Source: Myxococcota bacterium
GTDB lineage: Bacteria; Myxococcota_A; Bradymonadia; UBA7976; UBA1532
Length of the DNA stretch: 64,000 bases
Direction: 5' to 3'
NCBI GenBank assembly: GCA_963169045.1
Contig: CAUJDF010000002.1
Coordinates: 124,001-188,000 of the forward strand
Of the stretch, positions 1-64,000 are shown one piece after another (the first letter of the stretch is position 1; every line of letters begins with the position of its first letter). The position numbers and the translations under genes were made by a program. The notes below the pieces were generated by a model that did no database searches, was not told the origin of the DNA, and saw nothing but the letters and a program-made list of their open reading frames with translations.

Positions 1-1
1 G

Positions 2-661
2 GAGCGCCCCAAGCTCGACGCGCACCTCGCCTCGCTCCGTCAGATGGAGACGAGCCTGTCGGCGGACCCTGGCCTCGGGCGCGCGGGCTGTCCGCCGGCG
101 GCACCGGACCTGCGCGGACACCTCGACAACGACCGGTTCCCGCACGTCGGCGAGGCGCAGATGGACCTCCTCGTCGCCGCGCTCGCCTGCGGGCAGACGC
201 GCGTCACCTCGCTGCAGTGGGCGCACACGATCGCGCCGCAGGTCTTCTCGTGGACGGGCACCGGCGAGGGCCACCACGCGCTGTCGCACATGGCCGACGA
301 GAACGTCGAGGGCGTGCGGCAGTTCGTCGCCGCCGAGCGCTGGTTCTCGGCGCAGATGCTCGCCCTCATCGAGAAGCTGAAGGCGCTGCCGGAGCCGGGC
401 GGCGAGGGCACGCTCTTCGACCACACGCTCGTCGTGTGGGCCAAGGAGATGGGCGACAGCCGCCTGCACGACTGCCAGAGCGTGCCGTGGGTGCTGACCG
501 GCGGCGCGTCCGGCGCGCTGCGCCGCGGGCGCTACGTGCGCCTCGACCACGCGCCGCACCAGAAGCTGCTCGTCTCGATCTGCCGGCTGATGGGCCTCGA
601 CAACCCGACGTTCGGCGATCCGTCCCACGGCACCGGGCCCCTGGCGGAGGTGGTCGGATGA
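2..661 (+). CDS. DUF1552 domain protein, C-terminal part (5' end outside window)
   Basis: The reading frame is open from the window edge, and the residues before the first in-frame ATG (position 44) read KLDAHLASLRQME. That is typical of the interior of DUF1552 proteins, so the gene starts upstream. Visible features are the block GQTRVTSLQWA near the start and the segment DHTLVVWAKEMGDSRLHD. DUF1552 proteins are usually exported and found beside DUF1592-type cytochromes in planctomycetes and myxobacteria; their biochemical role is unknown. The stop overlaps the start of the next gene as ATGA, which argues for a shared mRNA and translational coupling. Confidence 0.85.
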   Translation, partial: ERPKLDAHLASLRQMETSLSADPGLGRAGCPPAAPDLRGHLDNDRFPHVGEAQMDLLVAALACGQTRVTSLQWAHTIAPQVFSWTGTGEGHHALSHMADENVEGVRQFVAAERWFSAQMLALIEKLKALPEPGGEGTLFDHTLVVWAKEMGDSRLHDCQSVPWVLTGGASGALRRGRYVRLDHAPHQKLLVSICRLMGLDNPTFGDPSHGTGPLAEVVG

Positions 662-2943
662 AGCGCCTGCCCCTGCTCGCGGCGCTGCTCGCCGCGTGCG
701 GCCAGACCGAGCCCGGCACGGACCCCGGCGGACTGCCGCCCCGGGACGGCGCCGATGGCGCCCCCGTCGCGGGCGACCACGAGCCGGCCCCCTGCGCCGA
801 CGAGCGCGACTGGTTCGTGCGCGAGCTGTACCGCCCCGTCCTCGCCGTCCAGTGCATCGGCTGCCACACCGAGGGCGGGACGGCGGCGGCCACGCGCCTG
901 AACCTCGTCCCGGAGACCGAGCCCGGCTGGGAGGAGGCCAGCTTCGCCGCCGTCCGCCGCGTCGTGCGCGCCGAGCTCGCCGGCGAGCCGCTGCTCCTGC
1001 TCAAGCCCAGCCTGCGGCACCCGGACGGCCACACCGGCGGCCGGCTCGTCCCCGAGGGCAGCGCGGCCTACGGCGCGCTCGAGGCGTTCGTCGAGCGGGT
1101 GCGCGATCCCGCCTGCGCGCCCGACGTCGAGGACGGCGTCGTCGCCTGCGACGACGTCCGGCCGGGGCGCCCCCTCCTGCGGCGCCTCACGCCGGACGAG
1201 TACGACCGCACGGTCCGCGACCTGTTCGGCCTCGAGGCGGACTACGGCGACGGCTTCGCCGCCGATCCCGTGGTCGACGGCTTCCGCAACCGCGCCGAGG
1301 CGCTGACGGTGTCGCCGCTGCTCGCCGACCAGCTGCGCGTCGCCGCCGAGGACGTCGCTCGCCGGGTGGCGGCGTCGCCGGCGGCGCTGGGCGCGTGCGC
1401 GACCCGGCCGGACGCGGGCGAGGCGTGCGTGCGCGACCTCCTGGGCGGCTTCGGAACGCGCGTCTTCCGGCGCCCGCTCACATCCGAAGAGATCAATGAA
1501 TACGCGGCGTTGTACGCGGCGGACGGCGGCACCTTCGCCGCGGGCCTCGAGCTTGTGCTGTCGGCGATGTTGCAGTCGCCGCACTTCCTTTACCGCGCCG
1601 AGCTCGGGGACGCCGACGGCGGCCTGTCGCCGTACGAGACGGCGACGGCGCTGGCGTACCTCGTGACCGGCACGACGCCCGACGACGCGCTGCTCGCTGC
1701 CGCGGCCGCGGGCGCCCTCGACGCGGCGGACGGCCGGGAGGCGCAGGCGCGCCGCCTCATGGCGCAGCCGGCCCACCGCGAGCGCGTGCGCCGCTTCGTC
1801 ACCGCGTGGCTCGACCTCGACCGGCTCGCCGCCGTCCCCAAGGACACAGCGACGTTCCCCGAGCTCACGCCCGCCGTCCGCGAGGCGATGCGCCGCGAGC
1901 TCGACGCGTTCGTCGACCACGCCGTCTTCTCGGGGACCGGCAGGCTGCCCGAGCTGCTCACCGCCGGTTACACCTTCGTCGACGACACGCTCGCCACCTT
2001 CTACGGCCTCACCGACGACGGCCGGGTGACGCCGCAGGCGGGCGAGCGCGCCGGCCTGCTCACGCTCGGCGCGACGCTCACCGTGCACTCGCGGCCCAAC
2101 GACACCTCGCCCATCCACCGCGGCAAGCTCGTGCGCGAGCGCCTGCTCTGCCAGGCCATCCCGCCGCCGCCGCCCGGCGTCGTCGCCGATCCGCCGCCGT
2201 TCGTGCCGGGCCAGCGCGTGCGCGACCGCTACGCCGCCCACAGCCAGGTGCAGCCGTGCGAGGGATGCCACCGCCTGATGGATCCGATCGGCTTCGCGTT
2301 CGAGCGGTTCGACGGCGTCGGGCGATGGCGCGACGACGTCGAGGACGCCGCCGGCGAGATCGTCGGCAGCGCCTCGAGCGACGGCGCGGTGGAGGGCGCC
2401 GCCGCCCTCGGCGCCCACCTCGGGGCGAGCGCCGAGGTGCACGACTGCTTCGCGCGCGAGGCCTTCCGGTTCGCCTACGGCATCGGCGAGGACGCGGGCA
2501 CGCGCTGCATGCTGCGCGCCGTCCAGGACGAGTTCCGCGCCGGCGACCTGGCCGTCGAGGCGCTCTTCGTGGCGCTCGCGCGCTCGCCGCAGCTCGAGCG
2601 ACGCGTCGTCGACGAGGCGCCGCCGCCCGATCCGGCGCCGGACGCGGGGCCGCCGGACGCGGGGCCGGCACCCGACGCCGCGCCGCCCCTCCCCGACCTC
2701 GTGGTCGCGGACACCGTCGAGTCCACCTGGGAGACCGGCGCCTGCCACCAGGTCACGGTGCGCAACGACGGCCCCTCGGCGGTCGCGTGGGCGGTCGAGC
2801 TCGACGTCGGCGGCACCCTGACCCAGCACTGGGAGTGCCAGCCCGCCGGAGAGGCCGGCGTCGTCACCTTCCGCGGCGCCGAGTGGAACGCCGACCTCGC
2901 CCCCGGCGGCGAGACCGGCTTCGGGTTCTGCGTCTCGCGTTGA
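658..2943 (+). CDS. DUF1592-type c-cytochrome lipoprotein with C-terminal CBM2-like module
   Basis: This 761-residue protein starts at the ATG overlapping the preceding stop. The longer upstream frame lacks any signal and is rejected. The N-terminus has a lipoprotein signal (LLAACG). A heme c motif CIGCH lies near residue 66. The usual blocks follow: DUF1587 (LLRRLTPDEYDRTVRDLFGL, about 173), DUF1595 (about 256), DUF1592 (about 296), DUF1588 (about 465), a second cysteine motif CEGCHRLMDP (about 534) and DUF1585 (about 595-655). After a Pro/Asp/Ala linker, residues 681-761 look like a family 2 carbohydrate-binding module: W and C near the start, paired Trp residues, and WNADLAPGGETGFGFC at the end. 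Family architecture suggests an exported redox protein; the binding module suggests attachment to polysaccharide. The substrate is unknown. Confidence 0.88.
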   Translation: MKRLPLLAALLAACGQTEPGTDPGGLPPRDGADGAPVAGDHEPAPCADERDWFVRELYRPVLAVQCIGCHTEGGTAAATRLNLVPETEPGWEEASFAAVRRVVRAELAGEPLLLLKPSLRHPDGHTGGRLVPEGSAAYGALEAFVERVRDPACAPDVEDGVVACDDVRPGRPLLRRLTPDEYDRTVRDLFGLEADYGDGFAADPVVDGFRNRAEALTVSPLLADQLRVAAEDVARRVAASPAALGACATRPDAGEACVRDLLGGFGTRVFRRPLTSEEINEYAALYAADGGTFAAGLELVLSAMLQSPHFLYRAELGDADGGLSPYETATALAYLVTGTTPDDALLAAAAAGALDAADGREAQARRLMAQPAHRERVRRFVTAWLDLDRLAAVPKDTATFPELTPAVREAMRRELDAFVDHAVFSGTGRLPELLTAGYTFVDDTLATFYGLTDDGRVTPQAGERAGLLTLGATLTVHSRPNDTSPIHRGKLVRERLLCQAIPPPPPGVVADPPPFVPGQRVRDRYAAHSQVQPCEGCHRLMDPIGFAFERFDGVGRWRDDVEDAAGEIVGSASSDGAVEGAAALGAHLGASAEVHDCFAREAFRFAYGIGEDAGTRCMLRAVQDEFRAGDLAVEALFVALARSPQLERRVVDEAPPPDPAPDAGPPDAGPAPDAAPPLPDLVVADTVESTWETGACHQVTVRNDGPSAVAWAVELDVGGTLTQHWECQPAGEAGVVTFRGAEWNADLAPGGETGFGFCVSR

Positions 2944-2974
2944 CCTGCCGCCGGCGCGCCCCCACGATGCGCGC

Positions 2975-3217
2975 ATGCTGCGGATCCGCTTCGAGCTCCA
3001 CCCCGATCCCGACGCCTCGGCCGAGGTCGAGGCGCTGCTGATCGACGAGATCCGCCGGCGCCTCCGCAAGGCGCTCGACCTCGTGTACTGCCAGCGTCAC
3101 GGCGACTTCCCGACGATCACCGCCCGCGGGCGCGTCGGCGATCGCTTCGACTTCCATGTCACCGGCTGCTGCCACGAGTTCGTGCGGCAGGTGAAGTGGC
3201 GCATCGACGAGCTGTAG
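2975..3217 (+). CDS. Small hypothetical protein, 80 aa
   Basis: An 80-residue frame lies 31 bases after the DUF1592 gene on the same strand. It has balanced charge, no signal peptide and a plausible alpha/beta pattern: a strand MLRIRFELH, an acidic helix, then paired cysteines in TGCCHEF near the C-terminus. No clear ribosome binding site precedes the ATG. I do not recognise a family. The composition is less Ala/Pro/Arg-skewed than the shadow frames around it, which favours a real gene. Confidence 0.55.
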   Translation: MLRIRFELHPDPDASAEVEALLIDEIRRRLRKALDLVYCQRHGDFPTITARGRVGDRFDFHVTGCCHEFVRQVKWRIDEL

Positions 3218-3243
3218 ATCCTCGTCGGCGTCCGTTCAGCGGC

Positions 3244-3828
3244 TCACTTCGCGGCGGGCTTGCCGGCGTCGCCGCCCATCGTGTCGCCCCAGCCGGCTTC
3301 GGCCATCTGCTTGAAGCGCCACTTGCCGTCCTTCAGCGTGATCACGCTGAAGCCCGTCCACTTCGCCTTCTCCTTGCCCATCTGCATCGTGGTCTCCTCG
3401 ACGACGACCGCCAGCGAGTCGGAGAGGAAGTGCGGGGTGTGCTTGTGCGTCATCTTGGCGTCCTTGGGCATCCCTTGCATCGCCGGCGCCATCTCGGCGA
3501 TCCACTTCTCCTTCGTCCACTGCGCCTGCAGGTACTCGCCCTTCGCGTTGTCGGTCACCATCGTGACCGGGAAGTCGATCAGCTCGGCGGCGGCGTTCAC
3601 GTCGCCCTTCTTCCACGCCTCGCCCGACGCCTTGAAGAGCTCGTCGACGCCCTTCTTGTCGGGCTTGCCGGGGGTGCGCGTCCAGGGACCGCCGGGGGGA
3701 CCGCCGGGGGGACCGCCGGGGGGGCCGCCGGCGGCGGCGGCAGGCGGCGCGGCAGCCGGCGCCTCGCCCTGATCGGCGAGCGCGGGCGCGGCAAGGCAGC
3801 AGACCATCAGACCAATGAACAGACGCAT
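3244..3828 (-). CDS. Secreted NTF2/SnoaL-like protein with GGPP repeat
   Basis: This 194-residue protein begins with a clean signal peptide (MRLFIGLMVCCLAAPALA). The start is fixed by a GGAGGGGAG ribosome binding site; the frame remains open upstream but lacks a second signal. A short Ala/Pro stretch leads into four GGPP units (about residues 36-50), then a fold of about 130 residues with the pattern of NTF2-like/DUF4440 proteins: helix VDELFKASGEAWKKGD, then strands ending in FSVITLKDGKWRFKQM. Such domains often bind small ligands or act as exported accessory proteins; no catalytic residues can be assigned. It is followed by the oppositely oriented small gene ending at 3217. Confidence 0.75.
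   Translation of the reverse strand: MRLFIGLMVCCLAAPALADQGEAPAAAPPAAAAGGPPGGPPGGPPGGPWTRTPGKPDKKGVDELFKASGEAWKKGDVNAAAELIDFPVTMVTDNAKGEYLQAQWTKEKWIAEMAPAMQGMPKDAKMTHKHTPHFLSDSLAVVVEETTMQMGKEKAKWTGFSVITLKDGKWRFKQMAEAGWGDTMGGDAGKPAAK
3686..3733. repeat. 12-bp tandem repeat inside a gene
   Basis: Four copies of a 12-bp unit (ggaccgccgggg on the plus strand, the last copy imperfect) encode the Gly-Gly-Pro-Pro linker of the overlapping minus-strand secreted protein. The unit length is a multiple of three, so copy-number change would lengthen or shorten the linker without shifting the frame. Confidence 0.85.
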
Positions 3829-3984
3829 GGGTGTCTCCCCTCCGATGTATCGACGAGACGCGGGCTCGTCGGGCGGAACATGCGCCCTCGATACGGACGC
3901 CGCAAGCGTCTCGAGCGGCGACCGGTGGTGCCCGCCGGCGGTTTCGGGCAACATGCCCCGCGATTCGCTGTCCGGGAGGCGCGC

Positions 3985-5061
3985 ATGAGCGACAAGAAGC
4001 ACGAGCAGCTCGCAGGCGAGGGCAACTTCCGCGAGTTCGCCGACGCGGCGGCCGAGGGCCTCGAGCCGCTGCGGCCGCTCGACCTGACGAACGTGACCGA
4101 CTTCGACGAGCTGCTGCGGGCGATGGGCAACACCGCGTTCGGCGGGCGGGCCCTGGGGGAGGCCGCCGACACCCTCTACGAGATGGTGACCGATCCCGAC
4201 TGCTTCGTGGTCGCCACCTTCTCGGGCGCGATGACGGTGGCCAAGCAGGGCCTGCTCATCTGCGAGATGATCGACCGCGGCATGATCAACGCGGTCGTCT
4301 CGACGGGCGCGCTCATGGCGCACGGCCTCGTCGAGGGCGCGGGCATGGCGCACTTCAAGCACCGGCCCGACATGGACGACCGCGAGCTGTACCACAAGGG
4401 CTACGACCGCGTGTACGACACGCTCGAGCTCGAGGCCAACCTCGACGGCGTCGAGGAGATCTTCGCCGCCGTCGCCGAGAAGTGGCCCACCGACCAGCCG
4501 GCGTGCTCGCACATGCTGGCCTGGGCCATCGGCCGCTACCTCGAGGCGAACAGCCCCGGGCGGGCCATCCTCAAGAGCGCCGTGCAGCGGGGGGTGCCGG
4601 TCTACATCCCCGCCTGGACGGACTCCGTCCTCGGCATGGACCTCGGCACGTTCAACCGCGGCCGCCGCGAGGACGGCGGCCAGCCGTTGCGCTACGACCC
4701 CTACCTCGACCTCGACGACTACTGCGAGCGCATCCTGTCGGCGAAGCGCCTCGGCATCTTCACCATCGGCGGCGGCGTGCCGCGCAACTGGGCGCAGCAG
4801 GTGGGTCCCTACATCGACTACATCCACAAGCGCGCCAAGCACGCCGGCTACCTGCAGCGCTTCCGCTACGCGGTCCGCATCTGTCCGGAGCCGGTGCACT
4901 GGGGCGGCCTCTCGGGCTGCACCTACTCCGAGGGCGTGTCGTGGGGCAAGTTCGTGCCGCCGTCCGAGGGCGGCCGCTTCGCCGAGGTCTACGCCGACGC
5001 GACGATCGCCTGGCCCCTGTTGCTCAAGGGCGTCGTTCAGCGCATCGAGAAGCGCAAGTAG
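3985..5061 (+). CDS. Deoxyhypusine synthase family protein
   Basis: This 358-residue protein has its start supported by GGGAGG five bases before the ATG; the longer frame upstream is a shadow. Family hallmarks include the NAD-binding segment with MVSTGA-like VVSTGALMAHGLVEG, the motif GGGVPRNW, and GVSWGKF with the catalytic lysine at residue 322, then VYADATIAWPLLL. In eukaryotes and archaea this family transfers the aminobutyl group of spermidine onto eIF5A. Bacteria lack eIF5A, and bacterial members are linked to polyamine synthesis such as homospermidine formation. The active-site lysine is kept, so catalysis is expected; the true substrate is inferred, not shown. Confidence 0.88.
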   Translation: MSDKKHEQLAGEGNFREFADAAAEGLEPLRPLDLTNVTDFDELLRAMGNTAFGGRALGEAADTLYEMVTDPDCFVVATFSGAMTVAKQGLLICEMIDRGMINAVVSTGALMAHGLVEGAGMAHFKHRPDMDDRELYHKGYDRVYDTLELEANLDGVEEIFAAVAEKWPTDQPACSHMLAWAIGRYLEANSPGRAILKSAVQRGVPVYIPAWTDSVLGMDLGTFNRGRREDGGQPLRYDPYLDLDDYCERILSAKRLGIFTIGGGVPRNWAQQVGPYIDYIHKRAKHAGYLQRFRYAVRICPEPVHWGGLSGCTYSEGVSWGKFVPPSEGGRFAEVYADATIAWPLLLKGVVQRIEKRK

Positions 5062-5151
5062 CTACTGGCAGATCGAGGCCAGGGCGGCGAGCCCGGCGAT
5101 CCAGATGTAGAGCGGCATGAAGCTCCCTCCTCCGCCCTTCTCGTCGGCCAT
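5062..5151 (-). CDS. Possible micro-protein, 18 or 29 aa, single hydrophobic segment
   Basis: A short minus-strand frame ends tail-to-tail with the deoxyhypusine-synthase-like gene. An ATG at 5118 is preceded by a very strong GGAGGAGGGAG ribosome binding site and would encode 18 residues (MPLYIWIAGLAALASICQ). An ATG at 5151 would add the head MADEKGGGGSF. The peptide would be one membrane-spanning helix ending at a cysteine. Support comes only from the binding site and hydrophobicity; it may be chance. Confidence 0.3.
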   Translation of the reverse strand: MADEKGGGGSFMPLYIWIAGLAALASICQ

Positions 5152-5275
5152 TCGCGCCCGCGAACTTGAGTGAACCGCCGTCCGCGGGACGCGGGCGACC
5201 CGGGGGTGGTTGGGCGCAGGGCGCCGGTCGTGGTATTCATCGGCGCCGGACTCGGGACGGGAGGCGAAGCCGGGC

Positions 5276-5653
5276 ATGGCCGCAGCGTCGATCCGCTGGA
5301 CCCACTGGGCGGCGCTGGCCGTCTGGGCGCTGGCGCTCCTCATCGTCGCCGTCCGCGGGGCGCGCGGCGGCGACGGGCGCCGGACGCGCCGCCTGTACCG
5401 CCTCGTCGCCAACCCCGCGGCGTTCATCACGCTGGTGTCGCTGATCGCCATCCTCCACAAGACCCCGCAGCACCTCCTGAAACGCCCGACCCAGGCGGGA
5501 ATCCTCGCGTTGGCCCTTCTGCTGGGGCTCGACCACCTGTGCGAGCGCGGGGTGGCGGGACGGCCGGCCCTCCTGGCGGCGGCGGGGATCGCGCTGACGG
5601 CGGCGGCGGTGGCGACGACGAGCGCCCTGGGCTGGGCGGGAGGGACGGCATGA
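5276..5653 (+). CDS. Small integral membrane protein
   Basis: This 125-residue protein has three predicted membrane segments: about 8-24 (WAALAVWALALLIVAV), about 48-60 (FITLVSLIAIL) and about 72-112 (two Ala/Leu-rich stretches). The start at 5276 is chosen because it removes a polar N-terminal extension and has GGGAGG 11 bases upstream. No family is recognised. Its stop overlaps the next start (ATGA), and the next three genes follow within a few bases, so it probably heads or belongs to an envelope operon with the vWA/FHA protein and the amidase. Confidence 0.65.
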   Translation: MAAASIRWTHWAALAVWALALLIVAVRGARGGDGRRTRRLYRLVANPAAFITLVSLIAILHKTPQHLLKRPTQAGILALALLLGLDHLCERGVAGRPALLAAAGIALTAAAVATTSALGWAGGTA

Positions 5654-6009
5654 GCGCGACGCGGCGGGAGGCCCTCGGCGCCCTGGCCGGCGCCCTCGCG
5701 CTCGCCTGGAGCGGCGGTCGCGCCGTCGCGAGCGTGGGCGCGCAGGCGATCGCCGACGTCGCCCGGGTGCGGCCCGGCGCGCGCCTCGGCCTGTCGTGCG
5801 CGGGCGCCGACGCGTTCGCCCTCGAGGGCCCCGGCCTGCCGCGCGTCGTGGTGCCGGCGCCCGGCGGCCGGGCCGAGGTCCGGGCGCCGCTCCTCGAGGC
5901 GCCCGGCTCGTGGGCCACGCTGCGCTGCGTGCCTCAGCGCGCCGGCGTGCCGTGCGGCGCCGCCGCGGAGGTCCAGGTCCTCACCGTGGCGACCTTCTTC
6001 GGCGCCTGA
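5650..6009 (+). CDS. Small exported protein with Tat-like signal
   Basis: The product has 119 residues. The N-terminus TRREALGALAGALALAW has a twin-arginine pair followed by a hydrophobic stretch and AVAS, resembling a Tat or Sec signal. The mature part of about 90 residues has two cysteines (SCAG and LRCV, with a third in PCGA) and a beta-rich pattern. No family is recognised. It overlaps the preceding gene by four bases and is six bases from the vWA/FHA gene, so it may be a periplasmic partner of that receptor-like protein. Confidence 0.6.
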   Translation: MSATRREALGALAGALALAWSGGRAVASVGAQAIADVARVRPGARLGLSCAGADAFALEGPGLPRVVVPAPGGRAEVRAPLLEAPGSWATLRCVPQRAGVPCGAAAEVQVLTVATFFGA

Positions 6010-6014
6010 CGACG

Positions 6015-7571
6015 ATGACGCGCAAGCTGCTGATCTTGTTTGCGATTCTGTGGTGCGCGCCCGCGCTCGCCCGCATCAAGATCGATCGGTACGAGAAGGC
6101 GACGCTGCCCGAGGTGGTCCTGTGGGTGACGCTGCTCGACGGCACGCGCCCGCTCTCGCCCGCCGACGTCACCACCTGGACGGTCCTCGCCAACGGCCAG
6201 CTCCTGCCGGACGCGCCCGACGTGACGACCGCCGCCGAGCTCGGCCGGCCGGTGGCGGTCGCCGCGGTCATCGACGCGCGCGCTGCAGAGGCGTGGGCGG
6301 CGTCGCGCGTCGGCCTCGAGAAGGCGCTCGCGCGGGTGCCCCGGGGCTCCGTCGCCTTCGGCATCGCCACGGCCGCCGGCTTCACGCGCCTGCCGGAGAA
6401 GGGTTGGTCGAACCGGCCGGCGGACCTGGCGGGCTCGTTCATGCAGTACGACGCCGGCGGCGAGAAGCCGGCGCTGTACGTGGCCCTCTACGAGGCGCTC
6501 CACAGCTACCCGCTGGCGCCGGGCCTCGAGAAGGAGAAGTCCGACGGCTTCGTGCCGCCGCCACCCGGCGAGGACAAGCCGCCCTTCCCCGACGACCGCG
6601 TGCTGTACGTGGTGGGCGACGGCGAGATCGAGGTGGAGAACGTCGGCGCGTCCGCCGAAGAGCGCCTGCGCGAGCTCGTCCACCTCGCGCGGCGCCGCGG
6701 CGTACGCATCATGGCCGTCGGCGTGGCCGAGGACGGCACCGACCACATCTCCAACCTGCAGATCCTCGCCCGCAAGACGGGCGGCACGTTCCGCCTGGCC
6801 CCCGCGGGCGCCGACATCACCGACCTGCTCGACCAGGCGGCCGCCGAGATCGCCGGCCGCTTCGTGGTGACCGCCGAGGTGCCGGGCCTGCGCCTCGAAG
6901 AGCAGGTGACGCTCCAGGTGCGCGCCCGTGCGCGGGGCGAGGCGCACGAGTCGCGCGAGCTCCTCATCAAAGCCGAAAACGAGATGAGCTGGTTCGAGAA
7001 GGGCATGGACACGGTCGCCACCACGTGGGAGCACCTCCCGTGGTGGGCGCAGACGCTCATCATCGTCGGCGTGTGCCTCGTCGCGGCCGTGATCGTGCTG
7101 TTCGTCCTCGTGCGCAAGGCGCGCCGGGCCCGCGAGGAGCGCAAGGCCGCCGAGGGGGCGCGCTACGCCGCGCTCGCCGCGCGCAAGCCGTGCACGGTCT
7201 GCGGCCGCATGATGATGCCCGACTGGCCGTCCTGCCTCTTCTGCGCGCAGACGCGGGCCGCCGAGACGCCCAAGCGCTACCGCCTCACCGGCAAGTCGGG
7301 CGCGTGGGCGGGCCACGCCGTCCGCTTCGACAAGGAGCTCATCACGCTCGGATCCGGGCAGGACGTCGACGTGCAGGTGCCGGAGCGCGGCGTGGCGGCC
7401 CAGCACGCCGGGCTGCGCGACCGCGGCGGCAACGAGTTCGTGCTGACCGACTTCAACACGGACACCGGCACCTGGGTGAACGGCAGTCGCATCACACAGA
7501 TCCGCGTCGGCGAGGGTGACACCATCCGCATCGGCGACACGGAGTTCGTTTTCGGCATCGAGGCGGACTGA
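6015..7571 (+). CDS. Transmembrane vWA-like / zinc-ribbon / FHA protein
   Basis: This 518-residue protein has a signal peptide (MTRKLLILFAILWCAPALA) and an extracytoplasmic part of about 300 residues resembling a von Willebrand factor A fold (VAVAAVIDARAAEAW, RVLYVVGDGEIE, VRIMAVGVAEDG), though a classic DxSxS metal site is not evident. A membrane helix lies at about 344-366, followed by basic residues. The cytoplasmic side has a zinc ribbon (CTVC near 393, CLFC near 407) and a C-terminal FHA domain (about 421-518). The FHA key residues are changed: LGSG replaces the usual GR, and VAAQH replaces SxxH, although H and the later NG remain. It looks like a receptor linking an outside event to an inside partner. 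It is tightly linked to the amidase gene that follows. Confidence 0.8.
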   Translation: MTRKLLILFAILWCAPALARIKIDRYEKATLPEVVLWVTLLDGTRPLSPADVTTWTVLANGQLLPDAPDVTTAAELGRPVAVAAVIDARAAEAWAASRVGLEKALARVPRGSVAFGIATAAGFTRLPEKGWSNRPADLAGSFMQYDAGGEKPALYVALYEALHSYPLAPGLEKEKSDGFVPPPPGEDKPPFPDDRVLYVVGDGEIEVENVGASAEERLRELVHLARRRGVRIMAVGVAEDGTDHISNLQILARKTGGTFRLAPAGADITDLLDQAAAEIAGRFVVTAEVPGLRLEEQVTLQVRARARGEAHESRELLIKAENEMSWFEKGMDTVATTWEHLPWWAQTLIIVGVCLVAAVIVLFVLVRKARRAREERKAAEGARYAALAARKPCTVCGRMMMPDWPSCLFCAQTRAAETPKRYRLTGKSGAWAGHAVRFDKELITLGSGQDVDVQVPERGVAAQHAGLRDRGGNEFVLTDFNTDTGTWVNGSRITQIRVGEGDTIRIGDTEFVFGIEAD

Positions 7572-7574
7572 TCG

Positions 7575-9563
7575 ATGGCAGGCACCTCGCTCATCTTCGG
7601 CCGGCGGACGCTCGACATCGACCGGCGGGTCGTCACCTACGAAGACACCGGCGGCTTCAGCTTCTACGACCTGCCGCCCGGCCCGCAGCGCTTCTCGAGC
7701 CGCGCCGACAACCTCGACGAGATGCAGCACGGCAAGCGGGTGGACACGGTCACGAAGGTCGTGCTGCACCACGATGGCTCGAACAGCAGCCGGGAGTGTT
7801 TCAGCACGCTCGTGCAGCGCAACCTGTCCACCCATCTCATGATCGACGGCGACGGCACCGTCTATCAGGTGCTCAACCTGAACGACGTGGCATGGCACTG
7901 CGCCGACGCCAACCCCGAGAGCATCGGCATCGATCTGAACAACCCGATCTCGCCGACGAAGCGGGCGTCGGCGGGCCGGCGCCTCTACAGCGGCGAGGTC
8001 AACGGCGGGCGCGTGACGAGCGTCGGCTACACCGAGGCGCAGTACACCTCGCTCATCGCCGTGCTGCAGAAGATCGTGGAGGTGTTCCCGAAGGTGCGCC
8101 CGGTCGCGCCCATCGGCATCGACGGCAAGGTGCTGCAGCGCCGCCTGGCGGAGCCGAGCGGGTTCAGCGGCATCGTCGGGCACCTGCACATCTCGGCGAC
8201 CAAGTGGGATCCGGGTCCCGGCTTCGACTGGGAGCGCGTGCTCATCGGCATCCGCGGCAAGAGCATGTACTACCCGGTCACGCTGCCGGGGACGCAGAAC
8301 CTCGCCTCGGTCCCCAAGCGCAAGGCGCTCTCGCTGGCGGCGCCCTACTTCCGCAACACCGAGACCGAGTCGACCGGCGGATACTTCCCGTTCGGCCTCA
8401 ACCAGGCATGGCATACCGGGGTGCACCTGCACCTGCCCGAAGACAGCCCCGTCTACGCGCCCGCCGACGGCGTCGTCAAGGTGGCGCGGCAGGCCGAGCC
8501 GGGGAAGCGCGGCAGCGCCAACATGCTGCTGATCGAGCACGAGCTCGAGATCAACGAGTCGAAGCGCAAGTGCTGGACGGTGCTCTCGCACCTGCGCAAG
8601 GAGGATCTGAGCCCGACGAGCGCGGTGGAGTGGATCCGGCGCCTGTACCTCAAGTCCGAGGAGGCCGTCGAGCCCGAGGGGGAGACCGACGACGAGCCGC
8701 GACGCTCCGCGCTGGGCGCCCTGTCGAAGCCGGGACGCACGGCGCTGACGAACGGCCACGTCGCGCTGATCGAGGAGCCGGTCAAGGCCGGCGAGATCGT
8801 CGGCCACACCGCCACCTTCGCCGGCGACCTCCGCGGCGGCAAGCCCGTCCCGCTCGTCGACGTGGCGATCATCGCCGGTCGGCCGCTCGTGGACCGCACG
8901 GATCCCACCTTCGAGATCGTCCAGGAGGACAAAGACGAGGACATCCTCTGCAACGCGCGCGCGATCTGGAAGCGCTTCACCCGCGATCCCGAGATGATCC
9001 GGGGGCTGGTCGAGGGCTTCTATCCGCTGTCGGCCGAGGAGATCCGCGAGTTCTTCGCCTCGGAGCGGGACGCGCGCGAGATGCGGCGCCTCGTCCCCCG
9101 GCACGTGACGGAGTGGAGCGACGCCACCGACGTGAGCCAGCTCGTCAGCCGCGGCCTCGACTTCGAGTGGAGCGCGCGCGCCAAGGCGAAGGAATACATG
9201 AACGAGATCCGTCCCTTCCTCTGGTGGGACGACGGGGTGACCAGGCACGCCGGGCTGCCCGGGGACCGGATGGTCTTTGCCCACCACCCCATCTACCTGC
9301 TCGCCGTCCTCGCCGTCGCCGAGGCGCGCCGCGCCATGCGCTCGGCGGGCGAGCCGGACAAGGGACTCGAAGGCGAGGATCTGCGCCAGGCAAAGCTGGC
9401 CGACGCCGAGAAGGACCGCCTGTGGGGCCAGCACGAGGGTGGCTCGGGCCCGGGCGCGACCGAGGACTTCGGCGCCGAGGACATCGACCGCGCCGACGAG
9501 GGCGACGGTGACGACCTGTGGGAGTTCTGGGAGCCAGGCGAATGGGGACCGGATCAGGAGTGA
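7575..9563 (+). CDS. Amidase_2 / degenerate LytM (M23-like) protein without signal peptide
   Basis: This 662-residue protein starts three bases after the vWA/FHA gene. Residues about 55-225 form an N-acetylmuramoyl-L-alanine amidase/PGRP-type domain: VVLHHDGS, HLMIDGDGTVYQ, WHCADANPESIGIDLN and GHLHISATKWDPGPGFDW supply the expected zinc histidines. Residues about 270-435 resemble a LytM/M23 fold (HTGVHLHLPEDSPVYAPADGVV), but the aspartate of HxGxD is His and the late HxH is absent (VPLVDVAII), so this module is probably inactive. The C-terminal 220 residues are charged and unrecognised, ending acidic (GDGDDLWEFWEPGEWG). No signal peptide is present, so it acts inside the cell or leaves by a non-Sec route such as a contractile injection system or lysis. 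Confidence 0.8.
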   Translation: MAGTSLIFGRRTLDIDRRVVTYEDTGGFSFYDLPPGPQRFSSRADNLDEMQHGKRVDTVTKVVLHHDGSNSSRECFSTLVQRNLSTHLMIDGDGTVYQVLNLNDVAWHCADANPESIGIDLNNPISPTKRASAGRRLYSGEVNGGRVTSVGYTEAQYTSLIAVLQKIVEVFPKVRPVAPIGIDGKVLQRRLAEPSGFSGIVGHLHISATKWDPGPGFDWERVLIGIRGKSMYYPVTLPGTQNLASVPKRKALSLAAPYFRNTETESTGGYFPFGLNQAWHTGVHLHLPEDSPVYAPADGVVKVARQAEPGKRGSANMLLIEHELEINESKRKCWTVLSHLRKEDLSPTSAVEWIRRLYLKSEEAVEPEGETDDEPRRSALGALSKPGRTALTNGHVALIEEPVKAGEIVGHTATFAGDLRGGKPVPLVDVAIIAGRPLVDRTDPTFEIVQEDKDEDILCNARAIWKRFTRDPEMIRGLVEGFYPLSAEEIREFFASERDAREMRRLVPRHVTEWSDATDVSQLVSRGLDFEWSARAKAKEYMNEIRPFLWWDDGVTRHAGLPGDRMVFAHHPIYLLAVLAVAEARRAMRSAGEPDKGLEGEDLRQAKLADAEKDRLWGQHEGGSGPGATEDFGAEDIDRADEGDGDDLWEFWEPGEWGPDQE

Positions 9564-10411
9564 AGCTCGGGCCCCACCCGCTCGAGCGCGGCATGCGCCG
9601 CCTCTGGCAGGTGCGCGGCTTCCGAACGGAGTGGCACGACACGCCCCTCGGCCGTCTGCACGGCCTCGCCGCGCCGGGCGCCGGTGAGCGGCCGGGCGTG
9701 GTGGCCGTGCACGGCATCGGATCGGGCGCCCTGCCCTTCCTGCCGGTGCTGCACCGGCTGCGGCCGCTGGTGCGGTTCGTGGCCGCGCTCGAGAGCCCGG
9801 GCCACGGCTTCAGCGATCCGCCCCGCGATGCGCTCACGCCGACCACCTGGCAGGCGGCGGTCCACGGCGCGCTCGACGCCCAGCCCGCGCCGTTCGTCCT
9901 GCTCGGCAACTCGCTGGGCGGCGCGCTGTCGCTGCGCTATGCGCTGCAGCGTCCCGAGCGCCTGGCCGGCCTGGTGCTCTGCGCGCCGGCGGGGGCCCCG
10001 CTCGACGAGGCCGGCCTCGAGCGCCTGCGCCGCCGGTTCGCGGTGCCGACCGACGCCGACGCCCGGCAGCTCGTCCGCGATCTGTTCGCGCGCCCCCCCT
10101 GGTACGCCGACATCGTGGGGGCGGAGCTCGGCCGGCGGCTGCGTCGTCCCTACCTGCAGGGCTTCCTGGCGGCGGTGGGCACCGGCGACTTCCTGACCGT
10201 CGACGAGGTGTCGGCGCTGCGCGTGCCGACGCTGCTCCTGTGGGGAACCGGCGAGCGACTGCTGCCGCCGGAGGTCGTCGCCTGGTATCGCGCGCACCTG
10301 CCTTCGAGCGTGCGCTTCGAGCAGCCCGACGCCGGTCACATCCCCCAGGTGGAGCGCCCGCGCTGGCTGGCCGAGCGCCTGCGTGCGTTCATCGCGAATC
10401 TGCCGAACTGA
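9542..10411 (+). CDS. Alpha/beta hydrolase
   Basis: The product has 289 residues. ATG 9542 has GGGAG eight bases upstream and overlaps the amidase gene by 22 bases. A GTG at 9560 overlapping that stop, or the GTG at 9518, are alternatives. Typical alpha/beta hydrolase features are VVAVHGIGSG (oxyanion loop), GNSLGG (nucleophile serine) and DAGHIPQVERP (histidine). The acid position reads LLWGTGERLLP, with Glu where most members have Asp. The substrate is unknown. Its 3' end overlaps the convergent histidine kinase gene by 23 bp. Confidence 0.82.
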   Translation: MGTGSGVKLGPHPLERGMRRLWQVRGFRTEWHDTPLGRLHGLAAPGAGERPGVVAVHGIGSGALPFLPVLHRLRPLVRFVAALESPGHGFSDPPRDALTPTTWQAAVHGALDAQPAPFVLLGNSLGGALSLRYALQRPERLAGLVLCAPAGAPLDEAGLERLRRRFAVPTDADARQLVRDLFARPPWYADIVGAELGRRLRRPYLQGFLAAVGTGDFLTVDEVSALRVPTLLLWGTGERLLPPEVVAWYRAHLPSSVRFEQPDAGHIPQVERPRWLAERLRAFIANLPN

Positions 10412-13094
10412 GAGCGACACTCGCCGGCGGCGGCGGCACGACGAGCGCCACGCTCGTCCCGCCGCCCGGCCGCGTGCGGATGGTCATGTCGCCGCCGACC
10501 GCGCGCAGGCGCTCCCGGATGCCGAAGAGGCCGAAGCCGGCGCGCGCGCCGGCGCCGGCGAGGTCGAAGCCGACGCCGCCGTCGGCCACCTCGAGGCGGA
10601 TGCGGCGCCCGCGCGCCGCGCGCAGCGCCAATCGGGCCCGCGGCACGGCGGCGTGCTTGACGACGTTGAAGAGGAGCTCGCGGGCGGCGGTGAAGAGCAG
10701 CGCGCGGGTGCCCTCGTCCGGCGGCTCGGCGCCCTCCTCGATCGCGACGGACACCTCGAGCGCGTGCTGCTCGCGCATCCAGCCGGCGAGCCACTGCAGC
10801 GCGGCGCCGAGGCCGGCGTCGTAGAGCACGGGCGGCTGCAGATCGACCGCCAGCGAGCGCGACACCTCGGTGGCATCGGCGAGGATCGCCCCGGCGTCCT
10901 CGACGAGGCGCAGCGCGTCGTCGTCGCGCACGATCCGCTCGGCGCCGGCCAGGCGCATGCGCGCCGCGACGAGGAGCTGCTGCAGGTGGTCGTGCACCAG
11001 CTCGGCCATCCGCCGCCGCGCGCGCTGCTCGGCGCCCGCCAGCTCGGACGCGAGCAGCCGCAGGCGCACCGCCTGCTCCTCGAGGAGGGCGGTGCGCTCG
11101 GCCACGCGACCCTCGAGCGACCGATTGAGCTCGCGCAGCGCCGCCTCCGCCTGCTTCAGCGCCGTGATGTCGATCACGACCGCGTACAGACCGACCACGC
11201 GCCCGTCGGCGGCCCGGTGCGGCACGAGCCGCACATCGTGGACCCTCGCCTCGCCCCCGTCCGACGGCACGGGCCGCTCGAAGCGGACGGCCTCGCCTGC
11301 CAGGGCGCGCTCGGCGTACGGTTGGCACATCGCGTACCCGGCTTCGCCGAGGACCTCGCGGACATGGCATCCCAGGATACCTTCGCTCGAACGGCCGACC
11401 GCGCGCAGGAAGGCGCCGTTGGCGAAGCGGTAGCGCTGCTCGGCGTCGACGTGGGCGATCATCACCGGCACCGCGTCGGTGATCGCGCGCAGCTCGTCGG
11501 TGCGCCGCAGCAGCGCCTCCTGCGCGTCGATACGCTCGGTCACGTCGCGCACGTGCAGCGACATGCCTTCCGGTGACGGGTACACGCGCACCTCGTACCA
11601 GCGCCCCGAAAGAGACTCGAGGACCGTCTCGCGGGTCTGTTCGGCGAAGGCACGGTCGAGCGCCGCCTCGAGCCGCGTGCCCGCGATCTCGGGGAACAGC
11701 TCGACGGCGGTCCGGCCGAGCAGCGCCTCGGGCGCGACGCCCGCGACGGCGGCGGCGCGGCGGTTGGCGAAGGTGAGGCGACCCTCGCGGTCGAACGACA
11801 GGAAGCCGTCGCTCATGCGCTCGAGCATGCGTCCGAGCTCGTCGCGCGCCTGCTCGGCCGCCGCCCGGGCCGCGTCGGCCAGGGCGAGCAGGCGCTCGCG
11901 CTCCTCGGCGGCGCGGCGGCGCTCCGTCACGTCGAGCGTGATGCCCGTCAGGCGCACCGCGCGGCCCTCGGCGTCGCGGGTCACGTGGCCGAGCGCGGCG
12001 AGCCAGCGCAGGCCGTGCTCGGGGTGGACCACGCGGAACTCGACGTCGTACTCGCCGCCGTCCGCGGCGAGCCCCGGGAGGGGCGCCGTCAGCCCGGCGA
12101 CGTCGTCGGGGACCACCAGCGCGAGCGCCTCGGCGACGCTCGTAGGCCCGTCGACGCACCCCACCAGCGCCACCAGCTCCGGCGACCACCAGACTCCGTC
12201 GTTCGCGAGGTCGATGTCCCAGGCCCCCGAGCCGGCGAGGCGGTGGGCCAGCGCGAGCCGCTCCTGCTCGCGACGCAGGGCGGCCTCGGCGCGGCGCCGC
12301 TCGGACACGTCGGTCATCGCGCCGACCATGCGCACCGGGCCCCCGGCGGCGTCGCGCACCACGTAGCCGCGGTCGAACACGTCGGCCCAGGTGCCGTCCG
12401 CCCGCGCGAAGCGATACTCCTCCTGCCAGTGCTCGGCGTTGCCAGCCAGGAAGCGCCGCAGCGAGGCTTCGACCCGGTCGCGGTCCTCGAGCCGGATGCG
12501 TTCGCGCCACCACGCATACGTGAAGCCTCCCGGCGGCGCCTCGTAGCCGAAGTGCTCGAGTGCCAGGCTGCTCCACTCGACCCGTCCCGAGTCGAGGCCC
12601 CAGTCCCAGATGGCATCCCGCGTGGCGCGCGCCGCGAGGCGACGGCGCTCCTCGCTCGCGGCCAGGGCCGCCTCCGCCGCGCGCGTGGCGGTCACGTCGT
12701 GGACGGTGATCACGAACAGCGGGCCGACGCCCCCGTGGCGCGGGACCCTCGCGCCCGTGAACAGGCCCGTCCAGCGACGTGCGCCACCGACCACGGTGAT
12801 CTCGAGCTCGTGGAAGGGCTCGTCGCGCCTGGCGCGCGCCAGCGGCCACTGCGCGAACGGGAGCACGGCGCCGGTGTCGTCGAGGAGCGTGAGCTCGGGC
12901 GGCGGCGTGCCCTGCCGGAGGGCTGCCCAGAGTCGGCGGGCCGCATCGGCGTCGGCGAGGCCGGCCATGCGCAGCAGCGCGTCGTTCACCAGCAGGAGGC
13001 GGCCGTCGTCGCCGAGGACGTAGAGCCCCGCGGCCGTCGCCTGCAGCACGGCCTCGAGCTCCACCGCGGACAGATCGCGCTCGTCATCACTCAT
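10389..13094 (-). CDS. Cytoplasmic sensor histidine kinase with about five PAS domains (NarL-type)
   Basis: This 901-residue protein starts at MSDDERDL; upstream residues in the open frame are Arg/Ala-rich shadow. It carries successive PAS/PAC modules (about 10-135, 145-265, 275-390, 425-535, 545-665), several closing with the usual DVTERRRAEEAL coiled linkers. The HisKA_3 dimerisation segment RRRMAELVHDHLQQLLV has the phospho-acceptor His at residue 701. The ATPase domain shows ELLFNVVKHA, GVGFD and GLFGIRERL. HisKA_3 kinases normally pair with LuxR/NarL-type response regulators; none lies nearby, so it is an orphan here. No membrane segment is present, so it should sense an internal signal such as redox state or a small ligand. 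Confidence 0.9.
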   Translation of the reverse strand: MSDDERDLSAVELEAVLQATAAGLYVLGDDGRLLLVNDALLRMAGLADADAARRLWAALRQGTPPPELTLLDDTGAVLPFAQWPLARARRDEPFHELEITVVGGARRWTGLFTGARVPRHGGVGPLFVITVHDVTATRAAEAALAASEERRRLAARATRDAIWDWGLDSGRVEWSSLALEHFGYEAPPGGFTYAWWRERIRLEDRDRVEASLRRFLAGNAEHWQEEYRFARADGTWADVFDRGYVVRDAAGGPVRMVGAMTDVSERRRAEAALRREQERLALAHRLAGSGAWDIDLANDGVWWSPELVALVGCVDGPTSVAEALALVVPDDVAGLTAPLPGLAADGGEYDVEFRVVHPEHGLRWLAALGHVTRDAEGRAVRLTGITLDVTERRRAAEERERLLALADAARAAAEQARDELGRMLERMSDGFLSFDREGRLTFANRRAAAVAGVAPEALLGRTAVELFPEIAGTRLEAALDRAFAEQTRETVLESLSGRWYEVRVYPSPEGMSLHVRDVTERIDAQEALLRRTDELRAITDAVPVMIAHVDAEQRYRFANGAFLRAVGRSSEGILGCHVREVLGEAGYAMCQPYAERALAGEAVRFERPVPSDGGEARVHDVRLVPHRAADGRVVGLYAVVIDITALKQAEAALRELNRSLEGRVAERTALLEEQAVRLRLLASELAGAEQRARRRMAELVHDHLQQLLVAARMRLAGAERIVRDDDALRLVEDAGAILADATEVSRSLAVDLQPPVLYDAGLGAALQWLAGWMREQHALEVSVAIEEGAEPPDEGTRALLFTAARELLFNVVKHAAVPRARLALRAARGRRIRLEVADGGVGFDLAGAGARAGFGLFGIRERLRAVGGDMTIRTRPGGGTSVALVVPPPPASVALSSADSR

Positions 13095-13210
13095 GGGCGC
13101 CCCCACGACGGACCCATAGCAGGCCGGCGCGCGGGCGTCGAGCGCGACGCGCCGCCGCCGTGCGCCGTCGTATGGGTGAACGGCCGGCACGGGTGGACGG
13201 GAGACGACGG

Positions 13211-14014
13211 ATGACCATCAGGCAGGATCTGAATGGCCGCCGCATTGCAGTGCTCGCCGCCGATGGGTTCGAGAAGATCGAGCTCTCGGTGCCGGTGAAG
13301 GCCCTGCGCGCAGCCGGCGCCGAGGTCGAGGTGATCTCGCTGCGCCCGGGTCGCATCCGCGGCGTGAACCTCCACGAGCCGGCCGGCCGGGTGAAGGTCG
13401 ATCGCACGATCGACGAGGCGGTGCCGGCGGCCTACGACGGCCTCTTCATCCCGGGCGGCTTCATCAGCCCCGACCTCTTGCGGCAGTCCGCCGAGGTGCG
13501 TGCCTTCGTGCGCGCGTTCGACAAGGCGCGCAAGCCGATCGCGACGATCTGCCACGGGCCGTGGCTCCTGGCATCGGCGGGCCTCGTCGAGGGCCGGACG
13601 CTGACCTCGTGGCCCGGCATCCGCGACGACATGGTCCACGCCGGCGGCACGTGGCTCGATGACGAGATCGTCCGCGACGGCAACTGGCTGTCGAGCCGGG
13701 GACCGCAAGACATGCGTCCCTTCGTCGGCGCCCTGCTCGAGCACTTCGTGCACACCGGACCCATCCGGGCGCGGGCGCCGCGCAAGGCGCGGTCGGCGCC
13801 GCAGATGGAAGAGCCGCCGGGCCTCGTGCTGAGCGCCATGCGTTGGCTGCCTCGGCCCTCGTTCCGGACGGGCATCGGCCTCGCGCTCGTGGCGCTCGGC
13901 GTCCTCGCGGCGCGGCAGCGGCGGCGCACGGGCTCGGTGCGACCGGGCTGGTGGCGGCGCGCGACGGACGAGGGCCGCCTGGGATTCGGCGCCGGCGATC
14001 GCGCGCAGGCGTGA
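13211..14014 (+). CDS. DJ-1/PfpI family protein with C-terminal membrane tail
   Basis: The product has 267 residues. The start follows GGGAG and excludes an Arg-rich upstream stretch. Residues 1-185 form a PfpI-type fold: RIAVLAADGFEKIEL (with the acidic residue that activates the cysteine), LFIPGGFISPDLL, and the nucleophile elbow TICHGPWLLASAG. A C-terminal extension (RPSFRTGIGLALVALGVLAARQRRR) adds one membrane helix and a basic tail, which is not usual for this mostly soluble family. PfpI relatives act in protein or glycation damage control and stress; the exact activity is uncertain. It is divergent from the PAS kinase with about 115 bp between the starts. Confidence 0.83.
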   Translation: MTIRQDLNGRRIAVLAADGFEKIELSVPVKALRAAGAEVEVISLRPGRIRGVNLHEPAGRVKVDRTIDEAVPAAYDGLFIPGGFISPDLLRQSAEVRAFVRAFDKARKPIATICHGPWLLASAGLVEGRTLTSWPGIRDDMVHAGGTWLDDEIVRDGNWLSSRGPQDMRPFVGALLEHFVHTGPIRARAPRKARSAPQMEEPPGLVLSAMRWLPRPSFRTGIGLALVALGVLAARQRRRTGSVRPGWWRRATDEGRLGFGAGDRAQA

Positions 14015-14020
14015 GTCAGC

Positions 14021-14082
14021 CTCGAGTTCCGCCACTTCGGCGTCGACGAGGCCGCAGGCAGCCGAAGGTGGCGGACCTCGAG
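14021..14082. terminator. Long inverted repeat between convergent genes
   Basis: The left arm (ctcgagttccgccacttcggc) and the right arm (ending ctcgag at 14082) pair over about 20 bases with one bulge and one mismatch, around a loop of about 19. It fills the gap between two convergent stops, fitting a bidirectional terminator. There is no T-run. Confidence 0.6.
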
Positions 14083-14655
14083 TCAGAGGTAGCGGTACGC
14101 GGTGACGGCGAGCCAGCCGCCGTAGCCGAAGCCGCCGGCGTGCTCGGCGAAGGCGCCGCCGCCGAGCCCGAAGAAGTCGGCGAAGCGCCACTCGATCGCC
14201 GCCGAGGCGCGCGCGGCGGGGGCCGGCTCGAGGGCCGCGCCCTCGTCCTCGGGGAAGCGGGCGCCGGTCTCGTCCACCCGGAAGTCCGCGCGGGACACGT
14301 GGCGCAAGACGGCCCCGGCCTCCACCGAGAGGACCGGCGTCAGCTCGTCGCTCGGGGCCCAGGCGACGCCCGCCAGCAGCGCGTGCCGGACCTCGCGCGT
14401 CTCGCGGGCCGTCCGCCGCGAGGCGTCCGTGACCGTCGGCGAGGCGTCGAGCCCGTAGCGCAGCGTGGCGGTGAGCGGGAACGACAGACCGTAGCCGAGG
14501 ACGGCGCCGCCCCCGAACGACGTGACGGCGCTGCCCTCGACGTCCCCCCGGCGCGCCTCGCCGTACGGGCGGATCGAGGCCTCGCCGACGTCGGCGGCGG
14601 CGGCGAACGGGAGCAGCGAGAGGAGGACGACGGCGGGGATCGGCGCGGGTTCCAT
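14083..14655 (-). CDS. Putative outer-membrane beta-barrel protein
   Basis: This 190-residue protein has a signal peptide (MEPAPIPAVVLLSLLPFAAAA). The mature part alternates polar and apolar residues in strand-length segments (AVLGYGLSFPLTATLRYGLDAS, LLAGVAWAPSDELTPVLSVEAGAVL) and ends in an aromatic-rich segment, GYGGWLAVTAYRYL. Both features are typical of small beta-barrel outer-membrane proteins. No specific family is recognised. The next gene downstream on the chromosome (upstream in transcription) encodes a lipoprotein on the same strand 43 bp away, so the two may be co-transcribed. Confidence 0.6.
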   Translation of the reverse strand: MEPAPIPAVVLLSLLPFAAAADVGEASIRPYGEARRGDVEGSAVTSFGGGAVLGYGLSFPLTATLRYGLDASPTVTDASRRTARETREVRHALLAGVAWAPSDELTPVLSVEAGAVLRHVSRADFRVDETGARFPEDEGAALEPAPAARASAAIEWRFADFFGLGGGAFAEHAGGFGYGGWLAVTAYRYL

Positions 14656-14698
14656 GCCGCCCCCATCGGCACGTCGGCCCCGCCGCTTCAGCGCCGGG

Positions 14699-16165
14699 TC
14701 AGGGGCACCGCAGGCGGCCGGCGGCCAGGTGCACGTCGTCCACCGGGGCGCCATCGTCGCTCCACGCGACGCCGATCACCGGGCCCGACGCGGCGACGGC
14801 GGGCTGCACCGAGCGCGCGACGTCGTCGGTGAGGCGCTCGGAAGGGTCGAGGCCGCCGTCGGAGGTCACGCGCGCGATGTAGATGTCCTGCTGCGCCCGT
14901 CCGTCCGCCCACACCACGGCGAAGACCCCACCCGCCGCCAGCAGCGAAGGGTGGCGCACCGCCGCCGGGCTCTCGTCGACGTGGAAGCCGCCGTTCCCGC
15001 CCGTCGGAAAAATCAAGGAAAACCGGATGCTGCGGTCGAAGCCGCGCCAGGCCACGCCGAAGAGCTCGCCGTTCCATGCGACCGAGGGCTCGTCGCCCAA
15101 CGGCACGCCGCGGTCGGTCAGCCACTCGAAGTCCGCGGCGGCGGTGCCGTCGTCGCGCAGCCGCACGAAGAGCACCTCGGTCACGCCGTCGCGCGGATCC
15201 TCTTCCGTCCAGGCGAGGCCGTAGCCGCCGCCCCCGCGCGCCGCCGACGGACGCAGCATGGCATCGGGGCGCTCGAACAGCCGGCGCTCGGGCCCGGGCG
15301 TGCCATCCGCAGCCACCGTGGCGTGGTAGAGCTGGGCGAGCCCGTGACGGCGGTCGCTCCAGAACAGGCCCCAGCGATCGCCGTCCCAGGTGACCACCGG
15401 CGCCTCGGCGGCGGCGTTGCCTCGGCTCACGGTGACGATCTCGCCGCAGCGCGTGCCGTCGTGGGCCAGGCGGGCGAAGCGGATGGCGGCCGGGCGCCCC
15501 GCCAGGCGCTCCGTCCAGACGAGGCCGTACTCGGTGCCCGACCACGCCAGCGCCGGCTCGCGCGCGTCGTCGGCGCCGCCGCCCGCGACGACCACCTCGC
15601 CGCCGGCGGGGGTGCCGTCGAGCCCCCGCCGCGCGAACCGGACCGTCGCGCCGCCACCGTCGCGGACCTCGGCCCAGGCCAGGGCGAACCCGGCGGCGCC
15701 GCCCACGAGGGCGGCGGACTCGGCGTGGCCCGTCGTCGCCGTCACCGGCGCGCGCGCGAGGCGCCACTCGCCGCCACGGCACGCGAGCTCGGGCGGCGAC
15801 GGGGGCGGCTCGGGCGCTGCCTGCGGACAGGCCGGGGCGGCGTCGGGCACCGCCGCGTCGGGCGCCGCCCCGTCGGGTACCGCCCCGTCGGGCGTCGTCG
15901 CGTCGGGCACCGCCCCGTCCGCCGCCGCCGCGTCGGGGCGCGCGTCGGCGACGCGCGCGTCGGAAGGCGCCGCCCCGTCGACGGGCAGCGGCGCCGCGTC
16001 GGGCGCCGCCGCGTCGGGCGCCGTCGCGTCGGCGGGGATGCAGAAGCCCTCGACGCAGCGCTCCCCTCGCCCGCACGCCCCGTCGTCGTCGCAGCCCGGC
16101 TGGACGTCGACCGTGCAGCCGGCGAGGACCGCGGCGAACCCCAGCGCGCCGGCACGGACCCACAT
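14699..16165 (-). CDS. Lipoprotein with PDAA linker and propeller-like repeats
   Basis: This 488-residue protein starts after GGGAGG (spacing five). A lipobox (AAVLAGC) is followed by a short cysteine cluster (CDDDGACGRGERCVEGFC), then about 70 residues of Asp/Ala/Pro repeats. The remaining 350 residues hold five or more repeats of the type AWSGTEYGLVWTERL / WDGDRWGLFWSDRR, consistent with a beta-propeller of the kind found in many myxobacterial surface lipoproteins. No enzymatic residues are evident; it probably displays a binding domain at the outer surface. The function is unknown. Confidence 0.72.
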   Translation of the reverse strand: MWVRAGALGFAAVLAGCTVDVQPGCDDDGACGRGERCVEGFCIPADATAPDAAAPDAAPLPVDGAAPSDARVADARPDAAAADGAVPDATTPDGAVPDGAAPDAAVPDAAPACPQAAPEPPPSPPELACRGGEWRLARAPVTATTGHAESAALVGGAAGFALAWAEVRDGGGATVRFARRGLDGTPAGGEVVVAGGGADDAREPALAWSGTEYGLVWTERLAGRPAAIRFARLAHDGTRCGEIVTVSRGNAAAEAPVVTWDGDRWGLFWSDRRHGLAQLYHATVAADGTPGPERRLFERPDAMLRPSAARGGGGYGLAWTEEDPRDGVTEVLFVRLRDDGTAAADFEWLTDRGVPLGDEPSVAWNGELFGVAWRGFDRSIRFSLIFPTGGNGGFHVDESPAAVRHPSLLAAGGVFAVVWADGRAQQDIYIARVTSDGGLDPSERLTDDVARSVQPAVAASGPVIGVAWSDDGAPVDDVHLAAGRLRCP

Positions 16166-16240
16166 CGATGCCTCCCGTGGAACCCCGGCATTCTGCGTGG
16201 GCGCCCCCGGTCGTCGCAACGACGCGCGTCTTGCGGTTCA

Positions 16241-17569
16241 ATGGCGGCCGTGAAGCTCGCCGACCAGATCGCCCATGTGGTCGCCCGCGGCCCGGCGGCG
16301 CCCCTCCGCGTGCGCGCCCATACGCTGCGCTGGCTGCTGCTGTACGGGACGCTCGCCTGCGCGCTGCTCGCCCTCGTGGGCACGGCCGCCGTCGCCTGGC
16401 GCCACGATCTCAAGCGCCTGCTCTTCGACTACCTGCTGCCCGGCGGCTGGCACGCGCCCGCCGAGGTGCTGTTCGACCGCTTCCTCGCCGCCCAGGCGCG
16501 GGAGGTGCTCGTCAACGCGACCCTGTCCGGCGCGCTCCTCCTCGTGTCGGCGGTCCTCTTCCCGGTCAAGGAGAAGCTCTCCGCCACCTTCGAGCGCGAG
16601 GCCGACCTGACGAGCGCGCCGGGGCGCGAGCTCCCGCTGTGGATGCAGGCCTGGGAGGAGGGCAAGCTCGTCTTCCTCTACGCGACGGCGCAGATGAGCA
16701 TCCTGTGGATCGGCTACCCGCCCGACGAGGACCGCCGGGCGCTGGCCTCGGCGCTCAGCTACGTCTACCTGTTCGGCACCTACGGCATCGACTTCCTGGC
16801 GCCGCTGCTGCAGCGCCACGGCCTGACCTACGCGACGGTCCTGCGCGTCCTGTTCGCACGGCCCGTGCTCACCTTCGGCTTCGGCGCCGTGTTCGCCCTG
16901 CCGCCGCTGCTGGCCGCGCGCGCGCTCGTGGCCCGGCCCGACGTGGAGCCGGCGACGCTCGTGGGGGTGGTGTTCGCGGTGCACCTGGTGATGCTCGTGT
17001 GGGCAGTGCTCGCCGGCACGCGCGTGGGCGCCGCGCTGCTGCCCGAGGCGCAGGCGACGCGCGTCCCGCCCTGGCCGGTGCGCGGCCTCGTCTGGTCGGG
17101 CGCCGTGGGCCTCTTCGCGGTGAACGCGTACCTGTTCGGCGCGGTCGGCCTCGCCGTGCACCACAAGAGCCAGGTCCTCAAGTGCGAGTGGAACGTCGAC
17201 TGGCGCTCGTTCGCGTTCGAGCGGCCGTCGCTCGGCGGGCTGGCCTTCGACGCGCTCGTGCTCGGGGACGTCGAGGTCGGCGTGCGTTTCGACGTCGAGG
17301 TGCGCAATCCCACGCCGTTCGACCTCGTCTTCGAGGACAACCGCCTCGAGCTGAGCCATGACGGCGCGCCCGTCATGACGACCCGCCTCTCCCCGATGGC
17401 GGTGCGCGCCGGCGCGACCCTGCGCCAGCCCGTCGGCACGCGGCTGAGGCTGAAGACGGACGCCATCGCCAAGGGCATGGAGCTGCTCGAGGACCGCTGG
17501 GCCGCGACCCTCTTCGTGCAGGTGGCCCCCGGCGTCGAGTTCCCCGTCTACCTGCGGGCGCGCCCGTGA
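16241..17569 (+). CDS. Membrane protein with C-terminal LEA2-like domain
   Basis: This 442-residue protein has several membrane segments (about 29-50, 84-105, 145-165, 200-230, 240-262, 288-310). The C-terminal 110 residues read as an LEA14/LEA_2-type beta sandwich: FDVEVRNPTPFDLVFEDNRLEL, then ATLRQPVGTRLRLKT. LEA_2 domains occur in stress-linked envelope proteins and lipid-contact proteins; a role for this one is not known. Its stop overlaps the GTG start of the pseudouridine synthase gene, and a third gene follows with the same GTGA overlap, so the three form an operon. Confidence 0.7.
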   Translation: MAAVKLADQIAHVVARGPAAPLRVRAHTLRWLLLYGTLACALLALVGTAAVAWRHDLKRLLFDYLLPGGWHAPAEVLFDRFLAAQAREVLVNATLSGALLLVSAVLFPVKEKLSATFEREADLTSAPGRELPLWMQAWEEGKLVFLYATAQMSILWIGYPPDEDRRALASALSYVYLFGTYGIDFLAPLLQRHGLTYATVLRVLFARPVLTFGFGAVFALPPLLAARALVARPDVEPATLVGVVFAVHLVMLVWAVLAGTRVGAALLPEAQATRVPPWPVRGLVWSGAVGLFAVNAYLFGAVGLAVHHKSQVLKCEWNVDWRSFAFERPSLGGLAFDALVLGDVEVGVRFDVEVRNPTPFDLVFEDNRLELSHDGAPVMTTRLSPMAVRAGATLRQPVGTRLRLKTDAIAKGMELLEDRWAATLFVQVAPGVEFPVYLRARP

Positions 17570-18234
17570 ACGTGCTCTTCCGCGACGAGGCGCTGCTGGT
17601 GGTGAACAAGCCGTCGGGGCTGCTCGTGCACCGCGGCTGGGACGACGACGACGTGGTCGCCCTGACGCTCGTGCGCGACGTCGTCGGCCACCACGTCTGG
17701 CCCGCGCACCGCCTCGACCGCCCGACGAGCGGCGCCCTGCTCTTCGTGCTCGACCGCGCGCTGCTGCCCGGCGTGAACGACCAGTTCGCGCGCCACGCCG
17801 TCGACAAGACCTACGTCGCGCTGTGCCGCGGGCGCTTCCCCGATGGCGACGTGCGCGTCGACCACCCCGTCCCCAAGACCGAGGACGGCGAGCGCGTGCC
17901 CGCGGTGACCGACTTCCGCCGCCTCGCCACCTGGGAGCGCTTCTCGCTGGTGCAGGCGCGCCCGCGCACGGGCCGCTTTCACCAGATCCGCCGTCATCTC
18001 AAGCACTTGTCGCACCCGATCGTCGGCGACGTGAACTACGGGAAGGGCGACGTGAACCGCCTCTTCCGCGAACGCTTCGACCTGCGGCGCCTGTGCCTGC
18101 ACGCCGTCGAGCTCGCCCTCGACCACCCGGTCAGCGGCGCGCGCCTGCGTGTGCGCGCCCCGCTGCCGGCCGACCTCGCGGCGCCGTTCGCCGCGATGGG
18201 CCTGCCCACCACGCTCGAGGCGCTGGCCCCGTGA
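17566..18234 (+). CDS. truC: RluA-family pseudouridine synthase, TruC-like
   Basis: This 222-residue protein starts at a GTG overlapping the previous stop. Motifs include LLVVNKPSGLLVHRG, the catalytic-aspartate motif HRLDRPTSGALLF and RTGRFHQIRRHLKHLSHPIVGDVNYG. The short length without an S4 domain and the DRPTSG and HPIVGD motifs favour TruC, which modifies U65 of some tRNAs, over the larger RluC/RluD. Other small RluA-family members cannot be excluded. Confidence 0.85.
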   Translation: MNVLFRDEALLVVNKPSGLLVHRGWDDDDVVALTLVRDVVGHHVWPAHRLDRPTSGALLFVLDRALLPGVNDQFARHAVDKTYVALCRGRFPDGDVRVDHPVPKTEDGERVPAVTDFRRLATWERFSLVQARPRTGRFHQIRRHLKHLSHPIVGDVNYGKGDVNRLFRERFDLRRLCLHAVELALDHPVSGARLRVRAPLPADLAAPFAAMGLPTTLEALAP

Positions 18235-18761
18235 GGATCGTGTTGCGCGAGGACGTGCGCCCGGGCGTGGTGCGCCTGCTCGCGGCGACGCGGGGCTGGG
18301 CGGAGGTGGTCGCCGTGCCCGCGGGCCCGGGCCGCGCCGCCGAGACGGTGTGGGCCATCGGCGACGGGCATCTGCACCTCCTCGAGCGCGACGACCTCGG
18401 GCTGTGCGTGCTGGTGCTCAAGGGCGACGCCGTCGCCGTTGCCGACGATGTGCGCGCCTCGCTGCACACGGTGGAGGCCGGCGGCCCGCTGCCCGCCGGG
18501 GCCGCCGAGGCGGCGCGCGCGCTGAACCGGGCGGCGGCCGCCGCGGGCCGCGAGCCCGATGCGGACCTGACCGCGCTGCTCGCGTCCGGCCTCGCCCACC
18601 GCGACGCCGACGTGCGCCGCGTGGCGCTCTACGCCATCGCCTGCGTCGGCTGGCCCGCGCTGCGCGACGCCGTCGCCGCGCGCGCCGCCGTCGAGCCGGA
18701 CCTCGACGTCGCCGCCTACGCCGGCGACCTGCTCACCGCGTGGGGGCGAAGCGCGCCCTGA
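18231..18761 (+). CDS. Hypothetical protein with HEAT-like C-terminal segment
   Basis: This 176-residue protein is coupled to truC by a GTGA overlap. The N-terminal 75 residues form short strands (VWAIGDGHLHLLERDDLGLCVLVL). The C-terminal half is helical, with ADVRRVALYAIACVGWPALRDAVAARA resembling one HEAT-type helical repeat pair. No family is recognised. Its 3' end overlaps the convergent NTAQ1-like gene by 29 bp. Confidence 0.6.
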   Translation: MRIVLREDVRPGVVRLLAATRGWAEVVAVPAGPGRAAETVWAIGDGHLHLLERDDLGLCVLVLKGDAVAVADDVRASLHTVEAGGPLPAGAAEAARALNRAAAAAGREPDADLTALLASGLAHRDADVRRVALYAIACVGWPALRDAVAARAAVEPDLDVAAYAGDLLTAWGRSAP

Positions 18762-19278
18762 ACGCGGCCAGGTCGAGCACCTCGCCGGCGAACGGCGCCG
18801 CCATGTCGACGAACCGCATCAGGTTGCTCGGGCGCCCGGCCCCGATCGGCGGCCACGGCGGCGGCGCCTGCTGCCAGCCGCCGGCCGCGTCGCGCATGTG
18901 CGCGCGGTCCGAGGCGAAGGTCGCGAGGAGCTCGTCACGCGCAACCACGCGGAACCACGGGCGAAATTCAGCCCGCAGCCCATCGTGGCCGGCGAAGGTC
19001 GCGTCGAGCCAGCGCCCGGCGGGCACCGGCATGCCGAGCGTGGAGTCGAGGTCCCAGACGTCCCAGGTCCCCTCGGCCGACGGCGCCAGCGCCACCACGT
19101 GGTAGTCCCACACCACCGGGTCGCCCGCGCGCTGGGCCCACATCGGGCACGCCCGCGCCGTGCTCGCCACGAACACCGCGAACGGGGCGCCCGCCTCGGC
19201 GCAGAGGTGCCAGACGTTCTCCTCGCACCAGAAGGGCTGGTACTTCGGCAGGGTCAGCCCTCGTCGTCCGCCGCCCAC
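18733..19278 (-). CDS. Protein N-terminal glutamine amidohydrolase (NTAQ1 family)
   Basis: The product has about 181 residues. The match to eukaryotic NTAQ1 runs almost end to end: PFWCEENVWHLC (catalytic Cys), VFVASTARACPMWAQRAGDPVVWDYHVVAL (catalytic His), VWDLDSTLGMPVP (catalytic Asp), then FASDRAHMRDAAGGWQQAPP and PSNLMRFVDM. The family turns an N-terminal Gln into Glu, a first step of N-degron processing in eukaryotes. The start is uncertain: a GTG at 19278 lies inside the upstream gene, and no convincing ATG exists before the conserved region. The upstream gene on this strand ends at 19254, so the two overlap by 25 bp and are probably co-translated. Confidence 0.88.
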   Translation of the reverse strand: MGGGRRGLTLPKYQPFWCEENVWHLCAEAGAPFAVFVASTARACPMWAQRAGDPVVWDYHVVALAPSAEGTWDVWDLDSTLGMPVPAGRWLDATFAGHDGLRAEFRPWFRVVARDELLATFASDRAHMRDAAGGWQQAPPPWPPIGAGRPSNLMRFVDMAAPFAGEVLDLAAFRARFAPTR

Positions 19279-19739
19279 GAGGAGATGAGCTCGAAGCCGT
19301 CGACGACGCGGGAGTGGTAGTGGTCCCAGACGTCGCTGATGCAGACGAAGGCGCCCGCGTCCAGCCGGGGCGTGAGGTACAGCACGCGGTACTCGGCGCC
19401 GCTGCCGTCGCCGACGGCGCCCGCCGACGGCAGCGGCTCCCCCGAGACGGGGCAGAACAGCTCGCACTTCGTCCCGGGGGCGATGTCGGTGAAGCCCGCC
19501 TTGCGGCGGTCGCCGTGGATGGGGCTGAGGTGCACGAGGCCCTCGCGGTCGCCGGCGCGCACCTTCAGGGTGACGGCCGGGTGGCCGTCGAAGGTCACGT
19601 CGGAGAGACCCACGAGATCGTCGCCGCGCGGACCGAACGCCTGCGTCACGACGATCTCGACGCCGTCGACCACGCTCACGTTCGCCGGGTGGGCGCCGGT
19701 GATGTTGAGGTTCGCTTCGTCGATGTGCTGGCGGCTCAT
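19254..19739 (-). CDS. Hypothetical protein, 161 aa, upstream partner of NTAQ1
   Basis: The start follows GGAGG with six bases of spacing. The protein is soluble and beta-rich, without a signal peptide. It has VDGVEIVVTQAFGPRGDDLVG, a central FDGHPAVTLKVRAGDREGLVHLSPIHGD, a CELFCP pair and the tail WDHYHSRVVDGFELISSW. The CxxxCP and His-containing segments could bind metal, but I recognise no family. Overlap with the NTAQ1 gene suggests a shared mRNA and perhaps a shared pathway. Confidence 0.7.
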   Translation of the reverse strand: MSRQHIDEANLNITGAHPANVSVVDGVEIVVTQAFGPRGDDLVGLSDVTFDGHPAVTLKVRAGDREGLVHLSPIHGDRRKAGFTDIAPGTKCELFCPVSGEPLPSAGAVGDGSGAEYRVLYLTPRLDAGAFVCISDVWDHYHSRVVDGFELISSWAADDEG

Positions 19740-19792
19740 GCTGGACCTCCACGACGGATCATCGGCAAAGAGCCACACAAGCCTTCAGCGCG

Positions 19793-20461
19793 TCAACGAA
19801 GGAACTTCTGGAACCAGTCGGTGGCCAGCGCCGAGACGCGCTCGAGCGTGCCCGGCTCCTCGAAGAGGTGGGTGGCGCCGGGCACGACCTCGAGGCGCTT
19901 CTCGCAGCGCAGTTGGGCCAGCGCCTGCCGGTTGAGGTCGAGCACGGGCTCGTCGTGGCCGCCGACGACGAGCAACGTCGGGCTGCGCACCGAGGCGAGC
20001 GCCGGGCCCGCGAGGTCCGGCCGCCCGCCGCGGGAGACGACGGCGCCGCAGCGTTCGGGCGTGTCCGCCGCGGCCACCAACGCCGCCGCGCCGCCGGTGC
20101 TCGACCCGAAGTACCCGATCTTCAAGCCGTTCAGCGCCGGCTGCCGCTCCACCCAGGCCGCCCCCGCGCCCAGGCGCGCCGCCAGGAGGCCGATGTCGAA
20201 GCGCAGCTTCGCGTTCCGGCGGTCGATGAGCTCCTCCTCGGGGGTGAGCAGGTCGAACAACAGCGTGCCGAGGCCGCCGTCGCGCAGCGTGCGCGCCACC
20301 GCCTGGTTGCGCGGGCTGTGGCGCCCGCTGCCGCTGCCGTGGGCGAACAGCACGATCCCGCGCGCGCCCTCGGGCACGGCCAGAAAGCCGTCCAGCGTCA
20401 CGTCTCCGGTGACGTCCATCCGGACCTCGCGGCCCGGCCCCATCTCGTCTCGTCGCTGCAT
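19793..20461 (-). CDS. Dienelactone-hydrolase-like alpha/beta hydrolase
   Basis: The product has 222 residues and no signal peptide. Motifs include GIVLFAHGSGSGRHSPRNQAVA (oxyanion region), IGYFGSSTGGAAALVAA (nucleophile serine), LLVVGGHDEPVLDLNR (acid) and GATHLFEEPG (histidine). This pattern is the DLH-type family often annotated next to phosphoribosyltransferases; no such neighbour is present here. The substrate is unknown. Confidence 0.8.
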   Translation of the reverse strand: MQRRDEMGPGREVRMDVTGDVTLDGFLAVPEGARGIVLFAHGSGSGRHSPRNQAVARTLRDGGLGTLLFDLLTPEEELIDRRNAKLRFDIGLLAARLGAGAAWVERQPALNGLKIGYFGSSTGGAAALVAAADTPERCGAVVSRGGRPDLAGPALASVRSPTLLVVGGHDEPVLDLNRQALAQLRCEKRLEVVPGATHLFEEPGTLERVSALATDWFQKFLR

Positions 20462-20569
20462 GTTCCCGCCTCGCAAGGATCCGCGGGCGGGCGGCTGCAA
20501 CGCCCGAGCCACGGGGACGCGGCGCGGGCGGGGCGCGGGGGTGGGGCGAAGCGCGTCAGGCGGGGCAAT

Positions 20570-22594
20570 TCACCGCGCGACCGACGCGGAGCGCAGCAAC
20601 TGCGCCTTCTCGGCGAGCTTCACGAAGTCGTAGCGGTAGCCTTCGGGGTCGTTCTCGGGTGTCGTCGCCCCGCGCGCCCGCTTGATGAGCGCGTCGAACG
20701 ACGCCTTGCCCTTGTGCTCCGAGTCGCGCAGCAGCAGGCCGAGCTCCGCCACCGCCGACGCGAACCGGAAGTCGGCCGACGGCCCGCCCGACGCGTCGTT
20801 CACCGGCTGGCTCAGCAGCTTGCTCGTGTCGCCCTGCGGCGCCTTGTAGCGCAGCTTCACCGTCGCCAGCTCGCCCGACTTCGCCGCCTCGCTGACCTCG
20901 GTCGTCTGGTACTTCAGCGGGTCGACGCCGGGGATGGCCTCCTTGGAGTCGGCGGGGATGAGCTCATACAGCGCCGTCACCGAGTGCCCCGCGCCCATCT
21001 CGCCGGCGTCCTTGGTGTCGTCGTTGAAGTCCTGGTTGCGCAGCAGCCGATTCTCGTAGCCGATGAGCCGATACCCCTTGACTTTCGCAGGGTTGAATTC
21101 GATCTGGATCTTGACGTCCTTGGCGACGGTCAGCAGCGTGCCGCCCATCTCGGTGACGAGCACCTTCTTGGCCTCGAGCAGGCTGTCGATGTAGCCGTGG
21201 TTGCCGTTCCCGGCGTCGGCGATCTTCTGCATCTTGGCGTCCTGGTAGTTGCCGCGGCCGAAGCCGAGCACCGTCAGGAAGACGCCCTCCTTCCGCTTCT
21301 CCTCGATCAGCTGGACCATGTCCGAGTCGCTCGAGGCGCCGACGTTGAAGTCGCCGTCGGTGGCGAGGATGACGCGGTTGTTGCCGCCCTTCGCGAAGTT
21401 CTGTTTCGCCACCTCGTACGCCAGGCGGATGCCGGCGCCGCCCGCCGTCGAGCCGCCCGCCGAGAGCCGGTCGAGCGCCGCGAGGATGGCGCCCTTCTCG
21501 CCGCCCGGCGTCGACGGCAGCACCAGGCCCGCCGCGCCGGCGTAGACGACGATGGCCACCCGGTCCTGCTTGCGGAGGTTGTTCACCAGCAGCTTGAACG
21601 CGTTCTTGAGCAGCGGGAGCTTGTCGGGGGCGTTCATCGAGCCCGACACGTCGATCAGGAAGACGAGGTTGCTCGCCGGCAGCTTCGCGGTGTCGACGCG
21701 GCGCGCCTGCAGGCCGATGCGCAGCAGGCGGTGGGCCGGATTCCAGGGGGCGTCGGCCACCTCGGTCTCGACGGAGAACGGGTGCTCCCCGGTCGGCTCG
21801 GCGTAGCGGTACGGGAAGTAGTTGATCAGCTCCTCGATGCGGACGGCGTCGCGCGGCGGCAGCTGGCCCTGCTCGATGAAGCGGCGCACGTTCGCGTACG
21901 AGGCCGTGTCGACGTCGATCGAGAAGGTGGAGAGCGCCTGCTCGCGCACGGCGAGGAACGGGTTCTCCTTGATCGCGTCGTAGCCTTCGCGGTTGGCCTC
22001 CTCCTGCGGCGCGGGCTCCCCGACGGCGATCTGGGCCGGCCGTGGACCGGCGGGCATCGAGGCGACCGGACGCGGGGCCGGATGCCGGACCCGGGGCGGC
22101 GCCATCGCGCCGCTGCCCCGTCCCGCGCCCTGCCCGTATCCGCCGCCGACCGTGCCGAGGGGCGCCCGGGCCGCCGGAGCGCCCGACGCGCCGCTGAGGA
22201 GCGAGTCCACCTCGCCGCCGCGCGTCCCCGCCGACTCCGCCCGCTTGCCCTTGTGGGCGACGTCCTGCTTGGGCTGCGCCTCGGCCGGCTTCGACGCCTT
22301 GAGCCGGAGCTCGAGCGTCGTCGTCGCGCCCGCGGCCACCTTGACGCCCGGCCGCGTCTCCGTCACGTAGCCGCGCAACGTCGCGGTGAACGTGTGGTTG
22401 CCCGGCGCCAGGCCTTCGAGGCGGTACGCGCCGTCGGCGCCCGACGTCGCCGACTTGCCGGCGCCCGCCACCACCGCGCCCGGCAGGCCCTTGCCCGACG
22501 CGGCGTCGAGCACCTTGCCGGCCACCGTCCCCGTGCCCTGGGCGCTCGCCGCGAACGCCCACCCCCACAACATCAGTCCCACGATCGCGCGCAT
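20570..22594 (-). CDS. YfbK-type vWA protein with N-terminal carboxypeptidase-regulatory-like domain
   Basis: This 674-residue protein has its start fixed by GGGAGG eight bases upstream and a signal peptide ending ASAQ. Residues about 22-105 form a CarboxypepD_reg-like domain (GTVAGKVLDAASGKGLPGA, SGADGAYRLEGLAPGNHTF). After a disordered Pro/Ala/Gly stretch comes the YfbK family body: FSIDVDTASYANVRRFIEQG, then a vWA domain with a full metal-binding motif DVSGS starting at D315, and a C-terminal DUF3520-like part. Family members are exported, metal-dependent adhesion or scaffolding proteins, often lipoproteins; this one lacks a lipobox. Confidence 0.87.
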   Translation of the reverse strand: MRAIVGLMLWGWAFAASAQGTGTVAGKVLDAASGKGLPGAVVAGAGKSATSGADGAYRLEGLAPGNHTFTATLRGYVTETRPGVKVAAGATTTLELRLKASKPAEAQPKQDVAHKGKRAESAGTRGGEVDSLLSGASGAPAARAPLGTVGGGYGQGAGRGSGAMAPPRVRHPAPRPVASMPAGPRPAQIAVGEPAPQEEANREGYDAIKENPFLAVREQALSTFSIDVDTASYANVRRFIEQGQLPPRDAVRIEELINYFPYRYAEPTGEHPFSVETEVADAPWNPAHRLLRIGLQARRVDTAKLPASNLVFLIDVSGSMNAPDKLPLLKNAFKLLVNNLRKQDRVAIVVYAGAAGLVLPSTPGGEKGAILAALDRLSAGGSTAGGAGIRLAYEVAKQNFAKGGNNRVILATDGDFNVGASSDSDMVQLIEEKRKEGVFLTVLGFGRGNYQDAKMQKIADAGNGNHGYIDSLLEAKKVLVTEMGGTLLTVAKDVKIQIEFNPAKVKGYRLIGYENRLLRNQDFNDDTKDAGEMGAGHSVTALYELIPADSKEAIPGVDPLKYQTTEVSEAAKSGELATVKLRYKAPQGDTSKLLSQPVNDASGGPSADFRFASAVAELGLLLRDSEHKGKASFDALIKRARGATTPENDPEGYRYDFVKLAEKAQLLRSASVAR

Positions 22595-22730
22595 CGTCGT
22601 CGCCTCCCGTCCGTGACTACGCACCGAGCATCAACGAACGTCCGACATCTTCGGTCGATTTTCGTTCGCCCTCGCGGTTCATCGACGGGCGAGGACCGCG
22701 AACGCCGGGAGTGGTGGTAGGCTCGCGCCC

Positions 22731-23609
22731 ATGCGCACCGTCCCGCCCGAGCTCTACCACCGCACGGACCCGTCCCCCGACAGCGCCCTGCGCCTGCGCT
22801 ACCTCGGCACCGCCGGCTTCGTGCTCGAGCTGGCCGGGCGCACGCTGGTGCTCGATCCGTTCGTCACCCGCCCTTCGCTGTGGACGACGGCCGCGAGGCG
22901 CCTCGTGGCGAACGAGGCGCTCGTCGCGAAGCTCCTCCCGCGCGCCGACGACGTGCTGATCGGGCACGCGCACCACGACCACATCCTCGACGCGCCGGCG
23001 CTCTGCAAGCAGACGGGGGCGCGGCTCATCGGCTCGCGCGCCGCCTGCAACGTGGGCCGCGCCGCCGGCCTGCCCGAGGCGCAGCTCGTCGAGACCGCCG
23101 GCCGCGAGGACATCGCGAGCGGCGCGCTCACCCTGCGCGGCCTGCCCTCTCGCCACGGCCGCGTCTACTTCAACCGCGTCACGCTGCCCGGCGACATCCC
23201 CGCTCCGCCGCCGTGGCCGCCGAAGGTGCGCGAGCTGCGTCACGGCCTCGTCCTCAACTGGTACGTCGAGGGCGCGGGCGTCCGCGTGGTGCACGTCGAC
23301 TCCGCCGACTTCATCGAAGAGGAGCTCGAGGGCCTGCAGGCCGACGTGCTCTGCCTCTGCGCCATCGGCCGCCACTACCGGCCCGGCTACACCGAGACCG
23401 TCATCCGCATGCTCCGGCCGGAGATCGTCGTGCCCTGCCACTGGGACTGGTTCTTCGCGCCGATCGACGCGGAGCCCAAACTGCTGCCGGGCGTGGATCT
23501 CCCCGGATTCATGGAGGAAATCCGGCAGGCGGGCGCCACGCCGGTCGTGCTGCCGTTCCTCGGCGACTACGGGTACGCCCGCGCCGCCGCTACCGCGCTT
23601 GCTCGATGA
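22731..23609 (+). CDS. MBL-fold metallo-hydrolase (UlaG-like)
   Basis: The product has 292 residues. The metal motif is GHAHHDHILD, followed by VVHVDSADF and PCHWDWFF with further histidine and aspartate ligands. The domain begins LRLRYLGTAGFVLELAGRTLVLDPF, typical of the UlaG/RomA-like branch. The substrate is unknown; the branch includes lactonases and phospholipases. No signal peptide is present. Its 3' end overlaps the convergent hslO by 20 bp. Confidence 0.83.
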   Translation: MRTVPPELYHRTDPSPDSALRLRYLGTAGFVLELAGRTLVLDPFVTRPSLWTTAARRLVANEALVAKLLPRADDVLIGHAHHDHILDAPALCKQTGARLIGSRAACNVGRAAGLPEAQLVETAGREDIASGALTLRGLPSRHGRVYFNRVTLPGDIPAPPPWPPKVRELRHGLVLNWYVEGAGVRVVHVDSADFIEEELEGLQADVLCLCAIGRHYRPGYTETVIRMLRPEIVVPCHWDWFFAPIDAEPKLLPGVDLPGFMEEIRQAGATPVVLPFLGDYGYARAAATALAR

Positions 23610-24486
23610 GGTGCTCGATCTCGTCGCGGCGGAAGTAATACTTCGTGCTGCAGAAGTGGCAGACGAGCTCGGTGACGGCCTGGGTGGCGGCCATGTCGCG
23701 CAGCTCGGCCTCGCCGAGGCCGAGCAGGAACCGTTCGAAGCGATCGCGCGCGCACGGACACGTGAACTGCACCGGGTAGGTCTCGAGCACCACCACCTCG
23801 AGCAGCAGCCGCTTGAGCAGGTCCTCGGGGGTGATGCCCGAAGCGAAGAGCTCGGAGAGCGGCGGCAGCTTCGCGATGCGCGCCTCGATGCGCTCGAGCG
23901 CCGCGTCCTTCGCCCCCGGCAGCGCCTGGATGAGGAAGCCACCCGCGGCGCGCACCCCTTCGGGCTCGACGCGCTCGCCGAGGCCCACCGCCGCCGGCTT
24001 CTGCTCGCTCGACACGAAGTACTGCGCGAGATCGCTGGCGATCTCGCCGTTCACGAGCGGGACGACGCCGCGGTACGGCTCCTTCATGCCGAGCGCGCGC
24101 GTGACCGTCAGCGTCCCCTCGCCGATGGCCTGCCCCACGTCGAAGCGGCCGTCGGGCCGCGGCGGCAGGTCCACGGCGGGGTTGCGCACCATGGCGCGCA
24201 CGTTCCCGTGGGCGTCGGCCATGGCGTAGATCTCGCCGAGCGGACCGCTGCCCTTCAGCTCGATGGAGACCTGCTCGCGGCCCTTGATCGTGCCGCCGAG
24301 CAGCAGGGCCGCAGTGGCGGCGCGCGTGAGGGCGACGGCGGCGGTGGGCGCGGCCTCGTGGGCCTGCCGCAGCGCCTCGCCGACGCCGGTGGAGCGGACC
24401 GCCAGGGCCCGCACGGAGCCTTCGACGCCGATGGCGCGCACGAGCACGTCGCCGGAGGTCGCTTCTTCGTTGCGTTCGTTCGCCAT
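23590..24486 (-). CDS. hslO: Hsp33 redox-regulated holdase chaperone
   Basis: This 298-residue protein, close to the usual Hsp33 length, shows the N-terminal chaperone domain (LTRAATAALLLGGTIKGREQVSIEL, GEIYAMADAHGNVRA) and the C-terminal redox switch. The four zinc cysteines are in FTCPCARDRF and ELVCHFCSTKYYF. Hsp33 is activated when these cysteines oxidise and then holds unfolding proteins during oxidative stress. The start at MANERNEE is one of two close options. Confidence 0.95.
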   Translation of the reverse strand: MANERNEEATSGDVLVRAIGVEGSVRALAVRSTGVGEALRQAHEAAPTAAVALTRAATAALLLGGTIKGREQVSIELKGSGPLGEIYAMADAHGNVRAMVRNPAVDLPPRPDGRFDVGQAIGEGTLTVTRALGMKEPYRGVVPLVNGEIASDLAQYFVSSEQKPAAVGLGERVEPEGVRAAGGFLIQALPGAKDAALERIEARIAKLPPLSELFASGITPEDLLKRLLLEVVVLETYPVQFTCPCARDRFERFLLGLGEAELRDMAATQAVTELVCHFCSTKYYFRRDEIEHLIEQAR

Positions 24487-24541
24487 GATGCCGGCAGAGG
24501 GTACCACACGGGGCGCGCCGGAGGCCGGCGGCGGCCCGCGC

Positions 24542-26368
24542 TCAGGGAAGCCCGCCGGCGCCGACGAGCCAGGCCTCGCGCTGCCGCACCTGCTCGGGCG
24601 TCGCCGACGGGAGCGGCTCGAGCTTCCAGCGGTCCGGCGGCGGCTCGGCGGCGAAGGTGACCGGCAGACGCAGCAGGCGCTGGCGGCGCGCGACGAGCAG
24701 CGTGGCCTTCGAGCCGGGCTTGTACTGCGCGCGGCGGTCCTTCCAGGAGCCGGCGGGCAGGCGATAGTCGTCGAGCCCGAGGATCTCGTCGTCCGCGTTC
24801 ACCCCCGCGGCGAAGGCGGGCGTGTCGCGGCGCACGCGCTCGACGACGATGCGGCCGCCGTCCTCGCGCACGTCGACGCCGATCCAGCCGCGCACCGGCT
24901 CCGGCGGCTCCCCCGGCCGCGGCGTCGCGGTGCGGAACCGCAGGCCGAACCGCGCGAGCGCCGGCGCGTAGTCGAGGTCCGCGGTGGTCGTGACGGCGCG
25001 GTCGTGGAGCGCCCCCGCCGCCTCCCCTCCGACCTCGACGAGCAACGCGCGGAGCTCCTCGGGCGTGTAGCCCCGGGCGCCGGCGTAACGCGCGAACGCC
25101 AGGCGCATCACGTCGTCGAGCGAGCGCTGGCCCTCGGTCGCCGCGCGGATGTGGGCGTCGAGCAGCCAACCGACCGCCGCCCCCTTGGCGTAGTAGCTCA
25201 CGCTGGTGTTCGCGGTGTTCTCGTCCGGCCGGTAGTACTTGATCCACGCGTCGAACGAGGCCTCGGCCAGCGAGCGCACGCGGCGCCCGGGCGCCTCCTC
25301 GACCGCCTCGATGCGCCGCGACAGGCCCTTCAGGTACTCGGCGTCGCTGATCAGCCCGGCGCGCCGCAGCATCAGGCCCTCGTAGTAGCTCGTCAGGCCC
25401 TCGGCCACCCACAGGCTCCGCGTGTAGTTCTCGTGCTCGTAGTCGAACGGACCGAGCTCGCGCGGGCGCAGCCGCTTGACGTTCCACGCGTGAAACAGCT
25501 CGTGCGAGGCGAGGCGCAGCCAGTCGACGTAGCTCTCGCGCACCCGAAAGTCCCACCGGCTCGCCATCAGCACCGTCGATGCCGCGTGTTCGAGGCCGCC
25601 GGACGCCTCGGTCAGCATGTTCAGGAAGACGAAGCGCTCGTACGGCAGCGACCCCCAGAAGCGGCGATGCTGCTCGACCACCTTCTCGAGATCGGCGGCG
25701 GCGCCGTCGACGTCCCAGAGCCCGCCCGATCCGTGGACGACGAGCACGTGCTCCTTCCCGTCCACGCGGAAGCGCCGGATCTCGGGCGCGCCCAGGTAGA
25801 TCGGCGAGTCGACGAGCTCGTCGAAGTCCTTGGCGCGAAAGCGGAAATCGCCCGTGCCAGCCAGCGCGGTGACCGCCTGCGCGTAGGCGCGCGCCGGCTC
25901 GACGCGGACCTCGTACGGCCGCTGCGGATCGTCCACCGGCGCGAGGAACGTGGCGGCGCCGTTGATGAGCGCGAAGTCGGCCTCGATCCAGTTGGTGCGC
26001 ACGCTCATCTCGCGCCCGTAGACGCGGTAGCGCAGCGTGACGGGATCGGCGCCGCCGGTGGTCACCGTCCAGCGGTTCTTGGCGGTCTTGCGGACGGGCA
26101 GCGCCGCGCCGCGGGCGTCACGCGCCTCGACGCTCTCCACGTGTCGCGAGAACTCGCGGACGAGGTACGAGCCGGGCGTCCAGACCGGCATCATGACGGT
26201 GAATTCGGTCCGGCCGGCGGTGGGATAGGTGCCCTCCACCCGGACCTGGTGGGTGTGCGGCTCGGGGAACCGCAAGGTGTATTTGACGGGGGGCGGCGGC
26301 CCTTCGGCCGCCATCGCCGCTGTCGCGAGCCCCCCCAGCATCGCGACGAGCGCCGCCAGTCTCCCCAT
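24542..26368 (-). CDS. M61 glycyl aminopeptidase family protein with PDZ domain
   Basis: This 608-residue protein has a signal peptide (MGRLAALVAMLGGLATAAMA). The family N-terminal beta domain (TEFTVMMPVWTPGSYLVREFSRHV) is followed by a metallopeptidase domain with HELFH at 289-293 and the third ligand glutamate E323 in WVAEGLTSYYE. A PDZ domain lies at about 500-575 (GWIGVDVREDGGRIVVERV). M61 enzymes trim glycine or alanine from peptide N-termini. All catalytic residues are kept, so it should be active in the periplasm or outside. The PilZ gene lies nine bases upstream on the same strand. Confidence 0.93.
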   Translation of the reverse strand: MGRLAALVAMLGGLATAAMAAEGPPPPVKYTLRFPEPHTHQVRVEGTYPTAGRTEFTVMMPVWTPGSYLVREFSRHVESVEARDARGAALPVRKTAKNRWTVTTGGADPVTLRYRVYGREMSVRTNWIEADFALINGAATFLAPVDDPQRPYEVRVEPARAYAQAVTALAGTGDFRFRAKDFDELVDSPIYLGAPEIRRFRVDGKEHVLVVHGSGGLWDVDGAAADLEKVVEQHRRFWGSLPYERFVFLNMLTEASGGLEHAASTVLMASRWDFRVRESYVDWLRLASHELFHAWNVKRLRPRELGPFDYEHENYTRSLWVAEGLTSYYEGLMLRRAGLISDAEYLKGLSRRIEAVEEAPGRRVRSLAEASFDAWIKYYRPDENTANTSVSYYAKGAAVGWLLDAHIRAATEGQRSLDDVMRLAFARYAGARGYTPEELRALLVEVGGEAAGALHDRAVTTTADLDYAPALARFGLRFRTATPRPGEPPEPVRGWIGVDVREDGGRIVVERVRRDTPAFAAGVNADDEILGLDDYRLPAGSWKDRRAQYKPGSKATLLVARRQRLLRLPVTFAAEPPPDRWKLEPLPSATPEQVRQREAWLVGAGGLP

Positions 26369-26377
26369 CTGGCGCGC

Positions 26378-26707
26378 TCAGGCTGCGTCGACGTATTGGC
26401 GCAGGACCGCCAGTGTGTCGTCCGGGACGTAGACGAACTCGATGCCGGTGCCCGGGCCGTCGGTGCCCCAGCCGGCGCGGCGGGCGCGCCCGCAGGCCCA
26501 GAGCTGCCGCTGGTCGCCGGGCAGCTCGAACCGGATGATCACCGGGCCGTCCCAACGACCGAGGTCGGTGTCGACGGCGCGCGTGGAGCGCACGAACATG
26601 CCTCGCTCCGAGATGTCGGTGCCGAGGCACAGCGCGGCGCGGTCATCGAAGACGGCGGTGACGAAGTCGCCGAAGGCCAGGCGGTTCACGGCGCGACGTT
26701 CGCTCAT
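26378..26707 (-). CDS. PilZ-domain protein
   Basis: This 109-residue single-domain protein starts after AGGGGGA. It begins SERRAVNRLAFGDFVTAV, then DISERGMFVRSTRAV and GTGIEFVYVPDDT, which is the PilZ layout. The c-di-GMP RxxxR region reads RRAVNR, and the D/NxSxxG motif is DISERG, so ligand binding is plausible. Myxobacterial PilZ proteins control motility and exopolysaccharide. It probably shares a transcript with the M61 peptidase. Confidence 0.82.
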   Translation of the reverse strand: MSERRAVNRLAFGDFVTAVFDDRAALCLGTDISERGMFVRSTRAVDTDLGRWDGPVIIRFELPGDQRQLWACGRARRAGWGTDGPGTGIEFVYVPDDTLAVLRQYVDAA

Positions 26708-26837
26708 GCGGTCCCCCTTTCGGACTCGGCGCAGGAGCGCGCCGATGGGTGGACAATCTCCCACATGTAGGTGCGCGTCAAATTCCGGTTCGGTTGATCC
26801 GCGGCGGCGCGCGGCCGCATGCTCGTGGGACGAGACC

Positions 26838-27656
26838 ATGCGTCGCCTCCTCTCTCCCCTGCTGTTGGTGCTGCCTGCGTGCGCGGAGATCACGCCGCCA
26901 CCCGACGGCGCCGTGTCGCGCCTGACGGACGACGCGCTGGTGGGCGGCGGGATGCCGAGGCGCGACGGCGGCGCCGCGGCCTTTGACGCCGCGCCTCCGC
27001 CGCCTCCGCCGCCCGAAGGCTGCGGGGCCGCCGACGCGCCGCTCTGCGCGGCGTGCGGCGCCGACGGGACGCCCCAGCCCCTCGCCGACGACCCCCGCTG
27101 CCCTGCCCTCGACTGCTCCATCTTCGACACGTTTGTTCGGACGACCGAGGGCGGCACCGAGATCTGCGTCCGCACCCGTTTCGCACCCGCCGGCGGTCGC
27201 TGCCTCGCCGTCGGCCGGTGTCGCGAGGCCGCCGACGCGGCGTGGTGCGCCGATCGCACCGCCGAGGAGGCCGCGCGCGCCGACCGCCCCTGCCAGGCGA
27301 TGCAGGGCTGCGCCGGGAGCACGCCGCCGTCGTTCGCGCCCGCGCCGGAGGGCACGCCCTGCGAGGGCGGCCGCTGCGACGCGGAGGGCGCCTGCCTGCC
27401 CGTCGTGGACGACGACCGGTGCGATCCCTGGGCCGCCGGCACGGTCTGCCGCACCGGCGTGCACATCAACGGCGAGTCCTACTGCGAGGTCGCGACCGAC
27501 GGCGGCAGCTGCTTCGACGCGTGCGGCGCCGGCGGGAGCTACTGCATCGCGGCGCGCGCCGCCGGCCCGGGCGTCTGCGAGGCGGGCGCCGAGCGGGGCT
27601 GCATCGAGGCCGGCGCAGCCCAGCTGTGCTGGTGCCGCGTCCGGAGCGAGCAGTAG
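26838..27656 (+). CDS. Cysteine-rich lipoprotein
   Basis: The product has 272 residues with a lipobox (LLLVLPAC), a linker with PPPPPPP, then about 210 residues with more than 25 cysteines in loosely spaced pairs (PLCAACGADG, PCEGGRCDAEGACLP, SCFDACGAGGSYC, CWCRV at the end). No enzyme motif is recognised. The pattern suggests a disulfide-stabilised surface protein. It is read divergently from the PilZ/M61 pair across a 130-bp gap. Confidence 0.7.
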   Translation: MRRLLSPLLLVLPACAEITPPPDGAVSRLTDDALVGGGMPRRDGGAAAFDAAPPPPPPPEGCGAADAPLCAACGADGTPQPLADDPRCPALDCSIFDTFVRTTEGGTEICVRTRFAPAGGRCLAVGRCREAADAAWCADRTAEEAARADRPCQAMQGCAGSTPPSFAPAPEGTPCEGGRCDAEGACLPVVDDDRCDPWAAGTVCRTGVHINGESYCEVATDGGSCFDACGAGGSYCIAARAAGPGVCEAGAERGCIEAGAAQLCWCRVRSEQ

Positions 27657-27679
27657 CGCCGTCCGCGCGGACGGCCTCG

Positions 27680-28987
27680 CTACCGGCCGAGCCACCAGGT
27701 CAGCGCGCCCACCGCCAGCACGCCGCCGAACGCCACCACCACCGGCAGGCCGACGCGCGCGCCGCCGAGCGCCAGCGCCAGCGCCGCCTTGCTGACGGTG
27801 TTGCTGCCCGCGGCGAGCAGGACGGCCGCCGCGGCGTCGTCCATGGCGACGCGCCCGTCGCGGTACATGCCGGCCACCGACAGCGCGATGGCGTTGACAT
27901 CCGCCAGGCCGGCGACCGCCGCCGAGAGCAGGAGGCCGCGTGTGCCGAACCAGTCGCTCGCCGCGGCCGCCGCGACACGCACCGCCGCGAACAGCAGGCC
28001 CAGCTTGATGGCCGACGTGAGGCTGAAGGGGTTCGCGAAGCGGGGCTCCTCGCCGGCCTCGGACGCGTCCCGCCGCGCGCGCCGGGCCAGCGCCCAGGCC
28101 GCCGCGGCGCTGGCCACGAGCATCGCCCCGAGCGCGAGCCCGGTCGGCGCCAGCAACGCCGGCGCGAAGAGCGCGAGCTCGACGGCCAGGCGCGGGAACA
28201 TGACGCCGGACGCGAGCACGATGGCGAGCGCCGCCGTGCGCGCGATCGTCGGCGCCTCCCGCCCGCGCTGCGAGAACGTCAGCGTCACCGCCGTCGACGA
28301 CGCGAGGCCGCCGAACAGGCCGGTCAGCCCCACGCCGCGCCGCGCGCCGAGCACGCGCACCGCCCCGTACCCGAAGAAGCTGATGGCGGCGACCACGACC
28401 ACCACCAGGCCGACGGCGAACGGGTTCAACGCGCCGTAGGGCCCGAGGCGCTCGTCGGGCAGCAGCGGCAGCACCACCGCCGCCAGCAGGATGAACTGCG
28501 TCGTGGCGTAGACGTCTTCGGCGCTCAGGCGCTGCGCCCACACGTGCAGCGGACGGCGCATCGCCAGGGCCGCCATCGTGACGCCGCCGAGCGCCAGCGC
28601 GAGGACCTGGCGCGCCTCGAAGCCCAGCGGCAGGCCGGACGCGAACGGCACGAGGCCGATGAGCCACGTCACGATCGCTGCCACCGCGGTCGTCATGCCC
28701 ACCGTGCGCTCGAGGCCGCTCGTGCGGTGGCGCCAGTGGAGCGCGACGCCCAACAGCAACAGCAGCCCCAGAAGCGGCACCGCGACGATCACCGCGCCGA
28801 AGCTCGGGTAGAGCAGCGCCGTGAGCGACGCGCCGAGCGAGATGAGCGGGAACGTACGCGCCCCCGCCATCGCGTACAGCGACTCGCTGCGCGAGCGCCG
28901 CTCCCGCTCCATGCCGACGAGCAGGCCGATGACGGCGCTGACCGTCAGGCCGAGGGCGATCTGCCGTGCGTCGAAGACGTCGTCCAC
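27680..28987 (-). CDS. MgtC/SapB family membrane protein with DUF4010
   Basis: This 435-residue protein has about 12 hydrophobic segments. The N-terminal MgtC-like part has GLLVGMERERRSR and GARTFPLISLGASLTALLYP. The C-terminal DUF4010 part has GLTGLFGGLASSTAVTLTFSQRG and ADVNAIALSVAGMYRDG. Members are linked to magnesium limitation and acid or phosphate stress, but the transport role is unsettled. The gene stands alone, divergent from the NtrC-type regulator. Confidence 0.87.
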   Translation of the reverse strand: MDDVFDARQIALGLTVSAVIGLLVGMERERRSRSESLYAMAGARTFPLISLGASLTALLYPSFGAVIVAVPLLGLLLLLGVALHWRHRTSGLERTVGMTTAVAAIVTWLIGLVPFASGLPLGFEARQVLALALGGVTMAALAMRRPLHVWAQRLSAEDVYATTQFILLAAVVLPLLPDERLGPYGALNPFAVGLVVVVVAAISFFGYGAVRVLGARRGVGLTGLFGGLASSTAVTLTFSQRGREAPTIARTAALAIVLASGVMFPRLAVELALFAPALLAPTGLALGAMLVASAAAAWALARRARRDASEAGEEPRFANPFSLTSAIKLGLLFAAVRVAAAAASDWFGTRGLLLSAAVAGLADVNAIALSVAGMYRDGRVAMDDAAAAVLLAAGSNTVSKAALALALGGARVGLPVVVAFGGVLAVGALTWWLGR

Positions 28988-29015
28988 CCGGTTTTCGATG
29001 CCCCGACGGACGGGC

Positions 29016-29043
29016 TTGTCGCCTCATCCGAAAACGGTAACAT
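29016..29043 (+). promoter_or_regulatory. Possible sigma70-type promoter for the NtrC-type regulator
   Basis: TTGTCG and TAACAT are separated by 16 bases in the gap between divergent genes, about 105 bases before the regulator start. The A/T-rich -10 stands out in this GC-rich sequence. It is based on eye inspection only. Confidence 0.35.
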
Positions 29044-29148
29044 GCGGGGGTACCTGACGGTGCCGTGCGGCCTGGGAACCGCGCGGCGCCTGCGTGGCAC
29101 GCCGCTTGCGAAGGGCGCCGCCGACATCCGCAACACGAGGACGCGCGC

Positions 29149-30528
<1,380 letters not shown>

Positions 30529-30531
30529 CCG

Positions 30532-30999
30532 TCAGCCCGCCGGCGCCTCGTCGCCCCGGACGATGATCACCGGGCAGGGCGCCTGGCGCGCCACCTGCTG
30601 CGCCACGCTGCCCATGATGAGATGCGACAGGCCCCGGCGCCCATGCGTGCCCATCACGATGGCGTCGGCGTCCTCCTCCTTCGCCTGGGCCAGGATGACC
30701 TGGTGCGGCACGCCGGACACGAGGTCGCGCGTCACGGGCACCGTCGACGTGCCGGCGATGCGCGCCACCATCTCGTCGAGCCGCACCAGCGCCTGCTCCC
30801 GGATGTACTCGTTCATGGGCATGCCGGGCCGCCCGGGCGCCTGCACCAGCACGTCGCCCACGTAGTAGGGCGGGTCGTAGACGTGCAGCACGCGGATGGA
30901 CGCGCCGAACTTCCCCGCCAGGTAGATCGCGTACTCGACCGCCGCGACCGACGACTCCGAGAAATCCACCGGAACCAGGATCTTCTTGAGCTCTCTCAT
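30532..30999 (-). CDS. Universal stress protein (UspA family)
   Basis: This 155-residue single domain starts at MRELKKILVPVDFSESS after GGAGGAG. The ATP-binding loop GTHGRRGLSHLIMGSVA matches the G-2x-G-9x-G(S/T) pattern, so it is the nucleotide-binding type, and it ends PCPVIIVRGDE. It converges with the NtrC-type gene three bases away. The role is general stress survival. Confidence 0.92.
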   Translation of the reverse strand: MRELKKILVPVDFSESSVAAVEYAIYLAGKFGASIRVLHVYDPPYYVGDVLVQAPGRPGMPMNEYIREQALVRLDEMVARIAGTSTVPVTRDLVSGVPHQVILAQAKEEDADAIVMGTHGRRGLSHLIMGSVAQQVARQAPCPVIIVRGDEAPAG

Positions 31000-31047
31000 G
31001 CCGGCTCCTCCGCCCCTCGAAAGTTTCAATCGGCGTGCCATGGCCGG

Positions 31048-31071
31048 CCTGCGGGCGACCGCGCCCGCAGG
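31048..31071. terminator. Perfect GC hairpin
   Basis: A perfect 10-bp stem (cctgcgggcg / cgcccgcagg) around the loop accg lies between the di-heme lipoprotein gene and uspA, both on the minus strand. It lacks a U-run, so intrinsic termination would be weak; it may mark the 3' end of the upstream mRNA. Confidence 0.45.
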
Positions 31072-31091
31072 TCACCGACCGGAAACATGTC

Positions 31092-33392
31092 TCATGGCCG
31101 TGTCACCGCGCCGCCCAGGCTGAGCAGGAAGGCGACCAGGTCGTCGAGCTGCGCGGGCGTCAGGTGGCTCGTGCGGCCGTGGCGGTCGGCGGCGTTGCGC
31201 GTCGTCAGCACGTCGCGCAGCGTCGGCGCGGAGCCGTCGTGCAGGTACGGCGGGTTGCGCCACAGGCCGTACAACGTCGGGGTGTCGAGGCCCGGCAGCG
31301 GCCCGCCGAGGCGCTGGCCGGAGCCCGCCCCGAGCGTGCCGACGTCGTGCAGGCGCGGTACGCCCGCGGCCTCGAAGGCGCTGTCGGTGAGGGCCGGGCC
31401 CGCGTGGCACCCGGCGCAGCCCACCTCGGGCGACTCGAAGAGAGCGCGGCCGCGCGCCGCTGAGTCGTCGTCGGGGTGCGGGCTCGGCGCGATCTCCGCG
31501 AGCGAGGCGACGTAGGCGGCGAGCGCGTCGAGGTCCGGGCTGAGGCCGGCCTTGGGCGCGCCCAGCGTCATGTCCCTGGAATCGCTGTGGAAATCGGGGT
31601 CGGTCAGCAGGCCGGTGCCGCCGAACGGCCCGCGGATGTCGTGCTCGAAGTCCTGCACCTCGTCGAAGTTGGCGCTCCAGTGCAGCGGCGCGGCGCCGGC
31701 GCGGCCGACGAGCGCGATGGTGTTGCGCAGGCCCTCGCCGCGGTCGGTGAAGTCCCAGACGAGATTGTCGCCGTCGCCGTCGAGGTGGCAGTGGGCGCAC
31801 GCGACGTAGCCGGCCGCGGCGAGCCGCGTGTCGTAGGCGTCGTTGAACAGCTGCTTGCCGCGCAGCACGGCGGGCGGCAGCGGCTCGGCCTCGATCGTGC
31901 GGAGGCGCGCGACCGGCTCGGGCTGCCGATCGAAGCTCGAGACGTCGTAGACGACCACCTCGCGGGAGAGCGACGCGTCGACGAAGAGGAAGCGGTCGTC
32001 GTCGGAGAGCGCGAGGCCCGCCGGCGCGTAGCCGACGTCGCCGATCGAGCCGGAGGGCGTCCCGTCGTAGCGGTCGAGGCGGTCGACGCTGCGGCTGCCG
32101 AGGCCCGCGACGTAGAGGTAGTCACCGTGACGGCTGTAGACCGCCGCCGAGGCGAAGCCGCGCTCGTCGAACTGCTTGCGCTCGTCGAAGCGCTCCTCGA
32201 GCGAGGCGCCGTCGAGGAAGCTGACGACGGCGCGCACCGTCGTGTCGAAGCGCAGCGGCGTGCCGTCGCGGAAGAGCCCCTGCCCGATGTTCGCCTGGAG
32301 CGACGGGAGCGCGATCTCGCGGCCGTCCGGCGCCACGAGGACCTGGTCGAGGTAGCTCGGCACGCCGCCGATCTCGGTGTCGCTCGCCACCTGCGGATCG
32401 AACGCGAGCCGCCGTGTCTCGACGCCGCCGGTCGCCGGGTCGAGGACGTAGATCTCGCCGCCCTCCGGCGGAGAGCGCCAGCGCGAGACCAGCAGCCGTC
32501 CGCCGCGCTCGCCGGGCAGCCAGGCGATGCCGCGCGGATCCGGTCCGACCGGGAAGCGGTCCGGGCCCTCGGCATGGGCGCCGACGCGGGCGACCTCGCC
32601 GGTGGCGCCCAGCGTGACGAACCACTGTACGCCGTCGAAGGCGCCCACGATGCCGTGCGGCCGGCTGCCCACGGGCATCGGCACCCGGATCTCGTTCAGC
32701 GGGGTGGCCGGATCGCCGAGCGGCGCTCCGCCGGCGCCGGCGGGGGCGAAGAAGCGCACCTCGTCGGCCTCGCAGGCCACCGCCAGCGCGATGCCGCCCG
32801 CCGCCAGCGTGCGCGGGCCGCGGCACGTGGCGAGGCGTCGAGAGACGGCCCAGCCGTCGTCGACGCGGCGCAGCAGGACCACCTGGTCCGCGTCCGGCAC
32901 GACGAGGGCCACCGTCGACGAGCCGTCCGGCTCGCGGAACGTCCGGATCGTGGCGCTGCTCGACGGCCCCGCGCCCCACTCGGGGGCCCCGGGCACCGCC
33001 GTGATCACCACGCCGGCCGTCCGGCGGGCGCCGTTCGCGCTGAACGCGGTCAGCGTCGCGCGATAGCGGCCCGGCCGGTCGTAAGCGACGGTGGCGGTCG
33101 GCTCGGGTCGCGGCGCGTCCCAGCCCCCGCCGTCCCCGAACGACCACTGGAAGGCGACGGCGCCCGTCGACGCGCTGCCGTCGAGGACGACCGGCTCGCC
33201 GACCTTCACGTAGCGGGACTCGCCGGCCCGCGGTACGAGCGGTACCGCGGAATCCGCAGCCGAGTCGGGCACTTGCGCGGCGTCCGCCGCCGTGGCGTCC
33301 TTGTCGGGCGCGTCGGCCGACGGCGTTCCGGGGTCGGCGCCGCACGCCGCGAGCGCCCACGCCGCCAGCCCCGACGCCCAGGCGCGCCGCAT
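31092..33392 (-). CDS. PKD / beta-propeller / di-heme cytochrome c lipoprotein
   Basis: This 766-residue protein has a lipobox (WALAAC) and an Asp/Ala linker, followed by a PKD-like domain (VVLDGSASTGAVAFQWSFGDGG). A YVTN-type propeller occupies about residues 130-490 (DRFPVGPDPRGIAWLPGERGG, YAPAGLALSDDDRFLFV). A C-terminal cytochrome part has two heme c motifs, CAHCHLDGDGDN and CAGCHAGPALTD, plus LRNTIALVGR and PPYLHDGSAPTL, as in MauG/cytochrome-peroxidase-like proteins. It is probably an outer-surface redox protein. Its ATG shares one base with the stop of the preceding LVIVD gene (TGATG), so the two are translated together. Confidence 0.87.
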   Translation of the reverse strand: MRRAWASGLAAWALAACGADPGTPSADAPDKDATAADAAQVPDSAADSAVPLVPRAGESRYVKVGEPVVLDGSASTGAVAFQWSFGDGGGWDAPRPEPTATVAYDRPGRYRATLTAFSANGARRTAGVVITAVPGAPEWGAGPSSSATIRTFREPDGSSTVALVVPDADQVVLLRRVDDGWAVSRRLATCRGPRTLAAGGIALAVACEADEVRFFAPAGAGGAPLGDPATPLNEIRVPMPVGSRPHGIVGAFDGVQWFVTLGATGEVARVGAHAEGPDRFPVGPDPRGIAWLPGERGGRLLVSRWRSPPEGGEIYVLDPATGGVETRRLAFDPQVASDTEIGGVPSYLDQVLVAPDGREIALPSLQANIGQGLFRDGTPLRFDTTVRAVVSFLDGASLEERFDERKQFDERGFASAAVYSRHGDYLYVAGLGSRSVDRLDRYDGTPSGSIGDVGYAPAGLALSDDDRFLFVDASLSREVVVYDVSSFDRQPEPVARLRTIEAEPLPPAVLRGKQLFNDAYDTRLAAAGYVACAHCHLDGDGDNLVWDFTDRGEGLRNTIALVGRAGAAPLHWSANFDEVQDFEHDIRGPFGGTGLLTDPDFHSDSRDMTLGAPKAGLSPDLDALAAYVASLAEIAPSPHPDDDSAARGRALFESPEVGCAGCHAGPALTDSAFEAAGVPRLHDVGTLGAGSGQRLGGPLPGLDTPTLYGLWRNPPYLHDGSAPTLRDVLTTRNAADRHGRTSHLTPAQLDDLVAFLLSLGGAVTRP

Positions 33393-34993
33393 CAGCCGCC
33401 CGTCGTGAAGGTGAGGGTGAACGGCTCGGCGACGGCGTTCCCGTTGAAGTCGGCGACACCGCCCGCCGGCACCTCGAGCACGTAGCGCGTGCGCGGCTGC
33501 AGCGGCGCCCGCGGCCGGAAGTTCACGACGTTCTCCTGCGCCGACACGAAGCCGTCGACGCGTGTGCGCGCCGGGTCCGTCCCCGCCTCGTAGAGCCTCA
33601 CCGAGCCCTCCCAGGCGGAGCGCACGTCGACCGGCTCGCCGAACGTGAGGCCGAGGGCCGAGGTCGGCGGCAGATCCGCGGCGCCCTCGGCGGGGAAGCT
33701 CCACGTGACCCGCGGCGGGGTCGTGTCGGGCGCCGCGGCCCACGGGGCGATGGCGCTGCCCTGGTCCGGCGCCGCCTTGTCGTCGACGCTGAGCACCGCC
33801 ACGTTGCCGACGGGCGTGATCGTGTCGAGGTCGCCCTCGAGGCCCAGGCGCGCCACCGGCTGGATGTTCCCGAGGTCGCGGACGTCGTAGATCGCCGCGA
33901 AGTTCGACTCGCCGACGAAGGCGAGGCCCTCCTTCAGGAAGACATAGCCGCCGTTGCCGTCGGAGCGGTAGGCGCCGGCCCACGTGGGGCGCGTCGGGTC
34001 GCGCACGTCGTACACGATCAACCCGCCGCCGCCCTCCTTGCGCGCGTACCAGACGTAGCCGCCCTCCACGTTCGTGAAGTAGGCCTCGCGCCCGGGGCCG
34101 TCGGGCGTCTCGCGTGCGAGGAAGTCGCCGCCGGGGATGGGCTGCGGCGCGGTCGGATCGGAGATGTCGAGCAGCACCGTGCGCGCGCCCTCGGCGGCGG
34201 TCACGATCAGCAGGTTGCCCACGGCCTGCACCTGCCCGGCGCGCAGGACCGGCTCGAGCGAGTGGCGGGTCACCAGTCTCGGCGCCCGAGGATCGCTGGC
34301 GTCGACGACGTATACGCCGTTGTCGGCGCCGGCGACGTACACGTACGGCACCTGCCAGAACACGCTGAGCGTCACGCGCTGGTAGGCGTCCGGGTAGCGA
34401 AATCCTTCGAGATGCAGGGTACTTGCGACCGTCGGCGCCTCGACGTCGGCCACGTCCCAGAACATGATGCCGCCGCGGACGAACGACTCGAGGTGGTTCG
34501 TGACCGCCCAGCGGCCGCCCTCGTGCGAGAAGCCGATGCTGTGGGTCTCGCGCATCGCGGGCGACTCGCCGCCGCCGACGCGGACCGGCGCGCACGGATC
34601 GGCGATGTCCCAGAACGTGAGCCCGCCGCTCAGGCCGAACTCCGGCGACCAGGGCAGCAACAGGTAGCCGTCGTACATCGTCGCGAGGTTGTGGTGGTCG
34701 GTGCGGTCGCCCGGGCCGCCGTCGAGCCAGGCGCAGTTCTGCAGGAGCTGCTCGGGCGCGAACGTCACCGTGGGCGCGCCGGGGCCGCGGTTCGGCCCCC
34801 ACGCGCCGGGCTCGGGGTACGGCCTCGGCGGAGGCCCCGCGTCCGCGGCCTCGCCCGCATCGGGCGGCTGCGCGTCCGCCATCCGGGCGTCCGGCGCAGC
34901 GTCGGCGGGGGCGTCGTCCGCCGGCGCGTCCCCGCAGCCGGCCGCGAGCACCGCCAGCCCCACCCCTCCGCGCATCGACCGAAGCCACGTCAT
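33392..34993 (-). CDS. LVIVD-repeat lipoprotein with Ig-like C-terminus
   Basis: This 533-residue protein has a lipobox AVLAAGC and an Asp/Ala/Pro linker. The body has about six LVIVD-type repeats: YVVDASDPRAPRLV, TVLLDISDPTAPQPI, LIVYDVRDPTRPTW and AAIYDVRDLGNIQPV, a motif set predicting a beta-propeller. The last 100 residues look like a bacterial Ig-like (Big_5) domain: PPRVTWSFPAEGAADLPPTS, then LTFTTGG. The start at 34993 is preferred for signal length, though ATG 34975 also works; neither has a good ribosome binding site. It is coupled to the di-heme lipoprotein, suggesting one cell-surface complex. Confidence 0.82.
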   Translation of the reverse strand: MTWLRSMRGGVGLAVLAAGCGDAPADDAPADAAPDARMADAQPPDAGEAADAGPPPRPYPEPGAWGPNRGPGAPTVTFAPEQLLQNCAWLDGGPGDRTDHHNLATMYDGYLLLPWSPEFGLSGGLTFWDIADPCAPVRVGGGESPAMRETHSIGFSHEGGRWAVTNHLESFVRGGIMFWDVADVEAPTVASTLHLEGFRYPDAYQRVTLSVFWQVPYVYVAGADNGVYVVDASDPRAPRLVTRHSLEPVLRAGQVQAVGNLLIVTAAEGARTVLLDISDPTAPQPIPGGDFLARETPDGPGREAYFTNVEGGYVWYARKEGGGGLIVYDVRDPTRPTWAGAYRSDGNGGYVFLKEGLAFVGESNFAAIYDVRDLGNIQPVARLGLEGDLDTITPVGNVAVLSVDDKAAPDQGSAIAPWAAAPDTTPPRVTWSFPAEGAADLPPTSALGLTFGEPVDVRSAWEGSVRLYEAGTDPARTRVDGFVSAQENVVNFRPRAPLQPRTRYVLEVPAGGVADFNGNAVAEPFTLTFTTGG

Positions 34994-35161
34994 GCGCCGA
35001 AGGTGCGCGATTCGCCTCGACATCGTCAACGTCGAGGCCCCCGCCGGCCGCGCGCGGCGTCGACGGTGGCTCCGCCACCTTCACGGGCGCGTCCGAGTGG
35101 CGTGGCGACGTCCCGGCGCGCCGTGATACAGCACGGACCCAAATTTCCAAGGACTGTCGTC

Positions 35162-38100
35162 ATGTTGCACGCTCGCCGTCCGCGTGTCGCGCTGCTGTTC
35201 GCCCTCGCCCTCGCCGCCTGTGACGACGGTGCTGCCGGCGGGGACGAGCCGCCGCCGGACGCCGCGCCCGACGCCCTGATCGACGGCGCGCCGCCGGCCG
35301 AAGACGCCGCCGCCGATCCGGACGCCGCCGCGGACCCGGACGCCGGCGATGGCGCGGTCGACCCGGACGCGGCGCCCGATCCGGACGCCGCCCCGCCCGC
35401 CGTCGAGACGTGCCAGCAGGCCTGCGATCGTTTCGCCGCATGCGAGCGCCTGACCGAGGTCTTCGGCGACGAGGAGGGGTGCCTCGAGGACTGCGGCCGC
35501 GCCGACGCCGCCGGCGCGGCCGCGCAGTTCTTCCAGTGCGTGTCCGCCGAGGCGTGCAACACCCTGCGCCTCTGTCGCCTCCCCGCCCCGCCGCCGCCGA
35601 CGTGCGAGGCCGTGTGCGCCGCCGCCGACGCGTGCGGCGCGACGCTGGCCTTCGACTGCGGCGCCACCTGCGCGGACGACCCGGATGCGCTCGTCGCTTG
35701 CGCCGCGCACGTGGACCCGGACGTCTGCGCCGTCGTCGACTTCTCGTCGTGCGTCGGCGAGGCGCTCTTCCCCGGCTGCACGCGCCGCTGCGAGGTCGCC
35801 ACCGCCTGCACCGTCGAGGTGCCCGAAGACTGCGTGAACGCCTGCGTCGCCGAGGGCTTCGACGCCGACCCCCTCCGCCGCCTCCGCCAGGGGCAGCGCA
35901 ACGCCTGCGTGAACCTGCACGCCGCCGACTGCCGGCGCGTCAATACGTGCCTGCACCCGGAGGAGGCGCCGCCCCCGCCCGCCGCCGACCGCGAGACGTT
36001 CTGCCGCCTGTGGGCCGCCTGCCCGCTCGGCGCGGAGCTCCCGTGCGACGCGATCTGGCCGAGCATCAGCCCGCCCGAGGCGCCCGAGGCGGTCACGCAG
36101 TGCGTCGTGGCCCGGCTCGCGGACGGTTGCCCGGGGGACCCGTTCCAGGCCCTCGAGGCGTGCTGGAACGGCGGCCCCGTCGTGAGCGGGCCCGGGTGCG
36201 TCGAGCTCTGCGAGGCGCTGGACGTCTGCGACGACGGCGGCGACCGCCAGGCGTGCAACGCCACGTGCGCCGAGGCGCTCGGCCGGGGCGGTGACGCCGC
36301 CGCGCGCCAGCGACTGTTCTTCCCGTGCGGCGCCGCGGAGACGTGCGACGACCTGGCCGCGTGCACGGCGTCGCGCGACCCCGACGGGGCCTGCGCCGGG
36401 CACTGCGCGGCCCTTCGGGCGTGCGGGCTCGCGGGCGACGAATGCGATGCCGACTGCGACGCCGGGTTCGTCCGCGACCGCCAGGCGGCGTGGCGCGAGT
36501 GTGTCCGCGCCGCCGGCGAGGCGTGCGACGCCGTCGCCGCCTGCGCGCCCGCGCCGCCGATCCCTTGCGATCTGCAGTGCGCCCGGCTCGCCGACTGCGG
36601 ACGCCCCGTCGAGCACTGCGTCGGGACCTGCGACGACGCCCACTTCGCCGATCCCGAGCTGGCCGCGCGCCGCTTCGCCTGCATCCTCAGCGCGCCGGTC
36701 TGCGACGCCCGCGCCGGCGGCCACACCGTCGGCGAATGCGAGCGGGACGCCGCCGCCGGCGGCGCAGCCTGCGAGGGCTACTGCCGCGCCGTGAGCGACA
36801 CCTGCGATCCGGGCGCGCCGCGCGTCCTCGCCGACTGCCTCGTGACCTGCGGGCGTGGCTTCACCGGCGACGAGGCCGTGCGCTTCCTCGCCGCGCGCGA
36901 CTGCCTCGGCCACGTCGATCCCGCAGACGGGTGCGACGCGCTGACGGCGTGCGTCGCCCAGGCGCCGGCGCCCGACTGCGCGGCGTGGTGCGGCGGTCTC
37001 GTGGCCTGCGGCCTCGAGGACGAGGCCTGCGCAGCGCGCTGCGCCGCCGATCCCCTCGCGGCCACCCGGGCGCGCCCCCAGGCCGACTGCGTCCGCCGCG
37101 CCGCCGGCGACTGCGCCGACGTGGAGGCCTGCGTGAGCGTCGCCGTCGAGCCCCCGCCGCCGCCGGACCGCGCCACGTTCTGCGCCGTGTACGACCGCTG
37201 CCCCTTCGACGGACGGCCGTTCCCCTGCGACCTCGCCTACGACTTCCTCGAGCAGCAGGGCGGACTCGCCACCGTCCGCTGCGCCCTCGAGGCCCTCCAC
37301 GAGGGGTGCCCCCCGGAGCCGTTCGAGATCCTCGAGCGCTGCCTCGGCGCCGATCCGGTCGGCCCGGAAGTCGTCGCCTGCAGCGCGCTGTGCGAGGCGC
37401 AGGCGGTGTGCGACGCGCTCGGCGATGTGACGCCGTACCAGTGCCAGTTCGAGTGCGCGGAGGCCTTCCGGGGCGACCGGGACGCGGCAGCGCGCCTCGC
37501 CCCCCGCCTCGCCTGCGCCGACGCCCGCGCCTGCGGCGCCCTCGCGGGCTGCCTCGAGCGCAGCGCGCCCGCCGCCCTGTGCGCCGCCCACTGCGACGCG
37601 CTCGCCGCCTGTGGCGCTGCCCCCGAAGACTGCGCCGCGGCCTGCGATGCCGGCTTCTCACGGGAGCGCCAGCGCGCCTCCCGGGTCTGCGTCGCCGCCG
37701 CCGAGGGCTGCGATGCCATCGCCGCCTGCGCGCCGGCGCCCGGCGTGCCCTGCGACCTGTATTGCGCTCGGCGTGATGCCTGCGGCCTCGGCGCTCCCGG
37801 GTGCGAAAACGCGTGTGACGACGAGCACTTCCGGGATCCGCTCGCCGCGGGCGCGCGCGTCGCCTGCGCCCTGACGGCGCCGGAATGCCACCAGGGCGAA
37901 CACACCGTCCAGGCCTGCGTCGCCACGGCGGATCCCACCGCGCTCCCCGGCGCCGAGTGCCTGTCATGGTGCAACGCCGTCACCACCTGCGACGAGGGCG
38001 CCGGGCGCGACCTCGCCGCCTGCGTGACCGACTGCGCCGCCGGCTTCGCGGGCGACGAGGCGATCGCGTTCCACGCCGCGCGCGCCTGCCTGGCGCGCCT

Positions 38101-38932
38101 CGACGCCGACGCTGCATGCGACGCGCGGCTGGCCTGCGTGCCCGAAGCGCCCGTCGTCGACTGCGAGGCGCACGACGCCCGCCTGCTGGCCTGCGGCCTC
38201 CCCGCCGCCGACGCCTGCCCCGACGCCGCCGTCGCGGGCTGCGCCCTCGAGGCCGCTCGACTCGGCCGCGGCTGTGCCGCCGTCGCAGCCTGCGTCGGCT
38301 TCGAGGCCCCGGCGATCGCGCCGGCCTGCGCCGCGCTGTGCGAGCGGCGCGCCGGGTGCGACGACGCCACCGACGCGTTCGCGTGCGCCCTCGGGTGCGC
38401 CGACGCCGGGCCCGAGATCGCCGTCCGCGCCGCCTGCGCCGAGGTGACCGCCTGCGGCGATCTCGGCGCGTGCCTGCGCCTCGACGCCGAGCCCGACGCC
38501 GCCTGCGCCGCGCCGTGCGGCGACGCGGTCGCCTGCGGCGCCTTCGCCGACGAGGCCGCGTGCGGCGCCGTGTGCAACGGACGCCTCCGCAGCCCCGCGG
38601 CGCCCGCCGACTACGGTCCGGGCCTCGCGCCCTGCGTCCGCGACGCCGGCTGCGACCCCGCCGCGACCGCCGGCTGCTTCGCCTTCCCCGTGGCGAGCTG
38701 CGACGCCGCGTGCGGCTTCCTCTCCGCGTGCGGCGCGTTCCCGCCCGGCGACCCGGAGTGCGTCCTCGGCTGTCGTCAGGCCCAGATGGAGGACCCCGAG
38801 CGGACGCAGCACCAGATCGACTGCCTCGTCCGCCACCTCGGCGACGGACGTTGCGACCTCGATGCGGCGCAGCGCTGCGCCGACGAGGCCGTGCCGCCGC
38901 CCGACCGCCCCGACGAGCCGCCGCCGCGCTGA
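35162..38932 (+). CDS. Giant cysteine-repeat lipoprotein (1256 aa)
   Basis: The lipobox is LFALALAAC, then about 60 residues of Asp/Ala/Pro repeats. The remaining 1170 residues are built from roughly 18-20 modules of 40-60 residues of the form CxxxCDxxxxC...C...C...F......CL....CDAxxAC. My hand count gives about 140 cysteines, about 11% of residues. Two long copies of a block of about 390 residues follow each other (see the super-repeat entry). There are no enzyme motifs, few aromatic residues and mostly Ala/Asp/Glu between the cysteines. The even pattern implies many disulfides and an extended, stable surface fibre or shield. I recognise no named family. The 168-bp divergent gap to the LVIVD gene may hold shared promoters. 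Confidence 0.82.
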   Translation: MLHARRPRVALLFALALAACDDGAAGGDEPPPDAAPDALIDGAPPAEDAAADPDAAADPDAGDGAVDPDAAPDPDAAPPAVETCQQACDRFAACERLTEVFGDEEGCLEDCGRADAAGAAAQFFQCVSAEACNTLRLCRLPAPPPPTCEAVCAAADACGATLAFDCGATCADDPDALVACAAHVDPDVCAVVDFSSCVGEALFPGCTRRCEVATACTVEVPEDCVNACVAEGFDADPLRRLRQGQRNACVNLHAADCRRVNTCLHPEEAPPPPAADRETFCRLWAACPLGAELPCDAIWPSISPPEAPEAVTQCVVARLADGCPGDPFQALEACWNGGPVVSGPGCVELCEALDVCDDGGDRQACNATCAEALGRGGDAAARQRLFFPCGAAETCDDLAACTASRDPDGACAGHCAALRACGLAGDECDADCDAGFVRDRQAAWRECVRAAGEACDAVAACAPAPPIPCDLQCARLADCGRPVEHCVGTCDDAHFADPELAARRFACILSAPVCDARAGGHTVGECERDAAAGGAACEGYCRAVSDTCDPGAPRVLADCLVTCGRGFTGDEAVRFLAARDCLGHVDPADGCDALTACVAQAPAPDCAAWCGGLVACGLEDEACAARCAADPLAATRARPQADCVRRAAGDCADVEACVSVAVEPPPPPDRATFCAVYDRCPFDGRPFPCDLAYDFLEQQGGLATVRCALEALHEGCPPEPFEILERCLGADPVGPEVVACSALCEAQAVCDALGDVTPYQCQFECAEAFRGDRDAAARLAPRLACADARACGALAGCLERSAPAALCAAHCDALAACGAAPEDCAAACDAGFSRERQRASRVCVAAAEGCDAIAACAPAPGVPCDLYCARRDACGLGAPGCENACDDEHFRDPLAAGARVACALTAPECHQGEHTVQACVATADPTALPGAECLSWCNAVTTCDEGAGRDLAACVTDCAAGFAGDEAIAFHAARACLARLDADAACDARLACVPEAPVVDCEAHDARLLACGLPAADACPDAAVAGCALEAARLGRGCAAVAACVGFEAPAIAPACAALCERRAGCDDATDAFACALGCADAGPEIAVRAACAEVTACGDLGACLRLDAEPDAACAAPCGDAVACGAFADEAACGAVCNGRLRSPAAPADYGPGLAPCVRDAGCDPAATAGCFAFPVASCDAACGFLSACGAFPPGDPECVLGCRQAQMEDPERTQHQIDCLVRHLGDGRCDLDAAQRCADEAVPPPDRPDEPPPR
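35987..38323 (+). repeat. Tandem super-repeat of about 390 residues in the cysteine-repeat lipoprotein
   Basis: Unit 1 (35987-37165) begins DRETFCRLWAACP and unit 2 (37166-38323) begins DRATFCAVYDRCP. Landmarks recur in the same order: PPEPFEILERCL versus GDPFQALEACW, CDAGF-(V/S)R-(D/E)RQ, CDA(V/I)AACAPAP, PCDLxCAR, CDDxHF, HTV, GF-(T/A)-GDEA, and a Cys-Ala/Val end. My count is 46 and 44 cysteines. DNA divergence is clear, so the duplication is old. Confidence 0.8.
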
Positions 38933-38969
38933 CATCCTGTCGAGGCGCTGGCGGTGCTATGCTGCGCGG

Positions 38970-39677
38970 ATGGCTCGACTCTACCTCCGCCAACTCCTGT
39001 CCGGCCGCGACTTCGCCCTCGAAGACCCCGTCGCCGGTCAGATGCAGAACTTCGTCTACCTCGTCGGCGACCGCGACGCCGGCGAGTGCCTCGTCATCGA
39101 CCCCGCCTGGGACGTGCGCGACATCGTGCGCGTCGCCGAGGCCGATGGCCTCCGCATCGTCGGCGCGCTCGCCACCCACTACCACCCGGACCACGTCGGT
39201 GGGACGATGTTCGGCTTCACCGTCGAGGGCCTGCCCACCCTGATGCAGGTCAACCCCGTCCCCGTGCACGTCCACAAGCTCGAGGGCGAGGGCGTGCGCA
39301 AGGTGACCGGCCTCTCGCGCAGCGACCTGGTCGAGCATGACTCCGGCGACCGGGTGAAGGTGGGCGACATCGAGGTCGAGCTCCTGCACACCCCGGGACA
39401 CACCCCCGGCTCGTGCTGCTTCCGCCTCGACGGCGCCCTGCTCGCGGGCGACACGCTATTCCTGCAGGGCTGCGGCCGCGTCGACCTGCCGGGCGGCGAT
39501 CCGGACGAGATGTACCGCACGCTCACGCAGCGCCTGTCGACGCTGCCCGACGACATGGTGCTCCTGCCCGGCCACGCCTACGGCGGCGAGAGCGCCCCGA
39601 TGGGCCACGTCCGCCGGACCAACCCCTACCTCGGCGTCAAGGACCTCGCGACCTGGCGCCGCGCCATGGGACGCTGA
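38970..39677 (+). CDS. MBL-fold hydrolase, glyoxalase II / persulfide dioxygenase-like
   Basis: The product has 235 residues. Metal ligands are in THYHPDHVGG, LLHTPGHTPGS, LAGDTLF and LLPGHAYGG. The order and spacing fit hydroxyacylglutathione hydrolase or ETHE1-type enzymes. The next two genes encode DUF302 and rhodanese proteins, which points to sulfur (persulfide) chemistry rather than methylglyoxal removal; this is inference from neighbours. Confidence 0.85.
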   Translation: MARLYLRQLLSGRDFALEDPVAGQMQNFVYLVGDRDAGECLVIDPAWDVRDIVRVAEADGLRIVGALATHYHPDHVGGTMFGFTVEGLPTLMQVNPVPVHVHKLEGEGVRKVTGLSRSDLVEHDSGDRVKVGDIEVELLHTPGHTPGSCCFRLDGALLAGDTLFLQGCGRVDLPGGDPDEMYRTLTQRLSTLPDDMVLLPGHAYGGESAPMGHVRRTNPYLGVKDLATWRRAMGR

Positions 39678-39766
39678 CGGCCATCCCCGGGCCGCGCCGG
39701 GCCATCGAACCCTTCTCGCGGCGGCGCGGCTCCCAGCAGTCGGACGCATCAAGTGTGGAGCGGACC

Positions 39767-40168
39767 ATGGACGCGACCGAACTGAAGACGTCCCTCGCGC
39801 TCTCGTTCGACCAGGCGCTCGAGCGCGTGCCCGAGGCGCTGCAGGCCGAGGGGTTCGGCATACTGACGCGCATCGACGTGCGCGACACCTTCGAGCGGAA
39901 GCTGGGCGTCGCCTTCCGGCGCTACCAGATCCTGGGCGCCTGCAACCCGGCCCTCGCCCACGAGGCGCTCACCGCGGACCTCGATCTCGGCCTGCTCCTG
40001 CCGTGCAACGTCATCGTGTACGAGGCGGACGACGGCGGGGCGGTCGTCGCCGCGGTCGACCCCGTGCAGACCATCGCCGGCCGTGGGCACCCGGAGATCG
40101 CCGCGGTCGCCCACCGCGTGCGGGAGAAGCTGGCGCGGGCGCTCCGCCGGCTCGTGGACGCGCCGTGA
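39767..40168 (+). CDS. DUF302 protein
   Basis: The product has 133 residues. The start follows GGAG with six bases of spacing. The family pattern is EALQAEGFGILTRIDVRDTF, YQILGACNPALAHEAL, GLLLPCNVIVYE. Two conserved cysteines (ACNP and PCNV) are visible. DUF302 has no settled activity but recurs beside rhodanese and sulfur-oxidation genes. It is translationally coupled to the rhodanese gene by GTGA. Confidence 0.88.
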   Translation: MDATELKTSLALSFDQALERVPEALQAEGFGILTRIDVRDTFERKLGVAFRRYQILGACNPALAHEALTADLDLGLLLPCNVIVYEADDGGAVVAAVDPVQTIAGRGHPEIAAVAHRVREKLARALRRLVDAP

Positions 40169-40500
40169 AGTTCCTGCTCTGGGTCGCGCTCGTCCTCGTC
40201 GTGAGCTACCTGCTCCTCGTCCGGCGCGGCGACGTCTCGGGCGCGGACGCCCGCCGCCTCGTCGAGAAGGGCGCGACGCTGCTCGACGTGCGGACGCCCG
40301 GCGAGTTCGCGGCGGGCCACCTCCCTGGCGCGGTCAACATCCCCGTCCAGTCGCTCTCGGCGCGCCTGGGCGAGGTGCCGAAGGACCGGCCCGTGATCGT
40401 CTACTGCCGCAGCGGCCAGCGGAGCAGCAGCGCCGCCCGCCAGCTCAAGCAGGCCGGCTTCGGCGCGGTGCACGATCTCGGCGCCATGAGCCGGTGGTGA
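40165..40500 (+). CDS. Membrane-anchored rhodanese-domain protein
   Basis: The product has 111 residues and a GTG start overlapping the DUF302 stop. One N-terminal membrane helix (FLLWVALVLVVSYLLLV) is followed by a single rhodanese domain: TLLDVRTPGEFAAGHLPGAVNIPV, and the active-site loop YCRSGQRS with the catalytic Cys at residue 81. It carries sulfane sulfur on the cysteine, probably facing the periplasm or inner face, in partnership with the two upstream genes. Confidence 0.9.
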   Translation: MKFLLWVALVLVVSYLLLVRRGDVSGADARRLVEKGATLLDVRTPGEFAAGHLPGAVNIPVQSLSARLGEVPKDRPVIVYCRSGQRSSSAARQLKQAGFGAVHDLGAMSRW

Positions 40501-40584
40501 CGGTCCTGTGGCGGCGCTCGGGCGCAGAGGCTTGACGCGAACGGCGGCCGCGGGCCGCACGTGCGTCGGGGCCGTGCCGCGGCG

Positions 40585-40974
40585 ATGAGGCGCCGATACC
40601 TGGCGATCGCCGCGGCGACTCTGCTCGCAGAGGTGGGCATCGCGCGCTTTTGCGCCGCCGGGACGTTCGTTCGCGGCAGCCTCGGCGACGTCCTCGCCGT
40701 CTTTTTCCTGTACTTCCTCGTGCGCGGCCTCTTCACGAAGGCCGGACCACGCCTCGCCGCCGCCGTGTCGATCGGCACGGGCGTCGCGCTCGAGCTCCTC
40801 CAGGGCGTCCACTTCGCGGACCGCCTCGGTCTGCCGCGCGGCAGCCTGCTGTCCATCGCCCTCGGCAACACGTTCAGCGTCGCCGACCTGGCGATGTATG
40901 CCGTCGGGGGGCTCGTCGCCTTGGCGCTCGATCGTTGCGCCCTCGGGCGACGGTCGGCCGCAGGCGCAGGGTGA
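40585..40974 (+). CDS. DUF2809-like membrane protein
   Basis: The product has 129 residues and four membrane segments. It reads RRRYLAIAAATLLAEVGIARFC, GSLGDVLAVFFLYFLVRG, GVALELLQGVHFADRLGL and LSIALGNTFSVADLAMYAVGG, which is the DUF2809 layout. ATG 40585 is preferred to the GTG at 40561, which would add a basic leader. The function is unknown. Confidence 0.8.
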   Translation: MRRRYLAIAAATLLAEVGIARFCAAGTFVRGSLGDVLAVFFLYFLVRGLFTKAGPRLAAAVSIGTGVALELLQGVHFADRLGLPRGSLLSIALGNTFSVADLAMYAVGGLVALALDRCALGRRSAAGAG

Positions 40975-41101
40975 CGGTCGGCGACCGTCTCCGGCAGGGA
41001 CGGCCGCGCGCCCGGGACACTCGGCGGCACGCCGCGACGGTGCCATGGCTTGGGACGAACGGAGGGCGAGGATGGTGGAGCGGCTGTCGGCGCCGGAAAC
41101 G

Positions 41102-41134
41102 AAAAAGGCCGTGGATCTCGCGACCCACGGCCTT
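41102..41134 (-). terminator. Rho-independent terminator of tRNA-Asn
   Basis: A perfect 10-bp stem (41105-41114 with 41125-41134; aaggccgtgg / ccacggcctt) is followed on the minus strand by five T residues. It starts 14 bases after the tRNA 3' end. This is the clearest intrinsic terminator in the window. Confidence 0.88.
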
Positions 41135-41147
41135 CGTCACCTCTGGG

Positions 41148-41220
41148 CTCCGGCAGCAGGACTCGAACCTGCGACCGAGCGGTTAACAGCCGCTTGCTCT
41201 ACCGACTGAGCTATGCCGGA
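41148..41220 (-). tRNA. tRNA-Asn (GTT)
   Basis: The 73-nt minus-strand sequence folds as a full cloverleaf. The acceptor stem is TCCGGCA/TGCCGGA with discriminator G, a D-loop AGCTCAGTCGGTAGAGC, an anticodon stem AGCGG/CCGCT with loop CTGTTAA (anticodon GTT), and a T-loop GGTTCGAGTCC. CCA is not encoded (the following bases are CCC). Confidence 0.97.
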
Positions 41221-41240
41221 CCAGTCGGGTGACGCGCGGG

Positions 41241-41269
41241 AAATTAGGGCAGGTCGGCGTGGGCGTCAA
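41241..41269 (-). promoter_or_regulatory. Sigma70-type promoter of tRNA-Asn
   Basis: On the minus strand TTGACG (41269-41264) and TAATTT (41246-41241) are separated by exactly 17 bases, with the tRNA starting about 20 bases downstream. Near-consensus boxes in a very GC-rich region and the position before a tRNA make this convincing. Confidence 0.85.
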
Positions 41270-41319
41270 GTGGGCGGCGGCAATTTTCGAGCGGCCGGAC
41301 GGCCCGCGGCGGTGTTAGG

Positions 41320-42378
41320 ATGGCGCGCATGTCCAGGCGGGAACCGCTTTCGAAGCATCGGTTCGGGGTCGAGATCGACGGCATCCTCGTCGGGCGGTTC
41401 CACGCCGTCGGGGGGATCTCGGCCGAAGGCGAGGTCCTCGAGTTCCAGGAGGGCGGGCGCAACGACGCGTTGCTGAAGCTGCCCGGCCAGGGGCGCCTCG
41501 GCGTCTTGCGGCTCCAGCGGGGCTCGTCCGGCGAACCGGCGCTCTGGCGCTGGGCCAACGAAGGCCCGGCCGCCCGCAAGTCGGTCGACGTCGTGGTGCT
41601 GAACGACGCCGGCGCCGAGGTCGGGCGCTACTCGATGCGCCGCGCGTGGCCCGTCAAGTGGCAGGCCGAGGACTTCGACGCGAGCAGCGCCGCCCGGTTC
41701 GTCGAGTCGCTCGAGATCGCCTATGAGGGCATCACCTACTCGAAGGGCGCGGCGACGTTCGACGGCGGCGGGAGCCTGCCTGGAGGCGGTCTGGCGGCCA
41801 TCGCCGGCCGGCTCGACCAGGCGCGGCAGGCGGCGCAAGCGGCGATCGCGGCGGCGAGGTCGGTCCAGCAGGCGCAGGCGCGCGCGGACGACGCCGTCGC
41901 CACCGCGAGCGGGCTCGCCGACCTCGCGAACGCGTCGCCGGCGACGGTCGCGGCCGGGGGGCTGGACGCGAGCTGGGCGGCCCGGCTGGGCGACCCGCCC
42001 GAGGTGGGGCCGCCGGCACCGCCTCAGCGGCCGGCCACGCCCCAGCGGCCGGCCCCGCCGCGACCGGACGCGGCGCTGCCACCGGCGTCGCCAGCGGCGA
42101 GCGCGACGATGACGGCCGGTGCAGGCGCGCGCGGCGCCACGTCCGGCGCCGGCGTACCGGCGCCCTTCCAGCCCACGGCCCAGGCGCCGGCGCAGCCACC
42201 GGCCCCGTTCCAGCCGCAGGCCGCCGCCGGCGCGCGCGGTTTCGCCCATGCGGGCACGGGGCCGCAGCCCGCCGCCGCCGGAGCGGCCCCCTGGTCCGAC
42301 GGCGCCGCCCCCGTCCAGTCCGGCGCAGGCTTCCAGCAACCGCCCATGCGGCGGGGCGGCTTCTCGGTCGGCGCCTGA
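41320..42378 (+). CDS. T4 gp19-like tail-tube protein with long Ala/Pro tail (orphan)
   Basis: The product has 352 residues (ATG 41329 is an alternative start). Residues about 10-145 match the gp19/tail-tube fold of contractile injection systems: HRFGVEIDGILVGRFHAVGG, EFQEGGRNDALLKLPGQGRLG, LWRWANEGP, RKSVDVVVLNDAG and FVESLEIAYEGI. The following 200 residues are a helical Ala/Gln stretch (about 160-200) and then Pro/Ala/Gln-rich low complexity with FQP repeats. Other sheath, baseplate or tube genes are absent within 20 kb, so it is not a standard prophage or eCIS cluster. It may be a repurposed tube protein or an accessory to a system elsewhere in the genome. Confidence 0.82.
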   Translation: MARMSRREPLSKHRFGVEIDGILVGRFHAVGGISAEGEVLEFQEGGRNDALLKLPGQGRLGVLRLQRGSSGEPALWRWANEGPAARKSVDVVVLNDAGAEVGRYSMRRAWPVKWQAEDFDASSAARFVESLEIAYEGITYSKGAATFDGGGSLPGGGLAAIAGRLDQARQAAQAAIAAARSVQQAQARADDAVATASGLADLANASPATVAAGGLDASWAARLGDPPEVGPPAPPQRPATPQRPAPPRPDAALPPASPAASATMTAGAGARGATSGAGVPAPFQPTAQAPAQPPAPFQPQAAAGARGFAHAGTGPQPAAAGAAPWSDGAAPVQSGAGFQQPPMRRGGFSVGA

Positions 42379-42530
42379 AGACGCCGGCCGGAGCCCCGTC
42401 CAGCTCGCGCCGCCCGCCCCGCGACACGCCGCCACCTTGCTCCCGAGCATGAACGCGCCGCCTGTGTCGGCTACGATGCGCGACGACGCGGCCCCGGACG
42501 GGCCGCCGCCGACCTCGCGCGAGGTGAGCG

Positions 42531-43157
42531 ATGAAGAGGTATGCCGTGCTTGCGGTGCTGCTCCCCGCGTGCGGGATCGACGGCGGCGGAGGGCTCGACG
42601 GCGACGCCCTCGACGCGGCGCACGACGCCGGGGCACGCGACGCCTCCGTGCGCGTCGAGGACGCGGCCGCCCCGGACGCCGACCGCGAGGCGGATCCCAT
42701 CACCGAAGCCATCAACGCGCTCCGCGCCGAGCGTCGTCTCCCCCGGGTGCCGTGGTCGCCCGAGCTGACGCGCGTCGCCGAGTTGCACGTGCTGGATCTC
42801 GAAGCACACTTCGCGGCCTTTGGGCCCGAGTGTAACGGTCACAGCTGGTCCGACGACGGTCCGTGGAGCGGCTGCTGCTATACGGACGACCATGCCGAGG
42901 CGGAGTGCATGTGGCACAAACCCGCCGAGCTGTCCGCGTACCCCGACTTCGGCTTCGAGATCATGGTGCGCGGCGGCGGCGCCGCGCTCGACGCCCAGGA
43001 CGCGATGACCTTGTGGCTCGGCAGCCCGCCTCACCTCGCCGTGATCCTCAGCGAGCCGCCGTGGGACGACGAGCCCTGGCAGGCGCTCGGCGGGGCCCTG
43101 TCTCCGAACTTCGGCGCCGCCTGGTTCGGCAAGGTGCCCGATCCGTCCTCGCCGTGA
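42531..43157 (+). CDS. CAP/SCP-domain lipoprotein
   Basis: The product has 208 residues with a lipobox (LAVLLPAC) and a short Asp/Ala linker. The CAP domain at about 60-205 shows ITEAINALRAERRLPRVPWS, ELTRVAELHVLDLEAHF, the histidine in CNGHSW, GFEIMVRGG and LWLGSPPHLAVIL. Four cysteines (CNG, CCY, ECMW) add disulfides. CAP domains bind lipids, sterols or ions and occur in secreted proteins; no enzyme activity is implied. Confidence 0.85.
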   Translation: MKRYAVLAVLLPACGIDGGGGLDGDALDAAHDAGARDASVRVEDAAAPDADREADPITEAINALRAERRLPRVPWSPELTRVAELHVLDLEAHFAAFGPECNGHSWSDDGPWSGCCYTDDHAEAECMWHKPAELSAYPDFGFEIMVRGGGAALDAQDAMTLWLGSPPHLAVILSEPPWDDEPWQALGGALSPNFGAAWFGKVPDPSSP

Positions 43158-43222
43158 GACGGGCCGCGGCGCCGTCGAACGATGGTTGACCTCGGGCACC
43201 CACTTCGCGGACGCTGACGTCC

Positions 43223-44434
43223 ATGCCGGGACCCGCACCGAAGCGCGAAGAACGCCCCGCCCAATCGAATCCGGCGCCCGGCGCCGCCGCCGCCCACGCC
43301 GGCCCCGAGGCCGCCGGGTCGCAGCAGGCGTGGAAGGGTTACGTCCAGGGCCTGCAAGGCAAGCCGCCAGCCGGCGAGGGCGCGGGCGTCGAGCAGGCGC
43401 AGCAGCAGCTGCAACAGAAGACCGACAACGCCGGCATCACGGTCGGCGGGCAACTGCCGGCGAACCGCGTCCTGCACGAAGGCGGCGAGGGCGACCGCGT
43501 CTCCACCGGCGAAGCGACGCACTTCACCGTCGGCGTCGCGCGCACCGGCCTCTGGGCGACGTTCAGCCCCGGTCTGCTCATCCGCCCCGGCGACTGGCTG
43601 ACGCGATGGGGCACCGGCGGCGTCGAGCTGTCGGGGCTGAACTACAGCTTCCAGAGCGGCAAGTGCAGCATCGACGCCGACACCGGCGTGGCCGGTGACG
43701 TGCTCGACTGGTTCATGGACGTGCAGGCCCGCGTCGAGACGACGATCGGCGACAAGTTCCGCGCGGCATTGCCTGCGCGCCTGCGCCAGCCCGGCTACGA
43801 CCCCTACACCGACAAGGAGCTGCCGACCCTGCTGCAACAGATCGTCGGCAGCATGGGATCCCTGCCCGCGGCCGGCGGCGGGCCGTCCGGCGACGTGCTC
43901 AATGAGGTGCAGAAGCCGACCATCTCCGCCTTCTTCAACCTCAAGAAGAGCCGGCTGCCGCTCGACGAGAGCTACGAGCTGGTGGTCGACGAGCGTGCCA
44001 GCGTGAGCGTCACCGCGCATCTGTCGGGCACGGCGAAGCAGGCGCTGCAGGATCCGTTCATCCAGAAGCTCGATCTGTCGGCTCGCGAGATCAAGGTCGA
44101 ACACAAGTCCGCCGGCATGATCGCCGGCATCCAAGTCCACGGCGCCGAGTTCGGCCCCGGGCTGGCACTGAACGACCTGCGCTACGACCTGGGGCTCGAG
44201 GGGGCGGCGAGCCTCGGGAAGCTGCTGCTCCTCATGGCGCAGCTGAGGACGGGGCAAGACCTCGGCGTGCGCGACCAGGACGCCGTGCGCCTCGAGGGCC
44301 TGCGCAAGGACATCGACGCCAAGGCAAAGGAGAAGCTGCCGGAGCTCTTGCGCCAGCAGGTCCGCGAGCACGACGGCGCCATCCCCGGCTACTCGCTGGC
44401 CCGCATGATGCGCGTCAAGGCAGAGGGGAGCTGA
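43223..44434 (+). CDS. Unrecognised 403-aa protein with disordered N-terminus
   Basis: There is no signal peptide. Residues 1-75 are Pro/Ala/Gln-rich and disordered. The rest alternates strands and helices: THFTVGVARTGLWATFSPGLLI, GGVELSGLNYSFQSGKCSIDAD, then VTAHLSGTAKQALQDPFIQKLDLS and LDLSAREIKVEHKSAGMIAGIQVHG. The core has a beta-rich look, but I recognise no family. The disordered head and closeness to the gp19-like gene make a cargo or accessory role conceivable; this is a guess. It converges with allA, overlapping by 20 bp. Confidence 0.6.
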   Translation: MPGPAPKREERPAQSNPAPGAAAAHAGPEAAGSQQAWKGYVQGLQGKPPAGEGAGVEQAQQQLQQKTDNAGITVGGQLPANRVLHEGGEGDRVSTGEATHFTVGVARTGLWATFSPGLLIRPGDWLTRWGTGGVELSGLNYSFQSGKCSIDADTGVAGDVLDWFMDVQARVETTIGDKFRAALPARLRQPGYDPYTDKELPTLLQQIVGSMGSLPAAGGGPSGDVLNEVQKPTISAFFNLKKSRLPLDESYELVVDERASVSVTAHLSGTAKQALQDPFIQKLDLSAREIKVEHKSAGMIAGIQVHGAEFGPGLALNDLRYDLGLEGAASLGKLLLLMAQLRTGQDLGVRDQDAVRLEGLRKDIDAKAKEKLPELLRQQVREHDGAIPGYSLARMMRVKAEGS

Positions 44435-44936
44435 GCTCGCGCCCGACGCGCACCTGCACCGGCACGTGCCACTCGACACAGTCGCCGGCGCTGCCATCTT
44501 CCCAGGCCAGCATCACGAAGTCGGCCTCGTCGTCGAGCGCGACGATCGGATGGTGCCAGACGCCCACCTCGTAGTTGATGCCCTGCCCGGGGCGGCACTC
44601 GAAGGCACGCACGCCGTCGAGCGCGGGCAATCCGTCGGCGCCGGCGGGGGCGACGATCACCAGGTAGCGCACGCAGCGCATCGGCAGAAAGGCCTGGCTC
44701 GAATACGGATGCCGCTCGAGCACCCGCAGAGGGAACGGCAGCGGCTTGGGCGTCGATCGGAAGACGGCCAGGTTCGGCCGCGCGCCGGGTCGGAGGTTGG
44801 CGAGGCGCGCCGCCCAGTCGAAGCGACGCGCGGTGCCCTGGTTCGCCGCGATGCTCGCCCCTTCGGCGGCCACCACCTGTCCGAAGGGCGCGAACGCCGC
44901 CGCCGTCAGCGGCTCGGGCGAGACGACGAGGCTCAC
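44415..44936 (-). CDS. allA: Ureidoglycolate lyase
   Basis: The product has 173 residues and a GTG start overlapping the uraH stop (GTGA). Family blocks: LTAAAFAPFGQVVAAEG, LAVFRSTPKPLPFPLRVLERHPYSSQAFLP, YLVIVAPAG, and YEVGVWHHPIVALDDEADF with the cupin-like metal histidines. It splits ureidoglycolate to glyoxylate and urea, the last step of this operon. Confidence 0.9.
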   Translation of the reverse strand: MSLVVSPEPLTAAAFAPFGQVVAAEGASIAANQGTARRFDWAARLANLRPGARPNLAVFRSTPKPLPFPLRVLERHPYSSQAFLPMRCVRYLVIVAPAGADGLPALDGVRAFECRPGQGINYEVGVWHHPIVALDDEADFVMLAWEDGSAGDCVEWHVPVQVRVGRELSSPLP

Positions 44937-45271
44937 GAGCCGCGGTAGGTGGAGTAGCCGAACGGCGAGAGCAGCAGCGGCACGTGGTGGTGCTCGTCGG
45001 GCGCCGTCACCGTGAAGTCGATGGTCACCGACGGGAAGAACGACGGCTGGCCGAGGCGCGCGAAGTATTCGGCCACGGCGAACGTGACCCGGTACTGCCC
45101 GGCGGTGAGCGCCTCGCCCTCGGGCAGGAGGCTCTTCACGCGGCCGTCTTCGTTGGTCGTGCCGTCGCCCGCCGGCTGCCAACCGGCGGCCGTGCGGCGC
45201 TCGAGCGCGATCGCGACGCCCGACGCCGGACGCCCGCGGGCGGTGTCGAGGACGTGGGTCGAGAGTCCCAT
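44933..45271 (-). CDS. uraH: 5-Hydroxyisourate hydrolase (transthyretin-like)
   Basis: This 112-residue protein, the usual size, begins MGLSTHVLDTARGRPASGV (active-site His in STHVLD), has the Arg-containing strand QYRVTFAVAEYF, HHHVPLLLSPFGYS, and ends YRGS, the C-terminal family signature with the catalytic region. It hydrolyses 5-hydroxyisourate made from urate by PuuD. Only one base separates its ATG from the stop of the upstream fusion gene. Confidence 0.95.
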   Translation of the reverse strand: MGLSTHVLDTARGRPASGVAIALERRTAAGWQPAGDGTTNEDGRVKSLLPEGEALTAGQYRVTFAVAEYFARLGQPSFFPSVTIDFTVTAPDEHHHVPLLLSPFGYSTYRGS

Positions 45272-45272
45272 G

Positions 45273-46841
45273 TCAGATCCCCTTCTGGCGCAGCCACTTG
45301 CCGATGCGAAGGCGCGTGATCTTCGCCTGCTCGCGCGCCGCCGTCTCGATCTCGGCCTCGCGGTCGCGGCCGATGCGGGCCTCGAGCAGCGCGAGCATCT
45401 CGGCGGCGCTCTTGCCGGAGGCGCAGACGATGAAGATGAAGCCGAATCTGTCGAAGTACGCGTCGTTGAGCTCGGCGAGGCGCGCCTTCACGGCGTCGTC
45501 GGCGCCGCGGACCCCCGCCTGCTCACCGACGGACCAGCTCGCCGAACGCTCGGTCTGCGTCTCCGCCCGCTGCGACGAGCCGATGCGCGGATGGGCGGCG
45601 AACGCCTCGAGTCGGTCGTCGGTGGTGCAACGCCACCACGCCTGTTCGGCGGCGGCGAACAGCGCCCGTACCGACGGGAACGGCCGACCCTCGAGCAGGC
45701 CCTCGGCGAAGGCGCGCGCGCCATTGAACGACGCGAAGAGGGCGCGCACGTCGTCGCCCGCCATCTCGTTCAGGGCCGCCAGCGCGCGGCCCTCGCCCGC
45801 CGTGTCGACGGCGTGCCCGTACAGCCGCAGGCGGTTCACGCCGCCGTGCGGAAAGATGTGGACGCGCAGGTGCGTGACCGTGAGCGGCCGGTCCGGCTGC
45901 AGAACGTGCCGGCGGTGCTGCACGAGCGGCGCGCGCTCGAGCAGCAGGTCCCACCCGTCGCCGCCCGCGAGGCGCGCCTTCAGCGTCTCGTCGTCGATGG
46001 CGCTGGCGTCGAGCGCCTCGATGACCGTCGCCTGCGGCGCGTTTCCCTTGAAGAAGTGCGTGTCCAGCTCGATGCGCTCGACCACGCCGCGCCGGCCGAG
46101 CCGGATGACCGCCCAGTCGGAGCCCGGCGTGCGCCGCCGCTTGGTCTCCCACCCGTCGCCCATGTTCACGCCGCGGCCCGGCAGCAGCAGGTTCGAGGGG
46201 GGGCCGAAGAACTGGTCGCTGACCGCGGCGACGGTGCCACCGTTCTCGACCGCGGCCAGGTCGATGGAGGCCGGCTGCCAGTAGATCGCGTCGTCCGGCT
46301 CGACCGACCCGTACACGCGCAGCCGCGCGACGCCGCCGTCGGGGTAGATGCGCAGGCGGACGTGGGTCGCCCGGCCCGCGCCCTCGAGCGGGATCACGTT
46401 CGGAAAGTCGGGGCGGACGGGCGTCTCAGGCAGGACCTCGCGCCAGCCCACGGGGCGCTCCCCGGCGACGGGCGCCGCGAGCAGCCTCGCCGGCGTCCAG
46501 TCGTCGGGCGCCTCGATGACCTCGAGGGACACCGCCTGAGGCGCGTTCCCCTTGAAGTGCGTCGTGTCGACGAGCAGCCCCTCGAGCCGGCCCGGCACGC
46601 CGAGGCGCACGATGACGAAGTCGTGGCCGGGCTCGCGCTTTCGCTGTGACTCCCAGCCGTCCATCCACTTGCCGCGATCGGTGTACTTCCCCTCGAGCCA
46701 CTGCGGAGCGCCGGGCTTGAGCAGGTTCTCCTTCTCGGCGAAGTAGTCGTCGGTCGCGTAGACCACGAACGTGCCGAGCACGTCGTCGGCCAGGTTCACG
46801 AGGTGCGCGAACTCCGCGGGAACGAACGCTTTTTCAGCCAC
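45273..46841 (-). CDS. Allantoicase / OHCU decarboxylase fusion protein
   Basis: The product has 522 residues and a GTG start. Residues 1-345 are allantoicase: two related beta-jelly halves with GWESQRKREPGHDFVIVRLG / GWETKRRRTPGSDWAVIRLG, and DTTHFKGNAPQAV / DTHFFKGNAPQAT. Residues 352-522 are 2-oxo-4-hydroxy-4-carboxy-5-ureidoimidazoline decarboxylase: FNGARAFAEGLLEGRPFPS, AAHPRIG with the catalytic His417, SWSVGEQAGV and FGFIFIVCASGKSA. Each half keeps its key residues. One polypeptide thus performs an early step (OHCU to S-allantoin) and a later step (allantoate to ureidoglycolate and urea). It overlaps allB by 8 bp. Confidence 0.93.
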   Translation of the reverse strand: MAEKAFVPAEFAHLVNLADDVLGTFVVYATDDYFAEKENLLKPGAPQWLEGKYTDRGKWMDGWESQRKREPGHDFVIVRLGVPGRLEGLLVDTTHFKGNAPQAVSLEVIEAPDDWTPARLLAAPVAGERPVGWREVLPETPVRPDFPNVIPLEGAGRATHVRLRIYPDGGVARLRVYGSVEPDDAIYWQPASIDLAAVENGGTVAAVSDQFFGPPSNLLLPGRGVNMGDGWETKRRRTPGSDWAVIRLGRRGVVERIELDTHFFKGNAPQATVIEALDASAIDDETLKARLAGGDGWDLLLERAPLVQHRRHVLQPDRPLTVTHLRVHIFPHGGVNRLRLYGHAVDTAGEGRALAALNEMAGDDVRALFASFNGARAFAEGLLEGRPFPSVRALFAAAEQAWWRCTTDDRLEAFAAHPRIGSSQRAETQTERSASWSVGEQAGVRGADDAVKARLAELNDAYFDRFGFIFIVCASGKSAAEMLALLEARIGRDREAEIETAAREQAKITRLRIGKWLRQKGI

Positions 46842-48204
46842 GGGTTCCTCGCTCGACGGGCAGGAAGCGGCCGAACGGGCCGGCCACGGTGTCGGTCTCG
46901 GCGTCGTAGATGCGGCGGCCGCGCAGGTATGTGGCCAGGACGCGTCCGCGCGCCCGTATGCCCTCGTACGGCGTCAGCGGATGCCGGTGTCGCAGCGTGC
47001 GCGCCGCGATCGGCGCCTCGGCGTGGTCGTCCCACACCACGAAGTCGGCGTCGTGGCCCGGGGCCAGGCGTCCCTTGCGCCCCGCGAGCCCGGCCAGGCG
47101 CGCTGGCGCGGCGGCGTTCCACTCGAAGACCCGCGTCGGGTCGATGCCGCGCTGCGCCGCCAGCGTCAAGAGCAGCGTGCCGCCGAGCTGCAGCGACGAG
47201 ATGCCGCCCCACGCGCCGAGGAAGTCGCCCTGGTCCATCCGCTTGAGCTGCGGCGTGCAGGGCGAGTGGTCGCTGACGACCATGCTCAACACGCCGCGGC
47301 GGAGGCCCTCCCACAGCGCCTCGCGGTTCGCCGCCTCGCGGATCGGCGGCGCGCACTTGAAGTGCGTAGCCCCGTCGGCGATGTGCTCCGCCTCGAACGT
47401 GAGGTAGTGCAGGCACGTCTCGGCGCTGACCGGCAGCCCCTCCGCCTGCGCGGCCTCGAGGAGCGGCAGCGCCGTCGCGCTCGACAGGTGCACGATGTGC
47501 GTCCGCGTCCCGTGCCGGCGGACGAGGTCGATCACCATCGTGATGGCGTCGTCCTCGGCGGCATTGGGCCGCGATCGCAGGTAGGTCGCGTACTTGCGCG
47601 GATCGGCCCCCTCGCGGGCCAGCGCCGCCTCGGCCGCGTCGATCGGGCCGGGGAGCTCGGCGTGCACGAGCAGCACGAGGCCCAGGTCGCGCAGCACCGG
47701 CATGACCGCGTCCAGATCGGCGCGCGTGACGTGCGGGAACTCGTCGACGCCGGACGGCACGAGGAAGCACTTCGCGCCCGGCACACCGAAGGCCGCGAGC
47801 CCCGGAAGCTCAGGCGCATTGCCGGGCACCACCCCGCCCCAGAACGCCACGTCCACCGACAGCTGACCGGCCAGCGCCGCGCGCTTTGCCTCGGCCGCCG
47901 CGCGCGTCGTCGTGGCGGGGATGCAGTTGAGGGGCATGTCGACGACGGTGGTGATGCCGCCCGCCGCCGCCGCCTGGGTGGCGGTCGCGAAGCCCTCCCA
48001 CTCGGTGCGGCCCGGCTCGTTGATGTGCACATGGCTGTCGACGAGGCCGGGCGTCACGAGCCGGTCGCCGACATCCGACGCGGCGGGGTGCGCATCGTAG
48101 GCCCCGACGTCGCGGATGACGCCGTCCTCGACGACCAGCGCCGCCGGCCGCACGCCGTCGGGCGTCAGGACGCGGCGGCCGCGGACGACCAACGTGTCGT
48201 TCAC
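46834..48204 (-). CDS. allB: Allantoinase
   Basis: The product has 456 residues. The GTG start at 48204 is placed by AAGGAG eight bases upstream, which lies at the end of puuD. Dihydroorotase-like fold: VTPGLVDSHVHINEPGRTEWEGF (metal HxH), GAKCFLVPSG (bridging lysine site), LVHAELPG, THIVHLSSATAL, and SDHSPCTPQLKR with the aspartate ligand. It opens the allantoin ring to allantoate, feeding the allantoicase half of the next gene. Confidence 0.95.
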   Translation of the reverse strand: MNDTLVVRGRRVLTPDGVRPAALVVEDGVIRDVGAYDAHPAASDVGDRLVTPGLVDSHVHINEPGRTEWEGFATATQAAAAGGITTVVDMPLNCIPATTTRAAAEAKRAALAGQLSVDVAFWGGVVPGNAPELPGLAAFGVPGAKCFLVPSGVDEFPHVTRADLDAVMPVLRDLGLVLLVHAELPGPIDAAEAALAREGADPRKYATYLRSRPNAAEDDAITMVIDLVRRHGTRTHIVHLSSATALPLLEAAQAEGLPVSAETCLHYLTFEAEHIADGATHFKCAPPIREAANREALWEGLRRGVLSMVVSDHSPCTPQLKRMDQGDFLGAWGGISSLQLGGTLLLTLAAQRGIDPTRVFEWNAAAPARLAGLAGRKGRLAPGHDADFVVWDDHAEAPIAARTLRHRHPLTPYEGIRARGRVLATYLRGRRIYDAETDTVAGPFGRFLPVERGTRG

Positions 48205-48209
48205 GGGGC

Positions 48210-49751
48210 TCACTCCTTGGCGGCGAAGCCGCGCACGGTGCGCACGAGGGCGTCGACGACGGCGGGCTTGTCCTTCAGATCGGGGTTCGGCGGCATCAGC
48301 GGGTTCAGGCCGACGGCCCCGCCGCCGCCGACCACGATCTGGCGCAGATGGTCGTCGGTGACGCGCGACTGCCACGCCGGGTCGACGAAACTGCGCGGCT
48401 TCGGATCGAGCGCCTGCGCCGTCGGCGTGTCGGCGAGGCCGCGCGCCCCGTGGCAGGCCGCGCAGCGGCTCTCATAGACGTGCGCCGCCTCGTCGTCGGG
48501 CCCGGCGAAGGACGGCGGGGCCGCCGGAGGGGGCGCGGAGGCCACGTCAACCGCGCCCTCGATCGAGGCGCCCTGGGCGACCCACGCGCCGAGCTGGGCG
48601 CGCTCCTCGTCGGTCATGCCGGTGAGGTTGCCGAGCGGCATCGTCCGGGTGGTCACCGCACGCACCAGCATGCGGTCCGCCCACTGGCGCATGGCGGCGG
48701 GCGTGTCGAGCGCGACGCCGCCGGGCGGCTGCGGGAACGCCGGATTCGTCGGCTGCTGCGCGTGACACGTGACGCAGCGCGCCTGGACGATGCCGTGCAC
48801 CGTCGCGAAGGCCACCGGCGGCGCCCCCTGCAGGCCCGCCGGGACCGCGACCGGCGCCGGCCAGGTCATCGCCACCACGCCGGCGAGCGAGGCGCCGAAG
48901 CCCGCCCAGACGAGCGGGGGCGTACGCCTGCGGAAGTTCATGACGTACTTGAGGCCTACCCCGAAGACGACCAGCAGCGCCAGCACGGCCCACGCCTGCG
49001 GATGGCCGTACGTGCTCGGGAAGTGGTTGCTCAACATGGTGAAGAGTACGGGCAGCGTCAGGTAGTGGTTGTGCGTGGAGCGTTGCTTGGCGCGGAGGCC
49101 GTAGCTGACGTCGACCTGGGTGCCCGCGCGCGTGGCGGCAAGCATGTGCCGCTGGGCAGGGATGATGCGGAAGAACACGTTCGAAGCCATGATCGTGCCG
49201 AGCATGGCGCCGACCTGCAGGAAGGCGGCGCGCGGGCTGAACAGGCGCAGCGACACGTAGGCGACGCCGACGATGAGCGGCAGGCCGATCGCCGCCATCA
49301 GCCGATTGTTCTTCACGAGCGGCGTGCGGCAGAGCAGGTCGTAGAGCACGACGCCGGTCACCAGCATGCCGAGGCTGATGCCGATGGTCGTGCCCACCGA
49401 GAGCGAGGTCAGCCCGGGGTGGACCAGGTACGCACCGCCACCGAGGTAGTACACGATGACCAGCAACAGGAAGCCGCTGATCCAGGTGGTGTAGCTCTCC
49501 CACTTGAACCAATACAGCGTGGGCGGCATCTCGTCAGGCGCGAGGTACTTGCGCTTGACGACTTCGTAGAACCCGCCGCTGTGCGTCATCCACAGCTCGC
49601 CGACGACCGCCCCCTCGCGCGGCTTCGTGGGCTGCGAGAGGTGGCTGTCCATCCACATGAAGAGGAAGGAGTCGCCGATCCACATGATCGCGGCGATCAC
49701 GTGGACCCAACGGACGACGAGGTTCGACCACTCCTGCAGCGAGGCTTCCAT
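48210..49751 (-). CDS. puuD: Membrane urate hydroxylase PuuD with an extra cytochrome c domain
   Basis: The product has 513 residues. Residues 1-300 are the DUF989 membrane part with several helices, conserved histidines and HSGGFYEVVKRKYLAP. A first c-type heme domain has CVTCH at 326-330 followed by PPGGVALDTP and GNLTGMTDEER, the usual PuuD tail. After a Pro/Ala linker comes a second heme motif, CAACHGARG at 430-434, with its own distal region (PLMPPNPDLKDKPAVVDALV). PuuD oxidises urate to 5-hydroxyisourate and passes electrons to cytochrome c. The extra domain may serve as a built-in acceptor. It is the first gene of the urate operon. The ATG lacks a good ribosome binding site. Confidence 0.93.
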   Translation of the reverse strand: MEASLQEWSNLVVRWVHVIAAIMWIGDSFLFMWMDSHLSQPTKPREGAVVGELWMTHSGGFYEVVKRKYLAPDEMPPTLYWFKWESYTTWISGFLLLVIVYYLGGGAYLVHPGLTSLSVGTTIGISLGMLVTGVVLYDLLCRTPLVKNNRLMAAIGLPLIVGVAYVSLRLFSPRAAFLQVGAMLGTIMASNVFFRIIPAQRHMLAATRAGTQVDVSYGLRAKQRSTHNHYLTLPVLFTMLSNHFPSTYGHPQAWAVLALLVVFGVGLKYVMNFRRRTPPLVWAGFGASLAGVVAMTWPAPVAVPAGLQGAPPVAFATVHGIVQARCVTCHAQQPTNPAFPQPPGGVALDTPAAMRQWADRMLVRAVTTRTMPLGNLTGMTDEERAQLGAWVAQGASIEGAVDVASAPPPAAPPSFAGPDDEAAHVYESRCAACHGARGLADTPTAQALDPKPRSFVDPAWQSRVTDDHLRQIVVGGGGAVGLNPLMPPNPDLKDKPAVVDALVRTVRGFAAKE

Positions 49752-50296
49752 CGTCGCGGTTCTACGCGATACTTCGGCCCGGGGTAAAGGACGTCGAGGA
49801 CCGGAGGGCGAGGACGGGCCCGAGCGCCGCCCGGAGGCCGACCGACTCCATGGCCGGCGCCGCGCCATCACGAAAAGTTCCGGTGAGGAGCGCCGGAACG
49901 GGCACGAGGCGCATCCTCATGGGGCGCCGTCATCGCCCGGCGGGGTTTCTCGCGCCACGGCGCGATTCGAGCTTGACCCGACGTGATGAACCCTCTAGGT
50001 TGCTGCATTCAAGGGTGCCCAGGCTGGCAAGCCAGCCGCAGCGAGGCGCTCCCAACACCAGCCTCTACGCTGGCCGACGAAGGAATTCTCCGGAGGCTCC
50101 TCGTGACCTCCGCTCCGGCGACCCGGGGGACGCCGGTTCTCATACGCTCTCCTCGACGAAGAGCTCAGACCCGCCAAGTTTCCGACCCGTACGCTCACGC
50201 CCGGCTCGGCTCCCCTGATTGGCACCCAGAAGACCTCCGCTGCGACGCAACCCGATTCGCGCGAGAGGCCCGTCGCACGGCGACGAAGAAGAATTC
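49752..50296. other. Gene-free stretch: puuD upstream region and long leader of the DEAD-box helicase
   Basis: This 545-bp stretch has no convincing gene. The first 200 bases must hold the puuD operon promoter (minus strand), which I could not place with confidence. From about 50008 to 50296 it forms a predicted helicase leader of about 290 nt. It is less GC-rich and contains inverted segments such as ggctggcaagccagcc (50030-50045), a stem that could affect translation or mRNA stability. Confidence 0.55.
49973..50001 (+). promoter_or_regulatory. Sigma70-type promoter for the DEAD-box helicase
   Basis: TTGACC (49973-49978) and TAGGTT (49996-50001) are 17 bases apart. Transcription from about 50008 would give a leader of about 290 nt before the TTG start, comparable to cold-shock mRNAs of other bacteria. 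Confidence 0.6.
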
Positions 50297-51745
50297 TTGA
50301 AGCAATTCAAAGATCTCGACCTCATCCCTCCCTTGCAGCGCGCTCTGGACGACGAAGGCTATACGACGCCCACGCCCGTCCAGCAGATGGCCATCCCGCA
50401 CGTGGTCGCGGGCCGTGACCTCCTCGGCTGCGCCCAGACTGGCACCGGCAAGACGGCGGCGTTCGCGCTGCCCACGCTCCAGCGCCTCGACGCCTCGAAG
50501 AAGGTGGCGGCGCCGAAGAGCTGCCGGGCGCTGGTGCTCACGCCGACGCGCGAACTGGCGATCCAGGTGGAGGAGCGCTTTCGCGCCTACGGACGCTTCC
50601 TCACGATGCGCAGCGCCGTCATCTTCGGGGGCGTCGGCCAGAATCCCCAGGTCGCGGCCCTCGCCCGCGGCCTCGACGTGCTCGTGGCGACGCCGGGCCG
50701 TCTGCTCGACCTCATGAACCAGGGGCACGCGCGCTTCGACTCGGTCGAGGTGTTCGTCCTCGACGAGGCCGATCGCATGCTCGACATGGGCTTCATCCAT
50801 GACGTGCGCAAGGTCATCGAGCGGCTGCCGAAGAAGCGCCAGACGCTGTTCTTCTCGGCCACGATGCCTCCGCCCATCGTCGAGCTGTCGTCGCGCATCC
50901 TGACGAATCCGTTCCGGGTCGACGTCAGCCCCGAGCAGACGACCGTCGAGCGCATCGAGCAGCAGCTGATCCACACGGCGAAGGCCGAGAAGCCGGCGCT
51001 CCTGCGCACGCTGCTCCAGGACGCCGCCATCGAGCGCGCCATCGTGTTCACCCGCACCAAGCACGGCGCGAACAAGGTGGTCAAGCAGCTCGCCCCGGCG
51101 ATCGAGGCGCTCGCGATCCACGGCAACAAGAGCCAGAACGCCCGCCAGGCCGCGCTCGAGAGCTTCCGCACCGGTCGCGTGCGCGTGCTGATCGCCACCG
51201 ACATCGCGGCGCGCGGCATCGACGTCGACGGCATCAGCCACGTGTTCAACTTCGACCTTCCCGACGTGCCGGAGAGCTACGTCCACCGCATCGGCCGCAC
51301 GGCGCGCGCCGGCGCCTCGGGCCGGGCGATCTCGTTCTGCGATGTCGAGGAGCGCGCGGAGCTGTCGGCGATCGAGCGGTTCATCGGGCGGCGCATCCCC
51401 GTCGTCAAGGCGCCGGCCACGCTGGTCCAGGCACCTGCCCAGCTGGTCGAGTCCCGACCGGCGCCGGCCGCGTCGCGGGCGTCCGCCCGCCGGCCGCGGC
51501 CCGCGACCGCCTCGAACGACCAGGTCGGCCAGGTGGTATGGCATTCCGGCGGCGCCCCGAAGCGGCCTTCGAACATCACATCAGGCATGACGGGCGCGCC
51601 GGCGCGCACGGCGCCCCATGTGGTGCCCGCACCGGGCACGGGGGCGAACAACCCGAGCGCCGCAGCGGGCGGAGAGGCCCGGCGGTCGCGCCGGCGTCGC
51701 CGCCGTCGAGGCGGCCGGAGCGAAGGCGCGTCCGAGCGCCCCTGA
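50297..51745 (+). CDS. DEAD-box RNA helicase, RhlE-like
   Basis: The product has 482 residues from a TTG start that gives the usual RhlE beginning KQFKDLDLIPPLQRAL; no better ATG or GTG is in frame. The motifs are complete: Q motif GYTTPTPVQ, AQTGTGKT, PTRELA, DEAD, SAT, ATDIAARGIDVDG and HRIGRTARAG. The C-terminal 80 residues are disordered and end in an Arg-rich tail (RRSRRRRRRRGGRSEG) typical of RNA-binding extensions. It unwinds RNA, usually for ribosome assembly or mRNA decay in the cold. It heads a same-strand island of RRM proteins. Confidence 0.95.
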   Translation: MKQFKDLDLIPPLQRALDDEGYTTPTPVQQMAIPHVVAGRDLLGCAQTGTGKTAAFALPTLQRLDASKKVAAPKSCRALVLTPTRELAIQVEERFRAYGRFLTMRSAVIFGGVGQNPQVAALARGLDVLVATPGRLLDLMNQGHARFDSVEVFVLDEADRMLDMGFIHDVRKVIERLPKKRQTLFFSATMPPPIVELSSRILTNPFRVDVSPEQTTVERIEQQLIHTAKAEKPALLRTLLQDAAIERAIVFTRTKHGANKVVKQLAPAIEALAIHGNKSQNARQAALESFRTGRVRVLIATDIAARGIDVDGISHVFNFDLPDVPESYVHRIGRTARAGASGRAISFCDVEERAELSAIERFIGRRIPVVKAPATLVQAPAQLVESRPAPAASRASARRPRPATASNDQVGQVVWHSGGAPKRPSNITSGMTGAPARTAPHVVPAPGTGANNPSAAAGGEARRSRRRRRRRGGRSEGASERP

Positions 51746-51758
51746 CAACCATCGATTC

Positions 51759-51810
51759 GAGCGGCGAGTTCCGCCGCTCCACCGTCCCGCCCCTCGCGCG
51801 ACGGATTTTT
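51759..51810 (+). terminator. Hairpin pair with T-run between helicase and first RRM gene
   Basis: A perfect 8-bp stem (gagcggcg / cgccgctc, 51759-51779) is followed by a short stem (ccgtc / gacgg, 51782-51804) and ATTTTT. It would end the helicase transcript or act as an attenuator before the RRM gene 50 bases further on. Confidence 0.6.
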
Positions 51811-51860
51811 GCGAAAGGCGGGCGCCGCTCGACGTGGGCCCGCGAGAAGGAAGATAGACG

Positions 51861-52214
51861 ATGTCCAAGAAGCTCTTCATCGGCGGCCTCAGCTGGGGCA
51901 CCAGCGACGACAGCCTGCGCGACGCCTTCGAGCAGTTCGGCGAGGTCAGCGAAGCCAAGGTCATCACCGACCGCGAGACGGGCCGTTCGCGCGGCTTCGG
52001 CTTCGTGACGTTCGCCGACGGCTCCGCCGCCGATGACGCCATCAGCCAGATGGACGGCGCGACCCTCGACGGCCGCAGCATCCGCGTCAACGAGGCCAAC
52101 GAGCGCCCGAGCAACGGCGGCGGCGGCGGTGGCCGTGGCGGCTTCGGCGGCGGCGGCGGCGGCGGCGGCGGCCGTGGCGGCTTCGGCGGCGGCCGCGGCG
52201 GCGATCGCTGGTAA
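51861..52214 (+). CDS. RRM glycine-rich RNA-binding protein 1
   Basis: The product has 117 residues. One RNA recognition motif lies at 3-82: RNP2 KLFIGGLSW and RNP1 RSRGFGFVTF with the RNA-stacking aromatics, ending IRVNEANERP. The tail of about 34 residues is GGGRGGFGGG type and ends DRW. Such proteins bind single-stranded RNA and are cold-induced in cyanobacteria and myxobacteria. The ribosome binding site AAGGA is nine bases upstream, just after a GC stem (51818-51843). It is closest to RRM protein 2 (shared IRVNEANERP). Confidence 0.95.
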   Translation: MSKKLFIGGLSWGTSDDSLRDAFEQFGEVSEAKVITDRETGRSRGFGFVTFADGSAADDAISQMDGATLDGRSIRVNEANERPSNGGGGGGRGGFGGGGGGGGGRGGFGGGRGGDRW

Positions 52215-52239
52215 GCGTCCGCGACGGCGCGAGCCATCG

Positions 52240-52273
52240 AGAGACGCGCGCGCTCCTGAGTGCGGGCGTCTCT
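52240..52273 (+). terminator. Stem-loop after RRM gene 1
   Basis: An 8-bp stem (agagacgc / gcgtctct) around an 18-base loop begins 26 bases after the stop. There is no T-run, so any termination would be inefficient. Confidence 0.4.
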
Positions 52274-52325
52274 GATCGGTGATTCACCGACCCTCCCCAG
52301 GGTGGGTGACGAGGAAAGTGGAACG

Positions 52326-52445
52326 GAGCAGTGAAAACACTGCTCGAAAGCCGCGCCAAATGCGCGCGGCGCGGCTATGGTGGGATTCCGTGTCCGAACG
52401 AGCGGGCACGGTTGACTTGATGGGGGCGACCTCGGACGAGGCGCC
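52326..52445 (+). promoter_or_regulatory. Structured leader of RRM gene 2
   Basis: Three consecutive hairpins: gagcagtg/cactgctc with loop aaaa (52326-52345), gccgcgcc/ggcgcggc (52350-52375), and a bulged stem ggcg-a-cctc/gagg-cgcc (52425-52445) 21 bases before the ATG. The density of perfect stems suggests RNA-level control. Confidence 0.5.
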
Positions 52446-52466
52446 CGATTGCCAGAGAGAAGTGAG

Positions 52467-52886
52467 ATGTCGAAGAAGCTCTTCGTCGGCGGCCTCAGCT
52501 GGGGCACGGACGACAACAGCCTGCGTGATGCCTTCGAGCAGTTCGGCGAGGTCACGGACGCCAAGGTCATCACCGATCGCGACACCGGCCGCTCGCGCGG
52601 CTTCGGGTTCGTGACCTTCGCCGACGATTCCGCCGCCGAGGAAGCGATCCAGCAGATGGACGGCAAGCAGCTCGACGGGCGCGCGATCCGCGTCAACGAG
52701 GCCAACGAGCGTCCGGCCGGCGGCGGCGGCGGCGGCGGCGGTGGCCGCGGCGGCTTCGGCGGCGGCGGCGGCGGTGGCCGCGGCGGCTTCGGCGGCGGCG
52801 GCGGCGGCGGCGGCGGCCGTGGCGGCTTCGGCGGCGGCGGCGGCGGTGGCCGCGGCGGCCGCAGCGGTGGCGGCGACCGCTGGTAA
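52467..52886 (+). CDS. RRM glycine-rich RNA-binding protein 2
   Basis: The product has 139 residues. The ATG starts MSKKLFVGGLSW, identical in register to its paralogs. The RRM ends IRVNEANERP. The tail of about 55 residues has repeated GRGGFGGGG blocks and ends GGGDRW. The RNA-contact aromatics of RNP1 and RNP2 are kept. It lies 252 bp after RRM 1, with its own structured leader, so it is likely transcribed and controlled separately. Confidence 0.95.
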   Translation: MSKKLFVGGLSWGTDDNSLRDAFEQFGEVTDAKVITDRDTGRSRGFGFVTFADDSAAEEAIQQMDGKQLDGRAIRVNEANERPAGGGGGGGGGRGGFGGGGGGGRGGFGGGGGGGGGRGGFGGGGGGGRGGRSGGGDRW

Positions 52887-52896
52887 TCGAGGAGCA

Positions 52897-52926
52897 GCAG
52901 CGCCGGCCTCTCACGACCGGTGCTGC
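52897..52926 (+). terminator. Stem-loop after RRM gene 2
   Basis: A 10-bp stem (gcagcgccgg / ccggtgctgc, one G-U pair) with a 10-base loop begins ten bases after the stop. No T-run follows. Confidence 0.45.
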
Positions 52927-52959
52927 CCTCCGACCCCCCCCGAAATGCACGGCCTCGCC

Positions 52960-52988
52960 TTGAATGGCTCGCCGTCCCCCGGTATAGT
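52960..52988 (+). promoter_or_regulatory. Sigma70-type promoter for RRM gene 3
   Basis: TTGAAT (52960-52965) and TATAGT (52983-52988) are 17 bases apart, both rare AT-rich words in this region. Transcription from about 52995 would give a leader of about 285 nt. Confidence 0.65.
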
Positions 52989-53279
52989 CGCCGCCTTGAT
53001 TTGTCGACCCCGGGGGACGCCGTCCGGCCCCACCCCTCAGGCCGGAGACGGCGATTCGATTGCCCGCCAGACGCTCCCGATTCGATTCCAACGCCCCGCG
53101 CCGGCGCATCGAAGGCGCGAGTCTGCGCGCCGTCGCCGCCGGGCCGCGCGGTGGTCCCTGCAGTTCGGTTGCAATGTCCGTCGCCCAGCGGCGGCACCCT
53201 GCCCGTCCGGTCGCGACCGTCGGGCACCTGACCAGGAAGCGCCGCTCTGGCGGCGCACGAACGAGTGAGTAGAGCAGAG
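52989..53279 (+). other. Long untranslated leader of RRM gene 3
   Basis: The region has no convincing gene. It is predicted to be transcribed from the promoter just upstream and ends with the hairpin element shared with RRM gene 4. The length matches the predicted helicase leader, which suggests a common mode of post-transcriptional control. Confidence 0.5.
53232..53272 (+). promoter_or_regulatory. Shared leader hairpin element, copy A (before RRM gene 3)
   Basis: The order is ccaggaa, stem gcgccg (53239-53244), loop ctctgg, stem cggcgc (53251-53256), then acgaacgagtg and gtagag just before the ATG at 53280. The same order with a different loop sequence precedes RRM gene 4. An identical stem and flanks with a changed loop suggest selection on the RNA structure. 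Confidence 0.7.
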
Positions 53280-53750
53280 ATGTCGAAGAAGCTTTTCGTT
53301 GGCGGCCTCAGCTGGGGCACCGACGACCACGGTCTCCGCCAGGCGTTCGAACCGTTCGGCGACGTCCTCGACGCCAAGGTGATCACCGACCGCGAGACGG
53401 GCCGCTCCCGCGGCTTCGGCTTCGTCACGTTCGCCGACGCGAGCGCCGCCGACGACGCCATGGACCAGATGAACGAGTCGCAGCTCGACGGGCGCAGCAT
53501 CCGCGTCACCGAGGCCAACGAGCGCCCCGCGGGCGGCGGTGGTGGCGGCGGCCGCGGCGGCTTCGGCGGCGGCGGCGGCGGTGGCCGCGGCGGCTTCGGC
53601 GGCGGCGGCGGTGGTTTCGGCGGCGGCGGTGGCCGCGGCGGCTTCGGCGGCGGCGGCGATCGCGGCGGCTTCGGCGGCGGCGGTGGCGGCCGTGGTGGTG
53701 ACCGCGGTGGCCGCGGGCGCCGCGGCGGCGACGACGAAGGCGGCTGGTAA
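53280..53750 (+). CDS. RRM glycine-rich RNA-binding protein 3
   Basis: The product has 156 residues. The RRM begins MSKKLFVGGLSWGTDDHGLR and ends IRVTEANERP, both shared with protein 4. The tail of about 72 residues has many GRGGFGGGGG units, then a charged end, GRRGGDDEGGW. Compared with the others, the RRM has EPFGDVLD in place of EQFGEV and a NES in place of the DGx turn before the last strand, so RNA preference may differ. Confidence 0.95.
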   Translation: MSKKLFVGGLSWGTDDHGLRQAFEPFGDVLDAKVITDRETGRSRGFGFVTFADASAADDAMDQMNESQLDGRSIRVTEANERPAGGGGGGGRGGFGGGGGGGRGGFGGGGGGFGGGGGRGGFGGGGDRGGFGGGGGGRGGDRGGRGRRGGDDEGGW

Positions 53751-53834
53751 GGCCGACCCGGGGACGCGACGTTCTCGCGGCGCGCCCCCTCCGCTCGGCT
53801 CGCCGGCTCCCGAACGGACCGGCGGGGATGGTTC

Positions 53835-54041
53835 ATGTTGACGCGCGGCTATTTGACTCGAACACAACTGGAGGCGCAGCCGCCCGGTACACGCGTCGTC
53901 GACGAAGACGGCGACACGCTCGAGCGCCAGGCCGACGGCCGCTGGGTCGTCGTCGCGGTGCCCGAGGGCGCCGACCCTTCGCTCATCGGCGACGTCTGGC
54001 CCGCCCACCTCCTGCGAGCGCGCATCCTTCCCCGCCGCTGA
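53835..54041 (+). CDS. Small hypothetical protein, 68 aa
   Basis: The protein begins MLTRGYLTRTQLEAQPPGTRV and has strands DEDGDTLERQADGRWVVVAV and an acidic middle. The ATG follows GGGGATGG. It resembles a single small beta domain without a signal or cysteines. No family is recognised. It lies 84 bp after RRM gene 3. Confidence 0.55.
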   Translation: MLTRGYLTRTQLEAQPPGTRVVDEDGDTLERQADGRWVVVAVPEGADPSLIGDVWPAHLLRARILPRR

Positions 54042-54144
54042 AGCCTTGGCCGCCCCGGACCGACGGTCCGCGGTTCCCCCATTCGTTCGGCGACACGCTA
54101 CCCTGCCTGGGCAATCCAATATCCAAGACGATGGAGGTCTCACC

Positions 54145-54354
54145 ATGGCGAAGCCCCGCCCGACCATCACCAAGCGCATCCGCGAGAAGGCGCGCCTCGA
54201 GAAGCGGATGAAGAAGGAAGAGAAGAAGGCCGAGCGCGACGCCCAGAAGGAGTACGAACGCCAGGACAGACCGGCGGACGCGCATCACGATCCCGACATC
54301 GCCGACATCGTGCCGGGTCCGCAGCGCCCCGTGTGGCACGACGGCAGCTGCTGA
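54145..54354 (+). CDS. Small highly charged helical protein, 69 aa
   Basis: GGAGG seven bases before the ATG fixes the start. Residues 9-42 form one long charged helix (TKRIREKARLEKRMKKEEKK, then AERDAQKEYERQ), followed by DPDIADIVPGPQ and a C-terminal cysteine. The composition suggests an RNA- or ribosome-binding helix. Similar short basic proteins occur in related bacteria as far as I recall, but I cannot name a family. It sits between RRM genes 3 and 4. Confidence 0.7.
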   Translation: MAKPRPTITKRIREKARLEKRMKKEEKKAERDAQKEYERQDRPADAHHDPDIADIVPGPQRPVWHDGSC

Positions 54355-54390
54355 TCCGCATCGCCGAGGCGTGCCGACACTCGCGCCGTG

Positions 54391-54419
54391 TCGACAGCGA
54401 CCATCCGAGCGGCTACGAT
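54391..54419 (+). promoter_or_regulatory. Possible promoter for RRM gene 4
   Basis: TCGACA (five of six consensus bases) and TACGAT are separated by 17 bases. It would give a leader of about 183 nt. Confidence 0.45.
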
Positions 54420-54563
54420 GGGGTGTCTTGCGAGTTCCAGTCGAGCGAATGAACGAGCCCGAACAGCGCCGTCCTCTGGCGCAACTTCCCGAAATCATAC
54501 TGTTGTGGACGAGCGATCCCGACGATCGCTCATCGCGTGCCCGCGGTGACGGCGGGCTCTTGG

Positions 54564-54606
54564 CCAGGAAGCGCCGAACGGACGGCGCACGAACGAGTGG
54601 GTAGAG
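54564..54606 (+). promoter_or_regulatory. Shared leader hairpin element, copy B (before RRM gene 4)
   Basis: The order is ccaggaa, stem gcgccg (54571-54576), loop aacgga, stem cggcgc (54583-54588), acgaacgagtg, gtagag, then ATG at 54609. It matches copy A in every part except the loop and two other bases. Confidence 0.7.
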
Positions 54607-54608
54607 AG

Positions 54609-55073
<465 letters not shown>

Positions 55074-55091
55074 ACCACGCCCGCGCCTGAC

Positions 55092-55117
55092 GCGGCGGGC
55101 CCCTGCCGGCCCGCCGC
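55092..55117 (+). terminator. Perfect stem-loop after RRM gene 4
   Basis: A perfect 10-bp GC stem (gcggcgggcc / ggcccgccgc) with loop cctgcc lies 18 bases after the stop. No T-run follows. It closes the RRM island before the protease gene. Confidence 0.5.
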
Positions 55118-55175
55118 CCGTCCTCCGAACTCTCCCCTCTTGAATTCCGGCCGCGGACGCGCGAAACGACGCGCC

Positions 55176-56273
55176 ATGAAGGCATCAGCAGCGAAGTGGC
55201 GGGTGATGGCCACGGTCGTCGCCCTCGGTCTCACGGTCGCCGCCGGCGCCCCGGCCCGCGAGGTCGCGCCGCGACCCATCGCGCCGCGCGGGGCCCTCCT
55301 GCCCGACGAAGAGGCGACCATCCGCCTCTTCCGCGAGCTCTCCCCGTCGGTGGTCTACATCACGAGCCTGGCCGTCGTCCGCGACTACTTCACGCTCGAT
55401 GCGACCCAGGTGCCGCGGGGCACCGGCAGCGGCTTCGTGTGGGACGACGAGGGGCACGTCGTCACCAACTTCCACGTCATCGCCAACGCCAGCGCCGTCC
55501 AGGTGACGCTCCAGGACCAGACGGTCCTGCCGGCGGAGCTCGTCGGCGTGGCGCCCGAGAAGGACCTGGCGGTGCTGCGCATCCGGGCGCCCCGCGAGAG
55601 GCTGCGGCCCATCCCGGTCGGCACCTCCCACGATCTGCAGGTGGGACAGCGCGTCCTGGCGATCGGCAACCCGTTCGGCCTCGACCAGACGCTCACCACC
55701 GGCGTCGTGAGCGCGCTCGGCCGGTCGATCACGTCGGTGGCCGGGCGGCGCATCGAGAACGTCGTCCAGACCGACGCGGCGATCAACCCGGGCAACTCGG
55801 GCGGTCCGCTCCTCGACAGCTCCGGGCGACTGATCGGCGTCAACACCGCGATCCAGAGCCCGTCCGGCGCCAGCGCCGGTATCGGTTTCGCCGTCCCGGT
55901 CGACACCGTGAACCGCGTGGTGCCGCAGCTCATCGGCCACGGCCGGCTGGTGCGTCCATCGCTCGGCGTGAGCATCGCCGACGACCGCATCGCGCGGCGC
56001 CTCGGCCTCTCCGGCGTGCTCGTCGTCGACGTGGCGCCGCGCAGCGGGGCCGCCGCCGCCGGCCTCCGGCCCACGCGCCAGCGCCGCGACGGCCGCGTCG
56101 TCCTCGGCGACGTCATCGTCGGGGTCGGCGAGCGCGAGGTGAAGGACGGAAGCGACCTGTTCGCGAGCCTCGAGCTGCTGGCGCCGGGGCAGGTCGTCCC
56201 CGTGCGCGTGCGTCGCGACGGGCAGGAGATGGTGCTGCAGGTGAAGCTCGGCGCGCCCGCCGCCGATCGCTGA
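55176..56273 (+). CDS. HtrA/DegP-type serine protease with one PDZ domain
   Basis: The product has 365 residues. The N-terminus (KWRVMATVVALGLTVAAGAPA) is a signal peptide or anchor. The trypsin-like domain has catalytic His in VVTNFHVIA, Asp in EKDLAVLRI and Ser in NPGNSGGPLLD. A single PDZ domain lies at about 255-360 (SLGVSIADDRIARRL). DegS- or HhoA-like members degrade or sense misfolded periplasmic proteins. Its position after the RRM island may be chance; a stress link is plausible. Confidence 0.93.
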   Translation: MKASAAKWRVMATVVALGLTVAAGAPAREVAPRPIAPRGALLPDEEATIRLFRELSPSVVYITSLAVVRDYFTLDATQVPRGTGSGFVWDDEGHVVTNFHVIANASAVQVTLQDQTVLPAELVGVAPEKDLAVLRIRAPRERLRPIPVGTSHDLQVGQRVLAIGNPFGLDQTLTTGVVSALGRSITSVAGRRIENVVQTDAAINPGNSGGPLLDSSGRLIGVNTAIQSPSGASAGIGFAVPVDTVNRVVPQLIGHGRLVRPSLGVSIADDRIARRLGLSGVLVVDVAPRSGAAAAGLRPTRQRRDGRVVLGDVIVGVGEREVKDGSDLFASLELLAPGQVVPVRVRRDGQEMVLQVKLGAPAADR

Positions 56274-56279
56274 TCGCCG

Positions 56280-56756
56280 TCAGCGGACGAGGACGACCAG
56301 TTTGCCGCCCTCGAACGGGCGCAGGACGCGCACGCCGGGCGGCTCCTTGCGGCCCGTGGCGCGGCCGACCTGGCCGTGCAGGCGCACCGTGTCGCCGGCC
56401 TGCAGGTAGTGGGCGACGTAGCGTTTCCTGCCGTCCTTGCCGACGGGGCCGCCGGCGCGCCTGCCGCCGCGGACGTCGAGGTGCGGGGCGGCGTCCTCGG
56501 GGACCCAGACCTTGCCGGAGGCGTCCTCGACGAAGAAGCCGGCGCACTTCGTCTCGGCGCGCTCGGGCATCCAGAGCAGCCGGCCGCCCCGGCTGCCGCT
56601 GCCGAAGGCCTCGTACAGCGCGTCGTACCACACGCACCTCGGCCCGCCCTCGGGCACGGCCAGCTCGGTCTTCGCCGTGATCTGGCCCTCGACGATCGCC
56701 GCGGCGCCCTCGGCCACCTCGGCCGCCGGTGTCGGGCGGCGGAATCGCAGGAACAT
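56280..56756 (-). CDS. GIDE-like domain protein
   Basis: This 158-residue protein, without a signal, begins MFLRFRRPTPAAEVAEGAAAI, then VEGQITAKTELAVPEGGPRCVWY, FFVEDASGKVWVPEDAA, and YLQAGDTVRLHGQVGRATG. This order resembles the GIDE (MULAN-like E3 ligase) domain found alone in some bacteria, where it has no known ligase role. The assignment is by pattern only. Confidence 0.5.
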   Translation of the reverse strand: MFLRFRRPTPAAEVAEGAAAIVEGQITAKTELAVPEGGPRCVWYDALYEAFGSGSRGGRLLWMPERAETKCAGFFVEDASGKVWVPEDAAPHLDVRGGRRAGGPVGKDGRKRYVAHYLQAGDTVRLHGQVGRATGRKEPPGVRVLRPFEGGKLVVLVR

Positions 56757-56900
56757 CGCCGCGTCTCCCTGGGAAGTCCGGAACGGCCGCGGATTCTACT
56801 CCGGCGCCGCGGACCCCGGAAGTGGCTGCGCGGCGCCGGCATGGTGCCCGGCTCCGGCCGGTCGTGTTAGCCTCCGCGTCTCGAAGCGGGGAGGTCGGGG

Positions 56901-59900
56901 ATGCGGAATCGAGGCCTGTGGCTGGCGCTCGCGCTGGTGGCGTCCGCCGGATGCGACGACGGTGGAGGCGGCGGGGGCGGCGAGGTCGACGGCGCGGTGA
57001 CGCCCGACGGGATGGTCGCGCCGCCCGACGCCGGCGCCGATGGCGCGCCGCCCCCGACCGACGCGGGGGGCGACGCTGCGCCACCGCCCGACGCGGGGGG
57101 CGACGCCGCGGTGGACGAGGCGCAGGCCGCCCTGCTCGGCGTGCCCGAGTCCGAGCGCTGGCCGCTGCCCGGCCTGAGCGCCCCGGTGCAGGTCATCCGG
57201 ACCGAGGCCGGCATCCCGCACGTCTACGCCCGCAACCGCACCGATCTCGCGCGGACGCTCGGCTTCGTCCTCGCGCGCGATCGCTACTTCGTCATGGATC
57301 TGCAGCGTCGCCTCGGTCTCGGTCAGCTGAGCGATCTGCTGGGCGACGTCGCGCTCGAGAACGACCTCGAGGCCCGCGGCAACGGCATCACCTTCGTGGC
57401 CGACCGCCTGCTCGCGAACCTCTCGCCCGAGCTCGGCGCGTACTTCGACGCCTTCGCCGAGGGCGTGAACACGTACATCGAGGCGGTGCGCGCCGGCGAG
57501 GTGCCCGCGCCGAGCGAGCTCAACATCGCCCGCGGTCTGCTGGGGGCGACCCGGGTCGCCGACCTGATGAAGCCGTGGGATCGCCGCAGCCTGGCCGGCA
57601 TGGTCGCGGTCGTGCTCTACGAGACGAACTTCGAGGGCGACGACATCGGCCGCACCGACGCCGCCGCGCGCCTCGACGGCCTGTTCGCCGAGGCCCCGGA
57701 CGAGGCGCTGCGCCGCGAGGGCTTCCGGCGCGACATCTGGGAGGACCAGCGCCCGCTCTTCGACGCATCGTCGGCGGCGGGGCTCGGCCTCGAGACCGCC
57801 GAGGGCCTCCAGCCGCCGGGGCCCCGCCCGGACCGCTTCGTACCGGGGCAGGGCGGCTTCGGGCCGCGCCGCATGGCGGTGCCGAGCGAGATGCTCCGCG
57901 ACCTCGCCGCGCGCGTGACCGACTTCGAGAACCGCATGGGCCGCGACGACATCGCCGGCTTCGGCTCCAACGCGTGGGCCGTCGCCGGCACGCACACCGA
58001 GTCCGGCGGCGCGCTCGTCGCCGGCGACGGGCACCTGCAGCTCTCGGTGCCCGCGCTGATGTACCAGATCGGCCTCGACACCTCGGTCTTCGGCGGCGGC
58101 GACACCCACCAGACGGGACTGTTGCTCACCGGTCTGCCGCTACTGGCGGTCGGCACCAACGGGCTCGTGGCGTGGAGCCAGGTGAACCCGGTCGTCGACA
58201 TCACCGACTGGTACCGCGAGGAGATCCGCCTCGACGCCGACGGCAAGCCCGAGGCGAGCTTCTTCCGGGGCGAGTGGCGGCCGCTCGAGCAGGTCGACGA
58301 GCAATACGTCGTCGCCAACGTGCCGATCCTCGGCAGCCGCGGCCGCACCGAGACGTGGACGCGCTTCGCGACGTTCGACGGCCGCTTCCTCGCGCAGATC
58401 GAGGGCCGCGCGGTCGACCCCGAGGTCGGGCCCGCCCCTGGCGAGAGCATCGTCAACCTGCGCGGCGCGGCGATCATCCCGGCCGACGTCGACGGCGATG
58501 GCAAGGTCACCGCCATCTCCTTTGATTACGGCGCCTTCGACGTGACGAAGTGGATCGACGCCCTCGACGCGATGGGCCACGCCACCGACATGGCGAGCTT
58601 CCGCGAGGCCACGAAGGGCATCGTCGGCGGCGGTCTGTTCAGCGCCGCGGGCGACAGCGCCGGCGACATCCTGTTCTCGAGCTACCAGGCCATCCCCTGC
58701 CGCAGCTACCTCGAGCGCGGCGAGGACGGCCGCTGGGTCCCGGGCGCGGACCCGACGATGCTGCTCGACGGCACCGTCTACGGCGGCTTCACGCTCCCCA
58801 CGGGCGCGAATGGCAAGGTGGACGAGTCCCAGGGGGCCGCCGATCCGTACCGCTGCGTGATCCCGTTCGAGGAGACGCCGCAGGCGCTCAGCCCCTCGGC
58901 CGGCTTCGTGTTCACCGCCAACAATGACCCCGGGAACCTCACGACCGACGGGGCGCTGCACGACGACCGGTGGTACCTCGGCGGCGTCTGGGATCCGGTG
59001 CGCGCCGACACCATCCGCCGCGGCCTTCGGCGAGCCACGTCGGGCGAGCGGGGCGCCACCGTGGCCGACATGGCGGACATCCAGGCGAACATCGACTCGC
59101 GCCTCGGCGAGGTGTTCACCGAGACGCTGCTCGGCGCGATCACCGCGGGGCGCGCCGTCGCCGCGGAGGACGCGTCGCCCGAGGACCAGCGCCTGCGCGC
59201 GCTCTACGCCGCGGACGCCGCCGCGTTCGACGAGGTCGAGCAGCGCCTGCGCGCCTGGGCCGCTGCCGGGTATCACACGCCGTCGGGCGTCGAGACCTTC
59301 TACCACCAGCCCGCCGAGGGCGAGGCGGACCTGGCCGTCGCCACCATGATCTTCAACGCGTGGTTCCCCCGCGTGATCCAGAGGATCTGGGACGACGAGC
59401 CCACCCAGGGCGCGTGGCGCTACAGCGGCGACCGCCAGCGCGTCAACGCGTTGCGCCGCATGTTCGCCTCCCGTGGCGGCGCCAACGCCGAGGACCTCGC
59501 GTCGTTCAACCCGGCCACCGGCGAGTCGGTGTTCTTCGACATCGTCGGCACGGAGACCGTCGAGCGCAGCGACGAGGTCGTGCTGATGGCCCTGACCGAG
59601 GCGCTGGCCTTCCTGCGCGCCGCGCCGGACGGCCCCGGCGAGGGCGGCTTCGGCACCGGCGACATGTCTCAGTGGCTGTGGGGCCTGCGCCACCAGGTGA
59701 AGTTCGAGTCGCTGCTCGGCGGCTTCCTCGGCCAGGACTCGGAGTTCGCCGCCATCACCGACCAGTTCTCGATCACGACCCGCACGCTGCCGCTCGCCGA
59801 AGGCCTCGGCGAGGGCGATCCGCGCCGCGGCCTGAAGTGGTTCCCGCGCGGCGGCGACCAGTGGAACGTCGACGCGGCCAACCCCGGCCTCGGCGGCACG

Positions 59901-60125
59901 CGCTTCACGCACGGCAATGGGCCGGTCATGCGCATGGTCATCGAGCTGAAGGACGGGCGCGTCAGCGGGCAGAACATCGTGCCCGGCGGCCAGTCCGGCC
60001 TCACCGACTCGCCCCACTTCTCCGACCAGGCCCGCCTGTGGCTCGCCAACGAGACGGTGCCGCTGCGCTTCCATCCCGAGGACGTGGCCGAGGGCGCCAC
60101 GGGCCGCGAAGTCTACGAGCCCTGA
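56901..60125 (+). CDS. Penicillin acylase family lipoprotein
   Basis: The product has 1074 residues. A lipobox (LVASAGC) is followed by poly-Gly and Asp/Ala/Pro linkers containing a duplicated PPPDAGGDAA. The acylase body begins VQVIRTEAGIPHVYARNRTDL. The autocatalytic cleavage site is FGSNAWAV, making S356 the N-terminal nucleophile of the beta chain, followed by GGALVAGDGHLQL. The late part has GGDQWNVDAANPGLGG and THGNGPVMRMVIELKDGR. Substrates of the family include beta-lactams, acyl-homoserine lactones and acylated lipopeptides; which applies is unknown. It is anchored at the cell surface or periplasm. Confidence 0.93.
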   Translation: MRNRGLWLALALVASAGCDDGGGGGGGEVDGAVTPDGMVAPPDAGADGAPPPTDAGGDAAPPPDAGGDAAVDEAQAALLGVPESERWPLPGLSAPVQVIRTEAGIPHVYARNRTDLARTLGFVLARDRYFVMDLQRRLGLGQLSDLLGDVALENDLEARGNGITFVADRLLANLSPELGAYFDAFAEGVNTYIEAVRAGEVPAPSELNIARGLLGATRVADLMKPWDRRSLAGMVAVVLYETNFEGDDIGRTDAAARLDGLFAEAPDEALRREGFRRDIWEDQRPLFDASSAAGLGLETAEGLQPPGPRPDRFVPGQGGFGPRRMAVPSEMLRDLAARVTDFENRMGRDDIAGFGSNAWAVAGTHTESGGALVAGDGHLQLSVPALMYQIGLDTSVFGGGDTHQTGLLLTGLPLLAVGTNGLVAWSQVNPVVDITDWYREEIRLDADGKPEASFFRGEWRPLEQVDEQYVVANVPILGSRGRTETWTRFATFDGRFLAQIEGRAVDPEVGPAPGESIVNLRGAAIIPADVDGDGKVTAISFDYGAFDVTKWIDALDAMGHATDMASFREATKGIVGGGLFSAAGDSAGDILFSSYQAIPCRSYLERGEDGRWVPGADPTMLLDGTVYGGFTLPTGANGKVDESQGAADPYRCVIPFEETPQALSPSAGFVFTANNDPGNLTTDGALHDDRWYLGGVWDPVRADTIRRGLRRATSGERGATVADMADIQANIDSRLGEVFTETLLGAITAGRAVAAEDASPEDQRLRALYAADAAAFDEVEQRLRAWAAAGYHTPSGVETFYHQPAEGEADLAVATMIFNAWFPRVIQRIWDDEPTQGAWRYSGDRQRVNALRRMFASRGGANAEDLASFNPATGESVFFDIVGTETVERSDEVVLMALTEALAFLRAAPDGPGEGGFGTGDMSQWLWGLRHQVKFESLLGGFLGQDSEFAAITDQFSITTRTLPLAEGLGEGDPRRGLKWFPRGGDQWNVDAANPGLGGTRFTHGNGPVMRMVIELKDGRVSGQNIVPGGQSGLTDSPHFSDQARLWLANETVPLRFHPEDVAEGATGREVYEP

Positions 60126-60820
60126 GCCACGCGCACGACCTCCCCCGCCGGCTCGAGCAGATCGGGCCGCTCGTTCCGCGCGTCGTTGACGCCCTTCGAC
60201 ACCGGCACCGCCTGCATCTGGTCCGCGGAGAACGGCGCCAGCAGCGCCTTGACCGCCGCGGGCTCGGCGTGTGGATCGAGCCACGCCGCCCAGGCCTCGG
60301 GCGGCAGGATGGCCGGCATGCGGTCGTGGACCGTCGCCGCCAGCGGGTTGGCGGCCACGGTGATCACGGCGAACGTCTCGAGCGGCTCCTCGGCGAGCTT
60401 CTCGTTCCACTCCCAGAGGCCGGCGAGCGCGAGCAGACTGCCGTCGCGGCGCTCGAAGCGCCACGGCTGCTTGCCCGGCCCCCACTCGTAGAAGCCGCGC
60501 GCCGGCACGAGGCACCGCCGCGAGCGGAAGGCCGGCGCGAAGTACCGGTTCTTCTCGATGCCCTCGTTGCGCTCGGCGGAGCCCTCGGCACGCGCGTTGA
60601 TGGGCGGGCGCGCGCCGTCCTTCTTCCAGGCGGGGACGAGGCCCCAGCGCAGCATGGTCAGCTCGCGGCGGCCCTCGGCGTCGAGGCGCACGACCGCGGC
60701 CTCGTTCGTCGGCGCGATGTTGTAGCGCCGGCGCCCCTCGTCGAGACGGGCGATGCGATCGATCTCGAAGCGGAGCTGTAGCTCCTGGGCGTCGGCGTCC
60801 TGGACGAAGCGTCCGCACAT
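60113..60820 (-). CDS. SRAP-domain protein (HMCES/YedK family)
   Basis: The product has 235 residues. The initiator methionine precedes the catalytic Cys2 (MCGRFV). Other active-site elements are YNIAPTNEAAVV, LRWGLVPAWKKD, NARAEG, CLVPARGFYEW with the catalytic Glu, and HDRMPAIL with the His. The family crosslinks covalently to abasic sites in single-stranded DNA and protects them. The gene ends 13 bp inside the convergent acylase gene. Confidence 0.95.
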   Translation of the reverse strand: MCGRFVQDADAQELQLRFEIDRIARLDEGRRRYNIAPTNEAAVVRLDAEGRRELTMLRWGLVPAWKKDGARPPINARAEGSAERNEGIEKNRYFAPAFRSRRCLVPARGFYEWGPGKQPWRFERRDGSLLALAGLWEWNEKLAEEPLETFAVITVAANPLAATVHDRMPAILPPEAWAAWLDPHAEPAAVKALLAPFSADQMQAVPVSKGVNDARNERPDLLEPAGEVVRVAQGS

Positions 60821-60913
60821 GGTCAGGCGTCCCGGTGCATGGTCGGCATCTCGATGTTCCCCTCGAATCCCTCGGCTGGCCTACCATGTCGCGTCGAGCG
60901 ACGGGGAGGCGAA

Positions 60914-63007
60914 ATGCGGATGCGCGCGTCTTGGGGGCTGGTGCTGGCGATCGGGTGGTGCGGATGCGGCGGCACGGAGGGGGACGGGGACGGCCCGGCC
61001 ACGGACGCCGCCTCGCCCGACGCGGCGACACCGGACGCGGCCGCGCCCGACGGCGCCGCCCCCGATGCCGCGCCCGATGCGGCGCCCGACGCCGCCGCGC
61101 CCGACGCCACGGCGCCCACCCTCGACGAGAACTTCGGCGTGGTCGAGACCGAGGGTGATCCGCAGTGCGACAACCTGCTGACCACGCACTGCCTCCTGCC
61201 CTTCCCCAGCGACTACTTCCTGAAGCGCGACGGCGACGGCCGCCACTTCGAGTTCGGGCCCGAGACGCTGCCCGTGCGCAAGTTCAATCGCCACCTCGCG
61301 CCCGACATGCTCGCCGGCTTCGACGGGTGGGGCCCCTCATCGCCGATCATGGTCCAGTGGCCCGGCGCGACGCTGACCGGGCAGGTGCCCGTCTTCCAGC
61401 CCGAGCGGTCGCTGGACGCGGACGCGAAGACGCTCATCCTCGACGCGGAGACGGGCGAGCGCGTGCCCCACTGGGCCGAGCTCGACCATCTCACCATGAA
61501 CCAGGAGACGCCGGTGATCGCCCTGCGGCCCGCCGTCCCCTTCGCGCGCGACCGCCGCTACGTCGTCGCCTTCCGCGGGATCGTCGACGCCGGCGGCCAG
61601 CCCCTGCCGGCGACCCCGGGCTTCGCCGCCCTCCGCGACCGCACCGCGAGCACCGTGGTCGGCATCCACGCCCGCCGCGACCGCTTCGAGGCCGAGGTGT
61701 TCCCCGTGCTCGAGCGCGCCGGCGTCGACCGCGCCAGCGTGCAGTTGGCCTGGGACTTCACGACGGCCACCGAGGACCGGGCGCTCGACGAGCCGCTCGC
61801 CGCCCGCGACGCCGTGCTCGCCGCCATCGGCGCCGACGGCCCCGAGCACCGCATCGACCGCGTCGTCGAGACGCCCGACGACCGCAACCTCGCTTTTATC
61901 GTCGAGGCCACCGCGTTCGTGCCCAGCATCCTCGAGCCGGCACCCGCCGCCACCGAGCCGCGCCGCCTGCGCCGCGACGGCCGGGGCGGCGTCGTGGCCG
62001 TGGGCACCGAAGAGGTGCCGTTCTCGCTCCAGGTGCCCCGCTCCGCGCTCGAGGCCGAGGGCCCGGCGGCGGTGATGCAGTACGGGCACGGCTTCCTCGG
62101 GACCCGCGAGGAGGCCAACAACGGCTGGCTCCGCGAGATGGCCAACCGCTACCGCTTCCTCATCCTCGCCGCGGACATGCAGGGCATGTCCTCCTACGAC
62201 GCGGTGGGCTGGGCGAGCGTGCTGACGCGGAACCCCTCGCTGTTCCCGGTCCTCTCCGAGGCGCCGCTGCAGGGCGTCGTCAACCACCTCGCGCTCGTGC
62301 GCCTGCTGAAGGGCCGCTTCCTGCGCGAGGCCGATCCGCGGCTGCAGCGCGAGGGGGCGCCGCTCTACGACCCGGCCCGCATCTACTACTACGGCAACTC
62401 CCAGGGCGGCACGATGGGCACCGTGGTGACGACGCTCTCGACCGACCTCGAGCGCGGCGTCCTCGGCGTGCCCGGCTGCGGCTACCCGCTCCTGTTGCAG
62501 CGCAGCGTGGTCTTCATGAGCTGGACGCGTCTGCTCGACAACGTCATGGCGACGCGCACCGACCTGGCGCTCGTGCTGGCGCTGCTCGGCACGGGCTTCG
62601 ACCGCCTCGACCCGCTCTCGTACGCGCCGCACCTCGTCCGCGACCCGTTGCCCGGCGCGCCCGCCAAGCGCGTCCTGCTCCACGTGGCGCGCAACGACGC
62701 CCAGGTGCACAACGAGGTGTCGTTCATCCTCGGCCGTCAGATCGGCGTGCCGCTGCTCGTGCCCGCCGTACGCCCGGTGTTCGGTTACGAAGAGCAGCCC
62801 TACCCGTTCGAGGGCAGCGGCCTCGTCGAGTACGACTTCAGCGTGCCCTCGCCCGCCGATCCGCAGCTGCCGCCCGCCGAGGAGACGGACACGCACGGCG
62901 CCTTGCGCCGCCAACCCGAGGGCCAGGACCAGATGATGCACTTCCTGTTCACGGGGGAGCTGCGGAACTTCTGCGGTGGGGCCTGCGTGTTCGAGAGCCG
63001 CCCCTGA
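60914..63007 (+). CDS. Large secreted alpha/beta hydrolase, lipase-like
   Basis: The product has 697 residues; the start follows GGGGAGG. A signal ends at GWCGCGG (a possible lipobox GC), then an Asp/Ala/Pro linker of about 55 residues. The N-terminal region has HCLLPFPSDYFLKRDGDG and TLILDAETGERVPHWAELD, like the N-terminal part of bacterial virulence-factor lipases. The hydrolase core has AVMQYGHGFLG and YYYGNSQGGTMG with nucleophile S496, then late acid and histidine regions (LLHVARNDAQVHNEVS). The substrate is unknown; it may act on lipids or esters outside the cell. Confidence 0.78.
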   Translation: MRMRASWGLVLAIGWCGCGGTEGDGDGPATDAASPDAATPDAAAPDGAAPDAAPDAAPDAAAPDATAPTLDENFGVVETEGDPQCDNLLTTHCLLPFPSDYFLKRDGDGRHFEFGPETLPVRKFNRHLAPDMLAGFDGWGPSSPIMVQWPGATLTGQVPVFQPERSLDADAKTLILDAETGERVPHWAELDHLTMNQETPVIALRPAVPFARDRRYVVAFRGIVDAGGQPLPATPGFAALRDRTASTVVGIHARRDRFEAEVFPVLERAGVDRASVQLAWDFTTATEDRALDEPLAARDAVLAAIGADGPEHRIDRVVETPDDRNLAFIVEATAFVPSILEPAPAATEPRRLRRDGRGGVVAVGTEEVPFSLQVPRSALEAEGPAAVMQYGHGFLGTREEANNGWLREMANRYRFLILAADMQGMSSYDAVGWASVLTRNPSLFPVLSEAPLQGVVNHLALVRLLKGRFLREADPRLQREGAPLYDPARIYYYGNSQGGTMGTVVTTLSTDLERGVLGVPGCGYPLLLQRSVVFMSWTRLLDNVMATRTDLALVLALLGTGFDRLDPLSYAPHLVRDPLPGAPAKRVLLHVARNDAQVHNEVSFILGRQIGVPLLVPAVRPVFGYEEQPYPFEGSGLVEYDFSVPSPADPQLPPAEETDTHGALRRQPEGQDQMMHFLFTGELRNFCGGACVFESRP

Positions 63008-63104
63008 CGGGGTCGCGGCGACCGGACGTCTGCCGGCCGCGCCGGTCAGCTTCGCCCAGCCCGCGAGCGCGCCCACAGGCGAAGCCGCAGACTTGCGGCG
63101 GCGA

Positions 63105-63160
63105 GCCTGCCCGAAGGGCGAGCGACGCAGGCGTACCCCAATACGCCGAGGAGCGAGCGA
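63105..63160. repeat. Possible dispersed intergenic palindrome
   Basis: The 199-bp gap after the esterase gene contains ggcgta-ccccaa-tacgcc (63130-63147), a perfect 6-bp stem, inside gcgacgcag...cgaggagcgagcg. I recall similar words in intergenic regions of other high-GC bacteria, but I cannot test copy number here. Nothing else stands out in the gap. Confidence 0.3.
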
Positions 63161-63206
63161 GGACACGGCGAAGCGACCGTCTCGCGGGAGCGAGATGGCC
63201 GGCGGG

Positions 63207-64000
63207 TCAGGCCTTCTTCGGCTCGGGCGGGTTCCCCTCGTAGACCCAGGTGTAGAGCTTCTGGAACTCGTCGCCGGTGAGCTTGTCGGGGTGCTTGGTG
63301 CCCCAGGGGTTGTAGAGCTCGACCGTGCCCGCCTTGCCGTCGGCCTTGGTGATGACGTAGGCGTGCCAGGGCACGACCTTCTTCTTGTCGGCGAGGTCGG
63401 CGAGGCTCGCATCCTTCTGGTAGGCGTCCTTGCCGAGGCTGCCGGCGGCCAGCGGCTTGCCGGTGCCGTGCAGCTTCTCGAGCTCCTCGACGAGCTGCTT
63501 GGCCGGCTTGCTCGTCGTCGGGAAGCTGGTCGACGGCGCGCCGAGCATGCCCTGCATGGCCTCGCCGACGCTGCCGCCCGAGTTGGCGCCCTGGTACTTC
63601 CCGCCCATGTTGAGCGCGATGTACGCCTTCTCGATGAGCGCCGGCCACAGCTGCTTGTCGGCGCCGCGCGCGTACGCCGGGTTCGCGCCGTCCTTCGACG
63701 GCAGCTCGGTCGTGATGCGCACCTTGACCGGCGCGCCCTCGCCGGGCGCCGCGTAGAACCCGCCGACCTTGTACAGCGTGACCGTCACCGTGCCGTCGCC
63801 GTGGTCCTCGATCATCTGCTCGATGAGGTCGGGTCGCTGCTGCGCGATCGACGACATCGCGGCGATGAGGAAGCAGTCCGCCAGGTAGCCCTGGTTGGCG
63901 TCGGTGTGCTTGGGGGCGCCCTTGAAGACGGGGCCCTCCATCTTCTTGTACTCGGGGGTGTAGTCCTTGCTGTCGTGGACCGTCTTCGGCTCGGGGTTCG
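63207..64000 (-). CDS. Calpain-like cysteine protease, C-terminal part (5' end outside window)
   Basis: At least 264 residues; the frame continues beyond the window (reads NPEPKTVHDSKDYTPEYKKM before the internal ATG). Calpain (C2) hallmarks are DANQGYLADCFLIAAMSSIA with the catalytic Cys, WHAYVITKAD with the His, and VELYNPWGTKHPD with the Asn. The middle is less typical, with KQLWPALIEKAYIALNMGG. Bacterial calpain-like proteases are usually cytoplasmic or delivered effectors; the start is missing, so no signal can be judged. Confidence 0.85.
   Translation of the reverse strand, partial: NPEPKTVHDSKDYTPEYKKMEGPVFKGAPKHTDANQGYLADCFLIAAMSSIAQQRPDLIEQMIEDHGDGTVTVTLYKVGGFYAAPGEGAPVKVRITTELPSKDGANPAYARGADKQLWPALIEKAYIALNMGGKYQGANSGGSVGEAMQGMLGAPSTSFPTTSKPAKQLVEELEKLHGTGKPLAAGSLGKDAYQKDASLADLADKKKVVPWHAYVITKADGKAGTVELYNPWGTKHPDKLTGDEFQKLYTWVYEGNPPEPKKA

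Follow-up and report, generated by a model that had tools for sequence, protein, structure and literature searches.

Organization of the Locus

The window analyzed here, a contiguous stretch of 64,000 nucleotides from an as yet uncultured myxobacterial relative, carries on its forward strand a gene whose product appears to be built almost entirely from cysteine-rich modules. The features assigned to this gene are as follows.

35162..38932, +: Cys-rich modular lipoprotein gene, a single open frame with third-position GC of 0.94 and collinear homologues
35162..35221, +: predicted lipoprotein signal peptide, ending in the lipobox LALAAC (Cys20, Asp at +2), assigned by sequence pattern
35222..35401, +: Asp/Pro/Ala-rich linker, residues 21-80 (linkers across the family have 58-95 residues)
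35402..35959, +: N-terminal cap, modules 1-3 (residues 81-141, 145-200 and 203-266), 8 Cys each
35981..37147, +: super-unit A, modules 4-9 (residues 274-662), 46 Cys; model pLDDT 87.6
35981..36172, +: module 4, a 6-Cys variant without C1 and C5; 6 Cys in 11/11 homologues
37160..38311, +: super-unit B, modules 10-15 (residues 667-1050), 44 Cys; duplicate of super-unit A
37160..37351, +: module 10, a 6-Cys variant without C1 and C5; 6 Cys in 11/11 homologues
38153..38302, +: module 15, 6 Cys here (C2 and either C4 or C5 gone); 8 Cys in the other 10 homologues
38318..38887, +: C-terminal cap, modules 16-18 (residues 1053-1107, 1112-1175 and 1177-1242), 8 Cys each
38888..38932, +: short Pro/Asp tail and TGA stop; other C-terminal sequences occur here in some homologues

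The original prediction, made from the DNA alone, described a lipoprotein of 1256 residues with about 140 cysteines in 18-20 modules. We count 139 cysteines in 1256 amino acids: one in the lipobox, eight in each of 15 modules and six in each of modules 4, 10 and 15, with none left over. The lipobox is thus followed by exactly 18 modules, which take in all 138 remaining cysteines, and 63 residues of linker separate Cys20 from the first module cysteine.

Long chance frames do occur in DNA of 75% GC, and the frame at this locus is open from as far upstream as 33044, features that could be taken to indicate a spurious open frame. However, third-position GC, approximately 0.94 throughout the gene, is only 0.71 where the frame continues upstream of the ATG, and this change at the ATG places the true start at or near the proposed codon and argues against a frameshift. 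Collinear homologues of similar length, approximately 35-45% identical and with invariant cysteines, are present in other genomes, and the frame begins with a signal peptide and lipobox. The spurious-frame explanation is accordingly refuted, and the frameshift that could have undone the earlier reading is not found.

Cysteine Parity and Paired Losses

The modules follow the pattern C-x3-C-x5-C-x(6-12)-C-x3-C-x(9-20)-C-x(5-9)-C-x(5-7)-C, with a few small departures. Across modules 1-17 of 11 homologues, 163 of 187 instances contain eight cysteines, 24 contain six, and none contains an odd number; module 18 was left out of this count because it is variable and some homologues end differently. 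The cysteine total is likewise even in all 19 ectodomains, although these are all related and contig ends truncate some of them, such that this agreement is to be read as support rather than as a probability.

A profile alignment of 415 modules includes 347 with all eight cysteines, 56 shortened by local alignment, and 12 with losses. Among the 359 full-length matches, C2 and C4 are jointly absent from nine and C1 and C5 from two, although many of these modules are homologous to one another and hence represent few independent events. C7 also reads as absent in four of the nine modules without C2 and C4, which we take to be misalignment, and the single module that lacks C5 alone has a one-residue shift in spacing. 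Because C1 and C5, or C2 and C4, are lost together, the simplest reading is that C1-C5 and C2-C4 disulfides would form, which is also the pairing of alpha-hairpinins. The remaining cysteines, C3, C6, C7 and C8, would then pair among themselves within each module, and the 18 modules are probably held by 69 disulfide bonds. The heavy disulfide bonding anticipated in the original prediction is supported by both the parity and the paired losses.

The module cysteines would need to be oxidized, and genes for VKOR are present in 14/14 genomes searched, the source genome having four copies, which exceeds the number in the 13 relatives. The very high cysteine content and the CX3C pairs could instead suggest a metal- or redox-active store of thiols in the periplasm. 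We regard this as very improbable, as strictly even numbers of cysteines per module and losses in fixed pairs suit disulfides better than metal sites, and the VKOR oxidation machinery is at hand.

Several homologues contain in-frame TGA codons, all of which are terminal stops except for one in L004 (G000:C14:14951-18241, -), a paralogue in the source genome, where TGA occupies the position of an expected conserved module cysteine. A search of this genome for selenocysteine machinery revealed no SelA, and the top tRNA-Sec matches were tRNA-Ser. Without SelA or a true tRNA-Sec, we rejected L004 as a selenoprotein; the TGA likely reflects a nonsense mutation or a fault in the assembly.

Predicted Structure and Similarity to Known Domains

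AlphaFold modeling of a six-module block with 14 sequences (pLDDT 87.6, pTM 0.68) yielded a structure that is all helix except for isolated bridge residues. In this confident model, each module is predicted to be a small all-helical domain of approximately 60 residues and four helices, with C1/C2 and C4/C5 on an alpha1-alpha2 hairpin that is joined by two additional helices. For the full ectodomain, the values fall to a pLDDT of 76.9 and a pTM of only 0.49.

No family in Pfam, NCBIfam, PHROGs or PADLOC matches the protein, and fold searches against PDB and BFVD returned nothing at E <= 0.001. A match of DUF7107 to the module (E 0.0032), seen for a single member out of 42, was judged to be due to chance. 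With a profile of the module, the best match among PDB sequences was a vicilin hairpinin, at a non-significant E of 0.32. The earlier statement that no named domain has this pattern is therefore upheld across these libraries.

Among the plant alpha-hairpinins are vicilin-buried peptides, antimicrobial peptides and trypsin inhibitors. Alpha-hairpinins have a CX3C...CX3C motif, with Cys1-Cys4 and Cys2-Cys3 disulfides that join their two helices (PMC7191063). C1/C2 and C4/C5 of the module have the same spacing (C1-x3-C2 ... C4-x3-C5, invariant in an alignment of modules), and the paired losses lend support to a like outer-outer and inner-inner pairing. Unlike alpha-hairpinins, which are short helix-loop-helix structures with four cysteines, the module has eight cysteines and four helices, its third cysteine lies inside the hairpin loop, and up to 18 copies of it follow one another in tandem on a bacterial lipoprotein, with no significant sequence similarity. 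The shared spacing and inferred pairing raise the prospect of a multi-headed inhibitor or toxin-like array, whose modules would act as alpha-hairpinins do in protecting the cell or attacking prey. This is improbable, in that the module consensus is mostly Cys and Ala and no conserved reactive Arg or Lys is seen in the hairpin loop, each module would have two extra disulfides, and the hairpinin match itself does not reach significance.

A second point of comparison is TraA of Myxococcus xanthus, which combines PA14, the Cys-rich repeats TIGR04201, and MYXO-CTERM (PMC3325183). Both TraA and the protein described here are Myxococcota envelope proteins with a long Cys-rich repeat region. In contrast to the modules, TIGR04201 is a 22-position repeat, and none of 11 array homologues matches it at E 1; moreover, the window protein is anchored by an N-terminal lipid and has no PA14 match in Pfam. 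The source genome itself contains 18 matches to TIGR04201, all at loci other than the 35162-38932 gene. The array may act somewhat as the Cys-rich part of TraA does, but it belongs to another family.

Origin of the 18-Module Form

A duplicated block in two super-units with 46 and 44 cysteines had been proposed, and these counts prove exact. Super-units A (modules 4-9) and B (modules 10-15) are homologous, being 45% identical overall and 38% identical when Cys columns are omitted. The modules of a 12-module sister form are arranged as 3+6+3, and those of the 18-module form as 3+6+6+3. In a tree of super-units, whose root is arbitrary, the 11 first copies fall on one side of a branch (support 94/92), and another branch (100/100) sets off seven of eight single-copy forms; the second copies form no clean group. 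Because first copies and single-copy forms group apart, we conclude from this tree that one old duplication of the six-module block explains the 18-module form.

Distribution, Variation, and Genomic Context

Homologues were identified in 12 of 13 genomes of the source family (the source genome included) and, for a second family of the same order, in each of the three genomes sampled. Elsewhere in the class, a whole-protein search found no homologue at E <= 1e-5, and the module profile gave weaker matches of one to a few modules in other families. Outside the class, the profile matches just one sampled genome at E <= 1e-6, and a search of a plasmid collection found no match. The source genome encodes four other long arrays, and arrays across the family have 9, 12 or 18 modules. 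Together, these results show that the disulfide-rich modular lipoproteins form a genuine family, so far undescribed and specific to this lineage, and they provide good support for its architecture.

A lipobox, called by sequence pattern rather than by a dedicated predictor, is found in 21 family proteins including the window gene product, with linkers of 58-95 residues. The residue at +2 after the lipobox Cys varies among A, D, E, G, Q and V. Consensus positions of the module are mostly Cys and Ala, and its surfaces are Ala-rich and weakly conserved around the invariant Cys frame. Between two genomes of the same genus, arrays are 63-76% identical, as compared to 81-87% for seven of the eight clear neighboring orthologues checked beside two arrays. 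Two lipoproteins adjoining the L036 and L038 arrays, at 38-69% identity, change as fast as the arrays or faster. The C-termini of L009, L010, L003 and L015, and those of L002 and L022, carry two types of other sequence, one of them weakly PPC-like (Pfam, best E 0.089, sub-threshold, in two homologues) and the other with no match in Pfam or PDB.

Long-array genes reside in differing neighborhoods, and no conserved operon partner was found. Genes of exported type adjoin some array genes, encoding a lectin-like protein (Laminin_G_3) or MopE-type metal-binding repeats (PF11617). The latter lie close to two paralogues, whereas the modules themselves give no PF11617 match. Unlike the 18-module genes, the 12-module form (L066, L070 and L071) keeps some neighbors between genera, a methyltransferase-like gene in three of three loci and a citrate-synthase-like gene in two of three (both named by eye).

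Within the window, the divergent neighbors (31095-35029, -) encode two proteins, one with LVIVD repeats and a Big_5 domain, the other with PKD and di-haem cytochrome c domains. A Cys-rich open frame at 26433-27653 (+), with 29 cysteines in 407 residues, a signal-peptide-like start inside it and no Pfam match, has Cys spacing unlike that of the 18-module protein, and the gene at 42531-43157 (+) specifies a small CAP-domain (Cys-rich secretory) protein. Other Cys-rich, lipoprotein-like genes lie near array genes at L064:5347-7596 (-; 69 Cys in 749 amino acids, no Pfam match) and L072:2-4282 (-; 129 Cys in 1427 amino acids).

Possible Function at the Cell Envelope

The combination of lipid anchor, disordered linker and many disulfide-locked modules in series suggests an envelope stalk. 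We consider it quite plausible, with about even expectation for and against, that the array protein is an outer-membrane lipoprotein whose disulfide-locked helical stalk serves in contact or adhesion; surface display, rod shape and this role would each be extrapolations from the architecture. Once exported by Sec, lipidated and oxidized (the genomes encode VKOR), the protein would stand on the outer membrane as a stiff stalk resistant to proteases, held there by its acyl anchor and disordered linker. In its ectodomain, 18 autonomous modules would follow one another, each of them locked internally by four disulfides (three in some modules), with C1-C5 and C2-C4 forming an alpha-hairpinin-type clamp between the first two helices. 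The number of modules (9, 12 or 18) would set the length of the rod, and module surfaces could diversify freely around the invariant cysteines.

The envelope stalk is supported by the lipobox and linkers of the 21 family proteins, by the faster change of arrays relative to most clear neighboring orthologues, and by the lectin-like and MopE-repeat neighbors at some loci together with VKOR in every genome searched. In E. coli, lipoproteins with Asp at +2 are retained in the inner membrane. The Asp at this position in the window protein therefore counts against an outer-membrane stalk, although homologues vary there, and nothing applicable was found in the literature on Myxococcus lipoprotein sorting. 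The low pTM of the full-length model similarly weakens the case for a rod, and no conserved operon partner hints at a function.

Alternatively, the arrays could be structural proteins of a coat or matrix, making up a tough layer hardened by disulfides (an envelope, spore or aggregate coat) rather than standing as individual adhesive stalks. Several paralogues of differing lengths per genome would fit such a layer, as would the Ala-rich, weakly conserved surfaces, and extracellular matrices typically contain Cys-rich proteins (PMC3325183). An even number of cysteines per module, however, provides no spare thiol for cross-linking chains, and the differing C-terminal sequences of some homologues suit a tip better than a coat subunit, which makes a coat role rather unlikely.

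Cultured relatives in Bradymonadia include predators. A bolder form of the stalk reading, to which we assign a somewhat low likelihood, is that the module represents a new disulfide-rich helical fold and that the 9-, 12- and 18-module lipoproteins are lineage-specific, fast-evolving rods that serve surface recognition when the cell meets kin or prey.

The gene thus defines an undescribed protein family, with approximately 69 predicted disulfides in one bacterial chain built by duplication of a six-module block. If confirmed, these proteins would add a disulfide-rich module to those of bacteria and reveal a further means of constructing envelope rods, both of them new. They would also show whether cells of this kind manage to fold tens of disulfides in succession while keeping every bond within its module.
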